From: Nitrosomonas sp. | GTDB lineage: Bacteria; Pseudomonadota; Gammaproteobacteria; Burkholderiales; Nitrosomonadaceae | DNA length: 64,000 bases | Assembly: GCA_019745325.1 (NCBI GenBank) | Contig: JAIETK010000004.1 | Span: 1 to 64,000 of the forward strand | Reading direction: 5' to 3' | Shown here: piece after piece, positions 1-64,000 of the stretch | Layout of the letters: each line of letters starts with the position of its first letter | Numbering within the stretch: the stretch's first letter is position 1 | The notes under the pieces: model-generated | Databases searched by the model: none | What the model was told of the DNA's origin: nothing | Seen by the model: the letters and a program-made list of their open reading frames with translations, nothing else | Translations under genes and position numbers: made by a program

Positions 1-27
1 TTTTAGACGATATAAAAAAATTTATTT

Positions 28-70
28 GATAATGTTAATAGGAATCATTATCATTGTTATTAGCATTATT
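28..70. promoter_or_regulatory. Fur-type iron box upstream of the 750-aa gene
   Basis: The stretch is built of overlapping NATWAT-like hexamers around AATCATTATCATTGTTATT, close to the known Fur consensus GATAATGATAATCATTATC. It lies 35-75 bases upstream of the start at 104. Positions 36-61 match the reverse complement of 4438-4463 at 24 of 26 bases, which is upstream of the RTX gene. Repression by Fur is inferred from the pattern. Confidence 0.7.
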
Positions 71-103
71 TATGATTAATTAAAAGAGAAAAGAGGAGCC
101 TGA

Positions 104-2356
104 ATGATGTACAAGTTTAGAATGCTCTGCAAATCATGGATCTTTTCGATGATTGCGAGTTTGTTTGTGGTGTTGACCAGCATGAGTCACGCGTTGGCAG
201 CATCCAATGTTGCGACGATCGAATCAGCCGTCGCGTCTTTTAAAACGATAGGAACGTTGCGCAGAGAATTTCCGATTAACGGAGAAGCAATCGCGGCGGC
301 TTACACAGGGGCTTTACAAACCTTGACGAAGGAGATCGATACCGCCAATTCCTTAACTTTGGATAGCGATGTTCTGGCAGCGATAAACGATCTCATCGAT
401 GATCGCGAACCCAGCCTGGCGGCGCAAACTATTGATAAAACCCTGCAGCGCGTGTTTTATCAAAGTATTTGGAACCGTATTTCCGCGATCCGGGATCAGT
501 TTAAAACTGCAGCAACTGCGGAATTGGTTGCCATGCTGGATGAATCGGTAGCGGCATTTCAAGCGATCTCAACGACTGTTGCCAGAGAGAATCAAGTTTT
601 GACGGCGGATCGGCAAGAACTCGTGGCTGGAAGCAAGCCGGGTCTGGATGTTGATGTAAACAATTTCTTTACCCAAGTCAGAACCGCATTGAACAAAAGC
701 AACCCCGATCAAGACTTCAATGCCGTACAAATTGCCCGCTATGGCATCCGCTTGTCGCTCACCCGCGCTTATTACATCGGCGTGCTGCGCGAAGTCGCCG
801 GTATTTTGAATAATCGTACGACAGATCCGGACGAAGCGCGCATTGCGCAAAAGGAAGGGGAGGTCTTTTATCGTATTATTGAGCCGCTGGTGGCGCGAGG
901 AAATCCTGCCGGCAGCCTGATTATTAAGAAACAATTGACAGGCGGCTTTGCAAACGTTGCCGCCGATGAGATTGTGAGTGAATTGGGTAAAGGTTTTATC
1001 CCTCGCGTAACCGCCGAATTGACGGGGCAAGAGCGTGCGATCACATCGGGCGATCGCGCGGCGGCGCTGGCGGAAGCTGCGGGCGCCAAGTATTTTGCCA
1101 GGATTTTTTTACCGGATTTGGAATTGCGCATAGGCGCTACGGAACGCAGCAATCTGGAACAACAAATGGAGAATCTGCTGACTGCCAGCGACGAATTGAG
1201 CGCGGCCAAATCCAAGGAAGCGCGTGATGCGATTATCGCAATTCTGACGAAGTACGAGAATCAGCTCAATCGTGCCAAATATGCAATCGTTCAGCATACC
1301 GCCCTCATCGATAATGCCGTTGCAAACTTTCTGCAGATTGGCGTGTTGCGGGGCAAGATCCCGATTGATGTCGATGCAATTGCCGCAAACTATGCGGGCG
1401 ATTTACAGCAACTGACGAAAATTGTCGATCAAATCTATGGCACGGCGATCGATCAGGATGTTACGAATGCCGTCAATCAAGCAAAAAGCGGCAGCGAGCT
1501 CGCTCAAGCGTTGCAGAAGATCGATAAATCATTACAACGCGTATTTGCTCTGGTGGTTTATAACCGTGTGACGCTGGTCGCTGACCAATTCGCGGATTTA
1601 CCGGCGGATGCATTGGCGCTTGAATGGGATCGTGCCTATTCGGCGTATACTGCGATTGCCGGAACCGCAAACCGGCCGGAAAAAATACTGTCAACGGACA
1701 AGAAATCCATCATTTCCGGCACAGATCCGGACTTGGATTATCAAATTGTTTCCGCATTCGTTCAAGGTAAGCAAGCGCTCAATAAAGCGAATACCGATGA
1801 CCGTTTGGCTTTGGCGCTGGCGCGCGAGAATATCGTCATTCCTTTGGTAAGAAGCTTCTTGATCGGCGTGTTGCGCGAGGTCGAAGGCATTATCACCAAT
1901 CGCGGCTCGGACGCCGATAAAGCCAGAGAGCAACAGGTCGAAGGAGAATTTTTCTTCCGCACGGTCGATGCCTTCATCTCTCCTGATAACCCTACAGGCA
2001 GCGGCCGCATCCATGCGCAATTTACCGGTGATCTGAACAGTGTCGTTGCCGATACCATCGTCAGTGACATCAGCAAGGGAATCCTGGGACAACTCAAGCG
2101 AGGTCTGAGTGAAGTTGGAACAAACTTTCTTTCCGATAAGAATCAGGCATTACTGGCGGTAGAAAGAATATCGCTTTACACCGGAATCTTCGCCGCGGAT
2201 CTTCAGCTTCGTTTGAATGCGCTGCAACGCGCCAAATTGGAAAATGCGATCAGAGATCTTCGGGAAGCGGTTCTGGCCGGAGATGCCGATCGCGCGGTTG
2301 CGTTGCGATCCATTCTGATGCAGGTTATTACCGAGTATGAAAGCAAGTTAAGTTAG
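104..2356 (+). CDS. Secreted two-repeat protein of unknown function, probably iron-regulated
   Basis: I do not recognise a named family. The 750-residue product starts with a clear Sec signal peptide (hydrophobic run followed by SHALAAS near residue 32). The mature part is an internal duplication: about residues 37-385 and 400-750 align, for example at IGTLRREFPI / IGVLRGKIPI, YIGVLREVAGI / LIGVLREVEGI and EGEVFYR / EGEFFFR. It is mostly helical and acidic with no membrane segment after the signal, so a periplasmic or exported place is likely. GAGGAG at 93-98 serves the tandem ATG at 104/107. A Fur-type box precedes it and a ferroxidase-like multicopper oxidase follows, so a role in iron or copper handling is a reasonable inference only. 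Confidence 0.75.
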   Translation: MMYKFRMLCKSWIFSMIASLFVVLTSMSHALAASNVATIESAVASFKTIGTLRREFPINGEAIAAAYTGALQTLTKEIDTANSLTLDSDVLAAINDLIDDREPSLAAQTIDKTLQRVFYQSIWNRISAIRDQFKTAATAELVAMLDESVAAFQAISTTVARENQVLTADRQELVAGSKPGLDVDVNNFFTQVRTALNKSNPDQDFNAVQIARYGIRLSLTRAYYIGVLREVAGILNNRTTDPDEARIAQKEGEVFYRIIEPLVARGNPAGSLIIKKQLTGGFANVAADEIVSELGKGFIPRVTAELTGQERAITSGDRAAALAEAAGAKYFARIFLPDLELRIGATERSNLEQQMENLLTASDELSAAKSKEARDAIIAILTKYENQLNRAKYAIVQHTALIDNAVANFLQIGVLRGKIPIDVDAIAANYAGDLQQLTKIVDQIYGTAIDQDVTNAVNQAKSGSELAQALQKIDKSLQRVFALVVYNRVTLVADQFADLPADALALEWDRAYSAYTAIAGTANRPEKILSTDKKSIISGTDPDLDYQIVSAFVQGKQALNKANTDDRLALALARENIVIPLVRSFLIGVLREVEGIITNRGSDADKAREQQVEGEFFFRTVDAFISPDNPTGSGRIHAQFTGDLNSVVADTIVSDISKGILGQLKRGLSEVGTNFLSDKNQALLAVERISLYTGIFAADLQLRLNALQRAKLENAIRDLREAVLAGDADRAVALRSILMQVITEYESKLS

Positions 2357-2368
2357 GAGCACGTATCA

Positions 2369-2401
2369 GAGCCTCGCAGTCAAAGCCCTTCTGCGAGGCT
2401 C
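2369..2401 (+). terminator. Hairpin after the 750-aa gene
   Basis: GAGCCTCGCAG (2369-2379) and CTGCGAGGCTC (2391-2401) form a perfect 11-bp stem with an 11-base loop just after the stop at 2356. There is no T-run behind it, so it may be a weak or Rho-assisted terminator, or an mRNA-stabilising hairpin that tunes readthrough into the oxidase gene. Confidence 0.5.
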
Positions 2402-2586
2402 GCTCCGCCCAAGGGTGGCAGTGTCTTATTTCATTTATTCATATCAGTTCACCCAGCCAGCCACGGTTTTTCCTTTCCGGTAGCCAGCCAGCATAACACC
2501 AGCTTTTCAGCGCTCCATCGCGATCGCGTGAATAGCGATGGTTGTTATTGCAATAGCGGGTGCTTAATAACAGGAGAAAATAATCA

Positions 2587-3663
2587 ATGTGGCAGAAGAA
2601 GATTTACTGCACGGCTTTCGCGATCATTTGGCTTGGCTGGTTCATTAATGCCGCTTACGCAGCCCGGGAATATTGGATTGCCGCCGATGAAGTTCAGTGG
2701 GACTATGCCCCGGCATACCCGATGAATCCAATGACCGGCAAGGAATTTACCGCGGAACAACGCGTATTTGTAGAGCAGGGAATCGGGCGGCGTTACCAGA
2801 AATCGGTTTATCGCGAATATGGCGAAGGGTTCCGTGCGCTGAAACCCCGCGCAGCCGAAGCGCAACATCTCGGCATTTTGGGGCCGGTCATTCGCGCCGC
2901 AGTCGGCGATAAAATCATCGTGCACTTTAAAAACAACACCCGTTTTCCCGCCAGTATTCATCCGCATGGTGTGTTGTATACCATGGCGCATGAAGGCGCG
3001 CCGCATTCGCAAGCGGCCGGTAACGAGCATAAACCAGATGGCGTTGTCGCGCCGGGTGGTGAATATACCTATGTTTGGGATGTGCCCGAGCGGGCCGGAC
3101 CGGGTCCTAATGATCCATCGTCGATCGCCTGGATTTACCACAGCCATATCGATGAAACTGCGGATACTAATGCCGGCTTGATCGGCGCGATTATCATCAC
3201 CAAAAAAGGGTTCGAGGATGCCGACCGTACGCCGGTCGATGTCGATCGTGAATTCATTTCCTTGTTTACCGTGTTCGATGAAAACGCCAGCTTGCATTTG
3301 CAAAGCAATCTGGCGGCTTGCATCGGTCTGTGCGATCCGGATGATGAAGAATTTCAGGAAAGCAATTTGATGCATGGCATCAATGGTTTGGTTTACGGCA
3401 ATAATCATGGCTACTCGATGCGCAAAGGCGAACGCGTGCGCTGGTATATTTTGGGCATGGGCACGGAAGTCGATCTGCATTCCCCGCATTGGCACGGCGC
3501 CACGTTGCTGCATAACGGCAACCGGCTGGATGTGACCGAGGTGCTGCCCGCCGCCACTAAAACGCTCGATATGCAGCCTGACGTCCGTGGCCGCTGGATG
3601 TATCACTGTCATGTCAATGACCATATCAATGCCGGCATGATGACGAATTTCATCGTGCAATAA
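2587..3663 (+). CDS. Ceruloplasmin-like two-domain multicopper oxidase
   Basis: The 358-residue exported protein has a signal peptide ending near INAAYA-A. All copper motifs of a multicopper oxidase are visible: HPHG (125-128), HSH (185-187), HSPHWHG (298-304) and HCHVNDHINAGM (340-351), the last combining trinuclear and type 1 ligands. The tail motif and the YxKSVYREY stretch (about 70-78) resemble the ceruloplasmin/hephaestin group rather than CueO or CotA. With two cupredoxin domains it would need to oligomerise to build the trinuclear sites. A ferroxidase role in periplasmic iron uptake fits the Fur-type box 2.5 kb upstream but is inferred. AGGAG at 2571-2575 supports this start. Confidence 0.88.
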   Translation: MWQKKIYCTAFAIIWLGWFINAAYAAREYWIAADEVQWDYAPAYPMNPMTGKEFTAEQRVFVEQGIGRRYQKSVYREYGEGFRALKPRAAEAQHLGILGPVIRAAVGDKIIVHFKNNTRFPASIHPHGVLYTMAHEGAPHSQAAGNEHKPDGVVAPGGEYTYVWDVPERAGPGPNDPSSIAWIYHSHIDETADTNAGLIGAIIITKKGFEDADRTPVDVDREFISLFTVFDENASLHLQSNLAACIGLCDPDDEEFQESNLMHGINGLVYGNNHGYSMRKGERVRWYILGMGTEVDLHSPHWHGATLLHNGNRLDVTEVLPAATKTLDMQPDVRGRWMYHCHVNDHINAGMMTNFIVQ

Positions 3664-3680
3664 CGATTTACATTTTAGCT

Positions 3681-3719
3681 AAATGGCCGGCCATGAAAGA
3701 TACATGGCCGGCCATTTTT
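3681..3719 (+). terminator. Rho-independent terminator after the multicopper oxidase
   Basis: A perfect 15-bp stem (3681-3695 with 3703-3717, core TGGCCGGCCA) with a 7-base loop is followed by a short T-run. It begins 17 bases after the stop codon and separates this gene from the convergent RTX gene. Confidence 0.9.
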
Positions 3720-3758
3720 GTAAGGAGAAACTAAAGGAAAAGATAAAAAAGGATGGAA

Positions 3759-4379
3759 CTACAAATTGAAAACAATCATATCGGCGGTAATTGAATTAAG
3801 ATCCCCGCCAACGATGATCAGCTCGATAGTGGCAACACCCCCTAAAAATTCAACCACATGACCATTGGTACCGCTGGGAGGCTTGATGTTAGTAATAAAT
3901 GAAAGCAATTCCGGCACCGAGTCGATTCCAAGTGTCTGCGAGTCAAAAAATAACCGGTCCTGGCCGATCGTAAAATCGGAAATCTCAAATTGCCCGGCGC
4001 CATAAAAACCGAAAGTGTCGTTGCCGGCGCCGCCGTTCATCCGGTCATAATCGTTCGAAGAGCCGCCGGCACGCAATATATCGTTTCCTGCTTCGCCAAA
4101 GAGTTTTTCGGTGCCTGCTTGACCGTCGAGGTCATCGTCGCCGTCTCCGCCGCTCAAAATACCGTTGCCATCTCCGCCTCGAATAACATCGTTGCCGCCT
4201 TCTCCGCGGATTTCGTCATGACCGGTGCCGCCGGTCAGAATGTTGTCCGCTTCGTCGCCGATAATGAGTAAGTCGTTGTCGCCGAATCCTGCGGAGCCAA
4301 TTCCTTCGAAAGCAATGCCATCAATAAACTTGATGGCGCCGGAACCTAAATTCGGACGAGGTGTTGTACTGACTGCCAT
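3759..4379 (-). CDS. RTX-type calcium-binding secreted protein
   Basis: The 206-residue acidic protein lacks an N-terminal signal peptide but has glycine/aspartate nonapeptide repeats of the GGxGxDxUx type over about residues 46-125 (for example GGTGHDEIRGEGGNDVI, GGAGNDTFGFYG). Such repeats bind Ca2+ and form a parallel beta-roll in substrates of type I secretion. The C-terminal 80 residues (ISDFTIGQDRLFF onward) look like the usual T1SS tail region. No transporter genes lie nearby. No catalytic domain is visible, so it may be a small adhesin or matrix protein or a metal- or haem-binding exoprotein. The upstream Fur-type box suggests production under iron starvation. Confidence 0.85.
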   Translation of the reverse strand: MAVSTTPRPNLGSGAIKFIDGIAFEGIGSAGFGDNDLLIIGDEADNILTGGTGHDEIRGEGGNDVIRGGDGNGILSGGDGDDDLDGQAGTEKLFGEAGNDILRAGGSSNDYDRMNGGAGNDTFGFYGAGQFEISDFTIGQDRLFFDSQTLGIDSVPELLSFITNIKPPSGTNGHVVEFLGGVATIELIIVGGDLNSITADMIVFNL

Positions 4380-4437
4380 AATATTGTCTCCTGCTATGAT
4401 GCGTTAAATAGGTTATTGCTCTCACCTTATTGATAGA

Positions 4438-4463
4438 AATAATAATGAGAATGATTCCTATTA
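4438..4463. promoter_or_regulatory. Fur-type iron box between the RTX gene and the LicD fusion gene
   Basis: The reverse complement begins TAATAGGAATCATTCTCAT and equals positions 36-61 of the window at 24 of 26 bases. It sits about 60 bases upstream of the RTX start (4379) on the minus strand and about 110 bases upstream of the plus-strand gene at 4576, so control of the RTX gene is the more likely role. Confidence 0.7.
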
Positions 4464-4575
4464 TATTGAGAAGTGATTAAAATGCAATACTTTTCATTAA
4501 TTGTTTTTCTGATTGATTGTCTTCACAATGCGTTAGATTAAGTAAACTTAACAAAATAATAAGTGATGTTCGATT

Positions 4576-6132
4576 ATGAGTGTGGATGGATTGTTGTTAA
4601 AAGCGCGGGATTTAATTGCTGCGGGGAAATTAAACGACGCGGATGCCATTCTGGAGCCCTTGAAAAGCGAGCAGCCGCTGTCACAGGATGTTGCCAGGTT
4701 GTGGTGCTCGGTGGCGATGCGGACGAATCGCGCGGTCGAAGCGCTTGCGTACGCCGCTAAAATTTATGCGCATGTCGATGGCGATTTTTATAAAGCGCAT
4801 TGGGCACATGTGCTTGGAACAGCGAATTTCGTGTTGCTGGATTTGCCCGCCGCGCAAACCCATTTCTGCCGCTCGCTGAATCATTTGATGGCGCTGACGA
4901 AATCCGGCAAGGTTCCACCGCAAAAAAAAGAGATCAAGTTACGGCGGCCGGATAGTAATATTTTTCTTTCCGGAGAAGCCGAATCATTGCTGTGGTCAAC
5001 CTGCGCGCAACTGGCCAAACAAAACATCCCCGCCTTTCCTTACGCCGGCACGTTGTTAGGATTGACGCGCAGCGGGCGGTTACTGGAATTCGATAAGGAT
5101 CTCGATATCGCAGTGTGGATGGAATCCTGGGAAGCCTGCTGCGCGGAACTGGAAAGTGCGGGATGGGTGCGCTCGTCGATGCGCATCGACTATGCCAATT
5201 ACCGTGACTATATTCATCCGGAATTGGGTATCACGCTTGATGTCTGCGGTTTGCGGAGAAACGGTAATCAGCAGATTACCGGCGGTTTTGAGTTGCCGGA
5301 TTATCCGCCTGAATATCAGAGAATATCGGTTTTCCCATTGTTTGAATTGATCCGGCGTGAAACAGCATTTGGTCCTTGCTGGTATCCCCGGCAGCCCGAG
5401 ATCATTCTGAATGCTTTTTACGGCGATTGGCGCACACCGAATCCGCATTGGGATACCGTGATCTCTGCGGTAAACCTGAAGGACTTCTCTTTGTTGGTAA
5501 GGTGTTATGCCTATCACCGGTTGGCGCAAAACTGGTTATTAGGCGATTTATCAAAAGCCTGGTGCTACGCCCATCAAGTTGCCCTGAAAGACCCCGACGA
5601 CACCATCGCATTGCGCGGCAGGCAATGGCTGGAACGCGCGCTCAACCGGTTAAACCGGCCGATTCCCGCTTGGCCCGGAAATCAAAAACCAAAGCGCGTA
5701 TACACCCGCATGGTGGCGGATCTGTTTCACGAAGGCCATATCAATTTTCTCAAAGCGGCTCGCGCATTGGGGACGCATCTGACAGTCTGCGTGGTATCCG
5801 ATGAACGCGTCGTGGAAAACAAAGGCAAATCGCCGGTCATGAAGCAAGACGAGCGCGCTGCCGTCGTAGCTGCCTGTAAACACGTCGACGCAGTCCTGAC
5901 CGAAACTCCGGCCAGCGTTACCCCGGAATACATGCAGCAACACGGTTTTGATATTTATACTTTCGCCTGCGCTTCCGAACGGGAGCGCCAGGAAAAACGC
6001 AAACTCTGCGCATCGCTACCGGCTGAGATGATCCAGGAATTGCCTTATACCCCCGGTATATCGACCTCCGATTTGGTGGCGCGGGTGCTGGATGGCGTGG
6101 GGAGTAGGGAAGCAGGTTTAGAAACTTATTGA
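4576..6132 (+). CDS. TPR-LicD-cytidylyltransferase fusion protein
   Basis: The 518-residue protein has three parts. Residues 1-105 look like TPR-type helical hairpins. Residues 132-320 carry the LicD/fukutin nucleotidyltransferase-fold signature: GTLLG (158-162), R-SGRLLEFDKDLDIAVW with the acidic FDKDLD (172-177), and a later LDVCG. Residues 374-505 are a cytidylyltransferase of the TagD/Ect type with HEGH (385-388), SPVMKQDER (419-427) and ISTSDL (495-500). LicD proteins move phosphocholine-like or polyol-phosphate groups to glycans, and the C-terminal domain would make the CDP-activated donor. Joining both in one chain suggests self-contained decoration of a surface glycan. No strong Shine-Dalgarno is seen before the ATG. 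The exact substrate cannot be read from sequence. Confidence 0.8.
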   Translation: MSVDGLLLKARDLIAAGKLNDADAILEPLKSEQPLSQDVARLWCSVAMRTNRAVEALAYAAKIYAHVDGDFYKAHWAHVLGTANFVLLDLPAAQTHFCRSLNHLMALTKSGKVPPQKKEIKLRRPDSNIFLSGEAESLLWSTCAQLAKQNIPAFPYAGTLLGLTRSGRLLEFDKDLDIAVWMESWEACCAELESAGWVRSSMRIDYANYRDYIHPELGITLDVCGLRRNGNQQITGGFELPDYPPEYQRISVFPLFELIRRETAFGPCWYPRQPEIILNAFYGDWRTPNPHWDTVISAVNLKDFSLLVRCYAYHRLAQNWLLGDLSKAWCYAHQVALKDPDDTIALRGRQWLERALNRLNRPIPAWPGNQKPKRVYTRMVADLFHEGHINFLKAARALGTHLTVCVVSDERVVENKGKSPVMKQDERAAVVAACKHVDAVLTETPASVTPEYMQQHGFDIYTFACASERERQEKRKLCASLPAEMIQELPYTPGISTSDLVARVLDGVGSREAGLETY

Positions 6133-6146
6133 TCTTCAAACACCTG

Positions 6147-6180
6147 AAAGAACTTCGCTCCAAGAGGAGCGAAGTTCTTT
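6147..6180. terminator. Bidirectional terminator between convergent genes
   Basis: A perfect 15-bp stem (AAAGAACTTCGCTCC with GGAGCGAAGTTCTTT) and a 4-base loop, with A and T runs at its ends, lies between the stops at 6132 and 6210, so it can serve both strands. Confidence 0.88.
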
Positions 6181-6209
6181 ATTCATAAAGTCTGGAAAGA
6201 AATTCTAGT

Positions 6210-8219
6210 TCATGATAAGTATTTATTTCGTCTTCTAAATAAGGCCAGAGTCATTAACCCCCAGCTAAATAACCAGATCATTGCTGGATTTGGAACAGGC
6301 GATGTAAATAACGCAATATCATTACCATCACCTGCTTTATAAGTTATGAACAGATCTTGTCCAAAATTACCTACTCGGCTGCCTTCATTCAAGCCAACGA
6401 AATTGCCAATTAGATTTCCGTCAACCTGCATGAAATTAAATACTTGTCCAGCCGATAAGGTGAAATTATCCCACATGGAGACCAATAAAGAACCATGTAG
6501 CAAGTTAACATCACCCATTACGGCTAACTGATCAAATGCACCAACTCCGGTTCCGCCGATTTCAACTTCGAATTGCGCATCGCTCGTCATCGTGTAGTTA
6601 CCACTTAGAAGAGAGACAGCAGGTGATGCTCCGGGAGCATAAATGCCAGTATCATGGAAAAAATCTCCGGTGAAATTAACCACTTCAAGCCTTGAGCCAC
6701 TAAAAATGAACGTTCCATCCGTTTCTATATTTAAGTCGTGTGCTTGAAATTCCTCACCCGAAGCTTGTAGAGTCGCATGAGAATCAATGTTCACTTTGCC
6801 GGTACCGGTCAAATTGGCTCCAACATCCAACTGTCCTTCGTGAACATCGATCGTGCCGTTATTGACTACGTCCCATGAAATGGTCGATGCACCTGAACCA
6901 GTCTTGCTTAATGTAGCGCCGCTATCGTTGATCAGCAGTGGTGTGTTGGCGAAGTATGCGATTCCAAATCCCGAATTGTCTGTCAACTCTAAGGAGCTTC
7001 CCGATAGATTCTGCCAGCGTACATTTTCACCATTACTCCATACAAAATCCTTCAAGACAGCTTTGCCGGTATTTTCAATAGCAGCACCGATGTAAGAGCT
7101 ATTGGCATTAATATGATCCACGCTAAAGCTTCCGTTCAAACGCAGCGTATGGTTGCCTCGTAAATTATCCAAGCCAAGTAAACCGCCATTAACTGTGAGC
7201 GATGAATCCGCGGTTAGGGCCGCATTCAAACCGAGAAAACCGTTGTCATGCAAATTGGCTGTACCTGTTCCGGAGAATCCGGAATAAAGCCACAATTGAC
7301 TGTCATTAGCCACATCGATCGTGCCATTATTGACCATGTCCCATGAAATTCCTGATGCCCCTATACCTGTCTTATAGATAGTTGCAGTTGATTCATTAAT
7401 GATCGAGGAATTACCAGAACCACCGAAACTGCTGCCATCATCGAGATACAAAGCTCCACCGGATTGATTCTTCCAGGTTACGTTACCTGAGTAGTTATTG
7501 ATCGGTCCAGATGTATGATAATTACCTTGGTTGTTGATTTCTGCATTGCCGCTACCAAATGTCAGTGTTCCTGTCAGGGAAAAATTAGACGCGGCAGCAA
7601 TATTTAAAACGCTATGGCTGCCGGTTGATTCGGCCATTGTTAAATCACCATTTATCGATGAATTACCAATGCTATTCATTATGCCGGATGAATTTGAACC
7701 TAATACAACATTTCCGGATATATGCCCGTTATCTAACGTGACGGTAGCGGATCCGCCGGAATTTGGATAACTGGTGGTCGTAAGAGCACCTATTATTGCA
7801 TTCTGAAGGGTATAAGTAGAGTTAACAATATTTAATCCCGTGTCTATGCCGGTTCGCATAAACAGCGAGCCTGTCGAATTATAATCGCTTGATAAAACAG
7901 CAGTTTCGGAAGATCCGGCGTAACCAAGAAAAATGCCATTAAGATACCTTTCAAATACACCGAAGAATACGTCGACGTTGTGATCGGTAGATGGATGTAA
8001 AAGAATATTGGCCCAGCTGTTACCATAAAAATCAACCTGATCGCCCGATACAAAAAGGTCTCCAAGGCTATTGAGACTTGTTCTTGGTAAAGAGCCTGTC
8101 CAAAGCAAACCAGTTTCAGTTATCTCAACGTCGGGTCCGTCGTCTCCGTCGGCCCAAGAGGGAATACTTGGACTCAATAAAGAAAAGATGATTAATCCTT
8201 GAGTAATTTTTTTATTCAT
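6210..8219 (-). CDS. PEP-CTERM-type secreted beta-repeat protein
   Basis: The 669-residue protein has a signal peptide (to about SIPSWA) and long low-complexity stretches rich in G, N, S and T with recurring NNGTIDV, GTGTANL and WDMVNNGT/WDVVNNGT motifs, typical of right-handed beta-helix adhesins. The last 28 residues are a C-terminal sorting signal: VPNPA, a hydrophobic helix (MIWLFSWGLMTLALF) and RRR. This is a variant of PEP-CTERM with N in place of E in the usual VPEP. Such proteins are processed by exosortase and linked to exopolysaccharide. No exosortase gene is in the window. It is a likely extracellular matrix or surface protein of unknown binding partner. Confidence 0.8.
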   Translation of the reverse strand: MNKKITQGLIIFSLLSPSIPSWADGDDGPDVEITETGLLWTGSLPRTSLNSLGDLFVSGDQVDFYGNSWANILLHPSTDHNVDVFFGVFERYLNGIFLGYAGSSETAVLSSDYNSTGSLFMRTGIDTGLNIVNSTYTLQNAIIGALTTTSYPNSGGSATVTLDNGHISGNVVLGSNSSGIMNSIGNSSINGDLTMAESTGSHSVLNIAAASNFSLTGTLTFGSGNAEINNQGNYHTSGPINNYSGNVTWKNQSGGALYLDDGSSFGGSGNSSIINESTATIYKTGIGASGISWDMVNNGTIDVANDSQLWLYSGFSGTGTANLHDNGFLGLNAALTADSSLTVNGGLLGLDNLRGNHTLRLNGSFSVDHINANSSYIGAAIENTGKAVLKDFVWSNGENVRWQNLSGSSLELTDNSGFGIAYFANTPLLINDSGATLSKTGSGASTISWDVVNNGTIDVHEGQLDVGANLTGTGKVNIDSHATLQASGEEFQAHDLNIETDGTFIFSGSRLEVVNFTGDFFHDTGIYAPGASPAVSLLSGNYTMTSDAQFEVEIGGTGVGAFDQLAVMGDVNLLHGSLLVSMWDNFTLSAGQVFNFMQVDGNLIGNFVGLNEGSRVGNFGQDLFITYKAGDGNDIALFTSPVPNPAMIWLFSWGLMTLALFRRRNKYLS

Positions 8220-8584
8220 TTTTGTAATTGTGTTAAGAAATAAGTGAGCTTAAGGTTTAAGAAAAGGCTGAACTATTTACAGAACCAAGTCATAAACCAC
8301 TTGGAATCTCGCATGCTGTCGAGATTGATTATAAATAAATAGATTATTGAGATTAATTATTCTATTTATTTGCCGCAGATTTTATTAAATTTGCATTCTG
8401 ATAAATAGAGGGCATTTGTCTCAGAAAAATACCATTTTTAAAATTTTCTTTAACAAAATATCCCGATTTTGTAGGATTATTTGAAGAGTCTAAATTGCGA
8501 ATCTTTCAGTCATAATTCTATTTATTTCTTAAGGAAAGCTCTGGAAAAATCAATCAATCTGTCAGAATTTACTCATTTGCATTT
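8220..8584. other. AT-rich gene-free stretch upstream of the PEP-CTERM gene
   Basis: About 365 bases hold no convincing reading frame. Two short inverted repeats are visible (CCAAGT...ACTTGG near 8286-8302 and AATCTC...GAGATT near 8305-8327). It presumably contains the promoter of the minus-strand gene. I could not assign a specific site. Confidence 0.4.
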
Positions 8585-8590
8585 TTGATG

Positions 8591-8880
8591 CTGTCAATAA
8601 AGCAAATCAAATTTGCAGAAGCGGAATATTCAAAAAAACGCCAGCAGATGCATAAAGAATTATTCCTGAGGATGAAACGGGTAGTACTTTGGAAAGATTT
8701 GATCGTGCCGCATTACTCGCATGAAAAGGTGTCCGTCCTGCTCTTATCCATTGCAGATCATGTTGCGGGTGCATCTGATGCAGAACCTGGCTTGGCTACA
8801 GTGATCCTCCGATGGAGGAGGCGCTGTGCGAGACTACGATTCTGCGCCAGTTATCTCGAATTCATGGTGAGCAGTGTTTG
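8591..8880 (+). pseudogene. IS5-family transposase remnant, N-terminal part, frameshifted
   Basis: Read in two frames the stretch gives the N-terminal region of an IS5-type transposase: FAEAEYSKKRQQMHKELFLRMKRVV, then IMLRVHLMQNLAW, then after a frameshift near 8800 YSDPPMEEALCETTILRQLSRIHG. The DDE catalytic part is missing because the match stops about 10 bases before the end of the neighbouring protease gene. No flanking inverted repeats could be identified. Confidence 0.75.
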
Positions 8881-8892
8881 AAGTTTCTAAAA

Positions 8893-10050
8893 TCATTCCC
8901 CCGGTTGCAACGTCACCGGTATTTCAAATGGTTCGCCTTTGCGCAGAACGGTCAGCGTGATGGTGGCGCCGACTTTATAAGCATCGACGCGGGCCAGCAG
9001 TTTTTCCACGGAATCGACCGGTTTGCCGTCGACGGCGATGATGATGTCGTTGGCGATGATGTTGCCTTCCGGGGTCAGCGTTGCGCCGCGTAGTCCGGCT
9101 TCATCGGCGGCTGAGCCTTGGCTGACGTTGAGGATCACAACGCCGCTGACTTTCAGAAATTGCGTCAAGCGGTTGTTCAATTTGCTGTCGACAGTGATGC
9201 CCATCGCCGGGCGGATGTATTTGCCGCGGCTGATGATTTGCGGCACTACACGATTGACGGTGTCGACCGGAACGGCAAAACCGATACCGGCGCTGGCGCC
9301 GCTTGGGCTGTAAATGGCGGTGTTGATGCCGATCAGACGGCCGGCGGAGTCGAGCAGTGGGCCGCCGGAATTGCCCGGATTGATCGCCGCGTCGGTTTGG
9401 ATCAGATTGTCGATGGTGCGGCCGTCGCCGCCGGGCAGCGATCGATCCAATGCGGAAACGATGCCGGTGGTCAGCGTCCAGTCCAAGCCGAACGGATTGC
9501 CGATGGCAAAGACTTTCTGCCCCACTTTAAGATCGCTGCTGGTGCCGATTGGGACTGGGGTAGGGCGCTGGAAGCCGATGCCGATCCGCAGCACGGCAAT
9601 ATCGTGCGCCGGACTGGCGCCGACCAGCGACGCTTTGTAATCCCGTCCGTCGGCCAGCCGCACGGTGGCTTCGCTGGCGCCTTTGATGACGTGCAGATTG
9701 GTGATGATATGGCCGTGGTCATCCCAGATAAATCCGGAACCGGTGCCGCTCGGAACCGAAAAAATATTGCGCGTCCAGGCGTCCATTACCCGCTGACGGG
9801 TGGTGATGAACACGACCGAATCGCGCGAATTTTCAAACAGTTCGATCGTGCTTTTTTCGTCTTCCGCGAGGTTGCCGCGCGCTTGAATGGCTCGCGGTTC
9901 TGCCCCTTCACGTTTCTCATCCGCGGAAAAATAACCCGGCTGCAATGCATCCGGAAAATAGTGGTACAGGAAGCTGTGAAGGAACAGCACCAGCAACACG
10001 CCAGCCAGCGCAAATAGGATCAGACGGGGAAGATTGCCGTTAGTGGGCAT
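8893..10050 (-). CDS. Membrane-anchored HtrA/DegQ-type serine protease
   Basis: The 385-residue protein has one N-terminal membrane segment (about 9-29), then a trypsin-like S1C protease domain with the triad His120 (TNLHVI), Asp150 (AHDIAVLRI) and Ser228 (GNSGGP), and a single PDZ domain (about 285-380). One anchor plus one PDZ resembles DegS or small HtrA proteins that survey misfolded periplasmic proteins. The start at 10050 (MPTNGN) is chosen because AAGGAG lies 8 bases upstream. A longer in-frame reading up to 10110 would run into a repeat element. It is downstream of trxC and the cbpA cluster, so a shared protein-quality role is plausible. Confidence 0.9.
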   Translation of the reverse strand: MPTNGNLPRLILFALAGVLLVLFLHSFLYHYFPDALQPGYFSADEKREGAEPRAIQARGNLAEDEKSTIELFENSRDSVVFITTRQRVMDAWTRNIFSVPSGTGSGFIWDDHGHIITNLHVIKGASEATVRLADGRDYKASLVGASPAHDIAVLRIGIGFQRPTPVPIGTSSDLKVGQKVFAIGNPFGLDWTLTTGIVSALDRSLPGGDGRTIDNLIQTDAAINPGNSGGPLLDSAGRLIGINTAIYSPSGASAGIGFAVPVDTVNRVVPQIISRGKYIRPAMGITVDSKLNNRLTQFLKVSGVVILNVSQGSAADEAGLRGATLTPEGNIIANDIIIAVDGKPVDSVEKLLARVDAYKVGATITLTVLRKGEPFEIPVTLQPGE

Positions 10051-10082
10051 GAATGGGGACTCCTTGGTGAGTTGTTTTTCTC

Positions 10083-10227
10083 GGGAAGTGCTGATTAATT
10101 GCCTGCGCAAGCGATTTGCGGCGTTGGGTGGTGCTCAGAAACTCGCCTATCCTATTGATATGTCTCGTTTCTCTTGCTCCATCCGCCTTGCATCTCATCT
10201 CGTTCGGCGAATTAATCAGTGCTTCCC
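10083..10227. repeat. MITE-like element, copy A
   Basis: About 145 bp, bounded by GGGAAGTGCTGATTAATT and AATTAATCAGTGCTTCCC, imperfect terminal inverted repeats (16 of 18). The interior is a diverged version of the other copies (10083, 17610, 17992, 21770, 21918, 45639). It fills the gap between trxC and the protease gene and codes for nothing evident. Confidence 0.75.
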
Positions 10228-10230
10228 TCA

Positions 10231-10662
10231 TTATTGGTGATTGGCCTGCGCCCAACGCACGATATCGCGCTCGTTCATGGCGCCCGGCTGCCGGGCAATT
10301 TCCCGGCCTCCCTTAAATAATACCAGTGTTGGAATGCTGCGGATGTGATAACGAGCGGCCAAACCTTGCTGTTCTTCGGTGTTGACTTTCGCCAGCCGCA
10401 TGTTGGGTTCCAAGGTTGCGGCCGCTTGGACGAAAGCCGGCGCCATCATGCGGCACGGACCGCACCAAGGCGCCCAGAAATCGACGAGAACAGCGATATC
10501 GTTGCCGGCGATATGCTTATTGAAAAGAGTTTCCGTCAATTCCACCGGCTGTGCTGTGAAAAGCGGTTGATGACAGGCGCCGCAATTGGGTGAAGCGCTC
10601 AAGCGGTCATCGGGGACACGGTTGGTGGCATGGCAATGCGGACAAACGATATGTAAAGGCAT
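10231..10662 (-). CDS. trxC: Thioredoxin 2
   Basis: The 143-residue protein has the N-terminal zinc-finger of thioredoxin 2 (Cys7, Cys10, Cys27, Cys30 in CPHC and CGAC) and a thioredoxin fold with the WCGPC redox site (66-70) and a conserved cis-proline (SIPTL). It reduces protein disulphides in the cytoplasm, and TrxC-type proteins are often tied to oxidative stress. The start at 10662 (MPLHIV) is preceded by AAGGAA. A longer in-frame reading overlaps cbpM and lacks family similarity. It is third in the cbpA-cbpM-trxC run. Confidence 0.93.
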   Translation of the reverse strand: MPLHIVCPHCHATNRVPDDRLSASPNCGACHQPLFTAQPVELTETLFNKHIAGNDIAVLVDFWAPWCGPCRMMAPAFVQAAATLEPNMRLAKVNTEEQQGLAARYHIRSIPTLVLFKGGREIARQPGAMNERDIVRWAQANHQ

Positions 10663-10691
10663 GATTGATTTCCTTGCGAGGCGGGTGTTTT

Positions 10692-11009
10692 TTAATATCC
10701 GTCCAATCCCGAAGTTTTCAAGCGCGCGCGCAACAATTCGATTTCCTCGATTAAATCGGCGACCAGCCCGGCCAATTCCGGATTGCTGTCGAAATCGCGT
10801 TCGATCGCGATGATCCGTTTGATCCGTATCAGGCTGCGGCTGTCGAAAATCCACGAATCCGGGTCGGCTTGCAGCCGTTCGCCATCCGGCAACAGGCCCC
10901 ATTGGACATGCTCGATAACCCATTCGCGGCTTACGCGGCAGCTGCGGGCGAGCTCATCCAGACTGAGCATGGCTTCTTCCAGTAATATGGCATCAATCTC
11001 GCGTGACAT
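10692..11009 (-). CDS. cbpM: Chaperone modulator CbpM
   Basis: The 105-residue MerR-like helical protein (LSLDELARSCRVSREWVIEHVQWGLLP) matches the CbpM family, the inhibitor and specificity partner of the DnaJ-type co-chaperone CbpA. The C-terminal part is a coiled coil (ADLIEEIELLRARL). It begins 4 bases after the cbpA stop, as in the usual cbpAM pair, so the two are almost surely co-transcribed. Confidence 0.9.
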   Translation of the reverse strand: MSREIDAILLEEAMLSLDELARSCRVSREWVIEHVQWGLLPDGERLQADPDSWIFDSRSLIRIKRIIAIERDFDSNPELAGLVADLIEEIELLRARLKTSGLDGY

Positions 11010-11012
11010 GGC

Positions 11013-11957
11013 TTAAACTCCCAGATGCTGGCGCGGATCAAACGCAAGTTCCCGCGCCATGTTTTGGTAAAATTCGCGTGCTTTTTCCGATGTAGCGGGC
11101 GGCAGCACCACTTCCAGCAGCAGATAAAGGTCTCCGGGGACGGCAGCGGGTATGCCGCGGCCTTTCAAACGCAATTTCCGGCCGCTTTGCGAGTTTTCCG
11201 GGACACGCACCTCGACCAGTCCGTCCGGTACCGGCACTTTGACGGTTGCACCCAATGCTGCTTCCCAAGGCGTAACCGGCAATGTGACATGAATATCCTT
11301 GCCTTCGATGCGGTAGCGGTTATGCGGCTTGAACTGGACTTCCAGGAACAAATCACCGGCGGGTTCGCCCGCATGTCCCGGCGCGCCTTGTCCGGCCAAC
11401 CGGATCACTTGCCCGGCATGCATGCCTTTGGGAATGCGAACATTCAAGGTATGCTCGGAAAGTACCGGCCGTCCCTGGCTGTCGAGTTTCGGCATGCGTA
11501 AGGAGATGCTGCGGGTCGCGCCGTGATAGCTGTCTTCCAGGTCGAGCATGATCTTGGCATGATGATCCTCGCCGCGCATGCGCTGGTGCGCATGACGCGT
11601 ACCGCTGCCCATACCGTGACCGAATAATTCCGCGAAGAAATCGCTGAAATCCGCTGCTTGCGCGCCGCTGAAACCGCGTCCGCTGAATTCGAAATTCGCA
11701 TCCCAGCCGGGCGGCGGCTGGAAATCGCTACCCGCCTGAAAACCGCGCTGACCCAATTGGTCATAGGCGGCGCGTTTCTCCGGATCGGATAGCACTGTGT
11801 AAGCCTCGTTGACTTCCTTCATTTTGTGCTCGGCATCAACTTCCTTGGAAACATCGGGATGATATTTGCGCGCCAGGCGGCGGAACGCTTTCTTGATGTC
11901 GTCCGCCGAGGCGTCGCGTGGAACGCCGAGAGTTTGATAATAATCTTTGAATTCCAA
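11013..11957 (-). CDS. cbpA: DnaJ-class curved-DNA-binding co-chaperone CbpA
   Basis: The 314-residue protein has an N-terminal J domain (1-70) with HPD at 33-35, a Gly/Phe-rich linker ([18 protein letters not shown]) and two C-terminal substrate-binding domains, without the zinc finger of true DnaJ. This order is that of CbpA, which stimulates DnaK and can bind curved DNA. It is first in a cluster with cbpM, trxC and an HtrA-type protease. Confidence 0.92.
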
Positions 11958-12110
11958 ATCGATACTCCCCGTTTATGCCGCTGTCATTCTATGCCAATTA
12001 CCGCGGTCTGATGCGTAATAGTGAACACAGCGTTTCCTTCATGCACCACGGTTGCTACATGGGTTCGTGACCTGGATTTATCAAGGGCTGGGAAACTGAA
12101 TAAAAGCATA

Positions 12111-13283
12111 TCAGAACGGCCCGGTGATTTCGAATGTCATGCCGCCGTCCGCTTTTCCGCTCGTGCCGCGTTGCGAACTGAGATATAACCGCGAGCCGTC
12201 GGGGCTGAACGCCGGACCGGTAATTTCCGAGCGGTCATGACCAGCCAATTGCAGCAATGGCAATACCTTGCCGTGCGTTAAAACCACGATCTGCATATCG
12301 CCGCCGTCTTCGGCGACCAATAATTCACCCGCGGCATTGCCGGTGATATTGTCGACGCCGGTTAACACCGGCGATAGATAGTGCGATGCGTTATACAGCA
12401 CGGAAATCCGGTTTTGCTCGACATCATACGCCCACACCCGGTTATCGCCTTTGGTGGTAAAGTAAACAATGCCTTGGTGGTACCAAATGCCTTCGCCGCC
12501 GTTAAACCGGGTGCTGACGGGAACTTGCCGCCGCGTTGGCAGTTTGCTTGCCGAAGGATCGGGGAGGGGATGCCAGCGCACTGAGCCGATCCGGCCGTCG
12601 ATGATTTCGGCGACTTCCAGGAAACCGTCATCGAGATTGGGATGGCCTGCTCGATCGAAAGAATGAGCGGTGTACCGGTACAAACAACCGTCGGTTTGAT
12701 CTTCAGTCAAGTAAAGCTGCCGGTTTTGCGTATCGACCGCAACCGCTTCATGCCGGAAGATTCCCAATGCGTTCCTGACTTGCGCCGCATTGCGGCCAAA
12801 CGGATCGCATTCCCACACCCGGCCGTTATCGGTTTCCTCGCACGATAGCCAGGTTTGCCACGGCGTATGCCCGCCGGCGCAATTGCGGCTGGTATGCTGC
12901 AAAATCGGATGAGCAGCGATAATTTCGCCATCCGTATTGAAACGCAACGCGCCTGCGCCACCGGCTTGATGATCCAGCTCGCTATTGGAAACATAAATCC
13001 AGCCGCCGTCGTCCGTCGCAAATGTAGCGCCGCCATCGGGCGCGGCGTGCCAGGGATAGTCAAATAATTTTTGATTGGAACGGGCCACGATGCGCGAAGC
13101 GAATCCGGCAGGCAAACGCACGCCGTTTTGATCCGGCGGCAACAGCTCGCGTTGCGAAGCCAACAGCGATTTCAACGTTGCCGCATTGACAAGCGATGGC
13201 AACAGCGCGTTACCGGCAAAAACGCCCAGGCTTAGGAAGCCGTATTGCAACAAGGTGCGCCGATCCGTATTGAGTGTATTCAT
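12111..13283 (-). CDS. PhoX/DUF839-like exported protein with a Tat-type leader
   Basis: The 390-residue protein opens with a twin-arginine-type leader (DRRTLLQYGFLSLGVFAG, cleavage near VNAA). The body is a beta-propeller of the PhoX/DUF839 type, with WHAAPDGGATF, ELDHQAGGAGALRF, RNCAGGHTPWQTWLSCEE, FRHEAVAVD and YLTEDQ, motifs seen in Ca2+/Fe-dependent alkaline phosphatases of the PhoX family. Classical PhoX is longer (about 600-700 residues), so this is a short homologue whose phosphatase activity is unproven. It stands alone and is transcribed away from the small membrane protein gene. Confidence 0.8.
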   Translation of the reverse strand: MNTLNTDRRTLLQYGFLSLGVFAGNALLPSLVNAATLKSLLASQRELLPPDQNGVRLPAGFASRIVARSNQKLFDYPWHAAPDGGATFATDDGGWIYVSNSELDHQAGGAGALRFNTDGEIIAAHPILQHTSRNCAGGHTPWQTWLSCEETDNGRVWECDPFGRNAAQVRNALGIFRHEAVAVDTQNRQLYLTEDQTDGCLYRYTAHSFDRAGHPNLDDGFLEVAEIIDGRIGSVRWHPLPDPSASKLPTRRQVPVSTRFNGGEGIWYHQGIVYFTTKGDNRVWAYDVEQNRISVLYNASHYLSPVLTGVDNITGNAAGELLVAEDGGDMQIVVLTHGKVLPLLQLAGHDRSEITGPAFSPDGSRLYLSSQRGTSGKADGGMTFEITGPF

Positions 13284-13378
13284 GCCTTGACCTTTGGGGA
13301 TTAATCCTACCGCTTGGAGTTAGGGAGATAGTTTACAATGCGATGCTGTTAATGACTCCTTTGATGAAAGCATCCACA

Positions 13379-13765
13379 ATGTTCCAAATTCTAAAACCGA
13401 TTGTATCCCTGCTGATGTTCCTGACGGTATTGTTTTTTATCCATACCATGTTGACGATTACCACCAGCTTCGCGCCCTGGCTCAGTGTAACCGTTTCATC
13501 GGGCTGCGCCGCGCTAGCGGCTTGGTTTTCCTGGATGTTGATTGCCGGCAAAAAAACCGGCACGCTGCTGGCGATTGCCGGTGGCGCGTTGCTACTGGGC
13601 GGCTTGTTCTTTACCGTGGGATTTCTCGGCCCGATGGTTGTCGCTAAGGATACCAGCCAAGGACCGATGATCGGAATCTTTATCGCCGCGCCGCTAGGTG
13701 TGATTGTCGGGGCGATTGGGGGGTATGTGTATGCGTCGAAGCAGGATGCGGAGGTTGGGGATTGA
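13379..13765 (+). CDS. Small inner-membrane protein, unknown
   Basis: The 128-residue product has four predicted membrane segments (LKPIVSLLMFLTVLFFIHTM, WLSVTVSSGCAALAAWFSWML, TLLAIAGGALLLGGLFFTVGFL, GIFIAAPLGVIVGAIGGYVY) and a short charged tail. No family was recognised. The start is uncertain: in-frame ATGs at 13343 and 13379 both lack a well-spaced Shine-Dalgarno, and 13379 is chosen because the first membrane helix follows directly. Confidence 0.6.
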   Translation: MFQILKPIVSLLMFLTVLFFIHTMLTITTSFAPWLSVTVSSGCAALAAWFSWMLIAGKKTGTLLAIAGGALLLGGLFFTVGFLGPMVVAKDTSQGPMIGIFIAAPLGVIVGAIGGYVYASKQDAEVGD

Positions 13766-13874
13766 TGGATTACGATTGAAAGAGAGTTTGTTAACCTGGA
13801 TTCTCCGTGGGGATGGTAGAGGATATGTATAGTCTTTTCCTGAATACTGTAAACAACGCTAGAAACTCTTACAT

Positions 13875-14504
13875 ATGAAAGCTGAAGAACACTTAATTGT
13901 AGAAGTTGATTATCCTGATGCTGAGTATCTTGCTGCGTACCATAGTATTTTTAGAGACTTGATGGTCGCTGATGATGCTGTTAATCGTCTTCTAAGTATG
14001 GATAGATATTCAGAAGAAAATAGATGCCTTATTGAGTCACTCTATATTTCTGCTCTTGTAAGTTATATACGTGGATTTACGTCCGGGAAAAGAGCGACTC
14101 GTCTTTCAAGTGATATTTTTTCTAAGTTTAATGGTGCAAAAGAAGCACACAATTATTTTAAGGATGTTAGGGATAAGCACATTGCTCATTCGGTCAATCC
14201 ATTTGAACAAGTAAAAGTCGGAGTACGATTGACTCCAAAAAATAGCGATAAAAGAGAAATAATAAGCGTAGGAGTTTTGTCATTGGATAGAATTTGTGAA
14301 AGTAATGAAAATCTTGTGACGCTTAAAAGACTTATTAATGCGGCGAAAGAAGAATTGCTCCAAAAAATTACAAGATATGAGGATCAAATCTTAGATCAGG
14401 CGAAACAAGAAAACATAATTGATTTATACGAAAAATCAGTATTGGAGATTGTGGTACCCGGAGGATTGGAAGATGCGCGCTCATCTAGAAAAACTTCGAT
14501 TTAG
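13875..14504 (+). CDS. HEPN-like hypothetical protein, AT-rich
   Basis: The 209-residue protein is not assigned to a named family. It is helical and contains YFKDVRDKHIAHSVNPFEQ (about residues 95-113), which fits the R-x4-6-H signature of HEPN ribonucleases and AbiF/AbiU2-like abortive-infection proteins. Its base composition is clearly richer in A and T than its neighbours and its codons favour A/T third positions, suggesting transfer. No partner gene (MNT nucleotidyltransferase) is visible next to it. HEPN assignment rests on this motif alone. Confidence 0.6.
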   Translation: MKAEEHLIVEVDYPDAEYLAAYHSIFRDLMVADDAVNRLLSMDRYSEENRCLIESLYISALVSYIRGFTSGKRATRLSSDIFSKFNGAKEAHNYFKDVRDKHIAHSVNPFEQVKVGVRLTPKNSDKREIISVGVLSLDRICESNENLVTLKRLINAAKEELLQKITRYEDQILDQAKQENIIDLYEKSVLEIVVPGGLEDARSSRKTSI

Positions 14505-14588
14505 TGATTTCTTAAGCCAAATGGACAGAATAGCTCAGATTCATCTTTCTACGAACCTGAGCCACTTTTCAACATTTGCCGCGAAGTA

Positions 14589-16526
14589 CTATTCCGTATG
14601 TTTCTTCTGTGAAGACTGATGATTTCTGGATGGCGGCAGAATCCTCACCAGCTCCATCATGCCATTATCTTCATGAAAAACATTATGGCAGTGCATGACC
14701 AGCGACCCGGTAAAGTCCAGCGGTTTTTGCAGGAATTGCACGATTTCACCGATTTCTGCATTACCTTCTTTATCCGATTGCGTTTCCACTAGCAGCGTAT
14801 CGCGCCAGACCGGGAACGGGTATTTGATTTGTCCGCGCGAGACCAGTTGAAAGGAGTTGATATGGATATGGAACATGTGCGTGCCTGAGGCGCTTTGCGC
14901 CGACCATAAATCGACTTGTTTTAGCGTAAGGTCACGCTGGCTGCGGATGGGGTTGAAGACCCGGGCGTTGATGATCGATGCGCCGCCGTCGATTGGGGCG
15001 AATTCGCTGTTGGTGAAACCGAAAACAGCGCCCTGGGTGGGGAGTTCGGGGCTTTCCGCCGCAGTGATCGCCGCTGGTGCATTAAGTTTGTTGAGTGCTT
15101 GTTGCGAGGGGACTTCGGTATTATAGGCAATCTCGCTCGCGCTGGTTTCGACATTCACCGTGAGAATCGGCGTTGAATTCGCATAGCTGGAGGCTTGGCA
15201 CAATTCATTGGCGGGGATGGCATTGCCGGATTGATCGACGCTATCGTACAGAGCGTAAGTACCCGGCGTGGACGGTGCTTTTACCATTAAATCCAGTCTT
15301 TGCCCGGCAGCCAGGAACAGCAGCTCATTATTCAAGAGACTTTTACCATCGGTAGGACTTGCCGCCGGGTTGGTCAGCAGTACCGGTAAATCCAATTTTT
15401 CAGCATTGGGATTTTGGATTGGAACGCCATCGGCTGCCAGAACATAAGCCGCCGGTGTTGCGGTCAGTGTTTTATCGTTGCTGCCGCCGATCGGCACCAA
15501 GCACATCGGAACGACATTGCCGATGCTGCCGTTGATCACCCGCCAAAGCTGGGCTTCGTTGGTTGACATCGTAATGGCCGGCTGGAATTGACCATTGACG
15601 GATAATTCGCTGTTGGTAACGCCAGGGGCGGGTGGTTTAGGCCCGCCGAATGCGCAACCATTCTGATTGCCGTAGACGCTCATGCAGTCGATGCGGTATG
15701 GATCTTTTTCAGTACCGGAGCCGGTGCCGTCGGGATAATTGCCGCCATACGCGATTTCCTGCAGCAGGATAATTTGTTCACGTGCTTGCTGCACGGCGGG
15801 CAGGCTTTCCAGGCCATGTACCGGATCTTCGATAATCAATGCGCCGGCAATGCCGTTGGCCAGATGCATCGCGACCGCGCCATGTTTGTGTGCATGGTAC
15901 CAATACGTTCCCGATGGGTGATTGGCTGGGATTTTATACGCATAAGCAAACTTCTCGGTTACGCAATTGGCTTTGCCGAATTCGACATAGCATTCCTTCA
16001 GCGGCTCTTTGGGCGTGCTCTTGGGAAAAATATTCAGCAAAACATTGTCGCCCGGGCTTTGCGGAGAAACATGCAGGCCGTGGGTGTGCAGATTGATGAC
16101 ATCGAATCCGTGCGGATTGGTGGTGCTGTGTCCGCCATCGCCGGAGGATTCTTCATAACTAAGATTGTTTTTGAACAAAATATTCAGCTTGTCTCCAGGA
16201 CGGACGCGCAGAGTGGGGCCGATTAGTAAAGACTGAGCCGATGGCGAAGCGGCCGGTTTGCTGTGTGTGAGTTTCACGCCTCGTGCTTTAACCACCGGAT
16301 TCTCATTGGGACCGTGTGACGCTGTCGGCGAGGGACCAGAAAGCGTATAAGTGCCAAAATCCACATCCAAGTGCACGCTTAAGGATTTTGTGCTGCCCGA
16401 ACCGGCTGATACCGGCATTTGCAGCGACGCCGCGTGAATTTGCGTACTGGCCATGGAAGTGGCTGTGACGAGGAAAACAAAAAATAGGATTTGCATGACA
16501 TATGCGTGCTGGCTGTTTTTTTTCAT
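14589..16526 (-). CDS. Periplasmic multicopper oxidase, three-domain type
   Basis: The 645-residue protein has a signal peptide (to about TQIHA) and the four copper motifs: HTHG (147-150), HAHKH (211-215), HMFHIHINSF (about 555-565) and HCHNVFHEDNGMM (612-624). The spacing is that of a laccase-like three-cupredoxin-domain oxidase, with an extended N-terminal region. It oxidises a substrate (metal ion, phenol or reduced nitrogen compound) with O2 reduced to water; the substrate cannot be read from sequence. It differs from the short ceruloplasmin-like enzyme at 2587. There is no obvious partner operon. Confidence 0.88.
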   Translation of the reverse strand: MKKNSQHAYVMQILFFVFLVTATSMASTQIHAASLQMPVSAGSGSTKSLSVHLDVDFGTYTLSGPSPTASHGPNENPVVKARGVKLTHSKPAASPSAQSLLIGPTLRVRPGDKLNILFKNNLSYEESSGDGGHSTTNPHGFDVINLHTHGLHVSPQSPGDNVLLNIFPKSTPKEPLKECYVEFGKANCVTEKFAYAYKIPANHPSGTYWYHAHKHGAVAMHLANGIAGALIIEDPVHGLESLPAVQQAREQIILLQEIAYGGNYPDGTGSGTEKDPYRIDCMSVYGNQNGCAFGGPKPPAPGVTNSELSVNGQFQPAITMSTNEAQLWRVINGSIGNVVPMCLVPIGGSNDKTLTATPAAYVLAADGVPIQNPNAEKLDLPVLLTNPAASPTDGKSLLNNELLFLAAGQRLDLMVKAPSTPGTYALYDSVDQSGNAIPANELCQASSYANSTPILTVNVETSASEIAYNTEVPSQQALNKLNAPAAITAAESPELPTQGAVFGFTNSEFAPIDGGASIINARVFNPIRSQRDLTLKQVDLWSAQSASGTHMFHIHINSFQLVSRGQIKYPFPVWRDTLLVETQSDKEGNAEIGEIVQFLQKPLDFTGSLVMHCHNVFHEDNGMMELVRILPPSRNHQSSQKKHTE

Positions 16527-16639
16527 TTCATTGTTTCCTGATGAGTGATTGATTTAGCAGTGCTGATGCAAGTGAATGAAGTGACTGAATTCAGGAAAAT
16601 CAAATCGATTGAACTCAAAAATCTGTTCAGTCTGAACAA

Positions 16640-17554
16640 TCATGCGGCATTGGCAAGTTGTTTGGCTTGCGCAGCAACGGCTCCGATTTCTTCCAGGATT
16701 TTGCCGGCTTTGCCCGGGTCTATGCCCAGTTGATTCCATTCTTGTTCTGTGACTTCATAAACCGCATGTTCCGCGATGGCGAAATCCGGCAGCAATTTTT
16801 CCGCAATGTAAGCGAGCTTGACCAAAAGTTGAACATCAGCGGCATCGGGGTGGTCCGGGGTGTGGTGATAGCGGATAACGGCGATGATTTCCGCGGGCAG
16901 TCCCCAATGCGCGCCAAGTTGCGCGCCGATTTCTCCATGATGCGTGCCGAGCAGTTCCCGCTCGATTTCAAGCAGCGAAGCCTCGCTCGGCGTATTCAGC
17001 TTGTCGTATAAAACGTTGCTGAGGTCTTTGGCGATAAAACTTAGAACATTGTAGCCAATGTCATGCAGCAATCCAGCCAGGAAAATCTGATCTTCCATCG
17101 GGCGTAGCCGCGCCGGCATATACCGGGCGATGGCGCGCATCGCGGAAGCGATGGCAAGGCTATGCGCCCAAAGATCCGCTGCTTTGAATTTTCCCTCCGT
17201 CGTTTTTGCAAATGCCGCAATGGTCGCCATGCCGATGGCTACCGCTTTGATTTGTATTAGGCCCAGGCGCATCGCGGCATCGCTGATGGAGGAAATCATC
17301 CCCGGCGCGCCGAATAAGGAGGCATTGGATAAGCCGATAATGCGCGCCGAGATTTGCGGATCTTGCGCGATCAATTTCAATAGTTGCGCTTCACCTTCAT
17401 CGGTATTGAGCGGTAATGCCAGCATTTTTTTGGCGATTGCCGGCATTGCAGGAAGTTCATGAATCCGTTCCAGAGATTTCTGCAGGCTTGAACTGTTGAA
17501 AAGTGCGCGCCCGTTCGTCGGATTATTCACTTCGGTCAATGCGATTTCACTCAT
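16640..17554 (-). CDS. HDOD-domain signalling protein
   Basis: The 304-residue protein is a single HDOD domain (about 30-240) with LPAMPAIAKKMLAL at the front and FLAGLLHDIGYNVLSF in the core. HDOD proteins are HD-like but lack a full metal site. Here the HD of LLHDIG is kept, but the family is generally non-enzymatic and acts in cyclic-di-GMP, motility or stress signalling. It is a single-gene unit. Its start has no unusual feature. Confidence 0.87.
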   Translation of the reverse strand: MSEIALTEVNNPTNGRALFNSSSLQKSLERIHELPAMPAIAKKMLALPLNTDEGEAQLLKLIAQDPQISARIIGLSNASLFGAPGMISSISDAAMRLGLIQIKAVAIGMATIAAFAKTTEGKFKAADLWAHSLAIASAMRAIARYMPARLRPMEDQIFLAGLLHDIGYNVLSFIAKDLSNVLYDKLNTPSEASLLEIERELLGTHHGEIGAQLGAHWGLPAEIIAVIRYHHTPDHPDAADVQLLVKLAYIAEKLLPDFAIAEHAVYEVTEQEWNQLGIDPGKAGKILEEIGAVAAQAKQLANAA

Positions 17555-18127
17555 TTTGAAAACCTATTTAAAAAGATAGCCAATAAACGTAATCCGTTGC
17601 GGATGGTTAAGGAAACGCTGATTAATTCGGCGAACGAGATGACGCACGAGGCGCACGGAACGCAGCAACCGAGACATATCAACAAGATAGGCGAGGAAGC
17701 GAGTACCGTGCAACGAAGTGATTCACTCGTGCAGTCAATTAATCAGCGTTTCCCTAATCATGATGAGATCGTTGTTGTTCAGGGCCGGTCATTACGCGCC
17801 TCTGGTCGATTCATCATGTTTCGAGAGACTATGATCACGCTATGCATTATAGGAAGTATCGGTAGCCGGCAATGGCTGAATAACACTGTAAAAAGTTATC
17901 TTTTTTTAGAATGATTCGATAATGCCGATTGCTGGGGCGCGAGACGTTTTCCACTCGAAAAAAGCGGTGCGGAGTCCGGAAATGGGCGTGAAGGAAACGC
18001 GGATTAATTCGTCGGACGAGATGGAGCACGAGGCGCACGGAGCGCAGCAGCCAAAGCTTATCAGGTGAGGGAGCGAGCACCGTGCAACGAAGTGACTCGC
18101 TCGTATAGTCAATGAATCAGCATTTCC
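17555..18127. other. Gene-free region dominated by two MITE-like elements
   Basis: The gap between the HDOD gene and the end of the carboxylase gene holds copies B and C of the repeat family. The unique stretch between them (about 17755-17991) shows no supported gene or RNA. Confidence 0.7.
17610..17754. repeat. MITE-like element, copy B
   Basis: The ends AGGAAACGCTGATTAATT and AATTAATCAGCGTTTCCC are near-perfect terminal inverted repeats. The interior (GAGGCGCACGGAACGCAGCAA, then ATATCAACAAGATAGGCGAG) is shared with copies C-F. It is about 145 bp with no open frame of note. Confidence 0.85.
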
Positions 18128-18128
18128 C
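17992..18128. repeat. MITE-like element, copy C, touching the carboxylase stop codon
   Basis: This is a slightly shortened and diverged copy in the same orientation as copy B, running from AGGAAACGCGGATTAATT to CAGCATTTCCC. Its last base is part of the stop codon (18128-18130) of the minus-strand carboxylase gene, so the element lies immediately downstream of that gene. Confidence 0.8.
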
Positions 18129-21100
18129 TAACTTTCCTGCACGATCATGAGCGTTTGCCCGGCGGCGATGTAATTGCCTTGCTGGCAAAAAATCTGGCGA
18201 ATTTTTCCGCTAACGGGGGATTCGATCGCAAATTCCATTTTCATCGATTCGATGATTGCCAGCGGTTTGCCTGCTTCGATGTATTCGTTTTCCTTGACCA
18301 GTAGTTTCCAGACAGTGCCGGTCACTTGAGAACTGATAAGCTGAGCGCCATCCGGCAAATCCAGCTCGCTTTCACTGCCGGCTTCCTCCAGCACATCCTC
18401 GTTGACTGCCAGTGCTTGCGGATTTTCCGCCCAGCGTAGGCGTTCGGCTTCAAACGCGGCTTTTTGCCTGGTTTTGAAGGCTTCAATGCTCTCCGCTTGC
18501 TGTTGCAGGAAGGTGTGGTATTGCTGCAAGTTAAGCACGGTTGGTTCCGTGCGCAGCTTGAAATGACCGCTGATAAAATCCTTGCGCAATTTGAGCAATT
18601 CGCTTTCGCTGACCGGATAAAAACGGATTTGGTCGAAGAAACGCAATAACCACGGTTTGCCGTCCTTAAAGTCGGCGGTTTGGCGGTAACGGTTCCACAT
18701 TTGCACGGTGCGGCCGACGAATTGATAGCCCCCCGGGCCTTCCATGCCGTATACGCATAAATACGCGCCGCCGATGCCGACTGCATTTTCCGGCGTCCAA
18801 GTCCGCGCCGGATTGTATTTGGTAGTGACCAGCCGGTGACGCGGATCGAGCGGCGTGGCGACCGGCGCGCCCAGATACACATCGCCCAATCCCATCACCA
18901 GGTAACTGGCGGAGAATACGATGTCGCGGACTTCGTCAATATTATTCAGGCCATTGATACGGCGGATGAATTCGATATTGCTGGGACACCAGGGCGCATC
19001 GCGCCGGACCGATTGCATGTATTTGTCGATTGCCAGCCGGGTGGCGGCGTCGTCCCACGATAACGGCAGATGAATGATGCGCGACGGCACTTCCATTTCG
19101 GCAATCGCGGGTAATTGCTTTTCGGCGGCAATCAATTGTTGCAGCAGCGCATCACGCGGCAGCCGGGCCGAATCGAAATGAATCTGCAGCGAGCGGATGC
19201 CGGGCGTCAGATCGACGATGCCGTGCAGTTCACCGGCATCGATGCGTTGCTGCAGCCAGGTCATCAATGCATGCGCGCGGAAACGCAGATTCAAATCAAG
19301 TACCGGCGGGCCATATTCGATCAATAGGTATTTGTCGCCGGATTGCCGGTACGCGACTTCCAACTGATGATTGCTGGCGGCAATGCGATGCAATACCGGA
19401 TCTTCCAGTTGCGGCATGGCGGGCGGGAGCGGTATGTACTGACTGCCGCCAAGTTGCTCGATGAATCGTGCTTGTTGTTGTTCCAGCAGTTGTGCTTGTT
19501 CAATCGATACCGGATGGAAGCGGATGCTGTCACCGGGGCGGAGTTGCCCGATTTTCCAGAGTTCCGCGTGCGCCACCGTCACCGGACAAACGAAACCGCC
19601 GAGGCTGGGGCCGTCGGGGCCGAGGATGATCGGCATATCGCCGGTGAAATCGACCGCGCCGATGGCATAGGCATTGTCATGGATATTGGAAGGGTGCAAA
19701 CCGGCCTCGCCGCCGTCGGTTCGCGCCCAGCGCGGTTTCGGTCCGATCAGGCGCACGCCGGTGCGGCTGGAATTGTGGTGCACCTTCCATTCCGCAGCAA
19801 AGAATTGCTCGATATCCGCTCCGGTGAAGAAATCCGGTGCGCCGTGCGGTCCGTACAGCACCGCAATTTCCCAGCGGTGGCTGTAGTGCGGAATCGAACT
19901 GTGCGGCAGATGCTCAGTGATGACGGGTTGCGTCGCCGGCAGCGCCGGGATATGCAGCACATCCCCGGCGCGTAGCGCGCGTCCGGCGTGGCCGCCGAAT
20001 TGACCGAGCGTGAATGTGGCTTTGCTGCCGAGGTATTCCGGTACTTCAAAGCCGCCATGCACCGCTAAATAAACCCGGCTGCCGGCCTGGTGGATTTTGC
20101 CGAATTGCAGCACCGCGCCTGCTTTGATCAAATGCGCCTGCCATTGCGTCAGCGGCTCGCTGTCGAGCAGTACGTCCATCGGTGCGCCGCAAACGGCGAT
20201 GATACTGTCGCAATTAAACCGCAGTGTTGGACCGGCAATGGTGATTTCCAGTCCGGCACAACCGGGAGGGTTCTTGACCAACCGGTTAGCGAGCTGGAAA
20301 GCCAGGCTATCCATCGGCCCGGAAGGCGGTACGCCGACATTCCAGTAGCCGGTTCGTCCCGGAAAATCCTGAATGGTGGTTTGCACGCCGGGATTCAGAA
20401 CATCGATGCTATGGGTCTGATAATGAAAACCATTGAGGAACTGCGTGGTCGACTCACCGTTGCGGAAAGCCGTGCTTTGCAGGATTTGCTGGAGATAATC
20501 GAGGTTGGTTTCGATACCGTGCAACGCGGTTTGCTTCAATGCGGTCAACAGTTTGATTCTGGCGGTTTCCCGATCGGGTGCATGCACGATGATTTTCGCC
20601 AGCATCGGATCGTAAAACGCCGATATCTCGGTGCCGCGCTCAACCCAGGTCTCGACGCGCGTAGTTGCGGCAAATTCCACGGCGGTCAGCGTGCCGCTCG
20701 ACGGCTGAAAGTCCTTGGCTGGATTCTCGGCGTAAACCCGCGCCTGAATCGAAGCGCCGCTGGGCTTAATGACAAAAGAATCGAGCGGCGGCAGATCTCC
20801 TGCGGCTTGCCGTACCATCCATTCGACCAGATCGATGCCGGTGACTTCTTCGGTCACGCCGTGTTCAACCTGCAAGCGGGTATTCACTTCGAGAAAATAA
20901 AATTCGCCGCTGACGGCATCGACAATGAATTCCACCGTGCCGGCGGATTGATAGCGTACCGCCTTGCCGAGGCGCACTGCCGTTTCCAGTAATGCCTGAC
21001 GCAGTTGCGGAGCCAAATTGGGTGCGGGTGTTTCCTCGATAACTTTCTGATTGCGCCGCTGCATCGAACAATCGCGCTCGCCTAATGCGACGACTTGCCC

Positions 21101-21751
21101 CCGGCCGTCTCCGAAAATCTGTACTTCGATATGCCTTGCGCGGTCGACGTATTTCTCCAGAAACAAACCGGCATCCTTGAAATTGTTTTGCGCTAACGTT
21201 TTGACCGCTTCATAAGCGCCGCTCAATTCATCCGCATTCCAGCACAGGCGCATGCCGATGCCGCCGCCGCCCGCCGTGCTTTTCAGCATCACCGGGTAAC
21301 CGATATGCTTCGCCTGGTGCAACGCTTCGTCCAAATTGTCCAGCAAACCGGTGCCCGGCAACAGCGGTACCTGGTTTTCCATTGCCAGCGCCCGAGCGGT
21401 GTGTTTCAGACCGAAATCGCGCATTTGCTGCGGCGCCGGACCAATGAAGCGAATTCCCTGCATTTCGCAGTGTTCGGCAAAATCCGCTTTCTCGCTCAAA
21501 AAACCGTAACCGGGATGAATGGCTTCGGCACCGGTTCGTTGCGCGATTTCCAGGATTTTACCGGTATTCAGATAACTTTCGGCGGCAAGGCCGTCGCCGA
21601 CGCAATAGGCTTCATCGGCGGCAGCAACATGCTGCGACAACGCGTCGGCTTCGGTGTACACCGCGACACTGGTTACTTTCAACCGGCGCAGTGTGCGGAT
21701 AATACGGCACGCGATCGCGCCGCGATTGGCGATCAGTACTTTGTTAAACAT
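18128..21751 (-). CDS. Urea/guanidine carboxylase, probably guanidine carboxylase
   Basis: The 1207-residue biotin enzyme has, in order, a biotin carboxylase (1-450, ATP-grasp with KSTAGGGGIGMR and EVNTRLQVEHGVTEE), a KipA/KipI-like carboxyltransferase (about 460-1100, with NVGVPPSGPMDSLAF, YNPARTWTPENAVGIGG and YGMEGPGGYQFVGRT) and a biotin carrier with IESMKMEF, biotinyl lysine 1171. This family carboxylates urea to allophanate or guanidine to carboxyguanidine. The ykkC-type guanidine-I riboswitch at the head of the operon and the two adjacent Cgd-type genes argue for guanidine. It is separated from the upstream gene by two tandem repeat elements. The allophanate hydrolase needed to finish the pathway is not in the window. 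Confidence 0.92.
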   Translation of the reverse strand: MFNKVLIANRGAIACRIIRTLRRLKVTSVAVYTEADALSQHVAAADEAYCVGDGLAAESYLNTGKILEIAQRTGAEAIHPGYGFLSEKADFAEHCEMQGIRFIGPAPQQMRDFGLKHTARALAMENQVPLLPGTGLLDNLDEALHQAKHIGYPVMLKSTAGGGGIGMRLCWNADELSGAYEAVKTLAQNNFKDAGLFLEKYVDRARHIEVQIFGDGRGQVVALGERDCSMQRRNQKVIEETPAPNLAPQLRQALLETAVRLGKAVRYQSAGTVEFIVDAVSGEFYFLEVNTRLQVEHGVTEEVTGIDLVEWMVRQAAGDLPPLDSFVIKPSGASIQARVYAENPAKDFQPSSGTLTAVEFAATTRVETWVERGTEISAFYDPMLAKIIVHAPDRETARIKLLTALKQTALHGIETNLDYLQQILQSTAFRNGESTTQFLNGFHYQTHSIDVLNPGVQTTIQDFPGRTGYWNVGVPPSGPMDSLAFQLANRLVKNPPGCAGLEITIAGPTLRFNCDSIIAVCGAPMDVLLDSEPLTQWQAHLIKAGAVLQFGKIHQAGSRVYLAVHGGFEVPEYLGSKATFTLGQFGGHAGRALRAGDVLHIPALPATQPVITEHLPHSSIPHYSHRWEIAVLYGPHGAPDFFTGADIEQFFAAEWKVHHNSSRTGVRLIGPKPRWARTDGGEAGLHPSNIHDNAYAIGAVDFTGDMPIILGPDGPSLGGFVCPVTVAHAELWKIGQLRPGDSIRFHPVSIEQAQLLEQQQARFIEQLGGSQYIPLPPAMPQLEDPVLHRIAASNHQLEVAYRQSGDKYLLIEYGPPVLDLNLRFRAHALMTWLQQRIDAGELHGIVDLTPGIRSLQIHFDSARLPRDALLQQLIAAEKQLPAIAEMEVPSRIIHLPLSWDDAATRLAIDKYMQSVRRDAPWCPSNIEFIRRINGLNNIDEVRDIVFSASYLVMGLGDVYLGAPVATPLDPRHRLVTTKYNPARTWTPENAVGIGGAYLCVYGMEGPGGYQFVGRTVQMWNRYRQTADFKDGKPWLLRFFDQIRFYPVSESELLKLRKDFISGHFKLRTEPTVLNLQQYHTFLQQQAESIEAFKTRQKAAFEAERLRWAENPQALAVNEDVLEEAGSESELDLPDGAQLISSQVTGTVWKLLVKENEYIEAGKPLAIIESMKMEFAIESPVSGKIRQIFCQQGNYIAAGQTLMIVQES

Positions 21752-21769
21752 ATTTGTTCCTCCGTTAGA

Positions 21770-21914
21770 GGGAAACGCTGATTAATTGACTGCACGAGCG
21801 AATCACTTCGTTGCGCGGTACTCGCATCCTCGCCTATCTTGTTGATATGTCTCGGTTGCTGCGTTCCGTGCGCCTCGTGCTTCCTCTCGTTCGCCGAATT
21901 AATCAGCATTTCCT
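21770..21914. repeat. MITE-like element, copy D
   Basis: The ends GGGAAACGCTGATTAATT and AATTAATCAGCATTTCC flank about 145 bp in the orientation opposite to copies B and C. It lies inside the guanidine operon, directly before the carboxylase start at 21751, and is followed within 4 bases by copy E. Confidence 0.85.
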
Positions 21915-21917
21915 TAG

Positions 21918-22062
21918 GGGAAACGCCGACTAATTGACTGCACGAGCGAATCACTTCGTTGCGCGGTGCTTGCGTCCTTGCTTATCTTGTTGATATGTCT
22001 CGGTTGCTGTGTTCCGTGCGCCTCGTGCTTCATCTCGTTCACCGGATTAATCAGCATTTCCT
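21918..22062. repeat. MITE-like element, copy E, tandem with copy D
   Basis: It has the same orientation and interior as copy D. Its ends are slightly diverged (GGGAAACGCCGACTAATT and GATTAATCAGCATTTCC). It ends about 7 bases before the stop codon of the deiminase subunit gene at 22070. D and E together form a head-to-tail pair. Confidence 0.85.
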
Positions 22063-22069
22063 CAGCGAG

Positions 22070-22729
22070 TTAATCCCAGATCAGTAAGCGGATCGGCGTC
22101 GGGTTATAGGCATTGCACGGATTGTTCAGTTGCGGGCAATTCGAGATCAATACCACCACATCCATTTCAGCGCGCATTTCGACGAATTTTCCAGGAGCGG
22201 AAACACCATCGGCAAATTCCAGACCGCCGGTCTCGGTGACCGGTACATTCATGAAGAAATTGATGTTGCTCGGCAGGTCACGCTTGCTCATGTCGAGTTG
22301 CTGGCACAACGGATGATGCGCCAAGGCATGCAAAAAATTATCGCGGCAACTGTGCATTGGGAATTTTTCCAATGCATAGCGCACGGTGTTGCTCTCCGCG
22401 GCGCATGCGCCGCCCAAGGTATCGTGGCGGCCGCAGGTGTCGGCGGTGATGATAAGCATGACGTTGCCGAGATTGGAGTACAGCTTGCTGCCCGTGGTCA
22501 GGTACAAATGATTCTGGCGGGAAATGGTATCGGTTGCGCTGTAACGTTCTTGCGTATCGTGCGCGTTGTAGAACAGGGTGTCGACCGCTTGATTGCCCTC
22601 CAGATCGACGATACGGAATGTTTGCCCTTGTTTGATGAGGTGCACCCAAGGTTCCCCGGCGGGGCAAATTGCGTTGACGGCAGCTTGAGCCGGATCGAAG
22701 TGATTGACAAGTAAGTTTGCGGTATTCAT
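22070..22729 (-). CDS. Carboxyguanidine deiminase subunit (urea carboxylase-associated protein)
   Basis: The 219-residue protein belongs to the DUF1989/urea carboxylase-associated family ([71 protein letters not shown]). Members act as a two-subunit carboxyguanidine deiminase (CgdA/CgdB) that turns carboxyguanidine into allophanate and ammonia. Conserved C, H and D residues such as TCGRHDT are visible. The start at 22729 (MNTANLL) overlaps the upstream stop in an ATGA, so translation is coupled. An upstream in-frame reading up to 22798 lies within the neighbour gene and is not used. Which subunit is A or B is not decided here. Confidence 0.87.
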
Positions 22730-23448
22730 AGCGTACCCTCCCCATAAAAATTTTGAGCATTCTGTAATGCGCGGATATTTTCGTCGATATGCAAACATTC
22801 CTTGATGGCATCCGGCGGCGTATTGAAAACCTCCAGCGAGATCGCGCCGGGCTGATAAGTTTTTTTAGTGTCGAGCGGATGCGGTGCAGCCGACAGCACC
22901 ACCAGCGTGTTCATGACGAAACTCAAGTCGATATAGTCGCCCGCTTTGCTATGGCCGGGGTGATAGGTCAATTCACCAAAGGCATCGGAAGTGACTTTGC
23001 TGAAGAAATTGATATTGGCGACTACATCGCGCATGTCCAGTCCCCACTTGCCCAGCTCGATCAACATGCCGCTCAGGCCGCTGCGGTGCATTTGATTGCG
23101 ATGTTCCTGGTAGCGCGCTTCGCCGTATTTCCGCCGGATTAATGCATCGTCGCTCAAGCCACAGACGGTGTCGTGCCAGCCGGTGGTATCGGCGGTGATG
23201 CAGCAAAAAATCCGGCCCATATCGGAGTGGCAGGCATGACCTTTGGTCAGACGGAAGGTGTGCTGCGACTTCAAGGTGTCGGCCATGTTATAGCGCTCCA
23301 GTTTTTCTTCCTGATTGAACAGCAGAACCGCTGCATTCGCGCCGCCGTCGACATCGGTCAGACGCAATGTCGTGCCGCGGCGGATGATGCCGGACCAATG
23401 GCAGCCGCCTGGAATGGTTTGTTTCCAGATGATGGTGTGCTGATTCAT
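22726..23448 (-). CDS. Carboxyguanidine deiminase subunit (second urea carboxylase-associated protein)
   Basis: The 240-residue protein is paralogous to its downstream neighbour ([69 protein letters not shown]). The family's role as a subunit of carboxyguanidine deiminase is established for homologues; here it is inferred from the family and the operon. It overlaps the permease stop and the next start by 4 bases each, so the three genes are tightly coupled. Confidence 0.87.
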
Positions 23449-24878
23449 AACCGGCTCCTTAAAAGTTTTTTAAATAATAGATAGATGGTTGTAATAGCCA
23501 GAATGCTGCCGAGCACCAGCGGTGTCGCCCAAAGCTGCCACCACGGCGCATCGGCGGAAATGGCATAGGGGCGCGGCCAGGCGATGTTGATCAATTCAAA
23601 CAAAGCCCAGATAAACGCCAAGGTATTGATGAGTAATCCCCATTTGCCCAGTTTCAGTTGACCCAATGCCGGATTCCAGCGGCCGGATAAACGCGCGAAC
23701 AGCGCAATCCCGGTGGTAAAGGCGAACATCGCGTAAAGACCGCCGGTACCGAAGGCGATGATGGTCGCCACCGCATCGTCGTTGAGCCCGAAAATCAAAC
23801 CGCAACCGGCTAACAGAACGGTAAATAGCACGGCATTCCGGGGTGTTTGACTGGCGGTGACCCGGCTTAAAGCTGCCGGCATGTTGCCCTCCCGCGCCAT
23901 CGAGAACATGATGCGCGAGGTATATTTGACGACCGATGCGCCGCACGCGAGAAACGCGACCATCACGATCGCCAGAAATGGCTTCTCGATCCAGCCGCCA
24001 AAGTGGTTGGCGACCAACGGTGTAATCGGATCGGCGGTGGCGCTGCTGTGAATGAGTGTTTCGTGATCGAAAGCCAGTATCAGGGAAGCTGAATTGAATA
24101 CCACCACGGTACCGACGGTGCACAATGAGAAAAAGATCGCGCGAGGGACCGCCCGTTTCGGTTCGTGCGTTTCTTCCGCAGTCGTCGAGCACGCATCGAA
24201 GCCGATGAACGCCCATCCGGCAATGGCGAGCGCGGCCAGAAATGCGGCAGTTTGGCTCGGCGCGGTGCCGGTACCTAAGTGCTGGAACAGTTCGGTGAGC
24301 GAGTGCTGGCGGAAAAACAGAAACAGCAGGATGGCGATTCCGAACGAACCAACGATTTCGGCATAAACACCGAGTTTGATGGTGAGCTTGAAAACGTTGA
24401 CATGCACCAGATTCAGCGCCGTGCATAGCGCCAGGAAAACGACTGCCCACAGGACTTTTTCCATGCCGCTGTCACCGGAGGATCCAAAAAATCCGGCAAA
24501 CCAGATACCGCCGGCGTACGCCGTGGTGGTCAGCATGGCAATGGTCGAGCTGATGTAGATGACACCGGCATAGTGTCCGGCCGTGCTGCCGTAAAACTGC
24601 CGCGCCCATTTGTAAGCGCCGCCGGCAATCGGGAATTGCGACGACAGTTCGGCGTAAACCGTTGCCACCAGCAGTTGCATCAACAGGCAAATGACCAGGG
24701 CTGCGAACCAGCCGCCGCCGGTTACGGCCGTTTGCACACCGATAATCGCATAAAGCCCGACAATCGGCGATACCACTGCAAAACCCAGCGTAAAGCTGTG
24801 CCAGATGGTCATGCTGGCGCGCAGCGATTGTGTTTCCTGGGCGGTTGGCGGATTAACTGATTTTGATACTTCCGACAT
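23445..24878 (-). CDS. APC-family permease of the guanidine operon
   Basis: The 477-residue integral membrane protein has about 12 membrane segments and the APC amino-acid/polyamine/organocation pattern (SFTLGFAVVSPIVGLYAIIG near the front, FIGFDACSTTAEETHEPKRAVPRAI in the middle). It is the first gene after the guanidine-I riboswitch and is coupled to the deiminase genes, so uptake of guanidine or a related cationic nitrogen compound is the likely job; export cannot be excluded. GGAGG lies 7-11 bases upstream of the ATG at 24878. Confidence 0.85.
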   Translation of the reverse strand: MSEVSKSVNPPTAQETQSLRASMTIWHSFTLGFAVVSPIVGLYAIIGVQTAVTGGGWFAALVICLLMQLLVATVYAELSSQFPIAGGAYKWARQFYGSTAGHYAGVIYISSTIAMLTTTAYAGGIWFAGFFGSSGDSGMEKVLWAVVFLALCTALNLVHVNVFKLTIKLGVYAEIVGSFGIAILLFLFFRQHSLTELFQHLGTGTAPSQTAAFLAALAIAGWAFIGFDACSTTAEETHEPKRAVPRAIFFSLCTVGTVVVFNSASLILAFDHETLIHSSATADPITPLVANHFGGWIEKPFLAIVMVAFLACGASVVKYTSRIMFSMAREGNMPAALSRVTASQTPRNAVLFTVLLAGCGLIFGLNDDAVATIIAFGTGGLYAMFAFTTGIALFARLSGRWNPALGQLKLGKWGLLINTLAFIWALFELINIAWPRPYAISADAPWWQLWATPLVLGSILAITTIYLLFKKLLRSRL

Positions 24879-24938
24879 AACGAACCTCCATTTTCAGAAT
24901 ATTACCGAAAGACCCATGTATCAACGATACACGATTTG

Positions 24939-25036
24939 ATCTCCCGGGCTTTTATCCCTCCGTGGAGCCTCGTTTTAAGAGACCGGAAACTCTCGGACCT
25001 GGCGTCTTAATTACTTTGACCGGAACCCTAGTTTCC
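24939..25036 (-). promoter_or_regulatory. Guanidine-I (ykkC) riboswitch
   Basis: Read on the minus strand the leader contains the diagnostic conserved blocks of the ykkC guanidine-I aptamer in order: ACTAGGGTTCCGG (25032-25020), CAGGTCCGAGAG, CACGGAGGGATAAAA and GCCCGGGAGAT (ending at 24939). It ends about 60 bases upstream of the permease start. A small hairpin TGTATC-AAC-GATACA (24917-24931) lies between, but no strong terminator with a T-run, so control may act at translation or through a less obvious structure. Guanidine binding turns such switches on. Confidence 0.93.
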
Positions 25037-25224
25037 ATGCAAATCATCGCTTTATTACATGCCATTCGAATGCTGGCAAATATGAAAGCGGATTCAGGCC
25101 GGATTTTAGGGATGCTTTTGGAAAAAAGCAATGGGAAATGGAAGGTTGTTGCAAAAAAATCAGGAGAATCGTTCAAATTCCGCCTGTATTCAGCCACCAA
25201 TACTGTTTGTGTTTGCAAAGCGCG

Positions 25225-25770
25225 TCAATCAAAACACCGGTCGATGGTTTCGGCTTTATGCAAACGTTGCGGCAGTGAAGCATCCGGGGTTGGCGCATAG
25301 GAATCCGGCGGGTAGTCATGCAACAGATTGGCGTTGCTGCGAATTTCGATGCTGGATCGGATTGCTTGACCGGTACTCGTATCTTTGATGATCAAAATCC
25401 AATTGCCATTGCCGTGCGTGATCGGTTGACCGGTATCCCGCGAAGAGCCGGTGCTGTGAATCTCGGTAATGTAATAAGTTTTTGCGGCTTCGTCGTGAAA
25501 GTGCGGATATCCATTGACTTGCATGGATTCGTGATAAATGAAATAAGTGTTGAGATCGCGCACGGTTTGGCGATGCCATTCCGGCAGGGGAAAGCTATCT
25601 TTACTTTTCAGGCATTCGGCAATCGTCAAATAATGTTCGCCGCTGATGTGGCTGTAAATAACGTTCTGAGCCAGCAGCGCTTCACGGGTGGGTGTTGCGA
25701 CGCAGGCGGTTAATAGGCCGATGATTATCAGAAACAGCGTGGTTGTGATTTTTTGTAAAGAAGTGTTCAT
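25225..25770 (-). CDS. Predicted lipoprotein, unknown
   Basis: The 181-residue protein has a lipoprotein signal peptide with lipobox LLTAC (Cys23). The mature part shows no recognised domain. It contains RDLNTYFIYHESMQVNGYPHFHDEAAKTYYITEIH and ends in an acidic tail with a lone cysteine. It stands alone between the riboswitch leader and the toxin-antitoxin region. Confidence 0.7.
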   Translation of the reverse strand: MNTSLQKITTTLFLIIIGLLTACVATPTREALLAQNVIYSHISGEHYLTIAECLKSKDSFPLPEWHRQTVRDLNTYFIYHESMQVNGYPHFHDEAAKTYYITEIHSTGSSRDTGQPITHGNGNWILIIKDTSTGQAIRSSIEIRSNANLLHDYPPDSYAPTPDASLPQRLHKAETIDRCFD

Positions 25771-26031
25771 GAGCAGTATGGATTTTTAATTAATCGATAT
25801 TTTGAAATCTTTGCAAAATGATGTGAATTTTTTATTTCGATGTAATTCCGGGTTTATTTTCAACTGATCGAGTGATTTTTAGTTATTTTTTCGCAAATGA
25901 GTCATGAATAATGCCGCTAAACCGGCCATTTCCGCTCAAAAGGGCGCAACATTCTTAAGTTTGCGTCATCATCCGGCGATCTGCAAAGCACGGTAGGATG
26001 TGCCGACTGCAAGGAGGCGCATCAATCAATT

Positions 26032-26256
26032 TTATTCATCGTGCGTCCACATGCGCAGAACTTTAACAATCTTTCCGGTTTCAAGCATTTGATAAACCAA
26101 ACGGTGTTGAATGTTGATGCGGCGCGAGCCGGCTCCGGATAAATCCCCCGCCAATTTTTCGTACGGCAGCGGATTTTGATAGGGGTTTTGCTCAAAATGG
26201 CGTACGTTACGTCGATGCAAACTTATGCGTTTTGTCTCGATCATCCGGTACGACAT
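26032..26256 (-). pseudogene. YoeB/Txe-family toxin fragment
   Basis: The C-terminal about 50 residues (NPYQNPLPYEKLAGDLSG, SRRINIQHRLVYQ, VVKVLRMWTHDE type ending in KVLRMWTHDE) match the conserved end of YoeB/Txe mRNA-cleaving toxins. The N-terminal half of the family is missing: the sequence upstream is unrelated and reaches the DUF2442 gene. No YefM antitoxin is present. It is probably a dead remnant. Confidence 0.75.
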
Positions 26257-26288
26257 TCAATGCATCGTTGAAAGCAACAAGTCGTTTC

Positions 26289-26552
26289 TCAACGGCTTAT
26301 CAAACGGAATACCAGCGGAAATGCACTCGAGCCGCGAATCGCTGCTATCGACAAATCGATATCCAGCAACGGCCAGTACAAGTGATCCGGAGAAGTCATT
26401 TCAACAATGGTGATTGCTTCGATAGTCGCTTGTTTAAACCACGGAAAATCCGAAAAAGGCACAAACAGCTCTTCATCGCCCAATAGCATCCAAAAACCTT
26501 TACTGGAAATACCTGAAACCTCAATTTCCGGAGTGGGCATGCCATACATGGC
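26289..26552 (-). CDS. DUF2442 protein
   Basis: The 87-residue protein matches the DUF2442 family (GFWMLLGDEELFVPFSDFPWFKQATIEAITIVE, HLYWPLLDIDLSIAAI). The family often pairs with DUF4160 in putative toxin-antitoxin units, but no DUF4160 gene is found upstream here, so it is an orphan. The start at 26552 (MYGMPT) has GAGGAG 7 bases upstream. Confidence 0.82.
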   Translation of the reverse strand, partial: AMYGMPTPEIEVSGISSKGFWMLLGDEELFVPFSDFPWFKQATIEAITIVEMTSPDHLYWPLLDIDLSIAAIRGSSAFPLVFRLISR

Positions 26553-26613
26553 GTATCTCCTCGTAGTGCTTTGCAATTAAAGATAAAGCCTCGGACAATT
26601 TTATGGAATTTTG

Positions 26614-26645
26614 TCCTGGATGATGCAGGCTTATCCGGGCGGCTT
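26614..26645. repeat. Short palindromic repeat, copy 1
   Basis: TCCTGGATGATGCAGGCTTA followed by TCCGGGC is related to the copies at 27312 and 28482. The CTGGAT/ATCCGG arms can form a hairpin. It lies just downstream of the brnA stop codon. Confidence 0.65.
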
Positions 26646-26658
26646 CCCCCCGGCAAGT

Positions 26659-26925
26659 TTATTCTTGCTCGGTTAAAGCGGAGTCTGATACTGGAGGTTT
26701 GTCGTAGGCATCGACGTAGCTATCGATCAGATTTCGAATCATGCGCTGATATTGCGTATGGTGTTTCGCTGCTTCCGCCTTGAAGAATTCAACACTTTTC
26801 TTGCTGAGTGCAATCGTCACCTTCACCCCCTCTTCCCGGAAAGCAAGCTGCTCAGGCGAGGGCAGAAAATCTTCAATGATTCTGGCTTCAATCGGTTCAT
26901 TCTGGTACTTGATTTTCTTGCTCAT
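26659..26925 (-). CDS. brnA: BrnA-family antitoxin
   Basis: The 88-residue protein has a C-terminal ribbon-helix-helix-like part (VKVTIALSKKSVEFFKAEAAKHHTQYQRMIRNLIDSYVDAY), the form of BrnA/CopG antitoxins. It overlaps the upstream toxin gene by 29 bases, the normal brnT-brnA order. It should bind BrnT and autoregulate the pair. Confidence 0.85.
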   Translation of the reverse strand: MSKKIKYQNEPIEARIIEDFLPSPEQLAFREEGVKVTIALSKKSVEFFKAEAAKHHTQYQRMIRNLIDSYVDAYDKPPVSDSALTEQE

Positions 26926-27187
26926 AAATTATCTTTCCTTTTCGCCAATAACCGGCGCCAAATATACGAATTACACCACCGCGATAGGTAAAACGGACGG
27001 TAAGAATGCCACCCTCAACCGTACCGAAACAAAAATAACGCTTTTCCGTTTCGCTATGTGCAATATCCTCGGCGATAACACGGTTAGGATCAGCGAAAGC
27101 ATATTGCGCCAAGGAAAAAGCTACGCCGTGTTTCTTCTGATTCTCGGCATCCTTATCCGCGTTCCACTCAAACCGGGCTTTCTTCAT
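26897..27187 (-). CDS. brnT: BrnT-family ribonuclease toxin
   Basis: The 96-residue protein matches BrnT (FEWNADKDAENQKKHGVAFSLAQYAFADPNRV, then EKRYFCFGTVEGGILTVRFTYRGGVIRIFGA). BrnT is a RelE-fold mRNA endonuclease. The usual conserved H, R and E region is present and the frame is intact. It is first in the brnTA pair. Confidence 0.88.
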   Translation of the reverse strand: MKKARFEWNADKDAENQKKHGVAFSLAQYAFADPNRVIAEDIAHSETEKRYFCFGTVEGGILTVRFTYRGGVIRIFGAGYWRKGKIIYEQENQVPE

Positions 27188-27311
27188 GGAATCAGCTTAG
27201 CATACCGGCAAATCAGGTTCCATATAAAAATATGGCTATCAATGGAATTCCGGTGCGATTATTCGGCAAGTGATTGGGGGCGAAACGCTTCCAGCTTCCG
27301 CCTTACGCGGG

Positions 27312-27350
27312 TTAATCCTGGATGACGCAGGCTTATCCAGGCTACTTGCT
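27312..27350. repeat. Short palindromic repeat, copy 2
   Basis: It begins TTAATCCTGGATGACGCAGG and ends CCAGGCTACTTGCT; CCTGGAT and ATCCAGG can pair. It abuts the stop codon of the RelE-like toxin remnant on the minus strand. Confidence 0.75.
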
Positions 27351-27632
27351 CAAGGCTTCAACCGCTTCAAATCGCGGTAAAAATTTTCATGCGGCCCCAA
27401 AGTCAGTAACTTGATAGTATCTTGATTGAGAATACGATACGCCAACAGAATCAACTGATCGGATAGGATGAACTTGTAAACCCTGATAGCCAGCGAGATC
27501 GCCGATTTTCTCTTCCCCGATTGCGGGATTGGCAGCGATGGATTGCACAGCTTCATCGAGCACAACTTTTTGCTGTTTATGCAGTTTTTTGGCAATACGC
27601 TCAAACGAGGGTGTAACCAGGATCCGCATCAA
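27350..27632 (-). pseudogene. RelE/YafQ-like toxin, frameshifted
   Basis: Two frames together give one toxin of about 90 residues: MRILVTPSFERIAKKLHKQQ with IAANPAIGEEKIGDLAGYQG in the first frame, then VYKFILSDQLILLAYRILNQ and TIKLLTLGPHENFYRDLKRL in the second. The break lies near 27478 around GGTTTACAAG, consistent with one extra base. The antitoxin upstream is intact and overlaps. It is either a real inactivation or a sequencing error. Confidence 0.75.
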
Positions 27633-27838
27633 TCGAACTGATATTCACCGGATGGTTCTTCCAAATCGGCAATCATGATTTGCCGGATCATGGTGAACGT
27701 CAAATCGGGATTCTCCTCGGCAATTTTGCCGATTCTTGACCAATATTCGATTTGCTTCGGAATTGAGCGATGCTCGATCTGCGCATATTGCTTGGCTTGA
27801 TTGATCAGGCTTTCGGGTAATTTGACATTGACGGACAT
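27629..27838 (-). CDS. ParD-like antitoxin
   Basis: The 69-residue protein matches the ParD-like family (VKLPESLINQAKQYAQIEHRSIPKQIEYWSRIGKIAEENPDL), a ribbon-helix-helix antitoxin. Its end overlaps the start of the RelE-like toxin remnant by 4 bases. With the toxin broken it may now be an unpaired, possibly protective, antitoxin. Confidence 0.82.
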   Translation of the reverse strand: MSVNVKLPESLINQAKQYAQIEHRSIPKQIEYWSRIGKIAEENPDLTFTMIRQIMIADLEEPSGEYQFD

Positions 27839-27906
27839 CGTGATCTCTACCTTTGATGAGAATGCTTGATATTAATCCATTGAGGTTATAAATGAAACTT
27901 TCAAAC

Positions 27907-27921
27907 CCCAGGCTACTTGCT
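27907..27921. repeat. Short palindromic repeat, partial copy
   Basis: CCCAGGCTACTTGCT repeats the end of copies 2 and 3. On the minus strand it overlaps the TAG stop codon of hicA. Confidence 0.6.
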
Positions 27922-28150
27922 ACAAAATCTCGAATTCACTCCTGGTAATTCCTGATTGGCGAATGATGGATTGAAGTGTTCCGATGCGTATTTCGGAATG
28001 ATTAGGCACAGGTACGGTAATCGTTGTGTTATCCATTTTCTTCTGCATCACAATATGACTGCCGCGCCGCCGGACTTCAATAAAACCATGTTGAGCCAAA
28101 ATAGCGCAAAATTGCTGTCCGGATAAAACCCGCAACTTACCCAACGGCAA
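27920..28150 (-). CDS. hicA: HicA-family toxin
   Basis: The 76-residue double-stranded-RNA-binding-fold toxin has the HicA pattern: SGQQFCAILAQHGFIEVRRRGSHIVM with the catalytic His of GSH, then TVPVPNHSEIRIGTLQSIIRQSGI. It cleaves mRNA when free. It overlaps hicB by 14 bases and follows it, the less common hicB-hicA order. Confidence 0.9.
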   Translation of the reverse strand: MPLGKLRVLSGQQFCAILAQHGFIEVRRRGSHIVMQKKMDNTTITVPVPNHSEIRIGTLQSIIRQSGITRSEFEIL

Positions 28151-28358
28151 TCTCTAAGCGGGTTATATAAATCTCATCATGCAACCGCTGCTGAATCTCT
28201 TCCGCCGATGCGGTTTCGAAAAACAATTCCAGGGCTTCCCGCAAGTTTTCACGCGCTTCTTGAACGGTATCGCCTTGACTGGCGATGTCGAACTCCGGGC
28301 AGAAAGACACATAGCCGCTGCCTTCACGTTCAATGATGGCGATCATTTGTTTGTTCAT
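28137..28358 (-). CDS. hicB: HicB-family antitoxin
   Basis: The 73-residue protein is the short HicB partial-RNase-H fold (IEREGSGYVSFCPEFDIASQGDTVQEARENLREALELFFETAS), without a separate C-terminal DNA-binding domain. It neutralises HicA and lies directly upstream in the same transcript. Confidence 0.9.
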   Translation of the reverse strand: MNKQMIAIIEREGSGYVSFCPEFDIASQGDTVQEARENLREALELFFETASAEEIQQRLHDEIYITRLEIAVG

Positions 28359-28481
28359 GGGATTCGCTCCTAGATTTGGTTTGTAAAGGAAGATAAACGG
28401 ATTTTATGGTGCATCGCATTGCAAGTAAACACAGAATCAGATTCTGCATGATCCGAGTTTCAATGTGTAATTAAAAGAAAT

Positions 28482-28520
28482 TTAATCCCGGATGGCGCAG
28501 GTTTATCCAGGCTACTTGCT
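28482..28520. repeat. Short palindromic repeat, copy 3
   Basis: It begins TTAATCCCGGATGGCGCAGG and ends CCAGGCTACTTGCT. It is the same family as 27312, lying between hicB and the HNH-like gene. Confidence 0.7.
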
Positions 28521-28620
28521 GTTAAATCAGAGCTACCGTTTGATACAAACTTTAATCATTCAGCACTTGCAATTCAAGACAGTATCTAGCCCCTTGCGTG
28601 ATCTTCGGCTTTACCCTTCC

Positions 28621-30219
28621 TCAGTATGAATACGCAAGCTCACTGACGAGAGCATCACCCTCTGCGAACATCTTATCAAGGCTTGTTTCGAGTCGGCCCA
28701 TAACAAACTCATGCTTTTCGTGTGTATTGACTTTAAAAATATCAATCTTGTCAATAGCATAAGCGATAAAAGTAGTGGCCAAACCAGTAAGCACCCCAGT
28801 CAGCACCGCAGTAAGAATATCGGCAAAAGGCTCTAGCCATGGTGCCGCTTTGATCATGTTGTCGATATGCTGCTCAACAGCAATGCCACCGATCACAGCC
28901 AAACCGGCTGCAATCAGCTTGGAGGCTTCGTGAGCCGCTTGTGCAATTGTCATGCCCTCAGGTGGGAAGCACAACATCTTGATTGCTTTTAGTAATGAGT
29001 AGAACCCTTCTCTAATGACACGAACAATTCTCTTCCCTGTACGGACAAACATATTGATGATCACAGTGACTAGATTCGACAGAAACCCTGAAATGAACCC
29101 ATCTCTGAAGGCTACGCATGCAACCTTCCATTTGGCGGCAATGCGTCTCGCAATGTGAGATAACCTCTCCTTCATTACAAGAAAAAAACGTTTATCATCA
29201 AACCCAGCAGAATAGCCTTTAGCGTAGATATCTTGAATCTCGTCAAATATCGCTTTGAAGAACTCGCAAAGAACAAGCCCCAGAGCTTGCTGTGTCCCCA
29301 TCTTTGCACCTTCATGCGCACCAGTAGCGGCCATCAGCCCGCTATAATATTTCACTTTGTCCGACTCAGTGGGAGCGTGCTTCTTGGCCGTAGCCTTCCC
29401 TTTCTCATAGCTGTCGTTCACTCGCTGACGATCTACTTCATAAAACTCCTCATTGGTCTGTTCGCGTTTGGCCTGCTTACTGTCAACCCATTCCTTCTTG
29501 TCATGATCATTCATCGACCGATTGATTTCCCTGCGGGTCGACGCAAGATTATTGGTATCCGTTGTGAAGTCGGCCTTGCGCTCTGACTCCAGCATGAAGC
29601 CACCGTCCTTATGGAATTCGGAAATCGAAACAACGTGATCTGGACTTGTATCGGAGCCTCTTTCAGTTCTTCCGGTATACACGTCAACAAGGTTTTGTTT
29701 ACGGTCAAGTTGAGAACGAGTGAATTCACTGCCGACGGAACTCTTACCACTGCCCTCAAATGACTTTCCCTCGCTGTTCTTCGCTCTGGTGTAGTCTTCC
29801 CGTTTATACTCGTCCTGCTCCCTTGCATACACCTTTTCTTTGGCATTGTGAATAGTGGTGACGTTTCCACCGTTTTTGTCCCCGCTGGACACGATACCTC
29901 CTAGGCCGAAAGGACCAACGACCGCAGACAAAACCTCATTACGGCACGAAGTCAGAAGAAGTCGAAACCGTTCATCATTGAACTCATTCTCCAATACTGT
30001 GAGATGTTGCTGGATCTCTTCATCGCTCACCTCAACATTGAACTCGAATTCATACTTGGCATCCAGTTCCATTCGGGTTCTCTGAACTGAGTCCCAATCA
30101 ACCTCGGAGTGAAGGAATTCATCAATAAGCGCGTTGTCTACCACAACTGCCAAACCATGCCGTAAGTTTCGTTGTTCTTGTACTAATTTTCGTTTGAGAA
30201 ATCTCTTTGTACTGTCCAC
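28621..30219 (-). CDS. Unrecognised protein with HNH-like motif and hydrophobic C-terminal half
   Basis: The 532-residue protein is not a known named family to me. Residues 1-110 are helical and charged. Residues 180-245 look like an HNH-type nuclease core: VYTGR, DHVVSISEFH (194-203, candidate catalytic His195), NNLAS (Asn223/224) and REINRSMNDHDKKEW (Asn233), in the order of phage-type HNH domains. Residues 295-490 hold a conserved-looking AATGAHEGAKMGTQQALGLV and at least three hydrophobic segments (about 375-392, 433-448, 464-486), suggesting membrane association. It is followed in the same operon direction by no close gene and preceded within 17 bases by the TerB-like gene, so the two form a pair beside a toxin-antitoxin cluster. 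A defence or toxin role is a hypothesis. Confidence 0.6.
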   Translation of the reverse strand: MDSTKRFLKRKLVQEQRNLRHGLAVVVDNALIDEFLHSEVDWDSVQRTRMELDAKYEFEFNVEVSDEEIQQHLTVLENEFNDERFRLLLTSCRNEVLSAVVGPFGLGGIVSSGDKNGGNVTTIHNAKEKVYAREQDEYKREDYTRAKNSEGKSFEGSGKSSVGSEFTRSQLDRKQNLVDVYTGRTERGSDTSPDHVVSISEFHKDGGFMLESERKADFTTDTNNLASTRREINRSMNDHDKKEWVDSKQAKREQTNEEFYEVDRQRVNDSYEKGKATAKKHAPTESDKVKYYSGLMAATGAHEGAKMGTQQALGLVLCEFFKAIFDEIQDIYAKGYSAGFDDKRFFLVMKERLSHIARRIAAKWKVACVAFRDGFISGFLSNLVTVIINMFVRTGKRIVRVIREGFYSLLKAIKMLCFPPEGMTIAQAAHEASKLIAAGLAVIGGIAVEQHIDNMIKAAPWLEPFADILTAVLTGVLTGLATTFIAYAIDKIDIFKVNTHEKHEFVMGRLETSLDKMFAEGDALVSELAYSY

Positions 30220-30236
30220 AATTGCACCTCCACTTT

Positions 30237-30845
30237 CTATGCGACGGCTTTACGAAACGCGCTCAACAATGCTCTCTCTTTTTCTGACACTTTTCCATCG
30301 CTAGCCGAAATGACCTCAATGACCGACTCGAATAGGCTCAGATCGATATTTTCCAGTTTTGATACATACTCCATCGCAGTATTGAAGTTAGGTGGGTTAT
30401 TTTTGAGCCTTGTGATCGTTTCCTTTACATGTGAAGGCAGGTTCGAGTGACCAATCCCCGCAGTAAATTCCTCAAGATCAGCTATTTCTTCATCCGAGAT
30501 GTCACTATCAGCATTTGCGGTTGCCATACCAACTGCGAAGAGTGCAATGAGCAGTTCGAAGTATGATTTGTCATCGCGGAGCCTTTCTTCCGCTCCTTCG
30601 AGAGCATCTATAAACTTCGAACACTTTTCCGCATACTTGGCCGTGGCTTTTTTTTCTCCGGAACAGTAAGCATCTTTCTTCTCTTCCTCATCAATAACGG
30701 AGGCGGCAGCACCAGCCAATGCACCAAAACCACCTCCAATGGCGGCACCCAAGCCAGTGACCGCTCCTATCGGTCCAGCCACTGGCAACGCCACCACTAC
30801 GCCAACTCCGGCCGCGATTCCGCCAAGGATTTTCCAGAACCCCAT
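30237..30845 (-). CDS. TerB-like protein with glycine-rich membrane N-terminus
   Basis: The 202-residue protein starts with a glycine/alanine-rich hydrophobic region (3-50, KILGGIAAGVGVVVALPVAG onward). Residues 95-200 resemble TerB/DUF533 helical bundles with two acidic clusters (ANADSDISDEEIADLEEF at 110-127 and SASDGKVSEKERALL at 180-194). TerB-like domains bind metal or sit at membranes in stress and phage-response systems. The start at 30845 (MGFWK) has AAGGAG upstream; an upstream extension lacks similarity. It ends 17 bases before the HNH-like gene, so co-transcription is likely. Confidence 0.65.
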   Translation of the reverse strand: MGFWKILGGIAAGVGVVVALPVAGPIGAVTGLGAAIGGGFGALAGAAASVIDEEEKKDAYCSGEKKATAKYAEKCSKFIDALEGAEERLRDDKSYFELLIALFAVGMATANADSDISDEEIADLEEFTAGIGHSNLPSHVKETITRLKNNPPNFNTAMEYVSKLENIDLSLFESVIEVISASDGKVSEKERALLSAFRKAVA

Positions 30846-31000
30846 CTCTCTTCTCCTTCTTATTTGTTGTTTTCTACGATTGCAAGGAAGGGATGCATAA
30901 TTAAGAATTCTTATTCTTACCCATGATAATACCAACTTGCTATTGGTTGTGCCTGCGCTTTACTATCGATCATGATTGTCATTTTCGTTCGCGTAGAAGT

Positions 31001-31888
31001 TTATCTTGCCAACAGCTTCAATGCCTCCCGATACTTCTCCATCGTCTGCTGTAGTACATCCTCCGGCAATGCCGGTGCCGGGGCTTTTTTATTCCAGTCT
31101 TGCGTTTCCAGCCAGTCGCGCACGAATTGTTTGTCGAAGCTGGGCGGGTTTTGTCCGGGCTGGTATTGATCGGCAGGCCAGAAGCGGGAGGAGTCGGGGG
31201 TGAGGACTTCGTCGATCAGGTAGAGTTCGCCTTGCTCATCCAGGCCGAATTCGAATTTGGTGTCGGCGATGATGATGCCGCGCTGCAATGCGTATTCAGC
31301 GGCTTCGGAATAGAGCTGGATGGCTTTGGCGCTGACTTGGGCAGTCAATTCCCGGCCTAACAGTTTTTCCACCTCACTGACAGCGATGTTTTCATCGTGC
31401 GCACCGGCGGCGGCTTTGGTCGATGGCGTGAAGATCGCGCCGCCCGGTAGTTTGTCGGCGAGCTTCAATCCGGCTGGCAGCGGAATACCGCAGATTGCGC
31501 CGGTTTGCTGGTAATCTTTCCAACCGGAACCGACGACGTAGCCGCGCACGATGGCTTCGATCGGCAACGGCTTCAGGCGGCGGATCACGAACGCGCGCCC
31601 TGCTACTTGATCGCACTCATTCTCGGCCACAACCGATTCCGGCGCGATGCCGGTGAGATGGTTCGGCAGAATATGCGCGAGTTTGTCGAACCAGAATTGC
31701 GACAACGCGGTGAGGATTTTGCCTTTGCCGGGCACGGCGGTCGGCAGGATCACGTCGAACGCCGACAGGCGGTCGGTTTGCACGATCAGCAGTTTGTCGT
31801 CACCGACGGCGTAGATGTCGCGGACTTTGCCGCGGTGTAAAAACGGCAGGCTTTTAATCGAGGTTTCAAACAGTGCGGATTCAGTCAT
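31001..31888 (-). CDS. purC: Phosphoribosylaminoimidazole-succinocarboxamide synthase
   Basis: The 295-residue protein is SAICAR synthetase ([74 protein letters not shown]). It makes SAICAR from CAIR, aspartate and ATP in purine synthesis. The start at 31888 (MTESAL) is chosen over an in-frame ATG at 31939 because the latter would overlap purK. It is third in purE-purK-purC. Confidence 0.95.
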
Positions 31889-31898
31889 GGTATTCGCT

Positions 31899-33032
31899 TT
31901 ACTTGGGTTCCAGTTGTTTTTTGATGCGTAGCGCATCATTCAATGCGGTTTCGGTGTCGCTGCCCAACACGGTGAAATGCCCCATTTTGCGGCCCGGTCG
32001 CGCTTCGGTCTTGCCGTACAAATGTAATTTGGCCGTAGGATGTTGCAATACCAAATTCCAGTCGGGATCGCCGTTGCGCCAAACATCGCCGAGCAAATTG
32101 ACCATCACCGCAGGGCTGAGCTGCGTCGTGGCGCCGAGCGGCAAGCCGCATAGCGTGCGCACTTGCTGTTCGAATTGCGACGTGATACAGGCATCCATCG
32201 AATAATGTCCGCTGTTGTGCGGGCGCGGCGCAATTTCGTTGATCAGCAGCGCGTCGTCGTGTAACACGAAAAACTCCACGCATAGCACGCCTTGGTAATT
32301 AAGTTTCTCGGCGACCTGACAGGCGATGTTCTGCGCGCGCTCGGCTAACAGCGGCGAAATCCGGGCGGGTACGATGCTGACATCGAGGATGCCGTTGACA
32401 TGCTGGTTTTCGGATACCGGGAATGTCACCACTTCACCATTGCCGCCGCGCGCAACCACCACCGAGATTTCGCTTTTCAATGGCATGAATTTTTCCAGCA
32501 CGCACACAGCATGATTCAATTCTTCATACGCGGCTTGTAAATCCTTAACATTGGCCACTTTGATCTGACCTTTGCCGTCGTAGCCGAATTGGCTGACTTT
32601 CAGAATACCCGGCAGAAACTGTGTGACATCCTGCGTGGCGATGTCTTGCGGTTGCGAGATTACGGCGAACGATGCGACGGAAAAACCGCAATCGACCAGA
32701 AACTGCTTTTCGCGCACGCGATTTTGCGCGATCGATACGCTATTGGCATCGGGACTGACCACGCAATGCTGTGTCAGTGCGCGCAGCGATCCGGCGGGAA
32801 TGTTTTCGAATTCGGTGGTAATCGCTTGGCATTGCTCGCTCAATTGCCGCAGTGCAGCCGGATCGTCATAATCCGCGCAGATAAACGCATCGGCGACGTG
32901 CCCGGCCGGGCTATTGCGATCGGGATCGAGTACCGTGACTGAGTAGCCCATTTGCTGCGCGGCTTGCACGAACATGCGCCCGAGCTGTCCGCCGCCGAGC
33001 ACACCGAGCATGGCGCCTGGCATCACCGGCAT
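31899..33032 (-). CDS. purK: N5-carboxyaminoimidazole ribonucleotide synthase
   Basis: The 377-residue ATP-grasp enzyme ([66 protein letters not shown]) carboxylates AIR with bicarbonate in purine synthesis. Its ATG shares a base with the purE stop (TAATG), so the genes are coupled. Confidence 0.95.
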
Positions 33033-33520
33033 TATTGCGGCAACCCGGCGTTGAGAACCGACTCGGTTTGCTTGCGCCGGTACTCGTTCAGTTGCGCGCT
33101 GAGTTCGCTGTCATTTACCGCCAGCAGCGCCACGGCAAACAAACCGGCATTCGCCGCACCGGCCTCGCCGATGGCGAATGTCGCAACCGGGATGCCTTTG
33201 GGCATTTGCACGATCGACAGCAACGAATCCACTCCCTTCAGATACTTCGAATTAACCGGCACGCCCAGCACCGGCACCGGTGTTTTCGCCGCGATCATGC
33301 CCGGCAAATGCGCCGCGCCGCCGGCGCCGGCGATAATGCATTGAATGCCGCGCGCTTTGGCTTCCCCGGCAAATTGAAACAGCAAATCGGGCGTGCGGTG
33401 CGCGGAAACCACTTTGGCTTCATGCGGCACATCGAATTCCTTGAGCACGGCAACCGCATGCTGCATGACTTCCCAATCGCTGGTGCTGCCCATCACAACG
33501 CTGACTAATGGCTTAATCAT
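33032..33520 (-). CDS. purE: N5-carboxyaminoimidazole ribonucleotide mutase
   Basis: The 162-residue class I PurE ([37 protein letters not shown]) converts N5-CAIR to CAIR. It is first in the purEKC operon and starts at an ATG preceded by GGAG. Confidence 0.95.
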
Positions 33521-33759
33521 CTCACTCCAAATAGTAAAATTAAACAGTCACGATCGATAGAATGTTGTACTATCACGCCATCAAAAAACACGGCTGGCTA
33601 TTTTATTGGCCTATGCAATAATTGTGTGATGAATTTCGATGGCTTCGCCAACCGGCGTAACTGGTATTATACTAACCTCATCGAACATTGCTTTTCTTCA
33701 TTGATTTTTTTATCAATGTTGCCGGAGCCGGGACACGCAATTTCACAAATAGTAGCGGA

Positions 33760-34191
33760 ATGAATTTTCAACGCGGAAAACAAAACGACGAGCCTGAAAT
33801 CAATCTGGTGCCGATGATCGATGTGTTGTTGGTCATCCTGATTTTTTTGGTGGTGACCACGACTTATTCCAAATTCGCCGAACTTGAGCTGACGTTGCCG
33901 CAAACCAGCGCGGAACAAGTGGATCAAAATATCGAAAAACCCAATCGCATCGATATTACCGTATCGGCGCTTGGTGATTACACCATCAACTTGGTGCCGG
34001 TGAAATCCTCCAGCATCGAGAGCTTGCGCGATGCATTACACGCGGCCGCGAATAACCGCGAGGATCCGTTCATTACCATCAACGCCGATGCCAAAGCGAC
34101 GCACCAATCGGTGATTACGGTAATGGAAGCCGCGCGGCTGGCAGGCTACAATAAAATCACCTTTACCACCGAAACAGACAATACCCAATAA
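33760..34191 (+). CDS. exbD: ExbD/TolR-family biopolymer transport protein
   Basis: The 143-residue protein has the ExbD arrangement: short cytoplasmic start, EINLVPMIDVLLVILIFLVVTTTY with the key Asp in the membrane helix (about residue 20), and a periplasmic domain. It would couple the proton gradient, with ExbB and a TonB, to outer-membrane transport. No exbB or tonB lies next to it, so it is an orphan here. The ATG at 33760 is used rather than a longer in-frame start. Confidence 0.88.
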   Translation: MNFQRGKQNDEPEINLVPMIDVLLVILIFLVVTTTYSKFAELELTLPQTSAEQVDQNIEKPNRIDITVSALGDYTINLVPVKSSSIESLRDALHAAANNREDPFITINADAKATHQSVITVMEAARLAGYNKITFTTETDNTQ

Positions 34192-34257
34192 GAAAGGGGT
34201 ACGCAAATGTTTGAATTGCTGAAAAGTTTTTTTAATAAACCCATGAAGGAGACCACT

Positions 34258-34899
34258 ATGTCTACAGTCAATGTCGATAATTTTTCCAAGGCGGCGCAAG
34301 CCGGTTCGCAATATGTGCTGGCGCCGCTGCCGTACGCCAACAACGCGTTGGAACCGGTGATCACCGCCAATACCTTAAGCTTTCACTATGGCAAGCACCA
34401 CAAAACCTACGTTGATAACTTGAACAACCTGGTGGCCAACACCGCTTTGGCGGGTCAGTCGCTCGAAGACATCGTGCGCGCTTCCGCCGGACAAGCGGAC
34501 AAAGCGGCGATCTTCAACAATGCCGCGCAAGTTTGGAATCACATGTTCTACTGGCACAGCCTCAGCCCCAACGGCGGCGGCGAACCGCCCGCGGCGTTGA
34601 AACAGAAAATCGAGGAAGCGTTCGGCAGCGTCGAAGCATGCAAAAAGGAATTCGCGCAAGCAGCCTTGACGCAATTCGGCAGCGGCTGGGCCTGGCTGGT
34701 CGTCGACGGCGGCAAAATCGCCATCGCCAAAACCGGTAACGCGGAAACCCCGATCACCAAGAACGTGCGGCCACTGCTGACCATCGACGTATGGGAGCAT
34801 GCCTATTATCTCGATTATCAGAATCGCCGCGCGGATTACGTCAACACCATTCTGGATAAATTGATCAACTGGGAATTTGCCGCAGCCAACCTCGGATAA
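34258..34899 (+). CDS. sodB: Iron (Fe/Mn-type) superoxide dismutase
   Basis: The 213-residue enzyme has the metal ligands in [31 protein letters not shown] and [15 protein letters not shown], with the [10 protein letters not shown] form common in Fe-type enzymes. It removes superoxide in the cytoplasm. AAGGAG precedes ATG 34258. An in-frame ATG at 34207 with AAAGGGG would add 17 residues and cannot be excluded. Confidence 0.93.
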
Positions 34900-34913
34900 T
34901 TTCCACTGCTTTT

Positions 34914-35558
34914 ATGACTGAAATCACCATCGCCCTGTCAAAAGGGCGGATTTTTGAAGACACCGCGCCGCTGCTCAGGGCTGCCGGTATCGAAGTATTG
35001 GATGACCCTGAAGCGTCGCGCAAACTGATTCTTGCCACTAACCGCGCCCACGTGCGGCTGATCATCGTGCGCGCATCCGATGTGCCGACTTACGTGCAAT
35101 ACGGCGCCGCCGATCTGGGCATCGCTGGCAAGGATGTGTTGCTCGAACACGGCGGCGACGGTTTGTATCAACCGCTCGATTTGAACATCGCGCGCTGCCG
35201 CATGATGGTCGCCGCGCCGGAAGGGTTCGATTACGACTTCGCCGTGCGCCAAGGCGCGCGGCTGCGTATCGCCACCAAGTACGTGCAAACCGCGCGTGAA
35301 CACTTCGCCGCCAAAGGTGTGCACGTCGATCTGATCAAATTGTACGGCTCAATGGAACTGGCGCCGCTGGTCGGACTGGCTGACGCCATCGTCGATCTGG
35401 TATCCAGCGGCAATACGCTCAAAGCGAATAATCTCAAGGCCGTGGAAGAAATCATGCCGATTTCGTCGCGCTTGATCATCAACCAGGCGGCGTTAAAGCT
35501 GAAAAGAGGCGCGATTCAGCCGGTTCTGGACGCATTTTCCGCAGCCATCGAAAAATAA
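34914..35558 (+). CDS. hisG: ATP phosphoribosyltransferase, short form
   Basis: The 214-residue HisG_S enzyme ([48 protein letters not shown]) lacks the C-terminal regulatory domain, so it should need a HisZ partner, which is not in the window. It catalyses the first step of histidine synthesis. hisD follows after 34 bases. Confidence 0.95.
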
Positions 35559-35592
35559 CTGTAAAGCTTTCCACTCAATCGTCATTGAAGCC

Positions 35593-36900
35593 ATGGTTCA
35601 AATCAAACGATTCAACACTACTGATTCCGATTTCAACGAGAAGCTCGACAAGCTGCTGGCATTTGAAAACGCCCAGGACGATGCTGTCGATGCGACGGTT
35701 ACCGGTATTCTGGCGGATATCCGCAGCCGCAGAGACGCGGCGTTGATCGAATACACCAACCGCTTCGACCGCCTGGCGGTCACAGCCGCTGAACAACTGG
35801 AACTGACGCCGGAGCAATTGCAACAGTCGCTCGACCGGTTACCGGCAACGGAACGCAACGCTTTGCAACAAGCCGCCGAACGCGTGCGCAGCTATCACGA
35901 GAAACAACCGTTGAGTTCCTGGCAATATACCGATGCCGATGGCACGCTGCTGGGTCAAAAAGTCACGCCGCTGGACCGTGTCGGTTTATACGTGCCTGGC
36001 GGTAAAGCCTCGTATCCTTCGTCAGTGCTGATGAATGCCATCCCGGCGAAAGTGGCCGGCGTACCGGAATTAATCATGGTGGTACCGACACCGGACGGTG
36101 AAAGAAACGAATTGGTGCTGGCCGCCGCAGCCATCAGCAAGGTCGACCGGGTATTTACTATCGGCGGTGCGCAAGCGGTCGGCGCTCTGGCGTTCGGCAC
36201 TGAAACCGTGCCGCCGGTCGATAAAATCGTCGGTCCCGGCAATGCCTACGTCGCTGCCGCCAAGCGCCGGGTATTCGGCATCGTCGGTATCGACATGGTC
36301 GCCGGTCCTTCCGAAATTCTGGTGATTTGCGACGGCGACACCGATCCGGATTGGATTGCGATGGATTTGTTCTCGCAAGCTGAGCACGACGAACTGGCTC
36401 AGGCTATTTTGCTATCTCCCGATGCGGCGTTTCTGGATCAAGTGCAGCAAAGCATCGTGCGGCAATTATCCGCCATGCCGCGCCAGGCGGTGATTCGCGC
36501 GTCGCTGGAAAATCGCGGCGCGCTGATTCAAGTGAGAGACTTGACCGACGCTTGCGACATCGCCAACCGTATCGCGCCAGAACATTTGGAATTGTCGGTT
36601 GAGCATCCGGAGCGCTGGGTGGATAAAATCCGTCACGCCGGCGCTATTTTTCTCGGACGTCATGCGTGCGAAGCGCTCGGCGATTATTGCGCAGGACCCA
36701 ATCACGTACTGCCGACTTCCCGCACCGCGCGGTTTTCTTCGCCATTGGGGGTATACGATTTCCAGAAACGCAGCAGCCTGATTCAAGTTTCGCCGCAAGG
36801 CGCGGCCAAGCTCGGCGAGATCGCATCGGTTCTGGCGAACGGCGAAGGTTTGCAGGCGCACGCAAAATCGGCGGAATACCGCTATATAAAGCACCGGTAG
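35593..36900 (+). CDS. hisD: Histidinol dehydrogenase
   Basis: The 435-residue zinc enzyme has the expected motifs ([83 protein letters not shown]). It oxidises L-histidinol to histidine with two NAD+. It is co-directional with hisG and likely in its operon. Confidence 0.96.
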
Positions 36901-36942
36901 CTGATCGCGTGAACTGACCCTTTCATAGCGGATTTGCTCATC

Positions 36943-37764
36943 ATGCCGGTCATCACTTCACGCAATCATCCGCTCGTCAAACAACTGATCAAGCTGGAAG
37001 GATCCTCGCAATATCGCGGGAAAACCGGCTTGACGCTGCTCGACGGGATTCATTTGATCCAGATTTATTGCTCGGTATTGGGCAACCCGGAAAACCTGAT
37101 CGTCAGCCAATCGTATATGGAAAACACCGGGAACGAGCATTTTCTGACCATCCTCTGCGGCCATACCCCGCCGAAAATGTCCGTTGTCAGCGATGCCTTG
37201 TTTCGCGCCATTTCACCGGTTAAAACACCCACCGGGATTCTGGCGCTGATTACGATTCCTCCATTGCAAAAAGAAACCGGACGCGGCCGGGAGGTTTTCA
37301 GCGTGATGCTGGAAGCAATTCAGGATCCCGGCAACCTCGGCTCAATCCTGCGTTCCGCCGCGGCCGCTAATGTTCGCGATATTTATCTGTCACAGCACTG
37401 CGCGGATGCTTGGTCGCCTAAAACTTTGCGGGCGGCAATGGGTGCCCATTTTTTTTTGCGCATCCACGTGAATTGCGATTTATTGCAAATTTCCCGCGAC
37501 TTTCCGGGAACGGTAATTGCCACTTCGATTCAAGCCGCCAAGAATCTTTTCGACATTTCTCTGGCTGGTCCAGTGGCCTTTCTGTTCGGCAATGAAGGTG
37601 CCGGGTTATCCAAAGAACTGATTCAAACCGCGCGGGAAAATATCGTCATCCCAATGCCGGGAAAAACCGAATCGCTCAATGCCGCCGCCGCCGCGGCGAT
37701 TTGTTTTTTTGAGAAAGTCCGGCAGGACCGGGATTCCGCGCTTACCAACATTGGAACAAAATAG
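36943..37764 (+). CDS. SpoU/TrmH-family RNA methyltransferase
   Basis: The 273-residue protein has an N-terminal substrate-binding part and a SPOUT knot (MLEAIQDPGNLGSILRSAAAANV, FLFGNEGAGLSKEL, IPMPGKTESLNAAAAAAI), the three SpoU motifs. It should methylate a ribose 2'-OH in rRNA or tRNA. The exact target is unknown. An ATG at 36943 is used rather than the TTG at 36934. Confidence 0.88.
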   Translation: MPVITSRNHPLVKQLIKLEGSSQYRGKTGLTLLDGIHLIQIYCSVLGNPENLIVSQSYMENTGNEHFLTILCGHTPPKMSVVSDALFRAISPVKTPTGILALITIPPLQKETGRGREVFSVMLEAIQDPGNLGSILRSAAAANVRDIYLSQHCADAWSPKTLRAAMGAHFFLRIHVNCDLLQISRDFPGTVIATSIQAAKNLFDISLAGPVAFLFGNEGAGLSKELIQTARENIVIPMPGKTESLNAAAAAAICFFEKVRQDRDSALTNIGTK

Positions 37765-37813
37765 AGCGGCGGTGTATGATACGTCCCTTTTGGACGGAAC
37801 ACTTCTTAAAATC

Positions 37814-38158
37814 ATGAAATTATCTTTTTTATCCCTCATGGCGTTGATTGTTTGCCTGTTTATTCAATCCACCCATAGCATGGCGCAACCCAATGTTGCA
37901 CAAGGTGCCGCAGCACCAGGAAAAATGGCCGACAACGAAGGCATTGTCGTCGACTTTATGGATGCCGGCGGCTATACCTATATGGAATTGCAGAACAGCG
38001 GACACAAATTCTGGATTGCCGCGCCGACGACTCAAGTCAACAAGGGCGATCACATCCGTTTCGGTCAGAGCATGGTGATGACCAATTTCACCAGCAAAAC
38101 GCTGAACCGCACCTTCGGCACCATCATTTTCGTGTCTTCCACCGAAGTCAAAAAATAG
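37814..38158 (+). CDS. Small periplasmic NrfJ-like/OB-fold-like protein
   Basis: The 114-residue protein has a signal peptide (to about HSMA) and a compact beta-rich domain: GIVVDFMDAGGYTYMEL, HKFWIAAPTTQVNKGDHIRFGQSMVMTNFTSKTLNRTF and TIIFVSS. This arrangement recurs in NrfJ-related periplasmic proteins of heme or nitrite respiration clusters. The function is unknown. It stands between the SpoU gene and convergent uvrB. Confidence 0.65.
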   Translation: MKLSFLSLMALIVCLFIQSTHSMAQPNVAQGAAAPGKMADNEGIVVDFMDAGGYTYMELQNSGHKFWIAAPTTQVNKGDHIRFGQSMVMTNFTSKTLNRTFGTIIFVSSTEVKK

Positions 38159-38162
38159 CCGC

Positions 38163-40193
38163 TCAGGTAATACCGGTAAAACCGATCAGCAACTTGTTCT
38201 TGAGGTTCTTGAGTTCATCGCGGTAAACAGCGGCTTGCTCAAATTCCAGGTTCTTCGCGGCATTGAGCATTTTCTTCTCGACCCGCTGAATTTCCTTGGC
38301 AAGTTGCGCTTCGTTCATGGCATCGTAGCGCGCTTGCATTTGCGCGGCTTTGTGCTGCTGTTGCGCGGATTCATGATTATAAACGCCGTCGATCAAGTCC
38401 TTGATGCGCTTATGTACCGACCGCGGTGTAATTTGATGTTGTTCGTTGAATTGAATCTGCTTTTGACGCCGCCGGCTGGTTTCGTCAATCGCAACGCGCA
38501 TCGATTTGGTGATAGTATCGGCGTATAAGATCGCGGTGCCGTTGATATGCCGGGCGGCGCGGCCAATGGTTTGAATCAGCGACCGTTGTGAACGCAAGAA
38601 GCCTTCCTTATCGGCATCCAGTATCGCGACCAGAGACACTTCCGGAATATCCAGCCCTTCGCGCAGCAAGTTAATCCCGACCAACACATCGAATTGCCCG
38701 AGCCGCAAATCGCGGATGATCTCGACGCGTTCGACGGTATCGATATCCGAATGCAAATAGCGCACTTTGATTTGATGATCGGAAAAATAATCGGTCAAAT
38801 CCTCTGCCATGCGCTTGGTCAGCGTGGTGACGAGTACACGCTCGTTCTTGGCCGTACGTAAAGTTACCTCCGACATTAAATCATCCACCTGCGTGGCAAC
38901 CGGGCGCACTTCGATAACCGGATCGACCAGACCGGTCGGGCGCACGACTTGCTCGACGACTTGGCCGCTATGCTGACTCTCATAATCGGCGGGTGTGGCC
39001 GACACGAAAACCGTCTGCGGCATGCGTTTCTCAAATTCCTCAAAACGCAGCGGCCGGTTGTCCAGCGCCGACGGCAAGCGGAAGCCGAAGTTCACCAGAT
39101 TCTCCTTGCGCGAGCGATCGCCCTTATACATGCCGCCGATTTGCGGCACGGTCACATGGCTTTCGTCGATGATCATCAAAGCATTATTCGGTAGATAATC
39201 AAGTAACGTCGGCGGCGGTTCGCCCGGCTGCTTACCGGATAAGTGGCGGGAATAATTTTCAATGCCTTTGCAAAAACCCAGTTCATTGAGCATTTCCAAA
39301 TCGAAGCGGGTGCGCTGCTCGAGCCGCTGCGCTTCGACCAGGCGGTTTTCCTGATAGAAATACTCCAGCCGCTCGCGTAATTCGGTTTTGATGGTTTCCA
39401 TCGCGCGCAACGTGGTGCTGCGCGGCGTAACGTAGTGACTGGAAGGATACACCGTGAAACGCGCGATTTTCTGCAGAACGCGTCCGGTCAGCGGATCGAA
39501 TAGCGCCAAGCTATCCACTTCGTCGTCAAACAACGTGATGCGGACTGCCGCTTCGGAACTCTCGGACGGAAATACATCGACGACATCACCGCGCACGCGA
39601 AAAACCCCGCGCTTGAATTCGATCTCGTTGCGTTCGTATTGCATCTCGGTCAACCGTTTGATGATGTCGCGTTGCGACATTTTTTCACCGTTGCGCAAAT
39701 GCAGGATCATGCCGTGGTAATCGACCGGATCGCCGATACCGTAGATGCACGATACCGTCGCGACGATAATCGAATCGTCGCGCTCCAACAGCGATTTGGT
39801 CGCGGATAAGCGCATCTGCTCGATATGATCGTTAATGCTCGAATCTTTCTCGATATACAAATCGCGCGACGGCACGTACGCTTCCGGTTGATAGTAATCG
39901 TAATAGGAAACGAAGTACTCAATGGCGTTTTCCGGGAAGAATTCGCGCATCTCCGCGTATAACTGCGCGGCCAGCGTTTTATTCGGCGCGATGATAATCG
40001 CCGGACGGCCCAAGCGGGCGATCATGTTGGCAATGGTGTACGTTTTACCGGAGCCGGTTACGCCCAGTAACGTTTGATACGCAAGACCATCGTTTATGCC
40101 TTCGACCAACTGCGCGATTGCAACCGGCTGATCACCGGCGGGTGCAAATGCTTGATGTAATTTATAGGGACTATTGGGGAAGGTTGCGATCAC
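38163..40193 (-). CDS. uvrB: Excinuclease ABC subunit B
   Basis: The 676-residue UvrB has the Walker [17 protein letters not shown], the beta-hairpin [15 protein letters not shown], helicase motifs ([32 protein letters not shown]) and the C-terminal UVR domain. It verifies lesions in nucleotide excision repair. The start codon is GTG at 40193. It ends 4 bases from the convergent NrfJ-like gene. Confidence 0.97.
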
Positions 40194-40272
40194 GGGTATA
40201 ATTCCGCCATTGAATTGTTTCTTGTTATTCTAACATGCGGGTCTGTCTATTTTTTTAGTGCGAGGATTTTCT

Positions 40273-41466
40273 GTGGAGCTCTCTAGCCGCGTTCAAACCA
40301 TCAAACCATCTCCTACCCTTGCGGTAACCGCCCGGGCTGCCAAACTGAAAGCCGAAGGCAAAGACATTATTGGATTAGGCGCGGGCGAGCCCGATTTCGA
40401 CACGCCGCAGCACATCAAAGATGCTGCTATCACCGCAATTAACAAGGGATTTACCAAATATACCCCGGTCGGCGGCACGCCCGGATTGAAAAACGCCATC
40501 GTGGCTAAATTCAAACGGGAGAATAATTTCAATTTCGAACCCAGGCAAGTTCTGGTTTCTTGCGGCGGCAAACAGAGTTTTTTTAATCTGACGCTGGCGG
40601 TCATCAACCCCGGCGATGAAGTGATCATTCCGGCGCCTTACTGGGTTTCTTATCCGGATATCGTACTGATCGCGGAGGGCAAACCGGTCTTTATCAATAC
40701 TGGCATCGAGCAACATTTCAAAATTTCACCGCAGCAGTTGGAAGCTGCAATTACACCAAAAACCAAAATGTTTGTCATCAATAGCCCGAGCAACCCTTCC
40801 GGCGCGGTCTATACTCTTGATGAGTTGAGAGCTTTGGGCAAAGTACTGTTGAAACATCCGCAGATTCTCATCGCCACGGATGACATGTACGAGCATATCC
40901 TGTTAACCGGTCAGAAATTTGTCAATATCGTCAATGCTTGTCCGGAGTTATTTCCGCAAACGGTTGTTCTCAACGGTGTATCCAAAGCTTATTCGATGAC
41001 CGGCTGGCGCATCGGTTATTGTGGGGGACCTGCTCATATCATTACTGCGATGGAAAATATTCAATCGCAGAGCACATCCAATCCCAGCTCGATTTCCCAA
41101 GTTGCCGCCGAAACTGCGTTGAATGGCGATCAATCCTGCATGAATCCGATGATTGCGGCATTCAAGGAACGTAATCTTTATGTCACTGAACAGCTCAACA
41201 AAATCAGCGGCGTGCACTGCTTGGCTTCGGAAGGTGCTTTTTATGCATTCGCCGATGTTCGTGAATCGATCGGAAATTTGTACAAAAACAAACTGATCAA
41301 TGCACAAAACGATCTCGCGTTTAGCGAATATCTGCTGGAAAAAGCCGGTGTTGCGGTTGTCCCGGGTTCGGCATTCGGGTGTGAAGGTTACATGCGCTTA
41401 TCGTTCGCCACATCGATGGACAATTTGCAGCAAGCATTAGGCCGTATTCAAAACTTGCTCAAATAA
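40273..41466 (+). CDS. Aspartate aminotransferase, class I
   Basis: The 397-residue PLP enzyme matches the AspB-type subgroup Ib (KDIIGLGAGEPDFDTPQHIKDAA, NSPSNPSGAVYTLDEL, NGVSKAYSMTGWRIGYCGG with the Schiff-base lysine). It moves the amino group between aspartate and 2-oxoglutarate and may accept prephenate. A GTG at 40273 with GAGG 7-8 bases upstream gives the family-like MELSSRVQTIKPS start; a GTG at 40258 would add five residues. Confidence 0.93.
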   Translation: MELSSRVQTIKPSPTLAVTARAAKLKAEGKDIIGLGAGEPDFDTPQHIKDAAITAINKGFTKYTPVGGTPGLKNAIVAKFKRENNFNFEPRQVLVSCGGKQSFFNLTLAVINPGDEVIIPAPYWVSYPDIVLIAEGKPVFINTGIEQHFKISPQQLEAAITPKTKMFVINSPSNPSGAVYTLDELRALGKVLLKHPQILIATDDMYEHILLTGQKFVNIVNACPELFPQTVVLNGVSKAYSMTGWRIGYCGGPAHIITAMENIQSQSTSNPSSISQVAAETALNGDQSCMNPMIAAFKERNLYVTEQLNKISGVHCLASEGAFYAFADVRESIGNLYKNKLINAQNDLAFSEYLLEKAGVAVVPGSAFGCEGYMRLSFATSMDNLQQALGRIQNLLK

Positions 41467-41494
41467 CCGGCTCATTTGAGCAACTCATCTTCTT

Positions 41495-42031
41495 CTAGTG
41501 ATAATGCATTGCCGCGGCTTTTTTGGTTTTCCCAGCTCGCGAAGGGATATTGCACAAACCGCAGACATGATTGGAATGAATTTCCAGCGAATGAACCACA
41601 AATTTCCCGTGACAATTCACGCATGGTGCGATGCACAGAACACCGCTTTCCACAAAACGCACCAAAGTCCAGGCGCGCGTCAAGCTTAATACTTTCTCCA
41701 GCTGATTGACTTTGACATGCTCGAGATAGAGCCGGTAGCTTTTTACCAATGCGTCGATTCCTTCGACATCCGAATTAGTCGTCACATAGTTATGAATATT
41801 CATAAATAACGTCGAGTGCATGTTGGGTTGCCAGCTCATGAACCAGTCTTCCGAATAAGGCAGCATGCCTTTGGGAGGCGACACCCCTCTGATTTCCTTG
41901 TACAGCTTAACCAACCGCTCGCGGCTGAGATTTGTGTTCATCTCCAGAACCTGGAGCCGGGCGCCTAGTTGAATCAATTCCGTGGCGAGTTGAATTTGTT
42001 TGGCTTCGGTAAGAATACTTCGGTTGCGCAT
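41495..42031 (-). CDS. flhC: Flagellar master regulator subunit FlhC
   Basis: The 178-residue protein is FlhC (TEAKQIQLATELIQLGARLQVLE, GMLPYSEDWFMSW) with the four-cysteine zinc site (CVNCHGKFVV, HVCGLCN). With FlhD it activates class II flagellar genes. The start at 42031 (MRNRSI) has GGGGAG 7 bases upstream. It follows flhD by 28 bases. Confidence 0.95.
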   Translation of the reverse strand: MRNRSILTEAKQIQLATELIQLGARLQVLEMNTNLSRERLVKLYKEIRGVSPPKGMLPYSEDWFMSWQPNMHSTLFMNIHNYVTTNSDVEGIDALVKSYRLYLEHVKVNQLEKVLSLTRAWTLVRFVESGVLCIAPCVNCHGKFVVHSLEIHSNHVCGLCNIPSRAGKTKKAAAMHYH

Positions 42032-42059
42032 TATGGACTCCCCATTCAAGCGATTATGA

Positions 42060-42377
42060 TTACACTACAGCTTCGGCCGGCTTTCCGGCCATCAAAATTG
42101 CTGCATGCGATTTAGTAACAGCCTGATCGCGGCTATCGTTGGAGAGCATCTCGGCAATCAAGCGATCGTCGAAACGGAACCGGCAGAGCAACATGTTGGT
42201 AGCAGCCATTTTGATTAACTGCGCGGAACTCAGTCTGTCGATAATGTCCGCGAGATCCTGATTGATTCCCAAACGGTAGATTGCAGACACTTTATCTTCC
42301 CGCAACATTTGTTTGGCAAGCAATAAGTAGCTTAAATTGATATCCCTGATTTCATCCAATATTTGATTGGTTTCCAT
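42060..42377 (-). CDS. flhD: Flagellar master regulator subunit FlhD
   Basis: The 105-residue helical protein is FlhD (ILDEIRDINLSYLLLAKQMLREDKVSAIYRLGI, LSSAQLIKMAATNMLLCRFRFDD). It forms the FlhD4C2 activator of motility genes. GGGGAG precedes the ATG at 42377. A terminator-like hairpin stands only about 34 bases upstream. Confidence 0.95.
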   Translation of the reverse strand: METNQILDEIRDINLSYLLLAKQMLREDKVSAIYRLGINQDLADIIDRLSSAQLIKMAATNMLLCRFRFDDRLIAEMLSNDSRDQAVTKSHAAILMAGKPAEAVV

Positions 42378-42410
42378 TTCAACTCCCCTGTCGATTAAAA
42401 AGTATTTATC

Positions 42411-42442
42411 AAAAAAGACAATTTCGCACAGGTGAAATTGTC
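42411..42442 (-). terminator. Terminator hairpin in the flhD leader
   Basis: On the minus strand GACAATTTC and GAAATTGTC form a perfect 9-bp stem with an 8-base loop, directly followed by TTTTTT (42416-42411). It lies after the EAL gene (stop at 42586) and 34 bases before flhD, so it either ends the EAL transcript or attenuates entry into flhDC. Confidence 0.8.
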
Positions 42443-42585
42443 GGCGATCGCGGGGGTGTAAGTAAATGGAAGTTGCGCTTAAATGAAGTTAGGTAATTCT
42501 CTTATCAAGATGTAAGAATTTTGCCTACATCGACTGTGCGCCATTAATTATGAATTGTTCATGCCGGTTGGCCCGGATACTACGG

Positions 42586-43914
42586 CTACGCAAGCGTCCC
42601 GGTTTTGCGCTGCGCCAGCAGTTGCATCACATCCTGCGCAAAAACCGGTTTGCTAAACAAATAGCCTTGCGCCCGGTGACACCCGGTATGCAGCAAACAA
42701 TCGAACTGCTCTTTGGTTTCGACGCCCACGGCTTGAACCGCCAGCCCCAGGCCTTTTGCGAGCCCGATCATTGAGGAAACAATCGTCAAGCCGTCAGGAT
42801 CCGCAATCATATCATGGGTTAAAGTCCGGTCGATCTTCAGAATATCCACAGAAAAGTGCTTTATATAGCGCGGCGATGAATAACCGCGCCCAAAATTATC
42901 CATGACAATTTTGACGCCAAGGTTCTTCAATGAGCGCACGGCTTGGAGACTGGTTTCCGCATGCCGCATCAACGTTGATTCGGCGATGTCCAATTCCAGA
43001 AACGCTGGGGGCATGCCGGTTTCAGCGAGAACCTGCGAAATCGTATTGATCCATTGCGCTTGATCAAATTCAACAGCGGAAACATTCACCGAAACCGACA
43101 ACGACGGGTATCCCGCGCTGTGCCAGACTTGAAGCTGATCACAAGCCTGCCGCAACACCCATCGGCCCAGCTCCATGACAAATCCATTTTCTTGAGCCAG
43201 CGGAATAAAATCTTCCGGCAGCAACATTCCCAATTCCGGATGATTCCAACGCACCAGCGCTTCAACGCCGGTCAAATCACCCGATTGCAGGTCTACTACC
43301 GGTTGATAAAGCAGCACAAGCTCCTGTTTTTGAATCGCTGTTTGCAGCGATTTTCTAAGTGATCGTTGTTTAGCCGCCGCTTCGGCGGTTTCCTTGGAAA
43401 AGTAATAACAATCGCCGCTCCAAACTGTGCGATTATGCAACAGAGCAGCCGGTGCATTCGCAATTGGCTCAGAAATCATTTCCGTGTCATCCGGATAAAT
43501 ACTGATTTCCACATCCATCGCGATGCGAAACTGTAAATAACCGGTATTTACCGGTGCAATGACCGTCTTTGCAAGCGTGCGAGCAAATAACCCCGCATTC
43601 TCATCATTCGCGCAATCCGTTTTGAAGATTGCAAACTGATCCTCTGCAATTCTTGCTAACAAGCAATGTTCGTTGACATAAGCGGACAGCCGGTTCGACA
43701 ATTCCCTGGAAAGTTGCCCGGCTAAATCCGGGCCATAGATTTCAATAACAGCTCCCCAACGCTTCAACCGGATCCGGAACATTGTTGCGATGCTTGTCCC
43801 TTGAGTGCGCTGTGCCAGCAGCTCATTGCATTGCCGTATAAAATTATGGCTGGAATCCGTGTCTCCAGCCACACAGGACATTGCTTTTTTGATTTTCAAT
43901 TCTTTACCGGGCAT
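42586..43914 (-). CDS. Degenerate GGDEF-EAL protein upstream of flhDC
   Basis: The 442-residue protein has a degenerate GGDEF part (about 45-170; RIAEDQF at 88-94 where GGDEF would stand) and an EAL domain (about 190-435). Several phosphodiesterase residues are kept: Glu218 of EAL, Asn277, Lys360, Glu399, Gln416. Two metal-site positions are changed: ELTE reads ELDIAE with Asp309, and DDFG reads DNFG with Asn340. Activity is therefore doubtful. It lies directly upstream of flhDC on the same strand. Degenerate EAL proteins such as YdiV are known to act by binding FlhD; a similar role here is inference. Confidence 0.85.
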   Translation of the reverse strand: MPGKELKIKKAMSCVAGDTDSSHNFIRQCNELLAQRTQGTSIATMFRIRLKRWGAVIEIYGPDLAGQLSRELSNRLSAYVNEHCLLARIAEDQFAIFKTDCANDENAGLFARTLAKTVIAPVNTGYLQFRIAMDVEISIYPDDTEMISEPIANAPAALLHNRTVWSGDCYYFSKETAEAAAKQRSLRKSLQTAIQKQELVLLYQPVVDLQSGDLTGVEALVRWNHPELGMLLPEDFIPLAQENGFVMELGRWVLRQACDQLQVWHSAGYPSLSVSVNVSAVEFDQAQWINTISQVLAETGMPPAFLELDIAESTLMRHAETSLQAVRSLKNLGVKIVMDNFGRGYSSPRYIKHFSVDILKIDRTLTHDMIADPDGLTIVSSMIGLAKGLGLAVQAVGVETKEQFDCLLHTGCHRAQGYLFSKPVFAQDVMQLLAQRKTGTLA

Positions 43915-44332
43915 ATTCGGACAATCAGCATCTTACGTCCGGATTGTTACGACTTAGCGGAAGTAAAGCTTTAACTCGAAATACCGGTACTTTGTCCCGG
44001 TATTTTCATTAACGATACCCGGCGCAACATGGCGTTACTTTTAGGGAAGCGCTGAACAATGAGCGGCTTTCAGATGATCAGCTCAAACTTGGTATCTGGT
44101 ACCGCCTTTAGCAGCATCAGCCTTCGCTCCTTTGATGGGCTAACAAATATAAGCCTTCGGCTTTGCCGGGGGTGATTTAATTGAATTTATCGTAAGAATA
44201 AGTAATCGGTTTATTGATTGTGTAATCAATCCGGCCTACACTGATAACGCAATCAAATTGGTTTAAGTTTCTGATTTCTTGCAGTCTGAAGGACTTGAAC
44301 ATCACGGAAATAATCACATGAGGGCAATCATC
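43915..44332. other. Gene-free stretch between the EAL gene and the HAF-repeat gene
   Basis: About 418 bases carry no supported gene. AAATACCGG (43979-43987) and CCGGTATTT (43997-44005) form a 9-bp inverted repeat. A stretch GGGAAGCGCTGA at 44043-44054 equals the tip of the MITE-like elements, but no other end follows. Divergent promoters must lie here. Confidence 0.5.
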
Positions 44333-45547
44333 ATGAACACTCAGCTCGCAAATTTCAAACAGGTCGCAATCTTTGTCGCAGGAATTTACACCGCATCAAT
44401 TCCGGCAGTGGCGCATGCCGATTGGTCCATTATGGGGCTGGGAACGTTGGGTGGAGATTCAAGCCGTGCTTTAGATATCAACGATTCCGGGCAAGTGGTG
44501 GGAAACTCTCAGTTTGTGGCTGGATATGTCACCAGGCATGCTTTTATCACGGGTCCCAACGGCTTGGGTATGATTGACTTGGGTACCTTAGACGAAGATG
44601 GTTTTTACCGCGATAGCAACTCCAGTGGCATCAACAATTCTGGGCAAGTGACAGGGACTTCATACACTAAGGATGGAAGTATCCATGCGTTTATCACGGG
44701 ACCTGATGGCGTAGGCATGACAGATATCGGTACCCTGGGTGGAAGCTATAGTAATGCCAGTGACATCAACGATTCCGGGCAAGTAGTGGGAGGAACTCGG
44801 GTCGCAGCAGTTAGTGAATCTATCCATGCATTTATCACGGGTTCTAATGGTATCGGTATGACTGATTTGGGTGCCTTGGACGGAAATAATACCTACGCCG
44901 ATGGCATCAATAATTCGGGACAGGTAGTTGGGTATTCCTACTTTACTGTGGATGGTCTAAGCGGTACTCGCGCATTTATCACGGGTCCTAATGGAGTAGG
45001 CATGACAGATATCGGTACCCTGGGCGGAGATTATAGTGTTGCCAGGGACATCAACAATTACGGACAAGTAGTGGGGTCGGCTTCATTTATTAATGGCCTT
45101 GACCATGGTTTTATCACGGATCCAAATGGCGCAGTCATGACTGATTTGGGTACCTTAGGTGGCAATAACAGTCGTGCCTTAGGCATCAACGATTTCGGAG
45201 AAGTTGTGGGAGTGGCTGCAACTGCTACGGGGGAAGATCATTCTTTTATCTATAGTCACGGTGGAATAACCGACCTCTCGTTATTGGCTCCTGTCGTTGC
45301 AGCCGGGTGGACTAATATTTTTGTTAACAGCATCAACAATAATGGCCAGATGGTTGGGTATGGCCGGCATCTTGGACATGAGGAAGCATTTTTACTGTCG
45401 TATACTCCTGATACTATCTTTGACCCTCAACCAATTTATATCCCGCCAGTATCCGAAGTGTCCGAACTAGAAGTCTACGTAATGTTGTTGGCTGGCTTAG
45501 GCTTAATGGGTTATGTAGCGCGGCGGAGAGAAGAAACCTTCAATTAA
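44333..45547 (+). CDS. HAF-repeat exported protein with PEP-CTERM-like tail
   Basis: The 404-residue protein has a signal peptide (to about VAHA) and six tandem units of HAFITGPNGxGMTDxGTLGG joined by INxSGQVVG, the HAF repeat that folds as a beta-propeller-like array. The end is LEVYVMLLAGLGLMGYVARRR, the hydrophobic helix plus arginines of PEP-CTERM, but the VPEP motif is replaced (VSELEV), so exosortase processing is uncertain. GAGGG lies 8 bases before the ATG at 44333; the TTG at 44279 and the ATG at 44318 are less likely starts. It is probably on the cell surface. Confidence 0.82.
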   Translation: MNTQLANFKQVAIFVAGIYTASIPAVAHADWSIMGLGTLGGDSSRALDINDSGQVVGNSQFVAGYVTRHAFITGPNGLGMIDLGTLDEDGFYRDSNSSGINNSGQVTGTSYTKDGSIHAFITGPDGVGMTDIGTLGGSYSNASDINDSGQVVGGTRVAAVSESIHAFITGSNGIGMTDLGALDGNNTYADGINNSGQVVGYSYFTVDGLSGTRAFITGPNGVGMTDIGTLGGDYSVARDINNYGQVVGSASFINGLDHGFITDPNGAVMTDLGTLGGNNSRALGINDFGEVVGVAATATGEDHSFIYSHGGITDLSLLAPVVAAGWTNIFVNSINNNGQMVGYGRHLGHEEAFLLSYTPDTIFDPQPIYIPPVSEVSELEVYVMLLAGLGLMGYVARRREETFN

Positions 45548-45638
45548 TCAAGCTTAAATTGGGTTCAGAGTGGAGGGTGGATAAGTGGAAGCTTTGGAGG
45601 GGGCAGGTCTTGCAATTTGCATTGCTGGCTAACTGCGT

Positions 45639-45787
45639 TAAGGAAGCGCTGATTAATTCAACGAACGTGATGAAGGGCGAGGCGCACGGAACGCAACAAC
45701 CGAGACCTATCAATCTGATAGGCGAGGGAGTGAGTACCGCGCAACGAAGCAATTCGCTCGTGCAGTCAATTAATCAGCGCTTCCTTA
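45639..45787. repeat. MITE-like element, copy F, with perfect inverted ends
   Basis: The ends TAAGGAAGCGCTGATTAATT and AATTAATCAGCGCTTCCTTA are a perfect 20-bp terminal inverted repeat, the best preserved in the window. The interior matches copies B-E. It lies just upstream of the CoA-ligase beta gene, ending 34 bases before its start, so that gene's promoter is inside or beyond the element. Confidence 0.9.
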
Positions 45788-45821
45788 GACTGAACTATTA
45801 CCTTAGGGAGAAGTGAAACCG

Positions 45822-47012
45822 ATGAAAATCCACGAATACCAAGCCAAGGAAATTTTACGGCAATACGGTGTTGCGACACCGCAAGGCGTCGCGTGTTTCA
45901 GTGTCGACGAGACGGTGCATGCCGCCAAGCAGTTGGGCGGCGAGGTTTGGGCGGTGAAGGCGCAGATTTATGCGGGCGGGCGCGGCAAGGGCGGCGGCGT
46001 GAAAGTGGCAAGGTCGCTCGATGAAGTGCGGCAATGCGCCGGGGAGATTCTGGGGATGCGGCTGGTGACGCATCAGACCGGACCGGAAGGGCGGATCGTA
46101 CATCGGCTGTTCATCGAACAAGGGGTGAAGATCGACAAGGAATACTACGCCGGCATGGTGGTCGACCGGCGCCAGCAACGCGTGTGTTTGATGGCGAGCT
46201 CCGAGGGCGGTATGGATATCGAGAAAGTTGCCGCCGAGACGCCGGAAAAGATTCATAAAGTTTTTATCGATCCGGTGGCGGGGTTGACGCCGCAGCAAGC
46301 GGAAGAGGTAGCGCGGAAAATCGGTATTCCCGCAGTTTGCGTGCCGCAAGCGGTGACATTGCTGCAAGGCTTGTACCGGGCATTCGACGAGACCGATGCG
46401 TCGCTGCTGGAAATCAATCCGCTGGGGCTGGTGAATGGCGACCAAGTGATGGCGCTCGATGCCAAAATGAATTTTGACGACAACGCGTTGTACCGGCATT
46501 CCGACATCGTCGCGTTGCGCGATCTGGACGAGGAAGATCTAGTTGAGATCGAGGCGGCGAAGCATGAGCTGTCGTACATTCCGCTCGACGGCAATATCGG
46601 TTGCCTGGTAAACGGCGCCGGGCTGGCGATGGCGACGATGGATATCATCAAGCTGTACGGCGGCAATCCGGCGAATTTTCTCGATGTCGGCGGCGGCGCC
46701 ACGGCGGAAAAAGTCACCGAAGCATTCAAGCTGATGCTGCGCAATCCCAAATTGCAGGCGATTCTGGTGAATATTTTCGGCGGTATCATGAAATGCGACG
46801 TGATCGCGCAAGGGGTGGTTGCGGCGGCGCGCGAAGTGCAATTGACGGTGCCGCTGGTGGTGCGATTGGAAGGCACCAACGTCGATCTCGGCAAGCAGAT
46901 TCTGGCCGATTCCGGTTTGCCGATCATTTCGGCTACGGATATGGCCGATGCGGCGCAGAAAGCGGTGAATGCGGCGAAGTCGAAACCGTCTTCGTGCGGT
47001 TGTCAGAATTAA
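45822..47012 (+). CDS. sucC: Succinyl-CoA (or malate-CoA) ligase, beta subunit
   Basis: The 396-residue ATP-grasp subunit is of the SucC type ([89 protein letters not shown]). It makes succinyl-CoA or, in the MtkA subgroup, malyl-CoA. The two cannot be told apart from sequence here. The ATG at 45822 is used; a GTG at 45813 has the Shine-Dalgarno too close. sucD follows after 18 bases. Confidence 0.9.
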
Positions 47013-47030
47013 TCATTACAGGAGTCCAAC

Positions 47031-47906
47031 ATGTCTATTCTGATCAATCGCAACAGCCGCGTCATCACCCAAGGCATTACCGGCAAGACCGGGCAATTTC
47101 ATACCCGCATGTGCCGCGACTACGCCTTTGGCAAGGAATGTTTCGTGGCTGGCGTGAATCCGCGCAAACCCGGCGAGGATTTCGAGGGTATTCCGGTATT
47201 TGCCACCGTCCAGGAAGCCAAGCAGCAAACCGGCGCGAATGTGTCGGTGATTTATGTGCCGCCGCCTTTCGCCGCTGCGGCGATCGACGAAGCGGTCGAA
47301 GCCGGGTTGGATCTGGTGATTTGCATCACCGAGGGCATTCCGGTGCGTGACATGATCCGCACGCGTTACAACATGCAAGGCAAAAAAACCAAGCTGATCG
47401 GCCCGAATTGTCCCGGCATTATCACGCCGGACGAACTCAAGATCGGTATCATGCCCGGCTACATCCACAAAAAAGGCCGTATCGGCGTGGTGTCGCGTTC
47501 CGGCACGTTGACCTACGAAGCGGTGGCGCAATTGATGGCGCTTGGATTGGGGCAATCGACTTGTATCGGTATCGGCGGCGATCCGGTGAATGGTTTGAAA
47601 CACCTCGATGTGATGCAGTTATTCAACGACGACGATGAAACCGACGCGGTGCTGATGGTCGGCGAGATCGGTGGCAGCGACGAAGAGGATTGCGCACGCT
47701 GGATCAAGGACAACATGCACAAGCCGGTGGTTGGTTTTATCGCCGGTGTTACGGCGCCGCCGGGCAAGCGCATGGGACACGCCGGGGCGATCATTTCCGG
47801 CGGTAAAGGCACCGCGCAGGAGAAACTCGAAGTAATGGAGTCGTGTGGCATCAAGGTCACGCGCAATCCGGCGGAAATGGGCAAGCTGCTGAAATCGGTT
47901 TTGTAA
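47031..47906 (+). CDS. sucD: Succinyl-CoA (or malate-CoA) ligase, alpha subunit
   Basis: The 291-residue CoA-binding subunit has [17 protein letters not shown] at the front, the NCPGIITP loop, [20 protein letters not shown] and the phosphohistidine loop [17 protein letters not shown]. One insertion relative to E. coli SucD ([23 protein letters not shown] region) is seen. It pairs with the gene just upstream. Confidence 0.9.
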
Positions 47907-47937
47907 TTACGTTATTTTTTGTCAAAGGGTTTTTTTC

Positions 47938-48252
47938 ATGCGTTTTCGTTTATCGTTTTTCGTCATTGTTTTCGCGCTCATCGTTTCTGCTTGCAGTGCT
48001 CCAATGTCCATTAAACAGCAGCCGCTACCCGGCAAGAAACCGGAGCGTCCGGCTGGGCCATTGCCGCAAAGCGCCAAACCTAAGTACAACCTGACCGGTT
48101 ATCCGGCCGAAGTGCAGCAAGGCTATATCGACGGTTGCGAAACTGCCAAAAATACCAGTTGGGCATTCAAGGATCTCAATCGCTACGAGAAAGACGGCCA
48201 ATACCGTATGGGCTGGGACGACGGTTTCATGATGTGCAAAGGCACGAAATAA
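47938..48252 (+). CDS. Small predicted lipoprotein
   Basis: The 104-residue product has a lipobox (LIVSAC, Cys21) and a short domain with GYIDGC and YRMGWDDGFMMC, where two cysteines may pair. The family was not recognised. It lies directly before dacB and may share its transcript. Confidence 0.7.
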   Translation: MRFRLSFFVIVFALIVSACSAPMSIKQQPLPGKKPERPAGPLPQSAKPKYNLTGYPAEVQQGYIDGCETAKNTSWAFKDLNRYEKDGQYRMGWDDGFMMCKGTK

Positions 48253-48275
48253 GCAATTTCATTCCGGTAAGCAAT

Positions 48276-49709
48276 ATGAATTGGTACCTGGGTTTGCTGG
48301 TGTGGCTGATGGTCTCGGCTTCACCGGTTGCCGCCGCTGAATTACCGTCTATCGTCAAGCAAAAGCTGCAGCAATTGGCGATTCCGGAAACCGCGATCGG
48401 TGTTTATGTGCATGAGACCGGCGCGCGTGAACCGCTGCTCACGATGAATGCCGATACCGCCATGAATCCGGCGTCGGTGATGAAATTGCTGACGACGTAT
48501 GCCGGATTGGAATTATTGGGTCCGGCGTATACCTGGCCGACGATGCTGTACGCGGATGGGGCGATTATCGATGGTGTGTTGCACGGTGATTTGGTGATCA
48601 AGGGCTATGGCGATCCGAAGCTGGATCTGGAAAATTTCTGGCTGCTGATTCACCGCTTACGCCAAACCGGATTGCATGAAATCAAAGGAAATCTGGTGCT
48701 GGATAACAGTCATTATCAGATTCCGGATGATCATCCGGGCGATTTCGACGGTCAGCCGTACCGCACCTACAACATCATTCCGGAAGCATTGCTGATCAAT
48801 TACCGCACATCGACGATTCATTTGTTTCCGCAGCACGAGAAAAACGCCGTGCGGGTGGTCATCGATCCGCTGCCGGATTCGATCCAGGTGCAGAATCATT
48901 TAAAACTGACACAAGGCGCCTGCGGTGATTGGCAGAATGCACTGACGATCGATGTTCTGTCCGGTAAAAGCCAGGATGACGATTTTACCGTGGTGCTGAA
49001 GGGTAATTTCTCGCGGCATTGCGGCAAGCAGTCGTACATGCTGAGTTTGCAGAAGAGCGCGATCTACACGCGCGATTTGTTTAAGCGCTTGTGGGCGCAA
49101 CAAGGCGGCATGTTTCATGGTGATGTCATCGTGGGGCGAGCGCCGTCCGGTTTGACACCGTTAAAAATCTATCAGTCGCCGCCTTTGGCGGAGATCGTGC
49201 GCGGCATCAATAAATTCAGCAATAACATTGCCGCGCGGCAGTTGTATCTGGCGTTGGGAACGGGAGAAAATGCCGCGCAGCAATCACCGGCAACGCTGGC
49301 GAAATCGGATGCGGCTGTCCGGCAGTGGTTAGCCGGTAAGCAATTGAATTTTCCCGAACTGGTGGTTGAGAACGGCTCCGGATTGTCGCGAAAGGAACGT
49401 ATTAGCGCGCGGCACATGGGGCAGCTGCTCTTGGCGGCATTTAATAGTCCGGTGATGCCGGAATTCGTGTCGTCGATGCCGATCGCGGCGGTTGACGGCA
49501 CCTTGAGAAACCGCTTTGCCGGGACAGCGGTAAAAGGGCTGGCGCATATGAAAACCGGTGCGCTAAATAACGTGCGCGCGTTGGCGGGGTATATGCTGGA
49601 TAAGGCCGGACGGCGCATCGTCATCGTGTTTTTCGTGAATCACGATCAGGCCGGGCAGTCGCGTGTGGCCATGGATGCATTGGTGCAATGGCTTTATAGC
49701 CGGCCGTAA
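48276..49709 (+). CDS. dacB: D-alanyl-D-alanine carboxypeptidase/endopeptidase (PBP4 type)
   Basis: The 477-residue penicillin-binding protein has a signal peptide (to about SPVAA) and the three active-site motifs of class C: SVMK (nucleophile Ser in NPASVMK), SNN (KFSNNIAAR) and KTG (HMKTGAL). It trims or cleaves peptidoglycan stems in the periplasm. The start at 48276 (MNWYLG) is used; an upstream in-frame reading would lie over the lipoprotein gene. Confidence 0.93.
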   Translation: MNWYLGLLVWLMVSASPVAAAELPSIVKQKLQQLAIPETAIGVYVHETGAREPLLTMNADTAMNPASVMKLLTTYAGLELLGPAYTWPTMLYADGAIIDGVLHGDLVIKGYGDPKLDLENFWLLIHRLRQTGLHEIKGNLVLDNSHYQIPDDHPGDFDGQPYRTYNIIPEALLINYRTSTIHLFPQHEKNAVRVVIDPLPDSIQVQNHLKLTQGACGDWQNALTIDVLSGKSQDDDFTVVLKGNFSRHCGKQSYMLSLQKSAIYTRDLFKRLWAQQGGMFHGDVIVGRAPSGLTPLKIYQSPPLAEIVRGINKFSNNIAARQLYLALGTGENAAQQSPATLAKSDAAVRQWLAGKQLNFPELVVENGSGLSRKERISARHMGQLLLAAFNSPVMPEFVSSMPIAAVDGTLRNRFAGTAVKGLAHMKTGALNNVRALAGYMLDKAGRRIVIVFFVNHDQAGQSRVAMDALVQWLYSRP

Positions 49710-49833
49710 TTCCCCTGGTATAAATAGGCCTATTGATTCCAATTTCTTTTCGGCGTAGAGTGCTCGCTCAAGGTAGACCATCTATTTTGAAATCAGGTGA
49801 ATCCCTTCAATTCCAGTTTGAGGAGTACACAAA

Positions 49834-50424
49834 ATGATGAATGAATATAAATCCCTCGCCGTACAGTACCTGTCCGGAACCGTCCACATCTCCCGCCCCT
49901 TGCCACCCAGTCCGGTTACATTCGATTCTCCCGCCGCGGAAGTCATGACGGATCTGCGTTCCATCCACGCAGCAGTGATTGCGCCAAGCACTCCGATGGA
50001 AATTGCCAATACTTACATGATGCAGCGCGGTGTGCGGACATTGCTGGTCATGAGCAATGACAATACGTTAGCCGGGATTATCACGGCTACCGATATTCTT
50101 GGCGAGAAACCGATGCGTTTTATTCAGGAACGCGGCGTGAAGCACAATGAAATTCTAGTGGCGGATATCATGACACCGCTGGATAAGCTGGAAGCGATTT
50201 CCCTGGAAGAAGTGATGCATGCGCGAGTCGGCAATGTTGTTGCCAGTCTGCGTGAGAGCGGTCGGTTGCATGCATTGGTGATTGACGATCAGACTATCGG
50301 TCTACCAAGGATTTGCGGGATCTTTTCCTGGACTCAAATTGAAAAGCAGCTGGGTATGATGATTCCGCAAAATAATGTGGCGAAGAGTTTTGCGGAAATT
50401 GAATCGACATTGATTGCGAGTTAG
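49834..50424 (+). CDS. CBS-domain protein
   Basis: The 196-residue protein has a pair of CBS motifs (AAVIAPSTPMEIANTYMMQRGVRTLLVMSNDNTLAGIITATDILG and ISLEEVMHARVGNVVASLRESGRLHALVID). Such pairs bind adenine nucleotides and control partner activity. No catalytic domain is attached. GAGGAG is present upstream of the start. Confidence 0.85.
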   Translation: MMNEYKSLAVQYLSGTVHISRPLPPSPVTFDSPAAEVMTDLRSIHAAVIAPSTPMEIANTYMMQRGVRTLLVMSNDNTLAGIITATDILGEKPMRFIQERGVKHNEILVADIMTPLDKLEAISLEEVMHARVGNVVASLRESGRLHALVIDDQTIGLPRICGIFSWTQIEKQLGMMIPQNNVAKSFAEIESTLIAS

Positions 50425-50439
50425 CCTGAAAACAAAAAA

Positions 50440-50470
50440 CCAGCTTGTGATGTGCTCATAAGCTGGCTTT
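50440..50470. terminator. Bidirectional terminator between the CBS gene and trpE
   Basis: CCAGCTT (50440-50446) and AAGCTGG (50460-50466), extended by TGA/TCA in the loop, form a hairpin flanked by an A-rich run on the left and TTTG on the right. It lies between convergent genes. Confidence 0.8.
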
Positions 50471-50499
50471 GTTATCGCTGGATTAATACCACTTTCTTA

Positions 50500-51972
50500 C
50501 TAGAGCTTGCTGTCGAGACCGTTCTCGGCCAGTTCTGCCGCGCGTAACACCGCTTTGGCTTTGTTTTGCGTTTCCACCCATTCGTTTTGCGGCACCGAGT
50601 CGGCGACAATGCCGGCGCCGGCTTGAACGTGCAGCATGCCATCCTTGATGACGCCGGTGCGGATGGCGATCGCCAAGTCCATGTCGCCGTTAAATCCCAA
50701 ATATCCCACGGCGCCGGCATAGACACCGCGCTTGGATACTTCCAGCTCGTCGATGATTTCCATGGCGCGTACTTTGGGGGCGCCGCTGACCGTTCCAGCC
50801 GGAAAGGTGGCGCGCAGTACGTCGATGGCGCTCAAGCCAGGTTTCAGTTTGCCTTCAACGTTCGAGACGATGTGCATGACGTGCGAGTAATTTTCAATTT
50901 GCATTTTTTCCGTAACTTTGACGGTCCCGGTTTGCGCGACCCGGCCGATATCGTTGCGGCCCAGGTCCATCAACATCACATGTTCGGCGATTTCTTTCGG
51001 ATCGGCTAAAAGATCCGCCGCCAAATCGGCGTCTTCCTGCGGATTCTTGCCGCGTGGACGGGTTCCGGCAATCGGACGTACTGTTACCGCATCACCTTCC
51101 AGACGTACCAATATTTCCGGGGAAGCGCCGACGACGTGGAAATCCTTGAAATGATAGAAAAACATATAGGGTGATGGGTTCAGACTGCGCAAGGCGCGGT
51201 ATAACGCCAGCGGAGAAGCGCTATAGGGTTTGCTGGTGCGCTGCGACAGTACCACTTGCATGATGTCGCCATCGTAAATGTAGCGCTTTGCCCGCTCGAC
51301 GGCCGCTTTAAAATCCGCCTCCGGAAATTCGGAAGCTGCAGCGGCGGAAGCGACAGTTTCTCCGGAAGGAATGGCGGCCGGTTGGCGTAATTGCGCAAGT
51401 AACGCTTTCAACCGGTTACGTCCGGTTTGATAAGCGTTTGCTTGCGCCGGATCGGCGTACACGATCAGATACAATTTGCCGGAAAGATTGTCGACCACTG
51501 CTAATTCTTCGGAGAGCAGCAGCAGCATATCCGGTGTATTCAGGGAATCCGGCTTGGCATGACCTTTGAGCTTGTGTTCGATATAACGCACGGTATCGTA
51601 GGAGAAATAACCAGCCAATCCGCCGCGGAAACGTGATTTTCCAGCCTGGCACGGCGCAGCCTTGAATTGCCGCAGATAAGATTCGACGAATGCCAGCGGG
51701 TCATCGGCAATGGTTGTTTCGGATGTATCCCGCCGGATTGTATTGATCGAGTTGCCATACGCCTCGATCCGTGCTGTGGCCGGTAAACCGATAATCGAGA
51801 ACCGTCCGAACCGCTCGCCGCCCTGAACCGACTCGAGTAAATACGAGTACGGCTGGTTGGCGAGTTTCAAGTAAATGGACAGCGGCGTGTCGAGATCGGC
51901 AAAAGTTTCAAGGACTACCGGGATGCGGTTGTATCCTTGTTGCGCCAGCTGATTAAATTCTGCTTCGGTCAT
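50500..51972 (-). CDS. trpE: Anthranilate synthase component I
   Basis: The 490-residue enzyme has the chorismate-binding domain ([76 protein letters not shown]). It makes anthranilate from chorismate with the amidotransferase TrpG, not seen here. It is last in the rpe-gph-trpE run, with 9 bases to gph. No leader peptide is evident. Confidence 0.95.
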
Positions 51973-51981
51973 AATGCCTGT

Positions 51982-52710
51982 TTAGGATAAGCGTTTGAGC
52001 AATTTGGTCGCATCCACCAGTGATTCGACGATCGCATCGCAGTCCAGCTCGTACACGTTGCGGCCCTCGTTATAACCGTAAGTTACGCAAAAAACATGGC
52101 AACCTGCCGCTCTGGCAGCGATCGCATCATTCAGCGAATCGCCGATCAGCAGCGCTTCGAGCGGCTGTGCATCGAAATGTTTGCAAATGTGCGTCAGCGG
52201 CATCGGATCCGGTTTTTTCCTAGGTAAGCTATCGCCGGACAAAACGATTTCAAATTGATTGTACAGACCGGTTGCTTTTAACAGCGGAATGGTAAACGCC
52301 TCGGCCTTATTGGTGATGCAGGCTAACCGGAAGCCGGCTTGCTGCAGAACTTTAACGCCTTCAACTACTCCCGGATAGGGACGTGTGTTCAAGCTCAAAT
52401 TTTCGGCATAGTGCTTTTCATAAATCGGCAGCGCTTTGGCAAACAAAGCTGCATCGGGTTCGCCATCGAGATCGCCGGTCAGGGTACGCTTGACCAGCTT
52501 TTGTATGCCTTTTCCGATATAAGAACGGATGGTTTCGGTCGACTGTTCCGGCATTCCTAAATCCCTGAGCATCAGGTTGGCGGACAATGCAAGATCGTCC
52601 GCAGTATTTAGCAATGTGCCATCCAGATCGATCATGATGACCTTGACCGCAATCGGAAAATCAATTTTTCTGGAGGGAGCCGCGGTATTCGAAGAAAAAC
52701 TTGGGTTCAT
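51982..52710 (-). CDS. gph: Phosphoglycolate phosphatase
   Basis: The 242-residue HAD hydrolase has the DxDGT motif (IDLDGTLLNTADDLA), SGDSLPRKKPDPMPLTHICKHF and the IGDSLNDAIAARAAG loop. It removes 2-phosphoglycolate made by Rubisco oxygenation or DNA repair, common next to rpe and trpE. Confidence 0.92.
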   Translation of the reverse strand: MNPSFSSNTAAPSRKIDFPIAVKVIMIDLDGTLLNTADDLALSANLMLRDLGMPEQSTETIRSYIGKGIQKLVKRTLTGDLDGEPDAALFAKALPIYEKHYAENLSLNTRPYPGVVEGVKVLQQAGFRLACITNKAEAFTIPLLKATGLYNQFEIVLSGDSLPRKKPDPMPLTHICKHFDAQPLEALLIGDSLNDAIAARAAGCHVFCVTYGYNEGRNVYELDCDAIVESLVDATKLLKRLS

Positions 52711-52746
52711 GAACGTGTAAAAAATTAAACGAAAATAATTAATTGC

Positions 52747-53427
52747 TTAGACTTTTGCCAGTTCGGCACGGAATGCCGCGACAACACTGTCGTAGCGGTG
52801 TGGATCGGTATCTTTGCCGGCATTGTAGATCGCCGATCCAGCCACAAACGTGTCGGCGCCGGCACGTGCAATTTCTGCGATGTTATCGACTTTCACACCG
52901 CCATCGATTTCCAGCAGGATATTTTTATTACCGCTGTCATCCAAGCGCTTTCTAACAGCGCGTAATTTGTTCAACGCTTCCGGAATGAATTTCTGACCGC
53001 CGAAGCCGGGGTTGACCGACATGATCAGAATCAAATCCAGCTTGTCGAGCACATGATCCAAATACGATAGCGGTGTTGCCGGGTTAAACACCAAACCGGC
53101 CTTGCAACCTTGTTCCTTGATTAGACCAATGGTGCGGTCAATATGGTTGGATGCTTCCGGGTGAAAAGAAATGATGTTGGCGCCGGCTTTGGCGAAATCG
53201 GGGATAATGCGATCAACCGGTTCAACCATCAAATGCACATCGATGATGGCGTCGGTAACCGGACGAATCGCTTCGCAGACCAAAGGGCCGATCGTCAGGT
53301 TGGGGACATAATGGTTATCCATCACGTCAAAATGAACGATATCCGCGCCGGAAGCGATAACATCGGTGATTTCTTGTCCGAGTTTTGCAAAATTGGCGGA
53401 CAGAATGCTGGGTGCTAAGCGAAACAT
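52747..53427 (-). CDS. rpe: Ribulose-phosphate 3-epimerase
   Basis: The 226-residue TIM-barrel enzyme has [53 protein letters not shown] and [12 protein letters not shown]. It interconverts ribulose-5-P and xylulose-5-P. Start at 53427 with GAGAGG upstream; a longer frame up to 53499 lacks similarity. Confidence 0.95.
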
Positions 53428-53589
53428 GAAAAACCTCTCAATTGAAATCAAATCGTTTATTTTAACCTTAATTGCTCGTTTGCGCGTGAAAGAGTGCAAG
53501 CGGATACGAATTTCATCCGGCTAATCCGTTTTTTTGTTTTTTCTTGGTACACTAGCTGAAAAGAACGAGCTAATGACAGGAATCAACAA

Positions 53590-53973
53590 ATGTCCGAAGA
53601 AAAGAAATACGAAATCGATATTACTGTCCGAACCGCCTATTTACCGGATCAATCGGATGAGGAAGCCGATCGGCATGTGTTTGCTTACACCATCACGATT
53701 GCCAACAATGGCACGGTTGCCACACAATTGATCAGCAGGCATTGGATCATCAACAATGGTGATGGCACGACGCAGGAGGTGCGGGGGTTGGGTGTTGTTG
53801 GCGAGCAGCCGCTGCTTAAGCCCGGCGACAGCTTTGAATACACCAGTGGAACGGTGATCTCAACCTCGGTCGGATCGATGAAAGGCAGCTATCAGATGGC
53901 GGCGGAGGATGGCGTTCATTTTGATGTGACCATCCCGGAATTCATGCTGAGCGTACCCAGGATACTGCATTAG
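53590..53973 (+). CDS. apaG: ApaG protein
   Basis: The 127-residue immunoglobulin-like domain protein matches ApaG (YTITIANNGTVATQLISRHWIINNGDGTTQEVRGLGVVGEQPLLKPGDSFEYTSGT). It is often tied to cobalt/magnesium response or nucleotide metabolism; the molecular function is not firm. AGGAA precedes the start. Confidence 0.95.
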   Translation: MSEEKKYEIDITVRTAYLPDQSDEEADRHVFAYTITIANNGTVATQLISRHWIINNGDGTTQEVRGLGVVGEQPLLKPGDSFEYTSGTVISTSVGSMKGSYQMAAEDGVHFDVTIPEFMLSVPRILH

Positions 53974-54024
53974 AATCGCTATTTGCTTTTTTATGTTTGA
54001 TGATCACTTTGCACTGTTGCTCTA

Positions 54025-54729
54025 ATGGCCGGCACGCTCTACCTTATTCCATCGCCTATCAGCCAGGAAAATATCGCTTGGGTGCTGCCGGCGGCAGTAC
54101 AGCAATGCGTTGCCGGACTGAGTCATTTTATCGTGGAGCATCCTAAGACTGCGCGGCAATTTCTCAAGCAAATCGATTGTAAGCAGCCATTGCAATCCCT
54201 GCAGATGCAAACATTGAATGAACATACGTCCAGCAAGGATTTGTCTGGATTGCTTGAACCTTTATTAGCCGGACATGACGTCGGACTGTTGTCGGAAGCC
54301 GGCTGCCCGGCAGTGGCCGATCCCGGTGCTGGTTTGATCCGCTTGGCGCATAAAAATAATATTACCGTGATACCGCTGGTCGGGCCTTCCTCCATTTTGC
54401 TGGCGTTGATGGCATCGGGTTTGAACGGCCAGTGTTTTGCTTTTCATGGGTATTTGCCGGTCGAGAGCGTCGCGCGGGTTCAGAAAATCATGGAATTGGA
54501 AAAGCTATCGGCAAGTCTGCAACAGACACAGATTTTTATTGAAGCGCCGTACCGTAATCAGAAATTGCTGGAACAATTGGTGAGTGTATGCCGCGATACG
54601 ACTGATTTATGCGTTGCCAGTCATCTTACTTTTTCCAGCGAGATGATTGCGACCCGGACGATCAAAGAGTGGCGGAAAAACTTGCCGGATATCAATAAAA
54701 TACCGACTATTTTTCTATTGCATGGTTAG
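54025..54729 (+). CDS. RsmI-like tetrapyrrole-methylase-fold protein
   Basis: The 234-residue protein has the SAM-binding fold of RsmI/tetrapyrrole methylases (GTLYLIPSPISQENIAWVLP, VGLLSEAGCPAVADPGAGLIRLAHKNNITVIPLVGPSSILLALMASGLNGQCFAFHGYLP, IFIEAPYRNQKLLE). It lacks the C-terminal extension of true RsmI and has altered N-terminal motifs, so a paralogous rRNA or cofactor methyltransferase is likely. Confidence 0.85.
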   Translation: MAGTLYLIPSPISQENIAWVLPAAVQQCVAGLSHFIVEHPKTARQFLKQIDCKQPLQSLQMQTLNEHTSSKDLSGLLEPLLAGHDVGLLSEAGCPAVADPGAGLIRLAHKNNITVIPLVGPSSILLALMASGLNGQCFAFHGYLPVESVARVQKIMELEKLSASLQQTQIFIEAPYRNQKLLEQLVSVCRDTTDLCVASHLTFSSEMIATRTIKEWRKNLPDINKIPTIFLLHG

Positions 54730-54778
54730 GCGGTATCCGGGTTGTCTTGGGTTGTGCCCGGATGATCAATGACGCAAA

Positions 54779-55174
54779 TTACTGATCCGGGAGTTTTTTC
54801 TGTATAAATTCTATTTTATAGCCATCCGGGTCTTCGATAAACGCAATAACTGTCGTACCATGCTTCATCGGCCCGGCTTCACGGGTAACCTTGCCGCCCA
54901 GTTTTTTAGTGTTCTCGCAGGCTTGGTAAGCATCATCGACTTCAATGGCGATATGGCCATAGCCTTCTCCCAGATTATACGAAGCGGTGTCCCAATTGTG
55001 CGTTAATTCCAGAACAGCGCCGCTTGCTTCATCCTGAAAACCAACGAAAGCCAGCGTAAACCTGCCGTCGGGATAATCTTTGCGGCGCAGCAGCTTCATT
55101 CCTAATACTTGCGTATAAAAAGTCAGGGATTTTTCAAGATTGCCGACACGAAGCATGGTATGCAGAATGCGCAT
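54779..55174 (-). CDS. gloA: Lactoylglutathione lyase (glyoxalase I)
   Basis: The 131-residue protein is the single-domain Ni-type glyoxalase I ([73 protein letters not shown]). It isomerises the methylglyoxal-glutathione adduct. Its ATG follows the rubredoxin stop with no gap. Confidence 0.94.
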
Positions 55175-55363
55175 TTATATTTTTACCATTTCAAAATCAT
55201 CTTTACGCGCGCCGCATTCGGGGCAAGTCCAGTTGATCGGCACATCTTCCCAGCGCGTGCCCGGTGCGATACCTTCATCCGGCGCTCCTGCGGCTTCATC
55301 ATAGATATAACCGCAAATTAAGCACATGTATTGATTGTACTCACGATTCTCATCGGTTGGCAT
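55175..55363 (-). CDS. Rubredoxin
   Basis: The 62-residue protein has CxxCG ([15 protein letters not shown]) and CPxCGA ([16 protein letters not shown]), the four-cysteine iron site, in a one-electron carrier. The ATG at 55363 is used; GGAAG is 12 bases upstream and a TTG at 55375 is an alternative. It is joined to gloA and divergent from thiD. Confidence 0.93.
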
Positions 55364-55415
55364 GATAGATAGCAACTTCCTTTTAGGTTAAAATGATATT
55401 TTACGGTATTAATGC

Positions 55416-56273
55416 ATGTTACAGCCACCCCCAATTGTACTTTCTTTCGCAGCCAATGATCCCAGTGGCGGAGCAGGTCTTCAAGCAGACTTGCTGACTA
55501 TTGCCAGTCTGGGCTGTCATCCGTTGTCAGTGATGACAGCCATTACCGTTCAGGATACTGCCGGTGTCGAGGATGTTATGCCGCTTGACCCGGAATGGGT
55601 TGCAGATCAGGCCAGAGCAGTGCTTGAAGATATGCCTGTTCAAGTTTTCAAGATCGGATTGTTAGGCAGCGTTGAGATTATCGCGACGATCGCGGAGGTG
55701 ATTTCCGATTATCCGCAGATTCCATTGGTGATGGATCCTGTCCTGACTTCCGGACGCGGTGATGAACTGGCGAGCGAAGAAATGATTGATGCCATGCGCG
55801 AGTTATTATTGCCGCAGGTGACGATTTTAACGCCCAATAGTCTAGAAGCGCGGCATCTGGCGCAACTGGAAAACGATAGTCATGTGACGAAACTGGATTT
55901 AAGCGTATGCGCGCAGCGGTTGCTGGATCTGGGATGCGAATATGTGTTGATTACGGGTACTCATGAAAATACCGCTCAAGTGACCAATACTTTATTTGCA
56001 AGTGACGGTGTCGTGCGATCCGATCACTGGGAGCGGCTTGCCAATACCTATCATGGCTCGGGTTGTACGCTGGCATCCGCGATCGCAGCCTTTTTAGCCA
56101 ACGGATTGACCATCACAGAGAGTGTGCAGGAAGCGCAAGATTACACCTGGCATACGTTACAAGCAGGTTTTCGTCCCGGCATGGGGCAATATATTCCCAA
56201 CCGGCTTTTTTGGGCGAGGGATAGCGAAGATGACGGCGACGAAACAGGCGCATCAGTTGCTGAGAAGAGTTGA
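55416..56273 (+). CDS. thiD: Hydroxymethylpyrimidine (phosphate) kinase
   Basis: The 285-residue ribokinase-fold enzyme has NDPSGGAGLQADLLTIASLGCHP, MDPVLTSGRGDEL, LTPNSLEARHL and NTYHGSGCTLASAIAA. It phosphorylates HMP and HMP-P in thiamine synthesis. The last residues (from about GDETGASVAEKS) lie in repeat-like sequence. No TPP riboswitch fits in the 40-base gap to the divergent rubredoxin gene. Confidence 0.93.
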   Translation: MLQPPPIVLSFAANDPSGGAGLQADLLTIASLGCHPLSVMTAITVQDTAGVEDVMPLDPEWVADQARAVLEDMPVQVFKIGLLGSVEIIATIAEVISDYPQIPLVMDPVLTSGRGDELASEEMIDAMRELLLPQVTILTPNSLEARHLAQLENDSHVTKLDLSVCAQRLLDLGCEYVLITGTHENTAQVTNTLFASDGVVRSDHWERLANTYHGSGCTLASAIAAFLANGLTITESVQEAQDYTWHTLQAGFRPGMGQYIPNRLFWARDSEDDGDETGASVAEKS

Positions 56274-56406
56274 AGAAACGAAGGCTCATCCGATGAATGC
56301 GACGAAATGCAAGATGCTCGCAATGCAACGGCAGATTAATCCTATCATCGGGGAAACGAGCGCTGCTCATAGAGTGGCGTGTCTGCGCAATCAATGAATT
56401 CGCGCT
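56262..56406. repeat. Candidate mobile repeat at the thiD-thiE junction
   Basis: The reverse strand reads GGAAAGCGCGAATTCATTGA then AATGATAGG-like and CATCTTGCATTTCGTCGCATT segments, a layout similar to the MITE-like family but too diverged to align by eye. It covers the thiD tail and the thiE start. Confidence 0.35.
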
Positions 56407-57050
56407 TTCCTAAGATCGGCGGGCTTTACGCAATCACACCGGATCTGGCCGATACCAGCGAGTTGCTTGATAAGACGCGGCAAGCATTGATTGGCGGAGT
56501 TCGGCTCGTTCAGTATCGTAACAAAACCGCAAATGGTGTTTTGCTGAGGGAACAAGCCGGGTTAATGCGTCAACTCTGCAATGAGTTCCGGGTGCCGCTG
56601 ATTATCAATGATCACATCGATTTAGCGCTGGCAGTTAATGCGGACGGCGTACACGTAGGTTGGGAGGATGCCGGTGTCGTTGAAGCGCGGAAGCATCTCG
56701 GGAAAAATAAGATTGTCGGAGCATCGTGCTATAACGATCTGGAACGTGCGCGGCAAGCGGAGCGGGAGGGCGCCGACTATGTGGCTTTTGGCGCATTCTT
56801 TTCCTCATTGACAAAGCCTGATGCTGTTTCCGTTTCCGAATATCTGATCGGACAAGCGAAACGAGAAATTTCGGTTCCCATTGTGGGGATCGGCGGTATC
56901 CGGTTGACCAATGCCAGACAAGTAATCGCAAGCGGCTGTGCTGCAGTTGCGGTGTGCGGTGATTTATTCATGAGCGGCAATATCACAGCGCAAGCTATGC
57001 GATTCACGCAACTATTTGCAGAATCTCGAAACTTACTAACAACCAATTAA
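56394..57050 (+). CDS. thiE: Thiamine-phosphate synthase
   Basis: The 218-residue TIM-barrel enzyme has GGLYAITPDL, VQYRNKTANGVLL, IINDHIDLALAVNADGVHVGWED, GASCYNDLERARQAEREGADYVAFGAFFSS and IGGIRLTNARQVIASG. It joins HMP-PP and thiazole phosphate. The ATG at 56394 is used, with a GTG at 56379 as the alternative; no Shine-Dalgarno is visible before either. hemL follows. Confidence 0.92.
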   Translation: MNSRFPKIGGLYAITPDLADTSELLDKTRQALIGGVRLVQYRNKTANGVLLREQAGLMRQLCNEFRVPLIINDHIDLALAVNADGVHVGWEDAGVVEARKHLGKNKIVGASCYNDLERARQAEREGADYVAFGAFFSSLTKPDAVSVSEYLIGQAKREISVPIVGIGGIRLTNARQVIASGCAAVAVCGDLFMSGNITAQAMRFTQLFAESRNLLTTN

Positions 57051-57068
57051 TTTTAAAAGAGTAATCAA

Positions 57069-58349
57069 ATGACTTCACGTAATCATCAACTATTTGAACA
57101 ATCTCAGCAATATATTCCCGGCGGTGTGAATTCCCCCGTTCGCGCTTTTAAATCGGTAGGCGGGGAGCCGGTTTTTTTTCAACGCGGTGAGGGGGCGTAT
57201 TTCTGGGATGCGGACGGTAAATCGTATATTGATTATGTGGGTTCATGGGGGCCGCTGATTTTGGGTCATGCCCATCCGGATGTGGTTAAAGCCGTGCAGG
57301 CTGCGGCACAGAATGGCTTGACCTTCGGTGCGCCCACCGAAGCGGAACTGGAAATCGCCAAGCTGATTTGCCAAATGGTGCCGTCAATTGAGCAAGTGCG
57401 GTTGGTGAGCTCCGGCACGGAAGCGGGGATGAGTGTCATTCGATTGGCGCGTGGTTTCACCGGCAGAAGCAAGATCGTCAAATTTGAAGGTTGCTATCAC
57501 GGTCACGACGATTCGTTGCTGGTTAAAGCAGGCTCGGGCGCGCTGACCTTCGGCAATCCAAGCTCCGCCGGTGTTCCGGCGGAAACGGCCGGACATACCA
57601 TTGTCCTGGACTACAACGATCTGGCCGGCATCGAAGAAGCCTTCAGCAAATGGGGCAAAGAAATTGCGGCAGTGATTGTTGAACCGGTCGCGGGCAATAT
57701 GAATCTGATCGCTCCCAAAGCGGATTTTCTGGCGCGGCTACGCGCATTGTGCACGCAAAACGGCACCGTATTGATCTTTGATGAAGTGATGACGGGATTT
57801 CGTGTTGGATTGGGGTGTGCGCAAGGACTTTATCAAATCAAACCGGATCTGACGGCATTGGGGAAAGTGATCGGCGGCGGTATGCCGATGGCTGCATTCG
57901 GTGGGCGGCGTGACATTATGCAATGTTTGGCTCCACTGGGGCCGGTTTATCAAGCGGGTACGCTTTCCGGAAATCCGGTTGCCGTCGCGGCAGGTACGGC
58001 GACACTGAAGCTGATTCAAGCGCCGGGTTTCTACGATAATTTATCCAGCAGAACCCGGCAGCTTGTTGAAGGTATTAGTGCAGCAGCAAAAAAATACGGC
58101 ATTGATTTTTGCGCCCAATCGGTCGGTGGTATGTTCGGTCTTTATTTCAGTAAAGATATCCCTACCAGTTTTGCCGAAGTCATGCAGTGCGACAAGGCGG
58201 CTTTCAATCGATTCTTTCACGCTATGTTGGAAGAGGGGGTTTATTTTGCGCCATCCGCGTTTGAAGCCGGATTTGTATCGTCAGCGCATGGCGATAAGGA
58301 ACTTGATAAAACCCTGGCGGCAGCCGATAAAATATTTAAGAATTGGTAG
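57069..58349 (+). CDS. hemL: Glutamate-1-semialdehyde 2,1-aminomutase
   Basis: The 426-residue PLP enzyme has [59 protein letters not shown] and [19 protein letters not shown] with the PLP lysine. It makes 5-aminolevulinate in the C5 pathway of heme synthesis, needed for the many cytochromes of such bacteria. Confidence 0.96.
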
Positions 58350-58363
58350 CAGCAACGGATAAC

Positions 58364-58394
58364 AAAAAAGGCGATCTCAAGATCGCCTTTTTTG
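58364..58394. terminator. Terminator between hemL and cytochrome c4
   Basis: AAAAAAGGCGATCT and AGATCGCCTTTTTT form a perfect stem with a T-run on both strands, after the hemL stop at 58349 and before the convergent cytochrome stop at 58412. Confidence 0.95.
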
Positions 58395-58411
58395 TTTGCG
58401 TGAAATGTTTT

Positions 58412-59071
58412 TTAGCGAATCGTTGCGATGTATGCAGAAACCGCTCTTTTTTCATTTGCGCTCATACGGCTGACAACTTGTTGCATGACGGCGTTGTCGT
58501 TAGCGCGATCGCCTTTGTTGAATTGATCAAGCTGTGACAGTGTGTACTCTGCATGTTGTCCGGCAACAGCAGGATAATGCGGCGGAATGCCGGAACCGTT
58601 CGGGCCGTGGCAGCTTGCACAGGCAGGAATGCCATTTTCGATATTGCCGCCGTGATAAATAACTTTGCCGGCTTCAATCAATTTTTCATCGATGGGCGCT
58701 TGGCTGGGATTAGCTTTTTGTTTAGCGTAGTATTCTCCCAATCCTTTCATATCTTCCTGCGACAGTGCCGCGACCATGGCGGACATCACAGGGCTGTTGC
58801 GTTTAGGCGGTTCTTCGCCATTTGCCTTAAAATCCATCAACTGCTTGGTGATATACTCTGGATGTTGTCCGGCCAGAATAGGATTCATCGGAATGACACT
58901 ATTGCCGTCAGCGTTATGACAGCCAGCGCAAGTACCTGCGGCAATCTCTTCAACCGTGGCCGGCGCAGCGGGTGCAGGAGCAGTGGAATCGGATTCAGAA
59001 GTCGTTTCGGCTGAAATCGGCGCAGCGACTAATAATGCTGCGAATAAAACCATATTCTTGAAAATTTTCAT
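58412..59071 (-). CDS. Diheme cytochrome c4
   Basis: The 219-residue periplasmic protein has a signal peptide (to about PISA) and two class I heme domains with CAGCH (48-52) and CASCH (151-155), each followed by a Met ligand region (SPVMSAM, NAVMQQV). Such c4-type cytochromes pass electrons to terminal oxidases. It is a single gene. Confidence 0.93.
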   Translation of the reverse strand: MKIFKNMVLFAALLVAAPISAETTSESDSTAPAPAAPATVEEIAAGTCAGCHNADGNSVIPMNPILAGQHPEYITKQLMDFKANGEEPPKRNSPVMSAMVAALSQEDMKGLGEYYAKQKANPSQAPIDEKLIEAGKVIYHGGNIENGIPACASCHGPNGSGIPPHYPAVAGQHAEYTLSQLDQFNKGDRANDNAVMQQVVSRMSANEKRAVSAYIATIR

Positions 59072-59205
59072 GTTTCTTATTCCGTTTTTAAAGGCATCTA
59101 AAAGTTGGTTGGTGTGTTTGTGAAATAACGGCGTATTTTAGCAAGGCAAAAGCGCGTTAACAACAAAATTAATAGGGTTGTTGTTATTTAATATTTTATT
59201 TTTCA

Positions 59206-59796
59206 ATGAGAATAATCTTTATTATCCTGCTGATAGTGAATGTTGCATTATTTGCCAGTGCGCAGTTCCGCCCGGATGATCGAAATAAAAGCGCTCCGCT
59301 GCCGGTAAATCCGGAAAAAATTATTCTGGTGCCGGCTCACGAAAATTGTTTAATGTGGGGCAATTTTTACGAAGAACAAATACAATATGCAACATCGGTA
59401 TTAGCCGAATTGCTGCCCGATTTGGCTTATAGTTTGGAGGAAGCCGGTGATACCACCTTGTATTGGCTTTATATTCCACCATATCCCAATAAAGATCTGG
59501 CTAATCGTGAAATCAACAAACTCAGGAATCTGGGCATTGTGAGTTTTCGTGTTAAAGACGGCAGTCAGTGGGAGAATGCCATCTCTTTAGGAATGTTTTA
59601 TGATCAGACCGACGCGCTCAAACAGCTTAGAGAAGTGGAAAAGAAAGGGATTGGCATTGCAAAAATCGAGCATCGTACGGTTCTCCTAAAAAAAATGGTG
59701 ATCCGCGAGCCGACACCCGATATCAAGGATTCGATGCAAAAGCTGGTAGAACAGTTTGACGATACGCAATTACATTTTGGTAAATGCGAACGTTAA
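59206..59796 (+). CDS. SPOR-domain protein
   Basis: The 196-residue protein has one N-terminal membrane segment (IIFIILLIVNVALFASA) and a SPOR-type domain (about 85-165: LYWLYIPPYPNKDLANREINKLRNLGI, NAISLGMFYDQTDALKQLREV). SPOR domains bind denuded septal peptidoglycan, so a cell-division or envelope role is likely. Confidence 0.78.
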   Translation: MRIIFIILLIVNVALFASAQFRPDDRNKSAPLPVNPEKIILVPAHENCLMWGNFYEEQIQYATSVLAELLPDLAYSLEEAGDTTLYWLYIPPYPNKDLANREINKLRNLGIVSFRVKDGSQWENAISLGMFYDQTDALKQLREVEKKGIGIAKIEHRTVLLKKMVIREPTPDIKDSMQKLVEQFDDTQLHFGKCER

Positions 59797-59882
59797 ATTC
59801 GACAATCTCTTAATATTGAATGGTAGCGGCATTTTGAATATTGATATTTCAGGATGAATTCATCCGAATGAAACATTTATTT

Positions 59883-60689
59883 ATGAAGGTAACCATTAAA
59901 ACACCGCAGGAAATCGAGAAAATGCGCATTGCGGGGCGATTAGCCTCGGAGGTTCTGGATTTTATTGCTCCCCATGTCGTTGCCGGCATTACGACGGAAG
60001 AACTGGATACGCTCTGTCACAACTATATGGTGGATGTGCAAAAAACCATCCCGGCTCCGCTGAATTATGCGCCATCCGGACATACACCCTATCCAAAATC
60101 GATTTGCACGTCAGTCAATAATCAAATATGTCATGGCGTGCCCGGCAAAAAAATACTTAAAAACGGCGATATCATCAATATCGACATTACCGTCATCTAC
60201 GAAGGCTATCATGGCGATACCAGCCGGATGTTCTATGTCGGTGAGCCGTCGATTCAAGCCAAACGATTGTGCGAGGTCACTTATGAAGCCATGTGGCGTG
60301 GCATTGATCAAATTGCGCCGGGTAAACATTTGGGCGATATCGGTCACGCCATTCAAAAATTAGCCGAGGGTGTGGGTTACAGTGTAGTCAGGGAATTTTG
60401 CGGCCACGGTATCGGCGCGAAATTTCACGAAGATCCGCAAGTATTGCATTACGGTCGTCCCGGAACCGGATTGGAACTCAAATCCGGCATGATTTTTACC
60501 GTAGAACCGATGATCAACGCCGGAAAAGCCGCTATCCGTCACTTGCCGGACGGCTGGACGGTTACCACTAAAGATGGCAGCTTGTCCGCGCAATGGGAGC
60601 ACACCATTCTCGTGACTGAAAACGGTCATGAAGTGTTGACCGTGTCGGCGGGCGCTCCAGCCAAACCAACCTATCGTTTCGCATCTTAA
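59883..60689 (+). CDS. map: Methionine aminopeptidase, type I
   Basis: The 268-residue enzyme has [74 protein letters not shown] and the metal ligand EPMINAG. It removes the start methionine. The ATG at 59883 gives the family start ([15 protein letters not shown]); an ATG at 59868 would add five residues. Confidence 0.95.
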
Positions 60690-60709
60690 CCTCATTACAC
60701 AAGAATTCT

Positions 60710-61432
60710 ATGACACGCAGTTACCAACGCACACCGGCGCAAATCCGCCCGGTCAAAATCACGCGCCATTACATCAAACATGCCGACGGCTCGGTGCTCA
60801 TCGAGTGTGGCGATACCAAAGTCGTCTGCACCGCAACGATTGCCGAGCAAGTGCCATCATTTTTGAAGGGTCAGGGCCAGGGCTGGCTGACTGCCGAATA
60901 CGGCATGCTGCCGGGGTCGACGCATTCACGCATGCAACGCGAGGCCGCTAAAGGCAAGCAAACGGGGCGCACCATGGAAATTCAGCGGTTAATCGGCAGG
61001 GCATTGCGCGCTGCTGTCGATTTGAAGAAACTTGGCGAGCGCACTATCCAGATCGATTGCGACGTGATTCAGGCGGATGGCGGCACGCGCACGGCCAGCA
61101 TCACCGGCGCGTATGTCGCATTGCACGATGCGGCGCAAAAGCTGCTCGACCAGCAACGCATCGGTTCTTCGCCGATTCTCGATCACGTCGCAGCGGTTTC
61201 GGTGGGTATTTTTGAAGGCACGCCGGTATTGGATTTGGATTATGCGGAAGATTCCGCCTGCGACACCGATATGAACGTCGTCATGACCGGGCGATTGCAT
61301 CTGATCGAAGTGCAAGGAACTGCCGAAGGCGCTGCTTTCAGCCGCGACGAATTGAACACCATGCTCGATATGGCGCAACAGGGCATTCAGGAATTAATCG
61401 CGGTCCAAAAAGCAGTGTTGAGTCAATCGTGA
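60710..61432 (+). CDS. rph: Ribonuclease PH
   Basis: The 240-residue phosphorolytic exoribonuclease has [88 protein letters not shown] and [19 protein letters not shown]. It trims tRNA 3' ends. Its stop overlaps the rdgB GTG start. Confidence 0.96.
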
Positions 61433-62031
61433 GTGTGCTGGAAAAACTGGTTATCGCCAGCAATAATTCCGGTAAATTACGGGAAATCGGCGAATTGCTG
61501 GCGCCGCTTTCAATCGAGGTTATCCCGCAATCGCAGTTTGCTGCCGGTGAAGTTGACGAGCCGCATCCGACGTTTGTCGAAAATGCTTTGATTAAAGCCC
61601 GCCACGCCAGCCGCTGTTCCGGATTACCCGCGCTGGCGGACGATTCCGGCATTTGCGTCAGCGCGCTGGGCGGTTCCCCTGGTGTGAATTCCGCTCGTTA
61701 TGCCGGAGAACCGAAATCCGATGAGCGCAACAATCAAAAATTAATTTCTGCGCTGCAAGGCAAAGCGGATCGCCGTGCCTATTATTACTGTGTGATCGTT
61801 CTGCTCCGGCATGCCGAAGATCCGCAGCCGATCATTGTCGATGGTGCGTGGTATGGAGAAATCGTCGATCAACCGCGCGGCGCCGGTGGATTTGGTTACG
61901 ATCCCTATTTTTGGGTGCCCGAATTCGGCAAAACTTCCGCGGAATTGACAGCCGGACAAAAGAATCGCATCAGCCACCGCGGCCAGGCGCTGGGGAAATT
62001 GGTGGAGATATTGCGTTCCGGGAAGTTTTAG
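61429..62031 (+). CDS. rdgB: dITP/XTP pyrophosphatase
   Basis: The 200-residue HAM1-type enzyme has [59 protein letters not shown] and [36 protein letters not shown]. It removes non-canonical purine nucleotides. The GTG start sits in the rph stop (GTGA), a common pairing. Confidence 0.95.
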
Positions 62032-62081
62032 ACAGAGGATTCTGATCCGGTATTTCCGGCGAATTCTTCGGGAAGCGTTAA

Positions 62082-62528
62082 TCAATCGGTGGCGTTTGGG
62101 GAAAAACGGATCGATACGATGCGCAACAAGATCAGCATAGTAATGGCAGCGATGTGAAGGCCGACTTCAACAAAGGTATAGTCTTTGTACCATAATCCGA
62201 TCAATTCCCCGATCAATACGACCAGTGCGACGTCCAGAATAAAAGTCACTTTGACGCGCCCCAGCGATAAGTACGATTGCAAGATTCGAATCAGTTCGAG
62301 CATGGCCAGGATCAGCACGATATCGACGATGATGTGCTCGGCAATTTGCGCCCAGCCGTTTTTCAGAATTTCCGGCAAGTTCAGCAATAAACTCAGCACG
62401 CCCGCGGCAATCCACACATACAGTGCCAGCATCAAAACACCGACGATGAACTGAATCGTGCGCGCGTGCCAATCGCTATCAGTCAATAACAAAACATTTT
62501 TCCTTTTTTCAATATCCTGACGAATCAT
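62082..62528 (-). CDS. PsiE-family membrane protein
   Basis: The 148-residue protein has four membrane segments (about IQFIVGVLMLALYVWIAAGV, IIVDIVLILAMLELI, VTFILDVALVVLIGELIGLW, VGLHIAAITMLILLRI) in the phosphate-starvation-inducible PsiE pattern. The function is unknown. The start at 62528 has GGGAG 7 bases upstream; an earlier in-frame ATG at 62558 has none. Confidence 0.8.
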   Translation of the reverse strand: MIRQDIEKRKNVLLLTDSDWHARTIQFIVGVLMLALYVWIAAGVLSLLLNLPEILKNGWAQIAEHIIVDIVLILAMLELIRILQSYLSLGRVKVTFILDVALVVLIGELIGLWYKDYTFVEVGLHIAAITMLILLRIVSIRFSPNATD

Positions 62529-62643
62529 GATTTTCTCCCGTTTAAGCATGATAACCATTAAGATGCGTCATACTAACGCGGCAATATAAAAGTTTCGTGA
62601 CACGACGGCTGCGTTCCATTTAACCGGATCGCGGCAATGAGGG

Positions 62644-64000
62644 TTACAAGGTGTACGCCGGGGATTGTAAAAAAGGGGGAAGAATGGCGTTATGCGGCGC
62701 AGCCTGTTCGATCAGCAAGAGCGCTAGGTGCTTCTCCAGCAAACCGTCTTTGGCGTATTTTGCAACCAGGCGCCGTGCATCCCGAGCCCAGCGCATGTCG
62801 CCGGTGAGCTGGTGCATCCTGAGTAATGCAAATACCCGAAGCACCGGATCTTTGGGTTTCTTTGCCAGTAGCGCGCGTACTTTGTAATGCGGCTGTGCCA
62901 GGACATCATGCGCCAGCGACCAGAGCCATATGTGCCCCTTTTGCGCTTTGCCGAATGCTTCAAGCCGGGCTGACAGATCGGTTGGAATGGCCGCGATGCC
63001 GCATTGGACAAGCGCCAGTGTTGCCATCAACCGGAGAGATTCTGTTGAATCAGCAACGGTTTTGCGAGAGCCGGCAACCGTCTGGAATGACTCAAGACTG
63101 CGCAAAGCCCAACCGGCCAGAGGCGTTACGTCGACGTGATGGAAACTGCTGCCGTTAATCATGGTTGCCGCCGCCAGAATGGCAGTGAGAACTTCGGATT
63201 CATCCGTCAATAATCCAGCTGCCGTCAGGAATTTTTCAATTGCTTGCCGCTCGGCGACCGTGTCGGAACGCGCTCGTGCAATCCGGGCGGCAACTGCCGG
63301 TGTCAGCCAGCCGGACTCGGTTTGTCCTATTAAAACATCGGCGGCTGCCAACAGCTCAGTGTCTTCCAAAGTCACAGCCGCTCGCAGCGCGAACCAGGCG
63401 CGATGCAGTGGAAGTTCTGTGGATGGCTCGAGATTGCGTGTTTCTTCAAGCTTTGCTTCGAGCAGGGAACCAGTGGCATCAGACCAGCGCCGAGGCATTC
63501 TCCGTTTCCAATCCGCTGCGGCAAAAGTCTGCGCCAACACTGCAACTGATGGGAAACGCTGCTCCGGTTGTTTTGCTAACCCCCGGTTGATAACGGCTTC
63601 GACAGCGGACCAAGCGGCTACACCGCGACTGGCGAAAGGCAGCGGGGAGCGTTCCGCGATGTTGCGCAACAGCTTCTCATGAACCGCCGGTGTTTCGATC
63701 GGATGCAAGCCGGTCAGTAAGAGATATGCCATGACGCTGACAGCGTATTGTTCCGAAGCCGGATTTGCGGCAGGCGGGATCCGTCCGTCCAATAAAGCGC
63801 TTGCCATCTGCGGATCGTAGAATTGCGGAATGCCGGTGCGCAACGGATCGGTCGCATCACCGGTTTGATCAAGTAAGCGGGCGCTTCCAAAGTCAAGAAT
63901 GACGATACGTCCGTCGTCACCAGCCAAACAGTTGCCGGTGTGTATGTCGCCATGAAGGATGCCGCCGGCATGGAGTCTGGCGTAAGCTTCCAGCATTCTT
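62644..64000 (-). CDS. Serine/threonine kinase-like protein with helical C-terminal region, cut by the window edge
   Basis: At least 450 residues are visible and the frame stays open to the edge. The start lacks the kinase N-lobe, so the 5' end is outside. HGDIHTGN (the HRD loop, here HGD) and DFGSARL (DFG loop) are intact, followed by YAVSVMAYLLLTGLHP and FPSVAVLAQTF. After about residue 180 comes an alanine/leucine-rich helical region ending in a repeat-like part (LLRMHQLTGDMRWARDARRLVAKYA) resembling LanC-type or alpha/alpha barrel helices. This kinase-plus-helical layout is seen in some lanthipeptide-type or orphan signalling proteins; the role is unknown. Confidence 0.75.
   Translation of the reverse strand, partial: RMLEAYARLHAGGILHGDIHTGNCLAGDDGRIVILDFGSARLLDQTGDATDPLRTGIPQFYDPQMASALLDGRIPPAANPASEQYAVSVMAYLLLTGLHPIETPAVHEKLLRNIAERSPLPFASRGVAAWSAVEAVINRGLAKQPEQRFPSVAVLAQTFAAADWKRRMPRRWSDATGSLLEAKLEETRNLEPSTELPLHRAWFALRAAVTLEDTELLAAADVLIGQTESGWLTPAVAARIARARSDTVAERQAIEKFLTAAGLLTDESEVLTAILAAATMINGSSFHHVDVTPLAGWALRSLESFQTVAGSRKTVADSTESLRLMATLALVQCGIAAIPTDLSARLEAFGKAQKGHIWLWSLAHDVLAQPHYKVRALLAKKPKDPVLRVFALLRMHQLTGDMRWARDARRLVAKYAKDGLLEKHLALLLIEQAAPHNAILPPFLQSPAYTL

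Follow-up and report, generated by a model that had tools for sequence, protein, structure and literature searches.

The window analysed here, a stretch of 64,000 nucleotides from a Nitrosomonas genome, carries on its minus strand a set of genes headed by a guanidine-I (ykkC) riboswitch. The features of the locus are as follows.

24939..25042, minus strand: guanidine-I (ykkC) riboswitch aptamer, from the RF00442 match
24879..24967, minus strand: predicted expression platform, from folding of the leaders of the window and relatives
23445..24878, minus strand: APC-family permease, probable guanidine importer (PF13520; TIGR03428 below its cut-off)
22726..23448, minus strand: UAAP1, CgdA-type carboxyguanidine deiminase subunit (TIGR03425, PF09347)
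22070..22729, minus strand: UAAP2, CgdB-type carboxyguanidine deiminase subunit, 219 aa (TIGR03424, PF09347)
21769..22065, unstranded: a 148-nt MITE-like repeat, present twice in tandem, in the gap between cgdB and the carboxylase gene
18128..21751, minus strand: predicted guanidine carboxylase (biotin carboxylase, carboxyltransferase and biotin carrier), 1207 aa
17606..18131, unstranded: the repeat twice more, in inverted orientation, at the place of the allophanate hydrolase gene in relatives

The genome of origin (3.02 Mb, a draft of 33 contigs with an estimated completeness of 99.98%) encodes a PF02461 (AMO) family protein (395 bits), and the nearest carboxylases among named genomes are those of Nitrosomonas, in agreement with an initial annotation that had called the genome Nitrosomonas-like. 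The permease, the two Cgd-type genes and the carboxylase named in that annotation are all borne out by family models (PF13520, TIGR03425, TIGR03424 and TIGR02712), but the interval given for them, 22070-25040, contains the riboswitch, permease, UAAP1 and UAAP2 and leaves the carboxylase gene (18128-21751) outside. Likewise, the ATGA overlaps by which the genes were said to be coupled are real between permease and UAAP1 and between UAAP1 and UAAP2 (the latter overlap sets the UAAP2 start at 22729), whereas the carboxylase gene lies 318 nt from cgdB. This gap holds the two tandem 148-nt repeats. Of 81 loci compared (80 with named hosts plus that of G043, a genome of the same species), 69 showed cgdB and the carboxylase gene in line, at a median spacing of 65 nt, and G043 has one repeat copy between the two genes. 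The four copies flank the carboxylase gene in inverted pairs, as might be expected of an invertible cassette, but the genome contains no fewer than 41 copies of the repeat (a lower bound, with 40 of 120 candidates scored), and we therefore retain no special role for the copies around this gene.

The four ykkC blocks that had been read directly in the leader are all present, in order and on the minus strand, and a cmscan search of Rfam matches the Guanidine-I model (RF00442) to 24939-25042 of that strand over positions 1-107 of 107, so that the full aptamer scores above its gathering threshold (86.2 bits against 63; E 5.1e-14). It is the sole Rfam match at gathering threshold in the 64-kb window and the single match to this model in the whole genome. 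In the predicted fold of the leader, CCCGGGAGA (24948-24940) pairs with TCTTTCGG (24912-24905) across a hairpin, and CTCCA (24967-24963) pairs with TGGAG (24890-24886), the ribosome-binding stretch of the permease gene. This stretch is predicted to be 1% free in the full fold; when the tail is folded by itself, as our stand-in for the ligand-bound state, the figure is 62%.

Similar arrangements are predicted for relatives. Among 23 distinct leader tails, the sequence after the CCCGGGAGA of the aptamer mostly forms a hairpin, and a strand able to pair with that element (TCTCGG, TCTTTCGG or CTTGG-like) can be recognised by eye in the Nitrosomonadaceae tails other than those of L028 and L031. Access to the ribosome site was evaluated for twelve leaders, two of which had no recognised site; in eight of the ten scored (a count in which the window and G043 represent one species) the predicted fold pairs a CTCC stretch of the aptamer with the ribosome-binding stretch, and in three of the ten (L079, L088 and L140) folding the tail by itself does not make the ribosome-binding stretch any freer. 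An intrinsic terminator was rejected as the expression platform, since none of the seven terminator-like sites found in 21700-25300 (versus 4.7, sd 2.2, in shuffled sequences) lies between aptamer and permease. Together, the pairing of the ribosome-binding stretch with CTCC and the lack of a terminator-like site in the leader favour translational control in the window species, and less firmly in its relatives, with guanidine binding predicted to free the ribosome-binding site of the permease gene (a translational on-switch).

The permease matches PF13520 with 136.5 bits; among NCBIfam models TIGR03428 ("permease, urea carboxylase system") fits it best, with a score of 150.5 bits that is far under the cut-off of 740.45. 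We expect this APC permease to import guanidine. The two DUF1989 subunits belong to the UAAP1 type (TIGR03425, 322.6 bits, cut-off 205.95) and the UAAP2 type (TIGR03424, 343.5 bits, cut-off 284.7, searched with the protein minus its first residue), and both also match PF09347; we take them to be CgdA and CgdB, respectively. The relatives of solved structure found for this family carry the names of DUF1989 proteins and trimethylamine N-oxide demethylase. The carboxylase, whose gene has its own GGAGG just ahead of the ATG, matches TIGR02712 at full length (1944.2 bits, cut-off 1303.85) and carries the biotin motif MKME at residue 1170. Counted on an alignment to Kluyveromyces lactis urea amidolyase chains, its D701 aligns with N1330, an aspartate where the yeast enzyme has asparagine, and its D957 with D1584. 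Aspartates at the equivalents of K. lactis 1330 and 1584 are the published criterion for a guanidine carboxylase (PMC11410670, cited throughout from part of its text), and the residues in the window are thus of the guanidine type and not the urea type. One alignment of the carboxylases from the 80 named loci, some of whose genes are partial, shows both aspartates in these proteins too.

The riboswitch class, the UAAP1 and UAAP2 scores above curated cut-offs and the two aspartates support guanidine rather than urea as the predicted substrate, as had been proposed for this locus. The carboxylase would then consume ATP and bicarbonate to form carboxyguanidine, from which CgdAB would release one ammonia and leave allophanate.

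The published guanidine carboxylase pathway finishes with allophanate hydrolase, according to the portion of PMC11410670 available, and it is this enzyme that we did not find. In the genome of the window the TIGR02713 model (cut-off 511.05) has just two matches, both below the cut-off, namely GatA at 203.5 bits and an isolated C-terminal domain at 92 bits, and the only amidase-family protein found with PF01425 is the same GatA, encoded beside GatB. Comparison of five allophanate hydrolases with the window by tblastn gave one match at E 0.005 inside the carboxylase gene and two at E 0.57-0.68 elsewhere, with none at E<=1 in 17606..18131 that could represent a remnant of the gene. On these searches a hydrolase hidden elsewhere was rejected. 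Allophanate hydrolase was also not found in G043 (2 contigs, 100% complete) or in G041, the genome of locus L056. The dN/dS values of the four operon genes are 0.03-0.17 relative to G043 and 0.05-0.09 relative to L056, both hydrolase-free as well, which argues that the operon is maintained by purifying selection in its hydrolase-free form.

The proposal that the locus provides a route from guanidine to ammonia accordingly stands in part: the encoded steps alone would yield one ammonia per guanidine, and the hydrolase for the other two was not found, so that these might be released through urea and urease, by an unrecognised enzyme, or not at all. Allophanate that is spared by its hydrolase is reported to decarboxylate spontaneously to urea (PMC3944691, from a partial text), and the genome encodes urease gamma, beta and alpha subunits, UreG and a urea transporter, all over their cut-offs (a 229-aa urease neighbour matches no model at E 1e-20). 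From this report and these genes we infer that passage through urea is the simplest reading of how guanidine might be converted to ammonia: allophanate would lose CO2 to give urea, chemically or helped by some other protein, and urease would release the other two ammonia for oxidation. Given a genome without allophanate hydrolase, the last guanidine nitrogen is probably freed in this way, and the reading predicts labelled urea as an intermediate. Taken jointly with the urea and urease ending and the translational on-switch, we lean towards regarding the locus as a guanidine-induced operon for guanidine uptake and partial breakdown in a Nitrosomonas.

The distribution of hydrolase and urease in the family bears on how far this reading extends. 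The carboxylase is over cut-off in 105 of 125 family genomes and the hydrolase in 51. A joint table took in every genome whose carboxylase match reaches E<=1e-300. Of these 106, the hydrolase is present in 48 and missing from 56, and two have partial or split genes; in the near-complete subset (82 genomes with completeness of 95% or more and contamination of 5% or less) the corresponding numbers are 42, 39 and one split. Urease occurs in 30 of the 42 near-complete genomes with hydrolase versus 22 of the 39 without it. N. oligotropha Nm75 and Nm45 (L090 and L135, matched to genomes G024 and G023) are examples of Nitrosomonas with urease and no hydrolase. Since urease does not track hydrolase loss, it is ruled out as a strict stand-in for the hydrolase and this counts against the urea route as a general rule, although we keep the route for the genome of the window. 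Seventeen of the 82 genomes have neither enzyme; such genomes may only detoxify guanidine, may excrete urea or may possess an unrecognised enzyme. The hydrolase state changes at least eight times on a carboxylase tree, five of the changes being forced by well-supported branches (60 carboxylases, 56 of them labelled, from the 106 genomes; a quick method with SH-aLRT support only, and split-gene genome G012 scored as hydrolase-bearing). The hydrolase is missing throughout one clade made up of the window, G043 and L056, which is nested in a larger clade whose 26 members include 19 with the hydrolase.

These state changes and the 17 genomes lend some weight to a different explanation, which we regard as possible if rather unlikely, namely that guanidine is mainly removed as a toxic compound, with allophanate or urea excreted. 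With only one ammonia gained, loss of the hydrolase would cost little. In the text available of PMC11410670, 1 mM guanidine inhibits N. europaea, and guanidine served as sole substrate for none of five ammonia-oxidising bacteria (AOB) tested, although part of it was degraded by three of the five when ammonium was present; all five, however, possess the whole gene set including the hydrolase. Detoxification is also less easily reconciled with a riboswitch that precedes a permease of predicted importer rather than exporter type, with the ATP cost of carboxylation, and with the retention of urease and a urea transporter in the genome of the window.

It seems to us quite improbable that an unrecognised enzyme replaces the hydrolase, the example at hand being a stand-alone AH_C protein (contig 10) that might act as an allophanate decarboxylase. 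Stand-alone copies of full or near-full length occur in 15 of the 125 family genomes, including that of the window, and all 15 have a carboxylase match and none a hydrolase over cut-off. This distribution may merely follow lineage, however: AH_C was not found in G043, of the same species, and lone partial pieces are also present in the hydrolase-bearing genome G059. The setting of the AH_C gene differs among the 14 loci compared (one neighbour gene is chorismate synthase), none of which has guanidine genes beside it, and the family is widespread, with relatives in cyanobacteria and, in a control search, the domain in E. coli. Because its relatives stand alone in many organisms and its loci vary, AH_C was also rejected as a remnant of the hydrolase. 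Neighbourhood clustering yielded one candidate for a shared replacement gene in hydrolase-free operons, presumably thiopurine methyltransferase-like, which is common to six of 18 hydrolase-free loci and one other and has no evident link to the pathway. That the 33-contig assembly has failed to capture an existing hydrolase gene, the operon being an ordinary complete pathway, is highly improbable: although the genome is a draft and the expected place is bounded by high-copy repeats, the window is unbroken past the carboxylase gene, through the repeats and up to an HDOD-domain gene, completeness is near total, and neither G043 nor G041 has the gene.

Besides the carboxylase, 13 of the 125 family genomes encode a protein of ~790 aa that matches only its carboxyltransferase and biotin-carrier part (E<=1e-300); it is not in the genome of the window. 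No hydrolase is over cut-off in any of the 13, and in one genus (g3) the paralogue is present in all six hydrolase-free carboxylase genomes and in none of the 16 hydrolase-bearing ones. In a tree with twelve copies from 12 of these genomes (that of G015 was left out), the copies group as a single clade; they retain both aspartates as well as the biotin motif, and have in common an HDN to HDV change in the loop around the first aspartate. The gene directly follows cgdB in loci L139 and L140, and six of the 17 genomes with neither hydrolase nor urease encode it. N. eutropha is among the species with this paralogue.

A wider proposal, which we consider unlikely as a whole and offer as speculation, is that Nitrosomonadaceae have repeatedly dropped the hydrolase and run an "open-ended" pathway in which allophanate becomes urea, the carboxyl group serves as a removable handle, and the route is finished by urease or by excretion; in some hydrolase-free lineages, the window genome excluded, the in-operon carboxyltransferase-biotin carrier paralogue, without a biotin carboxylase, would in addition move the carboxyl group from allophanate to the next guanidine and so give an ATP-free conversion of guanidine to urea and ammonia. 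The standard scheme assumes three ammonia per guanidine, and the yield would differ if about half of the carboxylase genomes (39 of the 82 that are near-complete) stop at allophanate; it would then hinge on urease or on a reaction that has yet to be described.

A guanidine operon with a riboswitch is a known system in this guild, and the initial proposal was therefore already known in kind. As far as the accessible text of the 2024 Nature survey extends (PMC11410670), 135 of the 145 betaproteobacterial AOB genomes surveyed contain guanidine-degradation genes, all of these being of the carboxylase type and most being accompanied by an APC permease, and a riboswitch-controlled guanidine locus is shown for Nitrosospira multiformis. 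In the portions of the literature covered we found no description of hydrolase loss from the guanidine operons of AOB, and the supplementary tables of that survey, outside this check, may list the gap. Counted against the hydrolase-free reading are a statement, in part of PMC11135946, that atzF occurs in almost all Proteobacteria, the genomes of that paper included, and reports, likewise available in part, of a putative allophanate hydrolase in N. ureae Nm10, N. communis Nm2 and strain Is79.

The following comparisons draw on partial texts of the papers cited. The operon in the window resembles the betaproteobacterial AOB pathway and the N. multiformis locus (PMC11410670) in its riboswitch, APC permease, deiminase and two-aspartate carboxylase and in the presence of urease elsewhere in the genome, and differs in a hydrolase-free operon and genome and in the repeats between cgdB and the carboxylase gene. 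The operons of enterobacteria (PMC12186494) and Pseudomonas syringae (PMC11410670) likewise place carboxylase and deiminase under a guanidine riboswitch, but with ABC importers, and the enterobacterial ones include allophanate hydrolase. The GdmH guanidinase route of Nitrospira inopinata (PMC11410670) shares the riboswitch and APC permease and, if our reading holds, an ending through urea and urease, whereas GdmH produces urea in one ATP-free step and the route in the window would start with carboxylase and deiminase. With urea carboxylase and urea amidolyase the enzyme of the window shares its architecture, and the NCBIfam model still names the protein urea carboxylase; it is set apart from them by the aspartate in place of asparagine at K. 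lactis 1330 and by the riboswitch and CgdAB alongside.

The guanidine carboxylase has a paralogue in some members of the family Nitrosomonadaceae that retains the carboxyltransferase and biotin carrier parts (CT-BCCP) and is devoid of the biotin carboxylase domain. The 12 copies that were aligned form a single clade, and in all of them the motif HDN is replaced by HDV. The paralogue was located as follows:

L139:2329-4716, minus strand, CT-BCCP paralogue without biotin carboxylase domain
L140:11961-14282, minus strand, CT-BCCP paralogue without biotin carboxylase domain
L157-L166, loci with further copies

The paralogue is encoded by 13 of the 125 family genomes, none of which has an allophanate hydrolase scoring over the TIGR02713 cut-off (511.05), and in both L139 and L140 it immediately adjoins cgdB, the gene that precedes it. 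The protein might possibly act as a transcarboxylase. Locus L139 (G016), on a contig assigned to N. eutropha Nm24 by its coordinates, has two divergent guanidine-I riboswitches, one heading the permease, cgdA, cgdB and paralogue genes and the other the carboxylase.

The C-terminal domain of allophanate hydrolase (AH_C) also occurs by itself or as a fragment:

L137:6448-6966, minus strand, stand-alone AH_C-domain protein on contig 10 of the window's own genome (PF21986, 123 bits)
G106:C146:1931-2020, minus strand, within L165, 30 residues that match the AH_C domain at its end

Full-length or nearly full-length stand-alone versions were found in 15 of the 125 genomes (hydrolase over the cut-off in 0 of 15), and lone partial pieces in G040, G066, G068 and the hydrolase-bearing G059. 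The short match in genome G106 lies just downstream of that genome's carboxylase gene and is possibly the remnant of a lost hydrolase gene.

Within the stretches examined, the operons of L076, L080, L091 and L093 are even shorter than that of the window: a guanidine-I-like leader, a permease and a guanidine-type carboxylase are present, and CgdA, CgdB and allophanate hydrolase gave no match there. Their respective genomes (G121, G122, G118 and G117) have no hydrolase over the cut-off.

The window's cgdB and carboxylase genes are separated by two copies of a 148-nt MITE-like repeat, of which its genome has at least 41, and those of G043, the second genome of the species, by one:

17606-18131 (beyond the carboxylase gene) and 21769-22065 (between cgdB and the carboxylase), window, 148-nt repeat with terminal inverted repeats

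At L140:7793-11761 (plus strand), a biotin-synthesis-like cluster encoding radical SAM/BATS, class I/II aminotransferase, alpha/beta hydrolase and methyltransferase proteins has the CT-BCCP paralogue on one side and the guanidine carboxylase on the other, each of them biotin-dependent; the cluster's members would correspond to bioB, bioF, bioH and bioC.
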